Virus record (IMG/VR): IMGVR_UViG_3300010297_000070
Coordinates: 1-26,006 of that record
DNA: 26,006 nt
Strand: one strand, 5' to 3'
DNA from: a virus
The notes below the pieces were generated by a model. It saw nothing but the letters and a program-made list of their open reading frames with translations. It was not told the DNA's origin and ran no database searches. Numbering within the stretch: the stretch's first letter is position 1; each line of letters opens with the position of its first letter. The position numbers were made by a program, and so were the translations under genes. Shown piece after piece: positions 1 to 26,006 of this stretch.

Positions 1-1
1 A

Positions 2-487
2 AGAGATAATGAAGCTGTATTTAATAATCTATTTCAACTTTATCAAAAAGGTTCTTTAAGTGTTCGTACTGTATTAGAGCTTTTTAATATTGACCCTGAT
101 CAAGAATACGAATATTTACAGTCCGATTTATTTACTTTGAATGATGCTAGATTCAATGACTTGTTAGCTAACTTCTACCAAACGGTGGGAGGAGACTTAG
201 CGGGAGATCCTAGATTTAAGAAGCTTATCGCAGAAAGAGGTCTAGGTATTAAGAATTACGAAGATTTACCTACAGATTTGACGGCTTCTTATAAGAATAA
301 AGTAGTTAAAGACACTTTAAACAGATCCGAATCAGATTCTCAGAAAGTTTTTGATAAAACTTATATCGCAGGACAGTCTGATAAGTTAGAGCTAAATAAT
401 ATTCAAAATATGTTAATAGGTTCTTTAGCTAAAAAAGTTAAGAATCGGTATTCATCTTCTAAAGAGACTATTCCTGTAAAGAAGTAA
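2..487 (+). CDS. Portal protein, C-terminal end (5' partial)
   Basis: The reading frame is open from the first bases of the window, so this is the last 161 residues of a longer protein, not a short gene starting inside. The early segment reads like the C-terminal part of phage portal proteins: a 'KGSLSVRTVLELFNIDPD' stretch followed by an acidic helix matches the common portal pattern of a G-x-(I/L)-S turn, a helix with LE-hG-hD, then E-rich residues. In the family the portal is the dodecameric ring at the head vertex through which DNA is packaged and to which neck proteins attach. The position just upstream of a maturation protease, scaffold and capsid gene supports this. The tail is Lys/Ser-rich. 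The N-terminal core is outside the window, so the call rests on a short motif and on gene order. Confidence 0.68.
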   Translation, partial: RDNEAVFNNLFQLYQKGSLSVRTVLELFNIDPDQEYEYLQSDLFTLNDARFNDLLANFYQTVGGDLAGDPRFKKLIAERGLGIKNYEDLPTDLTASYKNKVVKDTLNRSESDSQKVFDKTYIAGQSDKLELNNIQNMLIGSLAKKVKNRYSSSKETIPVKK

Positions 488-490
488 ATA

Positions 491-709
491 ATGTCTGAGA
501 AAAATACGAATACTCAAGTCAAGAAAGAGTTAGATAAGTTCGATTTCTCCAACATTAAAAACCCTCCTAGATATGATCTACATAAGAATAGATTATTAGA
601 AGATAAGACTGAAAATTCTATTACGGATGACTTAGATAGAAAACAAGAAAATTTGGATAAGTCAGCTAATCTACTCTCTATGATCTCTTTCATAGCCTCC
701 CGACTTTAG
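491..709 (+). CDS. Small hydrophilic protein between portal and protease
   Basis: A 72-residue ORF starts three bases after the portal stop. There is no clear Shine-Dalgarno site, so it is probably translated by coupling to the portal gene. It is charged and rich in Lys, Asp, Glu and Asn, with no Cys, and ends in a short hydrophobic segment (LLSMISFIASRL). I do not recognise a family. It is one of three genes here that end in TAG. Its place between portal and protease suggests a minor head or assembly factor, but that is inference from position only. Confidence 0.6.
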   Translation: MSEKNTNTQVKKELDKFDFSNIKNPPRYDLHKNRLLEDKTENSITDDLDRKQENLDKSANLLSMISFIASRL

Positions 710-727
710 GATCTATTTTTATAGTTA

Positions 728-769
728 ATTTTTAATAGCTTATATTTAGATTCTTATTCTATTAAAAAT
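728..769 (+). repeat. 11-bp inverted repeat in the protease leader
   Basis: ATTTTTAATAG at 728-738 is the exact reverse complement of CTATTAAAAAT at 759-769, with a 20-base spacer. The right arm ends directly before the AGGTG ribosome site (770-774) of the protease gene. A second upstream segment, CTATTTTTA at 713-721, could pair with 763-771 and would then cover the first bases of that site. All arms are AT-only or nearly so, which weakens the case, since such repeats arise easily in DNA this AT-rich. Confidence 0.35.
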
Positions 770-780
770 AGGTGATTTCT

Positions 781-2472
781 ATGGAAAGTAAAAGAAGACC
801 CATATTCATGACGGACAATCAAGTTGATGCGTTAAAAGATTACATGATGAAAAACTCTACTGTTTCTCACGGTACTCTTAGATTCGACTTTAAATTGACT
901 CCTCAACAGATCAACTCCTTAGTTTTATCTGATTATTTGCGAGTAGAAGGTCATGGGAGGAATTCTAGATACTACCCCGGAAATCTTTGGGATACTACAG
1001 GCTCTATGTATAGATACGGTTCTAAAGGTTCCGAAGTTAATATTAGCTCAGTTATGTCTGATTTACAGGTTGTAGCTAACAGAACTAAAGAAGATTATGA
1101 GAGAGCTTACTTATTTAGAATAGGTGACCATGTTTGTAGATCATGGGGAAACGCTCCTTCTGGTCTAGGAGTGGTTGTAGATATTCAACCTGTTAATAGA
1201 AAGGTTACAGTAAGATGGCCTTTTGGTACTTATCAAGAACATGTTGATGAGTTAAGTCTTATTTACCGTGATAATGGAGATAGGCAATTATCTATTCCTA
1301 CTATTGATAAAGATATCATGGATAAGGTTCCTCAATATTTTGATCCAGCTTCTTATGAGTATCATAGGTACGAGGTAAACCCTTATAAAGATATGAGTAG
1401 ATCTACTATTAGATCCAGTAAAGAGAAAACTGAGAATAAAAAAAAAGCTCATAAACTCAACCCTGTAACTAAAAAGCAACTACAAAGAGTAGCAAATGTT
1501 TTAGTTCCCTATGGAGCAGAGTCTTTAAGTTCTAAGTTAAATCAAGATTATATCTTAACTCAGTCTGAAATTATTGTTTCAGTTAATACAGAAAAAGACA
1601 ATCCTCTTTATAAAGATACTCCTTGGTACATTACTCCAGATACAGCAGATAATGTTAATGATAATGGGGATGCTTGGACTAATGGAGTTATTGAGAATTC
1701 TTATAGATCTTTTAGAGGTTCTTATAATTTCTATGAACATAATCAAGTAGTTTCTGAATCTAAAGGTAGAGTAGTAGATTCCTTACTTAGAAAAGTTCCT
1801 CTAGGTAATGGTAGGTATTACTATGCTGTGGAGATTCTTGTAGCTACTAATAAGAAACATAAGCAGTTGGCTAATAGAATAGCAGCAGGTGACTTAAATA
1901 CATTAAGTATGGGTTGTACTTGTACTTTTACTCAATGCTCACAATGTGGTCATCTTGCTTACACACCAGAACAAAAATGTGCTCACCTTAGGTATAACAA
2001 AGGTGGGTTTTTCATTGATCAATACGGTGTTAGAAGAATCGTAGCAGAGTTGTGTGGTTCGGATCTTCATAAAGATTCAGTCGAGTTCGAAGAAGCTTCT
2101 TGGGTAGAGATTCCAGCATGGAGAAATGCCAAAGTCCATAACATAGTTAACGGAGGTACTAATGTAGTCAATGTAGTCGGCTATTTAAGTACTAGATTAT
2201 ATGGTAAAGATTCATTTGAAATTATGTTAGAAGACGGAAAGCTTCAAGACATTAAGTTACAAATCAAGAAAAAAGCTCAACCAGAGGACGAGTTAGATCT
2301 TGAGGATTTTAGTGACGAAGAGAGTTTAGATGAAGTCAGTGAAGAAGGAGAAGAGTCCTCAAACACTGATGAAATCTATGAGTTAGAGTTGGGTGAAGGG
2401 TTAGAGTTTGTACCTTCTACGGAGAAGGAACTCTTAGAAGAAAACATTATTGAGAGTAGTAAAAATCAATAA
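781..2472 (+). CDS. Prohead maturation protease with extra N-terminal domains
   Basis: This 563-residue protein probably processes scaffold and capsid proteins inside the prohead. The core (about 300-450) has the pattern of phage prohead serine proteases of the assemblin/T4 gp21 type: a candidate catalytic His in 'FYEHNQ' (H320), then 'GRVVDS', then the candidate Ser in 'LNTLSMGC' (S376), then a 'VEIPAWRNA' strand. After the Ser there is a Cys/His cluster (C386-x2-C389, C400-x-H402), likely a zinc knuckle. Residues 1-75 look like a winged helix and about 110-165 like an SH3-type barrel ('GDHVCRSWG...GVVVDI...VTVRWPFG'); both are unusual for this enzyme. The last 65 residues are very acidic. 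The ATG at 781 was chosen over an in-frame GTG at 772 because AGGTG (770-774) is correctly spaced for 781 and overlaps the GTG. Protease role fairly sure, extra domains tentative. Confidence 0.74.
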   Translation: MESKRRPIFMTDNQVDALKDYMMKNSTVSHGTLRFDFKLTPQQINSLVLSDYLRVEGHGRNSRYYPGNLWDTTGSMYRYGSKGSEVNISSVMSDLQVVANRTKEDYERAYLFRIGDHVCRSWGNAPSGLGVVVDIQPVNRKVTVRWPFGTYQEHVDELSLIYRDNGDRQLSIPTIDKDIMDKVPQYFDPASYEYHRYEVNPYKDMSRSTIRSSKEKTENKKKAHKLNPVTKKQLQRVANVLVPYGAESLSSKLNQDYILTQSEIIVSVNTEKDNPLYKDTPWYITPDTADNVNDNGDAWTNGVIENSYRSFRGSYNFYEHNQVVSESKGRVVDSLLRKVPLGNGRYYYAVEILVATNKKHKQLANRIAAGDLNTLSMGCTCTFTQCSQCGHLAYTPEQKCAHLRYNKGGFFIDQYGVRRIVAELCGSDLHKDSVEFEEASWVEIPAWRNAKVHNIVNGGTNVVNVVGYLSTRLYGKDSFEIMLEDGKLQDIKLQIKKKAQPEDELDLEDFSDEESLDEVSEEGEESSNTDEIYELELGEGLEFVPSTEKELLEENIIESSKNQ

Positions 2473-2494
2473 TTAGTTTTTAACCCATTTATTC

Positions 2495-2519
2495 GATTAT
2501 TAAAATTTAATAATCTTTT
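2495..2519 (+). terminator. Weak AT-rich terminator-like hairpin
   Basis: GATTATTAAA (2495-2504) and TTTAATAATC (2506-2515) are perfect 10-base complementary arms around one A, followed by TTTT. The arms have one G:C pair each, so this would be weak at best. It lies after the protease stop and before the scaffold leader and could reduce read-through or mark an mRNA end. Confidence 0.3.
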
Positions 2520-2530
2520 GTTCCTTTATT

Positions 2531-2536
2531 TATAAT
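2531..2536 (+). promoter_or_regulatory. Candidate -10 box upstream of the scaffold gene
   Basis: A perfect TATAAT lies 42 bases before the scaffold start codon, in the 106-base gap after the protease gene. No TTGACA-like -35 box is visible about 17 bases upstream. It may be a phage-type promoter with only a -10 element, or chance in AT-rich DNA. A separate promoter here would raise expression of scaffold, decoration and capsid genes over portal and protease. Confidence 0.28.
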
Positions 2537-2578
2537 AAGTTGGATTTAATTCTACTTATAGTCGATTAGGAGATAAAC

Positions 2579-3757
2579 ATGAAAAAAGTTGAGGAAAGAG
2601 CTCAAGTAGCATTCGATATTAGTAAGACTCTTTTTCCAGAGTTGTTCGCAGCCGATAAAGAAGTATTTGCTAGTACCGTAAAGAGAATCGCTCGTCTTGA
2701 GAAAAAAGACCTCATGAAGTTGCATGAGAGAAGCATTCTTTTAGCTAATGTTGCTAAGTTTGTTACTGCTTCCGCAGCAGATTATCGTTACTTGGTAGAC
2801 AAGTACGAAGCTGAGAGACCATCTAAGATGGAACCTGAGTATGCGGATTATGATACTAAAGTAGAAGACTATCCTGAGTTTAATATCCCTCAAGAACGCC
2901 CAGAAGGAAGCTTAGCTGGTGAGCTAGATAAGCACCTTTCTGAAGGTCCCCTTGAGGAAACTTACGAAAAAGAGTCTAAAGATCACAATGAAGGTCAATA
3001 TGCAGATAAGCCTGAAGAAGGTTATGACTATCCAGAAAAGAATATTCCACAGGAATATCCTAAGAAGGCTAGCTCTGAGCTTGAAGAAAAGTTTGCTGCT
3101 TTGACTGATCAAGTGTCTAAGTTGGCTTCTATCGTTGAAGCTCAGGCAAAGCAGTCTACTGAAGAGGGTGATAAGGTTGAAGAGATGAAGGAAAAGATGG
3201 ATGTTCCTTTCTCTGAAAACGAAGATTATTACCCATCTCGTAAAGAGGCTCGTTATAGCTACAGTAGTGATGGCAAAGATGGCGAGTGCGATGCTGAAGA
3301 AAAAGCAGAAAAAGAAGTTGATATGGCCCGTGAGGTACAGGGTGAGTCCGGTAGCTCTTGGGTAAGTGCTAATAAGAAGCAAGCTATGGATATGGAAATG
3401 GATGAGGAAATGGACATGGAAGAGGGATCTGACATGGGCATGGAATTAGACATGGGCATGGAAATGGAAGAAGAAGACGAAGGTATGGACATGGGTTATG
3501 ACATGGAGATGGAAGATAGCATGGAAGAAGATTATGAAATGCATCTTTACTCTTCAAAAGAAAATAACTCTGCTGACCTACGCAGCTTGTTCTCACAAGA
3601 AGAGCTTGAAGAATTAGGTGTTTCTTCATCTTTCGGACTACCTGCAACTGCTAAGTTGGGCGGGGAATCTAAGATTCCTGAAGCTATGCTTTCCGCTACA
3701 GCTAGTAAGCAAGAAAGTAAGAAAGACGATTTAGGTCTTCTATTTAACAAAAATTAA
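2579..3757 (+). CDS. Acidic scaffold / prohead-core protein
   Basis: A 392-residue, very acidic, low-complexity protein between protease and capsid genes, the usual place of the internal scaffold on which the shell assembles. Residues 1-80 are helical and basic-to-neutral. An imperfect duplication follows (Y88-H119 and Y141-F172, each with YAD, YPE-x-NIPQE and an S-x-ELE-like end), then a predicted coiled coil (about 164-195). Residues 270-321 are almost only Met, Asp, Glu and Gly. The C-terminus has a candidate cleavage site I366-P-E368/A369, matching the (L/I)-x-E rule known for T4 gp21-type proteases. The start has a good AGGAGA site. Arg codons are mostly CGN, unlike the AGA-rich later genes, suggesting selection for high expression. 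No single scaffold family was recognised; the role comes from composition and order. Confidence 0.62.
   Translation: MKKVEERAQVAFDISKTLFPELFAADKEVFASTVKRIARLEKKDLMKLHERSILLANVAKFVTASAADYRYLVDKYEAERPSKMEPEYADYDTKVEDYPEFNIPQERPEGSLAGELDKHLSEGPLEETYEKESKDHNEGQYADKPEEGYDYPEKNIPQEYPKKASSELEEKFAALTDQVSKLASIVEAQAKQSTEEGDKVEEMKEKMDVPFSENEDYYPSRKEARYSYSSDGKDGECDAEEKAEKEVDMAREVQGESGSSWVSANKKQAMDMEMDEEMDMEEGSDMGMELDMGMEMEEEDEGMDMGYDMEMEDSMEEDYEMHLYSSKENNSADLRSLFSQEELEELGVSSSFGLPATAKLGGESKIPEAMLSATASKQESKKDDLGLLFNKN
3386..3541 (+). repeat. Methionine/acid-rich low-complexity tract in scaffold
   Basis: The coding repeat covers residues 270-321 of the scaffold-like protein. Of 52 residues, 16 are Met, 16 Glu, 10 Asp and 5 Gly. 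The DNA is an irregular series of ATGGA-type hexamers (ATGGAN, GACATG), typical of a tract that grows and shrinks by slippage. Confidence 0.85.
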
Positions 3758-3797
3758 TAATTTATAAGCTTTACTTATATAGGAAAGGTGGAAAAAA

Positions 3798-4289
3798 ATG
3801 GCATTAGATCAGTTACATAAAGTTGTAGCTCGTCCTGTTTCCTTGAATGATGCTGCTGCAGTTCAAGATAACAGTTCTGGTATTGCTAACTCCCTTATTA
3901 CTTCTGACACTCCTCTTGGTGTGTTGGGTGGCTCTGTAGCTGCTATCAATAATGATGGTACCTATAAAGCTTGTGTCGCTGCTGGCGATCAAGCAATGGG
4001 TCTTTTCGGTATTGATGCTGCTGGTGAGCCTTTTGAAAGTAACCGCCCTAAGGATCACGGTAAGATTACCTTGATTTCTGGTGGTTTTCACGGTGTAGAT
4101 ATTTATGAGACTCGTAATGAAGCAGATTCTTCTGACCTAGCTTACGCTGCAGGCGATCTTCTTTATTGTTCCGCTCGTGGTCTTCTTACTAAAGATAACG
4201 CTGCTATCGCTTTTGGTGGAGCAGAGGTTGCTGTAGTTGAGGAAGCTGGAGAAATCGGTGAGCCTCTAATCATTAAGTTGTTGGTGTAA
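3798..4289 (+). CDS. Small decoration-like head protein
   Basis: A 163-residue protein rich in Ala, Gly and Val with one Cys pair far apart (KACVAA, LYCSAR), directly upstream of the major capsid gene. Short beta-type segments such as 'GVLGGSVAAINNDGTY' and 'YAAGDLLYCSARGLLT' suggest a compact beta fold. In many tailed phages a small, abundant protein next to the capsid gene decorates the outer shell; that is the likely role. The leader has a strong AGGAAAGGTGG site. All four Arg codons are CGN and many Ala codons are GCT, as expected of an abundant protein. It ends in a double stop (TAATAA). It might instead be a head-fibre base or minor scaffold component. Confidence 0.55.
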   Translation: MALDQLHKVVARPVSLNDAAAVQDNSSGIANSLITSDTPLGVLGGSVAAINNDGTYKACVAAGDQAMGLFGIDAAGEPFESNRPKDHGKITLISGGFHGVDIYETRNEADSSDLAYAAGDLLYCSARGLLTKDNAAIAFGGAEVAVVEEAGEIGEPLIIKLLV

Positions 4290-4307
4290 TAAGGAAGGGG
4301 TAAGCAA

Positions 4308-5189
4308 ATGCGTTTATTTGATGGAAATGGCGTTAATAACGTCGATAAGCATAAAATTTTAGCTAAGTACCTCTCTAATCCTAGAGGTCGTCATATTTTG
4401 GCGAAGTACTTACAGTCTCCTATTAAGAGACAACTTCTTTACGAAGGTGTTTTAAGAAAAGCATTTTACGTAGAGGAACTTCTTCCCGGAGCTAGTCCTT
4501 TCTATGATAAGGACGTTAACGTTCCAGCTTACGTAGTAAGTGAAGAAGCTGATAGTATTATGGCAGTTACTAGGTCTCGCAGAATTGACGTTCCTATGTT
4601 CGAAATTGCTGCGAATCCTATGATTCCTTTTACTACTATCCAAGAAAAGCGTTTTGATATCGTAGAAAGAACTTTGGAGCAGGGTAAGTCCAGCATCATG
4701 GAACAAGAAGACACTCGTGGCTTCAACTTGATCGCTGCTACTGCTGCACAGAACACTGCTAACGGAATCAACGCTGGTTTGACTTCTGCTACTTTGAATC
4801 CTTTGATTCTTGCAGACGCTTTCGGTGAGATTGAAAAATGGCGACTACGTGTTAGCCGTGTATTTATCAATCCTCGTGACTACGCTGACGTAAGAAAGTT
4901 TGATCGTGATATCCTTGATATCGAGAGCCAAGCTTTCCTACTTAAGACTGGTATCCAGAACTCTCTTTGGGGAGCTCACTTGATTCAGTCTACTGTAGTT
5001 CCTGTAGGAACTGCTTATGTAGTTGCTGAGCCTGAGTATTTTGGTAGAATGCCAATCCGAACTGACTTGACTATCCTTTCTGCTGACGATAATCGCCAGA
5101 GAATGATTGGATTCTCAATGTTCGAGATTATTGGTATCGCTGTTACCAATCCTCTTGGTCTTGCTGAAATCACTATTAACAGAGTTTAA
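4308..5189 (+). CDS. Major capsid protein (HK97-like fold)
   Basis: A 293-residue protein matching a major capsid family of large myoviruses. The N-terminus has a duplicated motif (KILAKYLSNPRGR, HILAKYLQSPIKR), then 'RKAFYVEELLPGASPFYDKD', an E-loop-like stretch, 'MFEIAANPMIPFTTI', and the conserved block 'RVFINPRDYADVRKFDRD' with 'LLKTGIQNSLWGAHLI' and 'VVAEPEYFGRMPIR'. It forms the hexamers and pentamers of the icosahedral shell. A candidate maturation site is L44-Y-E46/G47, before the conserved region, fitting the (L/I)-x-E rule. The ribosome site (AAGGAAGGGG) is strong, codon use is biased towards CGN Arg, and a strong terminator follows. No frameshift or truncation is seen. Confidence 0.88.
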   Translation: MRLFDGNGVNNVDKHKILAKYLSNPRGRHILAKYLQSPIKRQLLYEGVLRKAFYVEELLPGASPFYDKDVNVPAYVVSEEADSIMAVTRSRRIDVPMFEIAANPMIPFTTIQEKRFDIVERTLEQGKSSIMEQEDTRGFNLIAATAAQNTANGINAGLTSATLNPLILADAFGEIEKWRLRVSRVFINPRDYADVRKFDRDILDIESQAFLLKTGIQNSLWGAHLIQSTVVPVGTAYVVAEPEYFGRMPIRTDLTILSADDNRQRMIGFSMFEIIGIAVTNPLGLAEITINRV

Positions 5190-5210
5190 TAGCTAATATC
5201 AGATATATTA

Positions 5211-5233
5211 GGGCTCCTTCGGGAGCCCTTTTT
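5211..5233 (+). terminator. Intrinsic terminator after the capsid gene (UUCG loop)
   Basis: A 7-bp stem GGGCTCC / GGAGCCC (5211-5217, 5222-5228) closes a TTCG loop, the very stable cUUCGg tetraloop context, followed by five T. It lies 22 bases after the capsid stop and ends the head transcription unit. Confidence 0.93.
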
Positions 5234-5248
5234 CTTTACCCAAAAAAT

Positions 5249-5267
5249 CATAATACTTTATTATTTT
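5249..5267 (+). promoter_or_regulatory. Candidate promoter element A, copy 1
   Basis: CATAATACTTTATTATTTT lies 16 bases after a terminator and 44 bases before the 5312 start codon. A near match occurs at 20919-20939, also just after a terminator and before a gene. A weaker match (CATACTTTG then T/A-rich DNA) is at 13045. Being placed between terminator and gene, it is a sensible site for a phage promoter, but no standard -35/-10 pair is evident. Confidence 0.35.
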
Positions 5268-5311
5268 CTACTAATAGAGATTACTCCATTTAAACAAAAG
5301 GTGTTTATACA

Positions 5312-6226
5312 ATGGCTAAACAATATTTAAAAGCTTTAAAAACTATCAATTTCTCCGATACAGGAATCACCCTAAGCTCAGGGAGAGTTTTTTATTTAGA
5401 AGGTTCTACCGTATATGCGTATTCAGGAGCTGAGGATAAAGTTATCTCCATTAGCGAGATGGGTGATTGGGTTCTTAAACTAGAGCCAAGTGCTTCTGTT
5501 GAGAAAACAGACTCTTTCGCTTTCAAGACTTTTATGTCTGAGCAAGGGAAATCACAAGCCCGTCCCACAGCTAAACCTTCTTCTACAACTTATCAGAATG
5601 TGACAACATCTGTCCCTGACTCTATTAAGTTCCAACCTAAGAGTGGTCATCAAGCTTTTGTAAGGCCGTTGGCTAATGCAGCTTTCAATTCTCCTAAAGC
5701 AGAAGTTAGAGCTATGCCTTCTCCTAGAGTAGAAGTTCCTCATATTAAAACCGCTACTGTAGAAACTCCTACAGGCAAGAAAGTTATGGACTTGACTAAT
5801 GGAGGTCAGGTTAAAGAAGAGAAATCCCCTGTAGGGAATAGATTTTCTTTAGTAGATATACCAGAAGGTAAAGAAGCTACTCCAATGGACTTAGATAATT
5901 TGTATAAGCAGAGTAATCAAAGTCCTGATGGTATGTATTCTCTAGTAGAATCTATTGAGGTAGCTATTACAGAAAAAGCAGAAGTTTCTGAATTCGAGTC
6001 TCAATGGAAAGAGTATATGGATATAAAAAAGAAAGCGGATAAAGTTAAGTTCATTGAAGGGTTAACTTTTCCCGGAATCCTCCAATTCTTTATCGATAAA
6101 ACTAGAGATCTAGTTCGACAGGCAGAAGAAGGTACTTATAGTCTTTCTAAGCCAATGCAGAAGATGCATAAAAATTTAATTTCCACTATGGAAACTCAGT
6201 TAAAAGTCGGAAGATTAGACGTTTAA
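5312..6226 (+). CDS. Unrecognised protein transcribed alone between two terminators
   Basis: A 304-residue protein of unknown family. Residues 1-60 look like a small beta domain (short hydrophobic strands, 'SGRVFYLEGSTVYAYSG'). About 70-180 is a Pro/Ser/Thr/Val-rich, probably disordered linker. About 220-304 is charged and helical ('EFESQWKEYMDIKKKADKVK', 'FFIDKTRDLVRQAEEG'). It has no Cys. The start has a good AAAGGTG site. With strong terminators on both sides, it needs its own promoter unless there is read-through. The helical end joined by a long linker suggests a virion or assembly adaptor, but nothing shows a specific function. Confidence 0.72.
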   Translation: MAKQYLKALKTINFSDTGITLSSGRVFYLEGSTVYAYSGAEDKVISISEMGDWVLKLEPSASVEKTDSFAFKTFMSEQGKSQARPTAKPSSTTYQNVTTSVPDSIKFQPKSGHQAFVRPLANAAFNSPKAEVRAMPSPRVEVPHIKTATVETPTGKKVMDLTNGGQVKEEKSPVGNRFSLVDIPEGKEATPMDLDNLYKQSNQSPDGMYSLVESIEVAITEKAEVSEFESQWKEYMDIKKKADKVKFIEGLTFPGILQFFIDKTRDLVRQAEEGTYSLSKPMQKMHKNLISTMETQLKVGRLDV

Positions 6227-6241
6227 AATTTTAATTAAACT

Positions 6242-6272
6242 AGAGCCTATGTTTTTACATAGGCTCTTTTTT
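6242..6272 (+). terminator. Intrinsic terminator after the 5312 gene
   Basis: A perfect 10-bp stem AGAGCCTATG / CATAGGCTCT (6242-6251, 6258-6267) with a 6-base loop, followed by a T run to 6272. It closes a one-gene unit. Confidence 0.93.
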
Positions 6273-6326
6273 ATTTTCTTTGAATATTAAATTAAGAGTG
6301 AGTATTTGTAAATTTTAAGTTGGTAT

Positions 6327-6818
6327 ATGGAATCAGAAATTACAATCCCTTTGAGGTTATTCGATCTAGACTTTCAAGCTTATACTATTGAAGAATTGTA
6401 TAGGGCTTCAGCTCCGCTTTCTAAGAAGTATATGAAAGGCTGTAGCTCCACTTTATATAGAGTAGATGTTCAAAATGCTAGATGGTTATTCAAAGTTAAA
6501 TGTAGTAAAGCTGATTCAGAAGGACCTTATATAGTTAGAGTAGGTTTAGCGGATAAAGATGATATGGAAACTCCTGTAAGGGGTAGAGATATCAGAGTTC
6601 ATTGTAGCTGCCCTTTCTTTTGGTATTACGGTCCTGCGTATAACGCTTTTGTTGAAGGGTATTTAGAAGGTCGAGATAAGAGAGGTATTCCTATCCCTCC
6701 TTCAGAATCAAGTAAACACAAGATTAAGATTTGCAAACACATAGCCTCGGTTGTTCCCAAGGTTAAAGGTTATTTATTAAATTCGTTTAAAAATTATAGA
6801 GAACAGAGGAGTTCCTAA
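6327..6818 (+). CDS. SWIM-like zinc-finger protein
   Basis: A 163-residue protein with the cysteine/histidine spacing of a SWIM zinc finger: H92-C93-S-C95-P at the start and I135-C136-K-H138 at the end, with a 40-residue insert containing 'FFWYYGPAYNAF'. SWIM domains bind zinc and take part in protein or DNA contacts in many bacterial and eukaryotic proteins. The first 90 residues look alpha/beta ('WLFKVKCSKADSEGPYIVRVGL'). No strong ribosome site is visible before the ATG; GTGAG is about 23 bases upstream, so the start is less sure than the frame. It is followed after one base by a zinc-ribbon gene. Its role in the virion region is unknown; it could be a minor head or neck component or an assembly factor. 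Confidence 0.68.
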   Translation: MESEITIPLRLFDLDFQAYTIEELYRASAPLSKKYMKGCSSTLYRVDVQNARWLFKVKCSKADSEGPYIVRVGLADKDDMETPVRGRDIRVHCSCPFFWYYGPAYNAFVEGYLEGRDKRGIPIPPSESSKHKIKICKHIASVVPKVKGYLLNSFKNYREQRSS

Positions 6819-6819
6819 T

Positions 6820-7092
6820 ATGCCTTTTTATTCATATAGATGTGAAGATTGTAATCATGAGTTTGACGAGATGAGGACTTTCAGTAAGATGGACGCTCCT
6901 ATCGATTGCCCTGAGTGTAATAGTCATACACCTACAAGATATTTTAATGTAGGGGAAAATTTAAACGTTGCTTATGTTGGTTATAATTGGCAAGGTAAAA
7001 ATTGGAATCTAGCTAAACATCGTATGGATCAAAGTAAAAAAATGGAAAGACTTCAACGAGATGAATGGGGACCAAAGCCGGGGGAGAAATAG
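6820..7092 (+). CDS. FmdB-like zinc-ribbon protein (copy 1)
   Basis: A 90-residue protein starting 'MPFYSYRCEDCNHEF', the typical opening of FmdB-family zinc ribbons. The full zinc site is C8-x2-C11 and C30-x2-C33. The C-terminal 45 residues are basic and aromatic ('YVGYNWQGKNW', 'AKHRMDQSKKMERLQRDEW'). An AGAGGAG ribosome site lies in the end of the preceding SWIM-like gene, one base away, so the two are probably co-translated. The name FmdB comes from a putative regulator of formamidase genes; in phages, proteins with this fold have no settled role. A second member is at 16598. Ends in TAG. Confidence 0.8.
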   Translation: MPFYSYRCEDCNHEFDEMRTFSKMDAPIDCPECNSHTPTRYFNVGENLNVAYVGYNWQGKNWNLAKHRMDQSKKMERLQRDEWGPKPGEK

Positions 7093-7101
7093 GAGTAAAC
7101 T

Positions 7102-8043
7102 ATGCCAGTAAGAGTTCTTATAGACAGTAGATCAAATAAAAGCACCAATGTTTATTGGAGTCCTCTAGTAGAAGCTAAAGCATATAACTTATATGTTTCT
7201 ACTCTTAAGGATGGTCCTTATAACTTGGTAGTTTCAAATATACAAAATCATCCAGATCCTATTACTCCTAATCCAAGAGTAGTTAGGAATTCTTTCACCA
7301 AACCGGGAAGAATTACTTTCACTCTAAGTAACGAGCAAGCAGGTATTACATCAGGTCAAGAGTACTTCATTAAAGTCACTGTTATTGACCAAGATGGTAT
7401 CGAAGACTTATTAGTGGTAGCTAGGACTCGTCATGTTAAACTTCCGGGAAGAGCTGGTCTTATCCCTAGAAATATTGATTCGGAAAGAGAGAAGGGTGTT
7501 TTAGGATGGTTTGAGGATGAGAATGACTTTCGTAGAGTCCATGCATCATATCAAGAAGATTCTCCTGATGACAGGTATTCATTAGATGTTAAGCTTATTG
7601 AATCTCAAGTGGGTGTAGCTAATCCTATTGATGAAAACACAGGTGATCCTATTCCCCTTGAAGTTAATGGTCAAATTAACACAGTTCCTAGAGATTTCGG
7701 TAGAATTTTAACTAATGCTATTGATTTAAGTGCTGGAGAATTAAGTGTGGAGGTCCCGACTCCTGAAGCAGGTTTGGATTTTGAAATCCATAATGCTGCT
7801 GTTAAATTGAATTCAGGATCTCCTTTAACGGGTTCAGTTATTTTCGCTTATAAGTCAGGAACAACAGAGTTTATTATTAATAAAGCAGATTTCACTAATT
7901 TAAGTAGCCCTGCTGATTTCTTTTTAACTCTAGATTCAAGGTTGTTGTTAAAAGATACAGATATGTTTAAAATTTATACTATAGGTGTTGCAGGAGCTGG
8001 AGTGACTGCAGATGTACTTTACACCGCTTCTAAATTGGCTTAA
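7102..8043 (+). CDS. Virion protein with fibronectin type III-like domain
   Basis: A 313-residue protein. About residues 10-110 resemble a fibronectin type III fold ('NVYWSPLVEAKAYNLYVST', 'GQEYFIKVTVIDQDG'), with the Trp, Tyr-x-Leu-Tyr and Tyr-F-I-K-V landmarks expected. The remainder is beta-rich with 'ELSVEVPTPEAGLDFEIHN'. FN3-like domains are common on phage surfaces, where they help attachment to cell-surface sugars or build neck and tail parts. The start has TAGGAG at good spacing, and the next gene follows after 12 bases. No signal peptide, membrane segment or Cys is seen. The exact place in the virion is unknown. Confidence 0.65.
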   Translation: MPVRVLIDSRSNKSTNVYWSPLVEAKAYNLYVSTLKDGPYNLVVSNIQNHPDPITPNPRVVRNSFTKPGRITFTLSNEQAGITSGQEYFIKVTVIDQDGIEDLLVVARTRHVKLPGRAGLIPRNIDSEREKGVLGWFEDENDFRRVHASYQEDSPDDRYSLDVKLIESQVGVANPIDENTGDPIPLEVNGQINTVPRDFGRILTNAIDLSAGELSVEVPTPEAGLDFEIHNAAVKLNSGSPLTGSVIFAYKSGTTEFIINKADFTNLSSPADFFLTLDSRLLLKDTDMFKIYTIGVAGAGVTADVLYTASKLA

Positions 8044-8055
8044 TAGGGGGACCAA

Positions 8056-8601
8056 ATGGCTTTGTTTGTAAATGGTAAAACAGTAGCTGAGGAACAAGTA
8101 GATGATATCTTCAGCACTAGTTCAAAAACTGATGTTTTTGGAAAGACTTTCCCCTTCTTAAATGGTTTAGGTTACATCGACAACGATCCCGGATTTCAGG
8201 AAACTGCAGGAACTCAAGTTTTATCTACTTCAGATTCTGTAGTCACCTCTTTTCAAATCGATCACCAATCTCCGGGACCTGTTAGGCTAGAGTCAGTAGA
8301 GATTGATCTGACTTGGAGAGCTTTAGTTAATGGAGCTAACCCAACGGATTATGCTGAGATGTGGTGGGAGTTTTCTGATAGTGATAACCCAACTTCTTGG
8401 ACGAGATTCACTGATGTTGTCCAAGTTTTTAAGAATAACCCTGCCGGGGAAGAGATAAATAGACACGGACGTTACTTAGGTAACTTAGCAACTCTACCTA
8501 TTACTTTTAGATTGATGGGTAGAGTTAATGCTGTAGGGACATCCCTAGATACATTTTTATCAAGTTCTTGTTCAATTGAACATAATGTTGAAGTAGATTA
8601 A
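8056..8601 (+). CDS. Beta-rich virion protein, unrecognised
   Basis: A 181-residue protein with an AGGGGG ribosome site. It reads as an all-beta fold with alternating hydrophobic strands ('VRLESVEIDLTWRALVNG', 'AEMWWEFSD', 'PITFRLMGRVNAVG') and many Asp/Ser/Thr. Such small beta proteins next to an FN3 protein and a fibre-like protein are usually minor surface or neck components. I do not recognise the family. One Cys near the end ('SSSCSIEHNVEVD'). Confidence 0.58.
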   Translation: MALFVNGKTVAEEQVDDIFSTSSKTDVFGKTFPFLNGLGYIDNDPGFQETAGTQVLSTSDSVVTSFQIDHQSPGPVRLESVEIDLTWRALVNGANPTDYAEMWWEFSDSDNPTSWTRFTDVVQVFKNNPAGEEINRHGRYLGNLATLPITFRLMGRVNAVGTSLDTFLSSSCSIEHNVEVD

Positions 8602-8664
8602 TTTTATTTTAATTTTGAGGAATAAATAGAAGGATTTAAATTCTAGATTTAAGGAGATATCAAA

Positions 8665-9951
8665 ATGAGTCTTGAATATAGAGAGATAGTAAGACAGCAT
8701 ACTCAAACAAGAGCTGCTATCACAACTCAAACAGGAGATATTGGAACTTTAATTTCCAATTCACAAACAGCAATTATTACTGATAATGCTAGTCAAACAA
8801 CTACATTACAAACTCAATTGAATGCAATTCAAGCCTCAGTTGACGCTCTTCAACAAGACGTTTCCAGTGCTATTTCGGTACCTTCTGTAATTGAGAGACC
8901 CGACGAGAATACCACAAGAACCGTTCAAATTACTTTCTATAATTATGATGATGGTATCATGGCTAATGTCCCTTTTGGAGTTCCTCAATTGGCTTTGAGA
9001 GACGGATCTGGAGCTTTTGTCACTAACGGTACAGGCGGGACTGGTGGAGCTGTTCCTATTAATAATATTAATATGGTTGCAGGCGGGACTGGTGTTTATA
9101 CTTTTGATCTAGTAATGAATAATCCAAATCCCGGTGGTCCTAATTTAGATATTGGAAACTTTGCTATCGAGATTACTGTTCAAGAAACTGTCCTTCCTGA
9201 GTACTCAATTCATCCTAGATCCTTCGAGGTTGTTGAAATTTCTGGAGTAGAGTCTGGATTTTCTTCCTTAGAAGCAGGCCAAACAGCTATTACTGCTGAT
9301 ATTGCTTCTCTTTCAACAGAGTTGAATACTTTGATTGGTGATCCTACTTCTGCTGCTAATTTTCCAGCAGCGGATATCACAACGATGTTAGATAATTTAA
9401 CTCAAGATGTTTCAGATCTTATTACTTCTGTAGGTACTAATAAAGGTATTAATAGAAGTTTGCAAACTGTTGAGTTGATGCCTTTTGGAGGAGCTTCTCC
9501 AGCTATTTTAGACGCTGATCCAACTACTATTGCAGGATTAACGGCTTTTTTCCCCGGAAACGGTAATGAGAGAGTTTACTCTAATTACAACATTTTAGTT
9601 CCTAATTCTCCACAGGTAAGTCATACTTTAGTAGATGATACTGTAGAGTATGATTTGGTTTGGACTAGTGAGATGAATACAGGAACAGGTACTTCTAGAT
9701 GGCATATTAATTCCGCAAGTATCACTGTAGGTGACCCTGTAGCAGGAAGAGCGATCTCAGCTCAGTATGCTGCAACAGACACGGAAACTCAACATGCTGT
9801 TCACGGTGAGATTAAAGACGCTTCTATCCAAGATTTGTCTACAGGGTGGTATTTGATCCTAGCGGGAACACCAGCAGGAGTAAACACACTTACCTTGAAG
9901 ATTCTAGGTGAAACCAGAATTAAGTTCACTTACAGTACAGCAACTGTTTAA
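8665..9951 (+). CDS. Coiled-coil fibre-like virion protein
   Basis: A 428-residue protein alternating helical and beta parts. Residues 1-70 have a heptad-like pattern rich in Gln, Thr and Ala ('TTTLQTQLNAIQASVDALQQDV'), expected for a trimeric coiled coil. About 73-190 is a beta-sandwich module ('VQITFYNYDDGI', 'GVYTFDLVMN', 'SFEVVE') resembling the small genes at 11907-13393. About 198-260 is a second helical segment, and 265-428 is a beta-rich tip ending 'TLTLKILGETRIKFTYS'. This fits a head, neck or tail fibre (whisker-like) protein. It has no Cys. AAGGAG is well placed before the ATG and a strong terminator follows, making it the last gene of its unit. Fibre role inferred. Confidence 0.62.
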   Translation: MSLEYREIVRQHTQTRAAITTQTGDIGTLISNSQTAIITDNASQTTTLQTQLNAIQASVDALQQDVSSAISVPSVIERPDENTTRTVQITFYNYDDGIMANVPFGVPQLALRDGSGAFVTNGTGGTGGAVPINNINMVAGGTGVYTFDLVMNNPNPGGPNLDIGNFAIEITVQETVLPEYSIHPRSFEVVEISGVESGFSSLEAGQTAITADIASLSTELNTLIGDPTSAANFPAADITTMLDNLTQDVSDLITSVGTNKGINRSLQTVELMPFGGASPAILDADPTTIAGLTAFFPGNGNERVYSNYNILVPNSPQVSHTLVDDTVEYDLVWTSEMNTGTGTSRWHINSASITVGDPVAGRAISAQYAATDTETQHAVHGEIKDASIQDLSTGWYLILAGTPAGVNTLTLKILGETRIKFTYSTATV

Positions 9952-9965
9952 TAAAAATTAATATA

Positions 9966-9996
9966 AATCCCCTTGATTATTCAGGGGGATTTTTTT
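9966..9996 (+). terminator. Intrinsic terminator after the fibre-like gene
   Basis: An 11-bp stem AATCCCCTTGA / TCAGGGGGATT (9966-9976, 9981-9991) with one G-T wobble and a TTAT loop, then a run of seven T (9990-9996). It lies 15 bases after the stop codon and 12 bases before the next start codon. Confidence 0.92.
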
Positions 9997-10008
9997 ATTA
10001 TTAGATAT

Positions 10009-11457
10009 ATGTTAAAAAAACCTAAAGTAGGGGTATATCTGTTCGATAATGGAGCAGATGTTAAAATATCCGAATTTAAAAAATTAGTTAAGTTTTTGGA
10101 GAGAGATTACTATATTCAAGTGATCTCAGAATTAAAGTTACCCTCAAGCATTAATCACACTTTTTTAGAAAATGCTTTAAATTCTACTTATTACTTTCCT
10201 TTTGATGTTCGAATCTTTTTCTCTCAAGTCACAGAAGATAAAGTTAAAGATCTAACTTCTAAAAATCTTTTTTTAGATAAATTAAACCAAGATACAACAG
10301 ACTACGTCAAAGATACTTTAGACGAATATTTCTTTGAAATCAGTAAGGATTTAAACTCTTACGGGTTAGAAAAGACCTTAAGTATTTGCAACTTTGCAGA
10401 AAGCTTCAATCTTTCTTTGTTAGGAAAAGCAAAGGCTCTTAATGATTTGAAGCAACATTCTAGAATACTTTTATTAGATGGTCAAAGTAAGAGGTACTCT
10501 TGTCCAAAAGAATACTTAAAAGTAACGGATATAATCGTATTACATGATTATATTGATGTATCTGCTTTTGATACAGGAAAGCCCGTAGTTTTATATCTAT
10601 CTTCCACTAAACCTTTAGAAGATTTAGAGCTTACCTTGAGAAGAGATCTACTTCAATCTAAAATGGTTCAGTTTGTGGTAACTTCTAACCCTAAAGTAAG
10701 AAGTTTGATGAACCTTCATTCTATAGATGTTATTTATATGGATAACCCTGACCCAGAGCTCCTTTTAAAAAGCCTTGCTAAAATTTACAAAGACTTTAAT
10801 CCAAAAGAAGAGTTAGTTATTTATACTGAACATGAACTAGATGATAAGAGTGGTAATCGAATTACCATACCTTCAGATATTTGCAAATCATTTAATTATA
10901 AAGATTTAGCATTAAGTTCTTTCATTGAATTTAATCAAGAGATTAAAGAGTACGAAAGTTACTTAGAGCAAGAATATATCTGGAGGTGTTGGAAGATTTA
11001 CCAATCCTGTAGGTTATTGTCTAACCATAAGATCCTTTATATAGGAGAGAATTTAAATTTAGTGTCTTATTTAAATGATAATAACTTTGATGTAGTATTT
11101 TTTTACACAGGAAATGGTAAAAACCCTTGCGATAAGAGAAAAAATAAATACAAAGATATTTCTTTGTGCAAAGATTTATTTTCAATTCAAGACTATAACA
11201 CTGAAGACAGGTTAGTTATTTGTGATTCTGTATTGGAAGATTATAGTTATATTGACTCTTTAGGTCTATTGAACTTTATTAAGACATCAGGATTCAAGAG
11301 AATAGGGATCACTTTTAAAAGAGTTAATAACCTCTTTGTTAATGTTAATACTATATCTCCTTACTTAAGTAATTTAGGTTTTCGCTTGAACGGGAATGGT
11401 TTTACAGAAACAAAAGAGGATTCTCAGAACTCTTTTATTTATTTGATTTGCGATTAA
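10009..11457 (+). CDS. Two-domain Rossmann-like protein (GT-like plus methyltransferase-like)
   Basis: A 482-residue protein unlike its structural neighbours. Residues 1-260 have alternating strands and helices like a GT-B glycosyltransferase ('KVGVYLFDNG', 'VTDIIVLHDYIDVSAF', 'KPVVLYLSST', 'MVQFVVTSNPKVRSLM', 'IDVIYMDNPDPELLL'). Residues 338-482 read like a class I methyltransferase ('HKILYIGENLNLVSYLNDNNFDVVFF', 'DRLVICDSVLEDYSYIDSLGLLNFI'), but the SAM loop is GENLN rather than GxGxG, so it may be inactive. A TTG start at 9973 lies inside the terminator hairpin and is unlikely; the ATG at 10009 fits the first strand, but no SD is visible. Cys residues are scattered. AGA/AGG Arg codons dominate (13 of 16), as in most genes here, so there is no sign of recent transfer. 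It may modify a virion or host-surface component. Fold moderately sure; activity unknown. Confidence 0.6.
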   Translation: MLKKPKVGVYLFDNGADVKISEFKKLVKFLERDYYIQVISELKLPSSINHTFLENALNSTYYFPFDVRIFFSQVTEDKVKDLTSKNLFLDKLNQDTTDYVKDTLDEYFFEISKDLNSYGLEKTLSICNFAESFNLSLLGKAKALNDLKQHSRILLLDGQSKRYSCPKEYLKVTDIIVLHDYIDVSAFDTGKPVVLYLSSTKPLEDLELTLRRDLLQSKMVQFVVTSNPKVRSLMNLHSIDVIYMDNPDPELLLKSLAKIYKDFNPKEELVIYTEHELDDKSGNRITIPSDICKSFNYKDLALSSFIEFNQEIKEYESYLEQEYIWRCWKIYQSCRLLSNHKILYIGENLNLVSYLNDNNFDVVFFYTGNGKNPCDKRKNKYKDISLCKDLFSIQDYNTEDRLVICDSVLEDYSYIDSLGLLNFIKTSGFKRIGITFKRVNNLFVNVNTISPYLSNLGFRLNGNGFTETKEDSQNSFIYLICD

Positions 11458-11494
11458 TTTTTGATAAGTATCAAAAAATTTAGGAATGGTTAAT

Positions 11495-11905
11495 ATGTCT
11501 AGATTCAAAGGATTATCCTCACAATATCTTCAAGGAACAGGCTTTTATAATACTTTTGGGGCAGGTACTAATAATATTGCTTCGTTTCTTTTTCCGGAGA
11601 ATTCCACTCTTTACGGTATTAGGTTCGTTTTATCTGGAGGGACATTAATTGACCAGCAAATGCAATTGTATAGAATTTCCGCTATTGATGGAGCATCTTC
11701 AGAAAAAATCTATCCTTTCGATACTTATGAAGATTTCCAGTTCACAAACATTTCTGGACAAGATATAGCAGATATTTCTTTTGTACACCCTATTAAAGTT
11801 CCCAGAGGTCACAGGGTAGGTGTTATCATTAATACTTCAGGTGTTGATACTGGAACTCCTCAATACGACATTCAACTGAATTACGTAGAAGATAAACCTT
11901 TTTAA
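11495..11905 (+). CDS. Small beta-rich virion protein, unrecognised
   Basis: A 136-residue protein, probably an all-beta jelly-roll-like fold ('STLYGIRFVLSGGTLIDQQMQLYRI', 'HRVGVIINTSGVDTG', 'YDIQLNYVED'). The ATG at 11495 was preferred to one at 11486 because AGGA (11482-11485) abuts 11486 but is nine bases from 11495. It begins a run of small virion-type genes with short spacers leading to the adaptor candidate. No recognised family; a minor neck or head-surface component is the best guess. Confidence 0.58.
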   Translation: MSRFKGLSSQYLQGTGFYNTFGAGTNNIASFLFPENSTLYGIRFVLSGGTLIDQQMQLYRISAIDGASSEKIYPFDTYEDFQFTNISGQDIADISFVHPIKVPRGHRVGVIINTSGVDTGTPQYDIQLNYVEDKPF

Positions 11906-11906
11906 T

Positions 11907-12245
11907 ATGGCTGATCAAGTTAATTTTAATTCGACATTCAATAAGAGATTGAGGTCTGTAGATGATAATCTAGATCCAGTCTCTGTAACTAGTATATCTT
12001 CTAAAGTAGTCTATTACGATTCTGGTTCTGAGGTAGTTGTTCCTGTAACAATGACTCTAGATGAAGTTTCTACAGGTTTGTATTATGTGGAATTTGTAGT
12101 AGATTCTACTAACTTTGAAACGGGTATTACTTATCATGTTATTATTGAAGGTCAATCTTTTGGATTACCTCAATCAACAGAGTTAGTTTCAAGTTCTTTT
12201 ACAGTACTTCCAGATAAGCCGGGCTTCACTGTAGAATTTGAATAA
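11907..12245 (+). CDS. Small Ig-like beta-sandwich protein (array member 1)
   Basis: A 112-residue protein, one base after the previous stop. No ribosome site is visible, so translation is probably coupled. It has the pattern shared by the next genes: 'DPVSVTSIS' with a following strand, a G-x-YY-V-x-F turn ('STGLYYVEFVVD'), 'YHVIIEG' and a closing strand 'SSFTVLPD'. The fold is probably Ig-like. It is the most divergent member of the array 11907-13393. Role inferred as a neck or connector accessory protein. Confidence 0.55.
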   Translation: MADQVNFNSTFNKRLRSVDDNLDPVSVTSISSKVVYYDSGSEVVVPVTMTLDEVSTGLYYVEFVVDSTNFETGITYHVIIEGQSFGLPQSTELVSSSFTVLPDKPGFTVEFE

Positions 12246-12246
12246 T

Positions 12247-12600
12247 ATGACCTGTAAACTCTATAATTTAGAAGACCCCGCTTTTCAGTTAGATAATGAC
12301 GACCTTTTCATAAAGGTTTATGACTCTTCTAACTCTCTCGTAGATCCTTTAGAGATTACAGCCTCTATAATGATAAGAGATATTATCACAGGAAATTTTA
12401 TTTACAGTGATAAACCCGATTTAAATGATATTACTCCTTTAAGAGATTCCACAGGCTTTTATTACTTAGATTTATTATTCTCTTCAATATTATTCGAAGT
12501 TGCAGAGTACAAAGTTCAATGGTCTATAAAATTACACACTAATTCTAACTTAACGGAAGCTTCAGATTATTTTGTAGTAGCTAACGTCTATGATTGTTAA
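12247..12600 (+). CDS. Small Ig-like beta-sandwich protein (array member 2)
   Basis: A 117-residue protein. The ATG at 12247, one base after the preceding stop, was chosen; an in-frame TTG at 12238 lies within the preceding gene and has no ribosome site. It shares the array pattern: 'DDLFIKVYDSSNSLVDPLEITASI', 'STGFYYLDLLF', 'EYKVQWSIKLHT' and a closing 'DYFVVANV'. These match the third and fourth members in order and spacing. It has two Cys, at residues 3 and 117. No catalytic motif is seen. Confidence 0.58.
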   Translation: MTCKLYNLEDPAFQLDNDDLFIKVYDSSNSLVDPLEITASIMIRDIITGNFIYSDKPDLNDITPLRDSTGFYYLDLLFSSILFEVAEYKVQWSIKLHTNSNLTEASDYFVVANVYDC

Positions 12601-12607
12601 TCATTTT

Positions 12608-12640
12608 TTAAACGCTTATTTACATGAGCAAAGCGTTTAA
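12608..12640 (+). promoter_or_regulatory. Hairpin with the start codon of the next gene in its loop
   Basis: TTAAACGCTT (12608-12617) and AAGCGTTTAA (12631-12640) are perfect 10-bp inverted arms. The 13-base loop contains the ATG (12624-12626) of the 12624 gene. The gene has no visible SD. The right arm is coding (codons 3-6), so both coding and leader sequence fit the pairing. It could present or limit the start codon. Confidence 0.55.
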
Positions 12641-13028
12641 AAGAGGTCAATTACTGGAAGAAAAAGATCTTGTTATTAAGATTAGGGATTCTAAAGCGAT
12701 ACTATTCGACCCTTATCAGATAAATTATTCTATTTATGATGATACAGGAACTACTCCCTTATTGTTAAATAACCATTCTTCTAGAGTACCCGTTAAAAAA
12801 GATGTGGGTATTTTCTACGCAGTCTACCCTATTCCTCATAATGCTAATTTCGGTCAATGGAGAATTGTTTGGCATATTCAAGAATTGGAATCCTCTTCAA
12901 TTCTTGATTTTGAGCAGTGCTTTAATATCGTCACCGCAGATTCATTTGTTCCTATTAATAAAAATGAGTTTGTTTCAAGAATCGAAGATATTTTAGACAT
13001 TACCATAACTGACCCATCAGGCTGTTAA
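12624..13028 (+). CDS. Adaptor-like beta-sandwich protein, apparently truncated paralog (array member 3)
   Basis: A 134-residue protein clearly related to the N-terminal part of the 13088 protein: 'MSKAFKRGQLLEEKDLVIKIRD' against 'MSRAFYKGSELTDTDLVITFRD', 'ILFDPYQINYSIYD' against 'ALFDPYSVTYGILD', and 'WHIQELESSS' against 'WNIQELSTSS'. After the beta domain it runs 'NEFVSRIEDILDITITDP' and stops, where the 13088 protein enters its helical connector domain. It thus looks like a duplicate lacking that domain. No SD is visible; the start codon is in a hairpin loop. Likely a neck component, or a scaffold for the ring formed by its longer paralog. Confidence 0.68.
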   Translation: MSKAFKRGQLLEEKDLVIKIRDSKAILFDPYQINYSIYDDTGTTPLLLNNHSSRVPVKKDVGIFYAVYPIPHNANFGQWRIVWHIQELESSSILDFEQCFNIVTADSFVPINKNEFVSRIEDILDITITDPSGC

Positions 13029-13087
13029 AAACGGCACCCAACTTCATACTTTGTTTTTATTAAATTATTTAAAGACTGGAGGGAAGT

Positions 13088-13969
13088 ATGTCTAGAGCAT
13101 TTTATAAGGGTAGTGAGCTTACTGATACTGATTTAGTTATCACTTTCAGAGATGAAAATGGAGCTTTGTTTGACCCATATTCCGTAACCTATGGAATATT
13201 AGATCCAGATGGAGTTCTTATTGATAATATTAACACTAGACCTGCAGAAAAGAAATCTCTAGGTAAATGGTACGCTCCTTATATTATTGAAGATGATGCA
13301 AAAGAAGGTGATTATAAAATCCAGTGGAATATACAAGAATTATCTACGTCCTCTGTTCGCCAGTATGTTAACCAGTTTAACGTTTTGGGCGATTGTACTA
13401 TTTCTAAGTTAAACTATCCTGATTCAGTATCTTCCTTAATTCATAAGTTAAGAATTCGATTAGGGGATAACGATCCTGATAGAAATTACAGATTCGCTCC
13501 TCCTAAGTCTCCCAATGAAGTTAATAACTTCACTACTAATCATGGTTATATTTGGCAAGATTACGAACTCCTCTCTTTTTTAGAGGACGCTACAGATACT
13601 ATTAATTGGTATCTAAGAGGAACTAATTACACTATTGGAAGTATTCCAGCTCCATTGAGACCTATTGCATTAATGGGGGCTATGGTTCATGCGATTGATC
13701 AGCTCTCTTTAATTTGGATTCAAGATGAGTTTGGTTATTCTCTAAATGGTATCTCTTTAGACCTCTCTAAATCTGAAAAGTATAGATCAATGGTAGATGG
13801 TTTAGCAGAGAGATTTGAAACTAAGATGGACAACCTTCAAGCTAACAGATCGCACAAAATTAAAGGTCTTAGACAAGCTAGGTTTTCCGTAGGTTATGGT
13901 TATGGACAAGGTCAATATTCTTTTAGAGGAGCAGGTGCAGGTTCTTGGAGAAGAAGTAATAGAGTTTAA
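13088..13969 (+). CDS. Head-tail adaptor/connector candidate with N-terminal Ig-like domain
   Basis: A 293-residue protein. Residues 1-102 are the beta-sandwich shared with the three preceding genes. Residues 105-250 are helical and look like a portal-binding adaptor: 'SLIHKLRIRLGDNDPDRNYRFAP', then 'WQDYELLSFLEDATDTIN', then 'LRPIALMGAMVHAIDQLSLIW'. Such adaptors (gp6/gp15-type) form a ring beneath the portal that links it to the tail. The end is Gly/Tyr/Arg-rich ('GYGYGQGQYSFRGAG'). A strong GGAGGG ribosome site precedes the ATG, unlike the preceding small genes, which suggests higher expression. Order (after head genes, before sheath) fits. Adaptor role moderately sure. Confidence 0.62.
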   Translation: MSRAFYKGSELTDTDLVITFRDENGALFDPYSVTYGILDPDGVLIDNINTRPAEKKSLGKWYAPYIIEDDAKEGDYKIQWNIQELSTSSVRQYVNQFNVLGDCTISKLNYPDSVSSLIHKLRIRLGDNDPDRNYRFAPPKSPNEVNNFTTNHGYIWQDYELLSFLEDATDTINWYLRGTNYTIGSIPAPLRPIALMGAMVHAIDQLSLIWIQDEFGYSLNGISLDLSKSEKYRSMVDGLAERFETKMDNLQANRSHKIKGLRQARFSVGYGYGQGQYSFRGAGAGSWRRSNRV

Positions 13970-13971
13970 TT

Positions 13972-15303
13972 ATGTCTTGTGATAAAAAACAAAGTACAAT
14001 AACAGGTGCAATATCTTCTACAGATAGAGCTATAGATGAGTTAGATCCATTAGCTTTAAGAAGTTTACCTGTAAAGAACTACCCTAGACCAGTAGCTCCT
14101 AGAAACTTTAGAGTCTTTCATGCTTATACTACAGGAGTTTTCGATCTTTGTTGGGACTCTCCTTATATTGATCCTAGAAACGCAGAGCATGTAGTTACAG
14201 GAGTTAATGTTTACCGTTCCATAGACTCCTCTGAAGGTCCTTGGACGTTAGTGAACTCGACTCCTCTAACAGTAGATTTCTATAGAGATCAGTCTCAAAA
14301 TATTCCTGTTGTGGATGAGGTTGTTAATAATACTACTCATTTAAGAATTGAGGAGCATTGTGTAGTTATCCAAACTCAGAACTACCCTTTAGTTTTTTCT
14401 GAGACTGATCAAACTCTTCTTACTGATACAGATTTAATTACTGTGAAGATAGATGGTAATCAGGTTATGGTTAAGTCAATAAATTCATGGACAGGAGAGA
14501 TAGAGCTATTTTCAGAGCCAGAATATGATCCTGTTTTCGAGAGATTTATCGATCTTCCTGTACCTACCAGTTCTTCAGTTATAGAAATATCTTATGTTTA
14601 TAATAATTTAGTTCTTCAAGATGATCGTTTAGTAGACCAGAGAATTTTTTATAAAGTTACTTCAGTTACTAATGATGGCAATGAGACTAGACTTGAGGAT
14701 GCTCCTATAGCATCTTATCAAGATTTAGACGCTTTGACTTATATATGGAAAAATATCATATCTAAACAAAAGTTCTTATTAGAGCAGGCAGGAGAAGTAG
14801 CTAAAGTTTTCATCCAAAGATCAGCAGGTATTCGTTGTACAGAACACGATATTCTAGATAGAGAGTTGTATGGTGATGATGAGCGCAGAACTTGTCCTGT
14901 CTGTTATGGTACGGGATTCGAAGGTGGTTATATAGGACCTTTCGATTTATTGATTGGAAATTTTGACGCTGCTACTACTTATAAAAGAGCTAATAAAGGT
15001 AGGAAGAAAACAAAGAGTCAAGAGACTTTTACTATTAATTACCCTGTGTTAAGACAAGGGGATATTATAGTTAGACAGAATGGCGAGAGGTATGTTGTAG
15101 GTCCTGTTAGGAGAAAAGAATCCAACGGGTTATTGCTTCAACAAGATTTTGAACTTCATATTTTACAACCTTCTGACATTCTATATAAGATAACTATTCC
15201 GGGTGTCCCTGATATTTATCCTAAGATAGATAAACCTACTGTGCCGGATTATAAAGAAGTTAAAGGTAAATCGGCTAGGTTTTCTAATATTGAGAGAATG
15301 TAG
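13972..15303 (+). CDS. Virion protein with FN3-like domain and CxxH/CxxC zinc site
   Basis: A 443-residue protein. About 35-115 resembles an FN3 domain ('APRNFRVFHAYTTGVFDLCWDS', 'VTGVNVYRSIDSSEGPW'). A beta module follows at about 120-215, like those in the sheath. C289-x2-H292 and C308-P-V-C311-Y-G-T-G form a probable zinc site with a DnaJ-like CxxCxGxG half-motif. The C-terminal part is beta-rich ('QGDIIVRQNGERYVVGPVRRKE'), Lys-rich near 345. A related 'CPVCYGTG' element is found in neck or tail proteins of large myoviruses, to my knowledge without a settled function. It begins two bases after the adaptor stop with no clear SD, and its TAG stop overlaps the next start. Virion role inferred. 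Confidence 0.62.
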   Translation: MSCDKKQSTITGAISSTDRAIDELDPLALRSLPVKNYPRPVAPRNFRVFHAYTTGVFDLCWDSPYIDPRNAEHVVTGVNVYRSIDSSEGPWTLVNSTPLTVDFYRDQSQNIPVVDEVVNNTTHLRIEEHCVVIQTQNYPLVFSETDQTLLTDTDLITVKIDGNQVMVKSINSWTGEIELFSEPEYDPVFERFIDLPVPTSSSVIEISYVYNNLVLQDDRLVDQRIFYKVTSVTNDGNETRLEDAPIASYQDLDALTYIWKNIISKQKFLLEQAGEVAKVFIQRSAGIRCTEHDILDRELYGDDERRTCPVCYGTGFEGGYIGPFDLLIGNFDAATTYKRANKGRKKTKSQETFTINYPVLRQGDIIVRQNGERYVVGPVRRKESNGLLLQQDFELHILQPSDILYKITIPGVPDIYPKIDKPTVPDYKEVKGKSARFSNIERM

Positions 15304-15512
15304 TGAAGCTTCTAAAAGAGTTGAAATATATCATGAAGAATCCTGATATTTCCTATAAAGACTTACCACCAATGGTGAAATACTTGGTTGATATTCATTT
15401 AAAAGAAATGGGAAAGCTCCCAGAAGACCAAGACTCAGAAGAGTCAGATGTTTCTAAAGATGATTTAGAACAAGCTGTTAGAAACCTTAGTGATGTGGTG
15501 AGAGATCGATAA
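15303..15512 (+). CDS. Small helical protein with GTG start
   Basis: A 69-residue protein. The GTG shares its first base with the TAG of the preceding gene, and its TAA overlaps the ATG of the next (TAATG), so all three are likely translationally coupled. It is helical and charged: a basic first half ('KLLKELKYIMKNPDISYKDLP') and an acidic middle ('EDQDSEESDVSKDDLEQA'). No family recognised. Its size and position suit a small assembly factor for the neck. Confidence 0.6.
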   Translation: MKLLKELKYIMKNPDISYKDLPPMVKYLVDIHLKEMGKLPEDQDSEESDVSKDDLEQAVRNLSDVVRDR

Positions 15513-16588
15513 TGGATATAACTCCCGGAATAAAAGTATTAAGAAGAGAGCTACAATATAGATTGAGAGAAATCTTAGATAAGGCTCCTTATGAAGTTTA
15601 TACAGATCCTAATACAGGGGAACGTAGAAATGAGAAAGCTTTTAAGGATGTGGAGATACTCTCTGAATATACCAAACGTCAAACTGATAACCACGCTATT
15701 TATTTAGGTGTTAAAAGTTTCAGTGATAATTCCACAGGTATAGATGATTACGGTGGTATTGAATTTGGTCAGTATCAATTAGCTAAACCTGCAAGCACAG
15801 AAGCGTTAGGAAAAGCTATTTCTTGGGTAAGTATGGATACCAAGAAATACGATGCTGAAGTTTCTAAAGGATACTATTTTATAAGTATTACAAGTGAAAA
15901 CACTTATGAGTACTTAAAAGTAGTGGACCAATCCGAATTTTTAACCGAAAATTATCAAGGTGAGGCTTCTTTCACACTCCCTTCTACCCCAATAGACGAA
16001 TCTACCGTTTTTTTGGAAGTTAATAATTATCTCCTAGTCAGGAATCAAGATTTCTCGGTAACTGGAGATATAGTAACTTTCAATATCTTTATTCCGAATG
16101 GAGTTAAGATAAAAGCGGATTGGAAAATAGAAGATTCTGTAGTTACAGGTTTAGAGTACGAACCTGCTAGGTCTTTTGAGATGGTTCCCGGAGTAGAATT
16201 ACATTTTTCAGAAAATGTGTTAATCGGAGACGAACAAGCTCTCCTCTTATTTGATCAAGAGGTTCCTTCTTTCCATGTTTTCAATTCTAGAGCTCAATAT
16301 ACAGTGAATTTAATGCTGCAGATGCCTGATAAGAAGAAAGAGGACGAATTAGTTGATTATCTACATTCTAGAATAAATACAGAGTTGAGAAGTCACTTTA
16401 ATCGAAGCGGTTGGACTCTTAAAGAATTATCTTGGAATGATGAAGAGTTAGAGGATTGGGAAGATGGTGGTTACTATACGGTAGCTAATTCGACCATCAC
16501 TTTTAATGTGGATATTGAATGGGCTAGATTCATACCTCTTATTAGAACTTATAAGCAATTTATTTTTACCCCAGTAGCAGCCCTTTAA
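15512..16588 (+). CDS. Neck/tail-completion candidate protein
   Basis: A 358-residue protein just upstream of the second FmdB-like gene and the sheath. About 1-60 is helical and basic. Residues 149-208 carry a beta module with the pattern 'FTLPSTPIDESTVFLEVNN...FSVTGDIVTFNIFIPNG', the same type found three times in the sheath. About 260-358 contains 'QYTVNLMLQMPDKKKEDELVDYLHSRI', 'FNVDIEWARFIP' and a hydrophobic end, compatible with a tail-terminator or neck ring fold. The ribosome site GGTGAGAG lies in the preceding gene. No Cys. Role inferred from position before the sheath; structure comparison would be needed to say more. Confidence 0.6.
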   Translation: MDITPGIKVLRRELQYRLREILDKAPYEVYTDPNTGERRNEKAFKDVEILSEYTKRQTDNHAIYLGVKSFSDNSTGIDDYGGIEFGQYQLAKPASTEALGKAISWVSMDTKKYDAEVSKGYYFISITSENTYEYLKVVDQSEFLTENYQGEASFTLPSTPIDESTVFLEVNNYLLVRNQDFSVTGDIVTFNIFIPNGVKIKADWKIEDSVVTGLEYEPARSFEMVPGVELHFSENVLIGDEQALLLFDQEVPSFHVFNSRAQYTVNLMLQMPDKKKEDELVDYLHSRINTELRSHFNRSGWTLKELSWNDEELEDWEDGGYYTVANSTITFNVDIEWARFIPLIRTYKQFIFTPVAAL

Positions 16589-16597
16589 GGAGTTATC

Positions 16598-16933
16598 ATG
16601 CCTTTATATGAATTTAAATGCGAGAATGGACATATTACAGAACATCTTTGTAAAGACCCTTCCGTAATTAAAGAATGTACGGTTTGTAACTCCTCAGTAG
16701 AAAGAAAGATAGGAAGTAGATTTTCTCCAGCGTTTGCTGATTCTACTTCTATGAAAAATAATTTAGATATTTATATTGGTAGAGACGCTAACCAAAGATG
16801 GGAGCATTACGAAAAGAAGTTTAAACATAAACAAGACGTAATGCAAAAGAATCCCGGATGTGATGTAGTTCCCGATAGTTCGGGTGGTTATGTGGCTGTA
16901 CCGAAAGAGACAAAACCGACTTCAGAGGATTAA
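16598..16933 (+). CDS. FmdB-like zinc-ribbon protein (copy 2, variant site)
   Basis: A 111-residue protein starting 'MPLYEFKCENGHITEH'. It resembles the 6820 protein, but the first knuckle is C8-x2-G11-H12 instead of C-x2-C, while the second is intact (C27-x2-C30). H12 or C18 might replace the missing ligand. The rest is basic then acidic ('WEHYEKKFKHKQDVMQ', 'CDVVPDSSGGYVAVPKETKP'). AAGGAG lies at the end of the preceding gene. It stands immediately before the sheath leader. Whether it is in the virion or a regulator is not shown. Confidence 0.74.
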   Translation: MPLYEFKCENGHITEHLCKDPSVIKECTVCNSSVERKIGSRFSPAFADSTSMKNNLDIYIGRDANQRWEHYEKKFKHKQDVMQKNPGCDVVPDSSGGYVAVPKETKPTSED

Positions 16934-17028
16934 ATTTTATTATTATTTTTTATCCTCTTAAGAAGAAAGTTAATTACTTAATTTAATTTAACTAACAATC
17001 TATAGTTTTATAGTTAAGGATTTGAGAT

Positions 17029-20000
17029 ATGGCAGATAGAATCTCGTTTACTCAGTATCAACCACCCGGAGTGTATACTCAATCTATCTTGACGAATGAG
17101 CAAGTTAACCTAACTCAAGGAGCTAGAATTCCTTTGGTTATTGGTCCAGCTTCTCCTTTGATTGAGAATGTTAATGTTCCGGTAGTTCGTGGTTCTAATA
17201 GAAACTTCCCCGTTTTCATAGAAAGAGAAGATCTTTCTGCTCAAGCAAATGGAACTAACACTTCTTTTGTTACTAGATTAGGACCTCTTATTGATCCTTT
17301 TTCAGCAGCAGCTACTACTAATCCAGAAAATGTTGTAGTTCTTGTTGACGATCAAACAGTTACTCCTACTAGTTTGGTAGCGGAAGATTCTAACGGTCAA
17401 GGAGTTATTAATTTTCCTTTTGCTCCCGATGCAGGATCTGTAGTTTTAGTTTCCTATTATTACATCGTGAGGGATAGAGAAGTTACTTTAGAAGATTTAT
17501 CTAGTCAAGTGGATGGCTCTGCTACTACTTTTTACACTCGAAATAGAAGAGTGGTAGATAATACAGACACAGGAACAGTAACTAATGATCCAGTTTATAT
17601 TACTGTTTTAGTTAATAATGTAGCTACTATAGCTCAATCTCTTAATGGAGAGATGGGTCAATTCACATTAGCTTCTGCTCCTGCTTCCGGATCAACTTTG
17701 ACTGTAAGTTACAGTTATTCTGACCATATCGATTTAAATGATCCTCTTCCAAACAAATATGTACACTCTATTTCAAGAGTAGGTAATGTACCTTCTCGTG
17801 CAGATTACATCAATGGGATTGATTACAACTTCACCAATGAAGCAGCTATAGATAATGTTACTTTCCATGAAATTGCTTGGGGAAATTCTTTCGTAATTTC
17901 TTCTATGTTACAAGAAGATAGTACGTTTAGCTATGACTGGGTTCCCGGAGAAAATCTCCATACTAGTGTTTTTGATTATAAGGTTTTTGGAGAAGCTCTT
18001 AAGCCAGTCGATTTAGTAGGTGGGGTTACTAAGGTATTCCAAACTAAGTGGCCTATCATGAAAGGTGATGGTAAAGGTAAGCACCTTTTTGATGCGGGTA
18101 TCGGTTCTGAGTTCTTTGACGTTTACTTCGGAGAGACTACTGATGAAGCTCTTCCGGGAGGGAATACTACTTCTGGGAATAAAGAGGTTCTAGGGTCTCC
18201 AGTTTCTGTAGTTAGAGTTGAAGGAAATACAGGCCTAATTTACTTAGATACAGCGATTGACCCTGCTACCATTAATGTTTATGGAGTTTATTACACTAAC
18301 TTCATGGTAGACGACTCTTACACTATTACCAAGGTTTCAGATACTACCGGATTAGTGCCTAGTACTTACAAAGTCCAAAGCCCTAATACAGGATTTCTAC
18401 CTTCTGTAACGGAAGGTACTCACTCCTTAACAGTTGCTTTAACTTCAGGAACTGTTTTAGGCGATGAACTTTACTGGACTCAAGAAACTGATTTAGGAAC
18501 TCTCCCTAGATATCAAGATGTTTTTGTTAATAGAAATCAATCTCAAGATGAGGTAGTTCGTATTACTATTGATTCCGTGATTACTTCCCCATCCAATAAC
18601 ACTTATCAGTTTTCAGTAACTTCTACTGTAGCTGGAACTACAGATCCGGGGTTAACTGGATCTAATACTGCAGCTAATACTAACTTAACAGGTATGTTGA
18701 GAGATGGTTTGAATAATAACCAAGGTATCTCTGGAGAACCTTATTTAGATCCTACTACAGGATTTTATTTCGATTTCAGATTTCCTACAGGTTTGTTAGC
18801 GGGAGATTATTTCGAATTTAATATTAATTCTGAAGGTGAGTTTGACTTCTTCAGTACTGATATTCTAGGGTTAGATCCACTTTACAATAATATGATGCCG
18901 GGGCTTTTAGTTCTAACCGAGGAACGTAACACTCTAAATCAAATATCTGTAGGTCAAAGTGTTGATTTAAGGTCTTTCAAAGCTGCTGGCGCAGAGCCGG
19001 AAATTGGAGACACTTATTATGTTACTTATAAGTATTACAGAATCGATTTCAGAACTAGATTGTACGCTAGGTTCTCTGATGTAGAAGCAGCGTTTGGGTT
19101 AGCAAACTTATCCAACCCTTTATCTTTAGCTGGAAAGCTTCATTTTGATAATGATGTTGCTGCGGTAGCTATTAAGCCTCTAACCCTTTACACTGATCAA
19201 ACATTTCAAGATTATTTGAAGTCTGGGCAGTTTGGGGTTAATCTTGATCCTGTCACTGAGTCTAACCTTTATTTAGAAGCTATCGCTGAATTAGAAGAAC
19301 CTTTTGAGGATAACAGAACTCCTTATAGTATGGTTCCTCTAACTGACGATTCTGTTGTTTGGGCTGAGTTGAAAGATCACGTAGAGAAAATGTCTTCTAC
19401 GTTCTTTAGTTCGGAACGATACTCCGTTTATGGATTTTCTCCTAATAGAAAAGATAATTTTGTAAGAAGTAGAGTTCTTAACTTCAAATCAAATAGAACT
19501 ATGGTAACTTATCCAACTTCTGTTGTTATGGATGTAGAAACAGAAAGAGGTAGGTTCGATACAGTTAGAGCTCCCGGTTGGTTCTATGCTTGTGCGATTT
19601 CTGGTTTAATCACCAGACCATTTGCATCGCCTTCTGATCCTCTAACTAATAGATCTGTAAGCGGTTTTCGAGAAACAGGTATTTTTAGAAATCAATTACA
19701 GTTGAACGAATTAGCTCAAGAAGGTGTTACTATTCTTGAGACTCGAACTCCTAATGTAGTGATTCGAGATGCTCTTAACACTGATATGACTTCAGTGTTA
19801 ACTAGAGAGCCTACGGTAACGTTTATATCAGACTTTGTTGAACAACAAGCTAGAGTTATTCTTAATAGATTTATTGGACGTAAGTTTATTAACACTATTC
19901 TAGGTGAGATTGAGTCTGTATTCTCGGCCTACTTGTCTGAACTCAAATTAAGTGAATTGATTACAGACTTTAGAAATGTCGAGGTTGCCCAGAATGAGAA

Positions 20001-20097
20001 TGACCCAACAATCGTGGAAGTATCTGCCGAGTACGCTCCTGTATTGCCAGTCAAGTACATTTTGGTGACATTTCGCATTCGTGGAACTCTTGGATAA
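17029..20097 (+). CDS. Tail sheath protein, enlarged by beta modules
   Basis: A 1022-residue protein with both ends of the contractile sheath family. Near the N-terminus 'YQPPGVYTQS' is the typical PGVY motif. The C-terminal ~280 residues hold the conserved core ('WFYACAISGLITR', 'GVTILETRTPNVVIRDAL', 'DFVEQQARVILNRFIGRKF', 'RNVEVAQNEN'). It forms the helical sheath that contracts to drive the tube. It is much longer than usual (commonly about 450-700); the surplus lies at about residues 65-740 and includes three related beta modules (67-147, 154-232, about 328-425), with 'INFPFAPDAGSVVLVSYYY', 'FTLASAPASGSTLTVSYSY' and 'IYLDTAIDPATINVYGVYY' as matching ends. These are probably exposed. Start: AAGGA nine bases before the ATG. 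Expected to be abundant, with the tube gene directly after. Very sure of family. Confidence 0.92.
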   Translation: MADRISFTQYQPPGVYTQSILTNEQVNLTQGARIPLVIGPASPLIENVNVPVVRGSNRNFPVFIEREDLSAQANGTNTSFVTRLGPLIDPFSAAATTNPENVVVLVDDQTVTPTSLVAEDSNGQGVINFPFAPDAGSVVLVSYYYIVRDREVTLEDLSSQVDGSATTFYTRNRRVVDNTDTGTVTNDPVYITVLVNNVATIAQSLNGEMGQFTLASAPASGSTLTVSYSYSDHIDLNDPLPNKYVHSISRVGNVPSRADYINGIDYNFTNEAAIDNVTFHEIAWGNSFVISSMLQEDSTFSYDWVPGENLHTSVFDYKVFGEALKPVDLVGGVTKVFQTKWPIMKGDGKGKHLFDAGIGSEFFDVYFGETTDEALPGGNTTSGNKEVLGSPVSVVRVEGNTGLIYLDTAIDPATINVYGVYYTNFMVDDSYTITKVSDTTGLVPSTYKVQSPNTGFLPSVTEGTHSLTVALTSGTVLGDELYWTQETDLGTLPRYQDVFVNRNQSQDEVVRITIDSVITSPSNNTYQFSVTSTVAGTTDPGLTGSNTAANTNLTGMLRDGLNNNQGISGEPYLDPTTGFYFDFRFPTGLLAGDYFEFNINSEGEFDFFSTDILGLDPLYNNMMPGLLVLTEERNTLNQISVGQSVDLRSFKAAGAEPEIGDTYYVTYKYYRIDFRTRLYARFSDVEAAFGLANLSNPLSLAGKLHFDNDVAAVAIKPLTLYTDQTFQDYLKSGQFGVNLDPVTESNLYLEAIAELEEPFEDNRTPYSMVPLTDDSVVWAELKDHVEKMSSTFFSSERYSVYGFSPNRKDNFVRSRVLNFKSNRTMVTYPTSVVMDVETERGRFDTVRAPGWFYACAISGLITRPFASPSDPLTNRSVSGFRETGIFRNQLQLNELAQEGVTILETRTPNVVIRDALNTDMTSVLTREPTVTFISDFVEQQARVILNRFIGRKFINTILGEIESVFSAYLSELKLSELITDFRNVEVAQNENDPTIVEVSAEYAPVLPVKYILVTFRIRGTLG
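17227..18303 (+). repeat. Three related beta modules inside the sheath gene
   Basis: Protein-level repeats: copy 1 at 17227-17469, copy 2 at 17488-17724, copy 3 about 18010-18303. Copies 1 and 2 are adjacent and share 'EDLSxQxxGxxTxFxTR' at the start and '(A)PxxGSxxxVSYxY' at the end. Copy 3 keeps 'VTKVFQTKWP' and 'DPATINVYGVYY' with a longer insert. No nucleotide identity is evident, so the duplication is old. Confidence 0.72.
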
Positions 20098-20115
20098 AAA
20101 AAGGAGAAATGAGAA

Positions 20116-20838
20116 ATGCGAACTGATAATTATATTTACAAAAGAGCACACGCTCCTGAGGGATTACGTACTGTTATTGCTGCAAAGCATAGAGTTTTTG
20201 CTCCTCAGGTGGGTACTCAAGGTCTTACCTTAATCGGTAACCTCAGTCAGTTTAATGTTAGTGAAAGTCGTGCTGTAGAACCAGTGCGAGGTATTGGTAA
20301 AGGAATGCAGATTGCAGAGCTGGTTCCCGGTGTTGTGGAGCCTATGTCTCTATCTTGTCAATTCTTTGCCTTGTATTTAGCTAATGTATTCCAGATTTTT
20401 GGATACAATGGCGGTGTTGACGGTTTCGTAAGAAGTCTTAAGCATCACCAATGGCCTTTCGATGTTAAGTCGGAAGTAGTTTTATCTAGATTAGCTAAAG
20501 ACGATCCTGCTGCTAATGGTAATTCTGGAGGACTAGGTACTGGTACTCAGAAAGCTACTACGGACGGATTCTTTTTGAATCTTTCTGGTTATGATGAGAG
20601 AGCTATCGTAACTATTTATGAAGCTTGCTGGATGGAGTCTTGGGGAATGGACACTGAAGACACAGGTGCTCTTGTAACTTCAAACGCAGAAATTAAAGCT
20701 ACAGATGTAGTTGATGGAAGATACGCAGTTAAGTTAGGTGCTGCTACTGGAAACGAACCCGGATCTGGTGGTGGAGCTCTTAGACATACTGTAGGATCAA
20801 ACCTACAAGGTCTTCTAGGTCAGCTAGTCGGTATTTAA
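20116..20838 (+). CDS. Tail tube protein
   Basis: A 240-residue protein straight after the sheath, as usual for the tube protein that forms the inner rigid conduit. It has 'NLSQFNVSESRAVEPVRGIGKGMQIAELVPG', typical of myovirus tubes, and 'SLSCQFFALY'. The middle 'NGNSGGLGTGTQK' is a flexible Gly-rich loop. The ATG at 20116 was chosen because AAGGAG (20101-20106) is nine bases away; an ATG at 20109 gives a five-codon frame only. A strong terminator follows the stop. Abundant product, consistent with the strong leader. Confidence 0.86.
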   Translation: MRTDNYIYKRAHAPEGLRTVIAAKHRVFAPQVGTQGLTLIGNLSQFNVSESRAVEPVRGIGKGMQIAELVPGVVEPMSLSCQFFALYLANVFQIFGYNGGVDGFVRSLKHHQWPFDVKSEVVLSRLAKDDPAANGNSGGLGTGTQKATTDGFFLNLSGYDERAIVTIYEACWMESWGMDTEDTGALVTSNAEIKATDVVDGRYAVKLGAATGNEPGSGGGALRHTVGSNLQGLLGQLVGI

Positions 20839-20854
20839 TACTATTTAATCTTAT

Positions 20855-20885
20855 TAGCGGGGTATTTTTACCCCGCTATTTTTTT
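20855..20885 (+). terminator. Intrinsic terminator after the tail tube gene
   Basis: A perfect 10-bp stem TAGCGGGGTA / TACCCCGCTA (20855-20864, 20869-20878) with a TTTT loop, followed by seven T (20879-20885). It lies 16 bases after the tube stop and separates the abundant sheath/tube products from the tape-measure unit. Confidence 0.94.
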
Positions 20886-20905
20886 ACCTTAAATAAGTTT
20901 GGAAT

Positions 20906-20939
20906 TTTCATAAGATTTCATAAAACTTTATATTATTTT
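20906..20939 (+). promoter_or_regulatory. Candidate promoter element A, copy 2, with 10-bp direct repeat
   Basis: TTTCATAA occurs at 20906-20913 and again at 20916-20923, exactly one helical turn apart, followed by ACTTTATATTATTTT. The second half matches 5249-5267 (CATAATACTTTATTATTTT), which is also between a terminator and a gene. TATATT at 20929-20934 could serve as -10. No clear -35. It may be a promoter for the chaperone/tape-measure unit. Confidence 0.38.
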
Positions 20940-20980
20940 ATTAAATTCTTTTAATTGTACTAATTTCAGGAGAATACTTT

Positions 20981-21862
20981 ATGCAATTACCCCAAGAGTT
21001 GGATTTTTTAAAGAGTTTGGATAAATATAAGTCAGATGAAGTCTTAGATATAGATTTAGGTAACGGAGATATATTCTCCTTCAAGCTGCTTTCTACAGAT
21101 GAGCAACTAAAAGTTACTGAACTTACCTCTCAAGAAGCTGTTTTGGAGAATCAAATTCATTACATTCTAGCTTTTAGGAAGAATGTGATGGCTATGTCCT
21201 TAGTTAAGGTTAACGGTACACCTTGCCCTAAACCAGAAACTTTAATTTACTCTGAAGATAATGAACCAGTAGGCTTATTTTTAGACATTATTAAGGATAA
21301 ATTCGGTGAGATGGAAGAATCTTTTTTTAATTCTATTTCAAGAAGAGTGGAAGAATTTCAAGGTAAGTTAGTCAATGACTCTTTAAAGAAATTAGGCGTA
21401 AAGTTGGAGGATCTTAAAGTTCCTTCTAATTCAGATTATGAGTCTGAGATTGATAGAATTAATCAAGAGGATGAGGAATTAATGGAGTTGGATCAGGATG
21501 GTTCTCTTGAAGGTCATATAAAGAGTATGGCGGATTTTGCTTTCAGTGAGGATTTTCAGAAACAACAGGAAGATATTCAAAAAAGACAAGAAGAGTTGTT
21601 AAAAGAACAGGAAGAGATTGAAAAGTTAAAGTTGGAGCAATACCAAGCTCAGTTAAGAGCGCAACAAGAGCGACAACAGACTCAAGAGGTTAAACAAGAA
21701 CCAGAGTCTAAAGTAATCTCTCAAGAAGAGTACTTTAATAATAAAACGTCACAAGGTATTGGAAGTGTTTCGCAGACTGGTGATATTAATTCTCCAGATG
21801 CTTCTTTGTATAATTACAATCATCCAAAGGCAGCTTACCCGAAGTCGGTAAGGAAAGTTTAA
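20981..21862 (+). CDS. Tail assembly chaperone candidate
   Basis: A 293-residue protein between tube and tape measure, the usual place of tail assembly chaperones. The first 170 residues are alpha/beta ('LDIDLGNGDIFSFKLLSTDEQLKVTEL'); the opening matches small chaperones that begin with a beta part and a helix. About 180-235 is a Gln/Glu-rich coiled coil ('KQQEDIQKRQEELLKEQEE'), and the tail is Asn/Ser-rich. The start has CAGGAGA. The usual -1 frameshift making a longer chaperone is not seen: the next frame is closed before its own ATG. The role is inferred mostly from position. Confidence 0.5.
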   Translation: MQLPQELDFLKSLDKYKSDEVLDIDLGNGDIFSFKLLSTDEQLKVTELTSQEAVLENQIHYILAFRKNVMAMSLVKVNGTPCPKPETLIYSEDNEPVGLFLDIIKDKFGEMEESFFNSISRRVEEFQGKLVNDSLKKLGVKLEDLKVPSNSDYESEIDRINQEDEELMELDQDGSLEGHIKSMADFAFSEDFQKQQEDIQKRQEELLKEQEEIEKLKLEQYQAQLRAQQERQQTQEVKQEPESKVISQEEYFNNKTSQGIGSVSQTGDINSPDASLYNYNHPKAAYPKSVRKV

Positions 21863-21869
21863 TGAGTAA

Positions 21870-22871
21870 ATGCTTCAAGTCAGAGATTGTGAGGACTTAG
21901 AACAGTTAGTTCTTTATTCAGGAATTCTCAAAAGAGTTTCTTTTAATGATGACTTAAAATTGGTAGTTAAATCATTAAATGATGCAGAAGAGCGTTTTAT
22001 TTTCTTTCAAACGGGGCTTTCTATTAATGATTTTAAAAATATTAATGAAGATATATTCGAGTATGTTGATAAATTCTTGAAGTTTAAAGATTTCATGGCT
22101 TGTTACGTAGCTTACTCAGTTATTTATGTAAATGGGTTTTGTTGTTTAGAAGATCGCCATTCTACATACGATAAGTTAAAAGATTACTTTTATGTAATTT
22201 CTTTTGATATTTTAAAGTCTTTGTTTTTTAACTTAGTTAACTTGAAAAAGAGAGAAATAAAAGCGGTTGAAAATTTAGAAGTTTTCTGTAGAACAAGTTT
22301 TAGTAAAGTTCTTTTTTCTTCCTTAAGCCACAGTAGTTTGAATTCTTTAGCTTTAACAGGAATCCCCGGATATTCTTCGATTCCTTTATCCTATACTCAA
22401 TTACTATTCATTAATTATATGACTTACCTAAAAGAAAGGGAAACATTTAAATTAAACTTATATCCCTTTAAATTCGTAGCCAGCTTATTTAGCAGTGATG
22501 CTGTTAAGAAGTTAGAAAGTTCTATGTTAAGAGAAGAACTTTTAGAGTTAAAACGTAAAAGAGAAGATTTTAATAACGTATATTCAGGGCCGTCTTCAGT
22601 TAAGGATATTGTTGATCAGTTGCATGATATGGTTTCCGGAAAAGAAGATCACATGGATTCTGTTATTAAGAGAGAAGAAAGAAAGTCTTTCGAAGCTTGG
22701 AAAGAGAATTATCTAGCTAGATTCAGAAACGTAGACCCTAATATCAAAGCTTTAGGTAATGTAGAGTTACCAGATTTATCGGAAGAAGCTTTGTTACGTA
22801 GGTATACTAAAGAGTTTAGGTTTAGTTCTTGGTTATTAGATGAATACTTAGCTGAAAAAGAAGAATTATAA
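21870..22871 (+). CDS. Second chaperone-position gene, unrecognised
   Basis: A 333-residue helical protein rich in Leu, Phe, Lys and Glu, upstream of the tape measure and overlapping it by one base (TAATG). It has a charged central helix ('LREELLELKRKREDFNN') and an acidic end ('LDEYLAEKEEL'). Aromatic content is high. It may cooperate with the 20981 protein in handling the tape measure. Start context is odd: AGGA (21851-21854) is ideally spaced for an ATG at 21862 that opens only a 12-codon frame, whereas the true frame can start no earlier than 21870. Translation may depend on reinitiation. No family recognised. Confidence 0.62.
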   Translation: MLQVRDCEDLEQLVLYSGILKRVSFNDDLKLVVKSLNDAEERFIFFQTGLSINDFKNINEDIFEYVDKFLKFKDFMACYVAYSVIYVNGFCCLEDRHSTYDKLKDYFYVISFDILKSLFFNLVNLKKREIKAVENLEVFCRTSFSKVLFSSLSHSSLNSLALTGIPGYSSIPLSYTQLLFINYMTYLKERETFKLNLYPFKFVASLFSSDAVKKLESSMLREELLELKRKREDFNNVYSGPSSVKDIVDQLHDMVSGKEDHMDSVIKREERKSFEAWKENYLARFRNVDPNIKALGNVELPDLSEEALLRRYTKEFRFSSWLLDEYLAEKEEL

Positions 22872-25117
22872 TGGCAGAGAAAATTAATATAAAGTTTAAT
22901 CCGTCAGGGCTTTCCGAGATAATTAAAGGAATGGATGATTTAAGTAAATATTCAAAAAGAGCAGGGAAAACATTAGATTCTGAGATGAAGAAGGCTAATA
23001 AAACGATGCAGAAGACTAATAAATTAGCTTCTGATAGGTCGGATGAAGAGTCTAAGATTCTAGATATCTTGGAAAAACATAATTTAAATTTAGATCAAAC
23101 TCTCCGTCAAGAACGGACGATGAAAACCATTTTAGCTGATTATAAACGTGATTGGGCTGATGTTAATAAATCAACAAAAAGTGCTTCAAGATTTGTAGCT
23201 AACTTTCTTCAGAAGTCCGACAAAGGGTTCACAGGTAAGATAGTTAGTGGGGCCAGAGGTATGACGGATTCCTTTCAATTTATGGGTGCTACTATGGGTG
23301 TTATAGGTGCACAATTCGCACCTATAATAACAGGCTTAAAGTTATTTACCTCATTAGGGAAAGGGATTATAGGTTTGTTAGTGGGGGCTGATTATGAGTT
23401 GACTCAAACAACTAAAAGTCTTTATGAAGCAGCCGGAGCCATAGGTAATCTAGAGAAAGGTGTTGAATTAGGTAAAACAGGAGCTGCAGCCTTTAAAAAA
23501 GAGTTAGTAGGTATTGCTAAAGAATATAAGATTAATGTAGATGAGTTATTTGACGCAGTTACTGAGTTTGGTAAGCAAGGTGGTAACGTTTTAAAAGCTA
23601 ATCTTGGAGATGGTGCCTTCAATTCGGTGTCTAGATCGATAGCTAAATATTCCAGACTATTTCAGACCGATGTTAAGGCGGTTGCTAGTTTAGCTGCTCA
23701 GATGGGTTCCACTTTTGGAAATAGTACTTCAACAATTTCGGGAGGGTTAGATACTATATTTAAGTACTTTAACAGAACTGGAATGCAATCAGAAAAATTT
23801 ATACAAACAATAATGGGCGCTACTGAATCCATGAGTTTGTACGGTAATACCACTTCTTTAACATCAAGAGTCCTCAATAGATTAACTAATCAAACCCTTT
23901 CTTCTGCAAATGCTATTAAAGAATTTAACCGGATTCAAGGAGCTGGTCCTCAAGATAAACAGTTAAGAAGGAAATCTATACAAAGAGCTCTCTCATCAGA
24001 TGAAACTAGGGCTCAATTAGCCTTTGAGTTGAAGAGGTCTGCAGGAGATAACCTTAGTGCTGAGTTTAAGAAAAATCCTAAGGCTTCTATTGCTGAAATT
24101 ACAAAGAAGTTAGGAAATAGAGCGACTAATCAAGATAAAAGAATTTTAGAGTCCTTAAGGATTCTTGAAAAAGGTGTTCCCAGTTTTGCTCAAGTAGCAG
24201 CTTTAGAGACTAAAATACCAGAGCTTTTATTAACTCCTCTTGCTGTACAAGGGAGTAAACTCTTGTTAAATTTAGACACAAGTAGTGATAAATTTTTCTT
24301 AATCGCTGAACAACTAGGTATTGAAGCAGATACTTTTTTAAGAATGGTTCAAAATGCCAACGAACAGCAAACTTCGATTTTTCAGGCGTTCACAGCAGAT
24401 CTTTCCCAATCAGCTCAGTCTGTTAAAGATTCAGAAGTTACTGTATCGTCTTATCTTGATGAGTTGGCTAAGACCGCAGGAGAGGATACCACTTCAATTT
24501 TGGATGAGATTAAGAACATATTTTCTGAAATAAAAACTATATTGGTCTCAGATTTCTCAGGAGCTATCGATGTTTTTGGAGCAGCATCTATGAGTATCTT
24601 AAGATTTCTGAGTACTTTAGGCAATTCTTCTATTTATAGAACTTTAACAGGTCAAATTTGGGGTGACGCTGCTCAAGGAATTAAAGATATGGTTTCCGAC
24701 TTTAGAGGTTTTTTGTCTGGAGAAGATAAGGAAGTTTCTTCTGAAACATTGGAAAGAATGAAGAGATCGGCTGCTGAAGGAGCGGAAGTTCAATCTAGGC
24801 GTAAAAAATCTATGCAGGCTTTTCTCAATCAAGCTTACGATGGAAGTAATACTTATAGCCGTTTGGCTGGGATTACAGGGTCTTTGGATATACCAGATAT
24901 TTTAAACGCTATAGAGGCGGGAACTTTTTTAGATGCTGTTAGATCAGACGACCAAGCTTTGAATTTATTTAAAAGTTTGAAGAATTTTATGGAATCTTTA
25001 AATAAATGGAAAGATGTCAAAGATTCGACACGTAAAGAAGGTACAGTAGTTATTAAGGCTGCAATGAACACCTTAGCCAATGAATTTACTATTAATCAAG
25101 AAAAGTTGAAGGGTTAA
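22871..25117 (+). CDS. Tail tape measure protein
   Basis: A 748-residue protein after the chaperone-position genes. It has typical traits: Lys/Ala/Thr-rich N-terminal helices, a long hydrophobic segment (about 136-172, 'FMGATMGVIGAQFAPIITGLKLF...GIIGLLVGA') able to enter a membrane, then long helical stretches. The opening 'IKFNPSGLSEIIKGMDDLSKYSKRAGKTL' is like tape measures that begin with a beta-strand and repeated helices. It sets tail length and may be released into the cell envelope during infection. At about 1.5 angstrom per residue it would fit a tail near 110 nm (inference). It starts in the TAATG overlap without a strong SD. No lysozyme-type domain is seen. Confidence 0.77.
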   Translation: MAEKINIKFNPSGLSEIIKGMDDLSKYSKRAGKTLDSEMKKANKTMQKTNKLASDRSDEESKILDILEKHNLNLDQTLRQERTMKTILADYKRDWADVNKSTKSASRFVANFLQKSDKGFTGKIVSGARGMTDSFQFMGATMGVIGAQFAPIITGLKLFTSLGKGIIGLLVGADYELTQTTKSLYEAAGAIGNLEKGVELGKTGAAAFKKELVGIAKEYKINVDELFDAVTEFGKQGGNVLKANLGDGAFNSVSRSIAKYSRLFQTDVKAVASLAAQMGSTFGNSTSTISGGLDTIFKYFNRTGMQSEKFIQTIMGATESMSLYGNTTSLTSRVLNRLTNQTLSSANAIKEFNRIQGAGPQDKQLRRKSIQRALSSDETRAQLAFELKRSAGDNLSAEFKKNPKASIAEITKKLGNRATNQDKRILESLRILEKGVPSFAQVAALETKIPELLLTPLAVQGSKLLLNLDTSSDKFFLIAEQLGIEADTFLRMVQNANEQQTSIFQAFTADLSQSAQSVKDSEVTVSSYLDELAKTAGEDTTSILDEIKNIFSEIKTILVSDFSGAIDVFGAASMSILRFLSTLGNSSIYRTLTGQIWGDAAQGIKDMVSDFRGFLSGEDKEVSSETLERMKRSAAEGAEVQSRRKKSMQAFLNQAYDGSNTYSRLAGITGSLDIPDILNAIEAGTFLDAVRSDDQALNLFKSLKNFMESLNKWKDVKDSTRKEGTVVIKAAMNTLANEFTINQEKLKG

Positions 25118-25120
25118 TAA

Positions 25121-25630
25121 GTGGCTTCTATAGAAAACATAACAGTTTATAGAGATGTAGATCCTTACACATCTATGACTATATCCCTTTTGAATATTGG
25201 TTTGATAGATTACTCTTTATACGCCAATCCATCTGATTTTGAATGGCAGTTTGGAGCCAAGAGAAAAGAAGTTTCTGAAAATTTAGTAGGTAACTTTGAA
25301 TCTAATTATTTAGATGATTATGATATTATAAATGTGTCTGCTACTACAGGAGCTTTTAAACACCCACAGTACGGGGTTACTCATTATAGAAGAGAAGAAT
25401 CGCACGCTTATCAAAAGTTTGTTCTACTAATGGAGATGATAAAAAATAACTCCATTCAATATAGCCCTAATGGTAGGCCAGAAGATGTTTCACCAGCTAT
25501 CATATCTTATTTAGGAGCAAGTTGGTTAGGAAACTTCATATCTTTTTCTTACACAGAAGAAGAAAACACACCCAATAATTTCACTTTTGAATTTGAGTTT
25601 CAAGTAGAACGTAATTTAGTACAGACTTAA
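25121..25630 (+). CDS. Baseplate-side tail protein candidate
   Basis: A 169-residue protein with GTG start, three bases after the tape-measure stop and preceded by GAAGGG. It is alpha/beta and aromatic-rich: 'MTISLLNIGLIDYSLYANPSDFEWQFG', 'RREESHAYQKFVLLMEMIKNN', 'LGASWLGNFISFSYTEEENT', 'FTFEFEFQVERN'. It looks like a small structural component next to the tape measure, perhaps the tail-tip/baseplate interface. No Cys or catalytic motif. I do not recognise a named family. Confidence 0.6.
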   Translation: MASIENITVYRDVDPYTSMTISLLNIGLIDYSLYANPSDFEWQFGAKRKEVSENLVGNFESNYLDDYDIINVSATTGAFKHPQYGVTHYRREESHAYQKFVLLMEMIKNNSIQYSPNGRPEDVSPAIISYLGASWLGNFISFSYTEEENTPNNFTFEFEFQVERNLVQT

Positions 25631-25631
25631 T

Positions 25632-26006
25632 ATGAGTATTTTCGATACATTTAAATATTTATTGACTCAGATGGGAGGTTCTCCTTCTGCAGCGGATTTA
25701 GTCAATGCTGCAATTTCTGACCCTGAGCTGAGAGAGGGATTGCAGGAGGTTTCTGGACGACTCTTTCAAATTAATATTTTAAAAGACATTAGAAGAAATT
25801 CTAAAGAAGATTTTGCTGTACCAAAACCATATGTAAATGCTTTATCTAGTGATAGTTTCGTATTATATCTTCCTAGAGAGTATGAATCTGCTTTTTTTCA
25901 ACTAAAATTAAAAACGGATACTACAGATAAATTTCTAGCTACTAGAATAGGTCAATTAGAAGATGTGATGCGTATTCGTATTGTAGGTAGAGGTATTGAG
26001 TTACCT
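25632..26006 (+). CDS. Baseplate-side protein, N-terminal 125 residues (3' partial)
   Basis: A frame open from the ATG at 25632 to the window end (125 codons). It begins one base after the preceding stop with no SD, so it is probably coupled. Visible: a helical start ('DTFKYLLTQMGG', 'PSAADLVNAAISDPELREGL'), then a beta-type segment ('DSFVLYLPREYESAFFQLKLKT'). Position downstream of the tape measure suggests a baseplate or tail-hub component. Nothing more can be said from the truncated part. Confidence 0.65.
   Translation, partial: MSIFDTFKYLLTQMGGSPSAADLVNAAISDPELREGLQEVSGRLFQINILKDIRRNSKEDFAVPKPYVNALSSDSFVLYLPREYESAFFQLKLKTDTTDKFLATRIGQLEDVMRIRIVGRGIELP

Follow-up and report, generated by a model that had tools for sequence, protein, structure and literature searches.

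A predicted enzyme-like gene between the capsid and head-tail adaptor genes of a Bacillus phage G-like jumbo phage

What is a gene for an enzyme-like protein doing among the genes from which a phage particle is built? The question was raised by a sequence-only reading of the window, by which we mean the whole stretch of DNA analyzed, the 26-kb (26,006-nt) virus record IMGVR_UViG_3300010297_000070. That reading picked out a gene for a 482-residue protein made of two Rossmann-type halves, the first resembling a GT-B glycosyltransferase (GT) and the second a class I methyltransferase (MTase), and proposed that the protein either modifies virion proteins or is an enzyme fold reused as part of the particle. 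The major head protein encoded in the window shares 51% identity with its counterpart in the 485-kb uncultured phage LR745208, 40% with the one in Tunturiibacter phage Tunturi_5, and about 36% (35.6%) with the one in Bacillus phage G. Because of these matches, we assign the window, by homology, to a Bacillus-phage-G-like jumbo myovirus, of which it is a fragment. No relatives of the major head protein from which a host might be inferred were found in genome contigs. The genes that frame the question are as follows.

772-2472, head maturation protease (PHROG match)
4308-5189, + strand, major head protein (phrog_2522, E 2.5e-53; 82% identical to that of sister contig L002)
10009-11457, + strand, 482-aa two-domain enzyme-like protein (P0001; ORF with a full-length homologue in L002)
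13088-13969, + strand, head-tail adaptor/connector homologue (tblastn match, E 2e-26, to the protein annotated as head-tail connector in Tunturi_5)
17029-20097, + strand, tail sheath (phrog_2839, E 1.4e-21; PF17482, E 1.8e-6)

The gene, its start region and its homologue in a sister phage

The 482 codons run without interruption and lie, as the sequence-only reading had it, among virion genes. On one side is the gene for the major capsid protein and on the other that for the head-tail adaptor, and PHROG matches among the neighbors name the tail sheath as well as the head maturation protease and the major head protein. A sister contig, L002 (IMGVR_UViG_3300006923_000036), runs colinear with the window over a stretch that starts two genes ahead of the one for the capsid protein and ends at the tail gene. 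In the identical place (L002:16002-17405), it has a gene for a 467-aa homologue that is 30% identical over its full length. Because of this colinear homologue, we regard the ORF, on sequence grounds, as a genuine gene rather than a chance frame, and as one that has been kept in the lineage.

The identity of flanking genes between the window and L002 ranges from 31% to 82%. The 482-aa gene is less conserved than the capsid and adaptor genes and about as divergent as the decoration-type neighbors at 5312 (32%), 11907 (33%) and 12238 (31%). With several virion neighbors equally divergent, we dropped the idea that it evolves unusually fast. Divergence typical of virion neighbors, together with the position of the gene, would instead suit a protein that is itself part of the particle, a pseudoenzyme serving as a neck, whisker or decoration protein, and the loss of the SAM motif in both homologues described below points the same way. 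However, the proteins flanking it have the look of β-sandwiches or coiled coils, as read from their sequences, and not of Rossmann folds, and the region preceding its ATG start codon also argues against a virion component. In the window, the gene is set apart from the virion gene upstream by a strong terminator. Furthermore, no Shine-Dalgarno sequence is detectable before the gene or its sister homologue, whereas most neighboring and structural genes have one, so that a high-copy product is not suggested. On balance, we consider a virion component unlikely, although it is a serious contender.

9965-9992, + strand, intrinsic terminator between the upstream virion gene and the 482-aa gene (12-bp stem plus T tract; −18.6 kcal/mol, z −3.8)

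The 3′ end of this terminator lies 16 nt upstream of the ATG and, because of its strength and position, the 482-aa gene may not be simply co-transcribed with the upstream virion gene. L002 has no counterpart of it upstream of the 467-aa homologue. Each of the two phages has a −10-like hexamer that ends 6 to 7 nt upstream of an ATG, namely TATTAT within 9996-10011 of the window and TATAAT within L002:15996-16010 of the sister. Together with the missing Shine-Dalgarno sequence, this would fit a leaderless transcript, in DNA in which promoter-like sites are common by chance. A candidate promoter lying over the terminator (9973-10001) scored no better than chance and was discarded. Strong intrinsic terminators were seen at three places in the window (5210-5229, 6242-6267 and 9965-9992), one following the capsid gene and the others following two genes farther on. 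A scan for terminator-like sites found 21, compared with 10.4 expected from shuffled sequences, a hint that expression of the structural block may be graded. The gene is low in GC (29%), and with a terminator directly upstream it might have been taken for a recently inserted moron; we rejected this because the sister has the gene at the same place without that terminator.

Beyond the sister, searches of named phages, viral contigs (four protein or profile queries) and genome contigs turned up no homologue of the 482-aa protein. Neither did searches of the complete records of phage G, Tunturi_5 and LR745208 or of 80 loci from the wider group, to which the tail gene had led. The best reading of these searches is that the protein is lineage-restricted. 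Pfam, NCBIfam and PADLOC assigned it to no family, Pfam returned no match at E values up to 10 (GT profiles, such as PF13439 and PF00534, included), and no PDB sequence match was meaningful. Among PHROG families, only phrog_7837 (function unknown) was matched, marginally (E 0.0075 over 58 residues). The sequence-only reading had named homology to a known structural protein family as evidence that would count against it; neither PHROG nor PDB sequence searches revealed any such family.

Enzyme genes in the structural blocks of relatives

The sequence-only reading also held that an enzyme-like gene is unusual in a head-to-tail interval, and this did not survive comparison with relatives, which hold clear enzyme genes in the same block. 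The window, L002 and L019 have ~0 kb between the adaptor and the tail gene, whereas this interval measures 1 to 8 kb in 15 other relatives (L026, L029, L031, L034, L038, L053, L063, L066, L068, L069, L070, L084, L085, L088 and L096), and ORFs within it encode ThyX, topoisomerase IB-like, Band_7 and DUF7487 proteins. By sequence comparison, this interval is an expandable accessory region. In Tunturi_5, gp321 (L006:406-4494), annotated as a MutT/NUDIX hydrolase, is encoded between the head-tail connector and a minor tail protein. Because of its Pfam domains, ART-PolyVal (ADP-ribosyltransferase, E 6e-48), 2_5_RNA_ligase2 (2′-5′ RNA ligase)/Acb1-like, GNAT and SprT-like, we class gp321 as a polyvalent protein, a class described in PMC5512222. 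It shares with the 482-aa protein an enzyme-like character and a place in the head-to-tail block; unlike that protein, to which it is unrelated in sequence, it has many clear enzyme domains, and its gene is located after that of the adaptor. In LR745208, a 1,229-aa protein encoded directly 3′ of the capsid gene (L005:21071-24760) has repeated homing-endonuclease-like and DNA methylase-like segments, as read from its sequence. Enzyme genes are a regular feature of the head-to-tail block in phage-G-like phages.

These genes at the adaptor-tail junction of relatives raise the alternative that the 482-aa protein serves in host takeover or counter-defense and is possibly packaged and injected, as polyvalent proteins of related phages may be. 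That the gene may form a separate transcription unit would agree with such a role. On the other hand, it lies upstream of the adaptor gene and not at the adaptor-tail junction, its location has stayed the same through a long divergence, and neither PADLOC (anti-phage defense proteins) nor Pfam gave a match. We consider this alternative rather unlikely.

A predicted methyltransferase-like domain with an altered SAM site

10954-11454, + strand, class I MTase-like domain, residues ~316 to 482 (VIA-align and Foldseek on the predicted model)
11044-11058, + strand, position of SAM motif I, residues 346 to 350, GENLN (alignment of the two homologues plus strand order of the model)

We modeled the 482-aa protein with AlphaFold2 from an alignment of only two sequences, and the model is of low confidence overall (mean pLDDT 47.6, pTM 0.34), with core strands of the C-terminal domain at a pLDDT of ~60 to 72 (~55 to 75 when residues 160 to 245 are counted with them). 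When residues 311 to 482 of this low-confidence model were compared with known structures by VIA-align, the best match was to 3e8s (Z 11.7, 150 residues aligned, 3.5 Å), and SAM-dependent MTases made up 50 of the 50 top rows listed, the fold having been retrieved without being named. Foldseek matched the domain with probability 1.00 to 4qdk (ChlM) and 3h2b, and among viral structures it again matched MTases; its best-ranked row was a spurious pyruvate kinase. The predicted strand order, terminal hairpin included, is that of class I MTases, so that in fold, strand order and C-terminal hairpin the domain resembles 3e8s, ChlM and the MTase domain of bacterial Hen1 (3jwg). It differs from these enzymes in the cofactor motifs described below, in its identity to the structural matches (7 to 16%), and in having no profile match. 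The profile search of both halves proposed by the sequence-only reading returned neither an MTase nor a GT family; specifically, neither Pfam nor NCBIfam gave an MTase match, and local-mode hhalign of the C-terminal domain against an MTase profile built from related phages scored at the level of the controls. A class I MTase-like fold for the C-terminal part is supported at the level of prediction only.

We also considered whether the domain might be the C-lobe of a GT-B enzyme, but the terminal hairpin and the uniform list of MTase matches speak against it. The low pLDDT and pTM, the missing profile support and the spurious top Foldseek row might further mean that the fold assignment is an artefact and the protein an unrelated orphan. 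Against this stand the better-predicted core strands, the class I MTase order with its final hairpin and, again, the uniform match list, and we regard an artefact as highly improbable.

The sequence-only reading had noted GENLN in place of the GxGxG of the SAM loop, and the alignment of the two homologues upheld this. The loop reads Y-I-G-E-N-L-N in the window (G346 to N350) and GENAL in the sister, with YIGEN common to both. Thus, after strand 1, the second and third glycines of motif I are absent from both proteins. Strand 2 also lacks the usual acidic residue at its end; after strand 361-366, the window reads T-G-N and the sister S-E-N, with no conserved D or E. Because GEN replaces GxGxG and no acidic residue follows strand 2 in either homologue, canonical SAM-dependent methylation by the predicted domain is unlikely. 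Since YIGEN is found in both, the loop does not appear to have decayed at random, and a rebuilt ligand site or a pseudoenzyme seems more likely than canonical SAM-dependent methylation.

An active but unusual enzyme, either an MTase that binds SAM through the noncanonical GEN loop or a sugar-modifying enzyme, would account for the elements that are invariant in both homologues on the class I ligand-binding side, namely YIGEN, CDS after strand 4 and FxRxNNLF after strand 5. However, in this comparison of only two sequences, ligand-side loops of the C-terminal domain are conserved at 46% and opposite loops at 33%, which is not significant (P = 0.19 for ligand-side loops versus everything else), and the acidic residue is missing from both proteins. 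We consider an active enzyme of this kind quite improbable. Loop conservation was likewise rejected as evidence that an active site has been maintained, the C-terminal domain giving no significant difference and the N-terminal half the opposite trend.

The N-terminal half and the possible function of the protein

10009-10458, + strand, poorly predicted N-terminal part, residues 1 to 150 (pLDDT ~22 to 50 in both models; predicted β-α-β start, then long helices)
10459-10803, + strand, Rossmann-like region resembling a GT-B N-lobe, residues 151 to 265 (VIA-align on the sister's equivalent region; GKPVVL strand conserved)

Of the two Rossmann halves originally proposed, the C-terminal one held up in the structural comparison, as a prediction, whereas the GT-B-like one shrank to at most a single lobe. 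The N-terminal half, folded alone from the sister's sequence, gave a mean pLDDT of 45.4. In the region equivalent to residues ~150 to 265, VIA-align matched GtfC (4w6q; Z 6.0), Gtf3 (3qkw; 5.7), PglA (8dqd; 5.6), and UDP-GlcNAc 2-epimerases and LpxB (5w8n) at ~5, all short of Z 8, which is given as the noise level of the method. The best rows were mostly GT-B-fold proteins, mixed with unrelated folds. This weak likeness to the GT-B N-lobe is not extended by a recognizable C-lobe, the donor lobe that binds the sugar nucleotide, or by a match to any GT family. In the relatives, PF13439 was found in 0 of 48 and PF00534 in none above the cut-off. We treat the GT-B-like half as suggestive, a lead rather than a result; because the best Z score is 6.0 and only one Rossmann lobe is visible, the name glycosyltransferase cannot be claimed for the 482-aa protein.

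There is precedent for glycan-related genes in such a setting. Jumbo phage XacN1 has two GTs, ORF328 and ORF334, whose numbers fall between those of its baseplate and head genes, and a proteomic analysis of this phage detected glycoproteins (PMC5852040). The likeness is that of a jumbo phage with sugar-transfer genes among baseplate and head genes; the difference is that the XacN1 GTs belong to recognizable families, whereas the 482-aa protein has only a predicted fold. Mycobacteriophage capsids and tail tubes are reported to bear glycans (Freeman 2023, as cited in PMC12619734).

The explanation that we tentatively prefer, at somewhat below an even chance, is that the 482-aa protein is a lineage-restricted, enzyme-derived accessory protein, possibly a pseudoenzyme, that acts on surface-exposed virion proteins from adjacent genes, probably by handling glycans. 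It would consist of a class I MTase-like domain with a rebuilt SAM site joined to a Rossmann-like half that may resemble the acceptor-side (N) lobe of GT-B enzymes. It would act most likely during particle assembly, on the surface-exposed β-sandwich proteins encoded on both sides of it, and would either help to assemble or recognize a glycan on them or bind a nucleotide or sugar ligand without methylating. The conserved place of the gene, the MTase-like fold, the GT-B-leaning rows of the N-terminal half, the GEN loop and the XacN1 and mycobacteriophage precedents argue for such a role. Against it are models with a pLDDT of 45 to 48 built on two sequences, the lack of MTase or GT profile support, N-terminal matches below Z 8 with no donor lobe, ligand-face loops that are the least conserved part of the N-terminal half (17%), the absence of any other recognized glycan-pathway gene among the window genes scanned, and the absence of the gene from the other relatives searched.

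A more specific version, which we regard as improbable, is that the MTase fold, its SAM pocket rebuilt around the invariant YIGEN, and a lone GT-B-type lobe form a ligand-binding or glycan-handling module at the virion surface, so that in giant phages a pseudoenzyme would have become part of the particle. Should the predicted fold be right, a giant-phage lineage keeps an enzyme fold inside its particle-building block after losing the canonical cofactor site, which, if true, would make the locus a testable case for glycan decoration of virions or for enzyme folds becoming virion parts.

Two further observations concern neighboring genes of the structural block. The product of 12624-13028 resembles the N-terminal β-sandwich domain of the adaptor and is 41% identical to the N terminus of the sister's adaptor, suggesting a duplicated decoration domain of which the sister has no separate copy. 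In addition, two FmdB-type zinc-ribbon genes lie inside the block, at 6820-7092 and 16598-16933 (Zn_ribbon_8, E 5e-13 and 3e-8, respectively).
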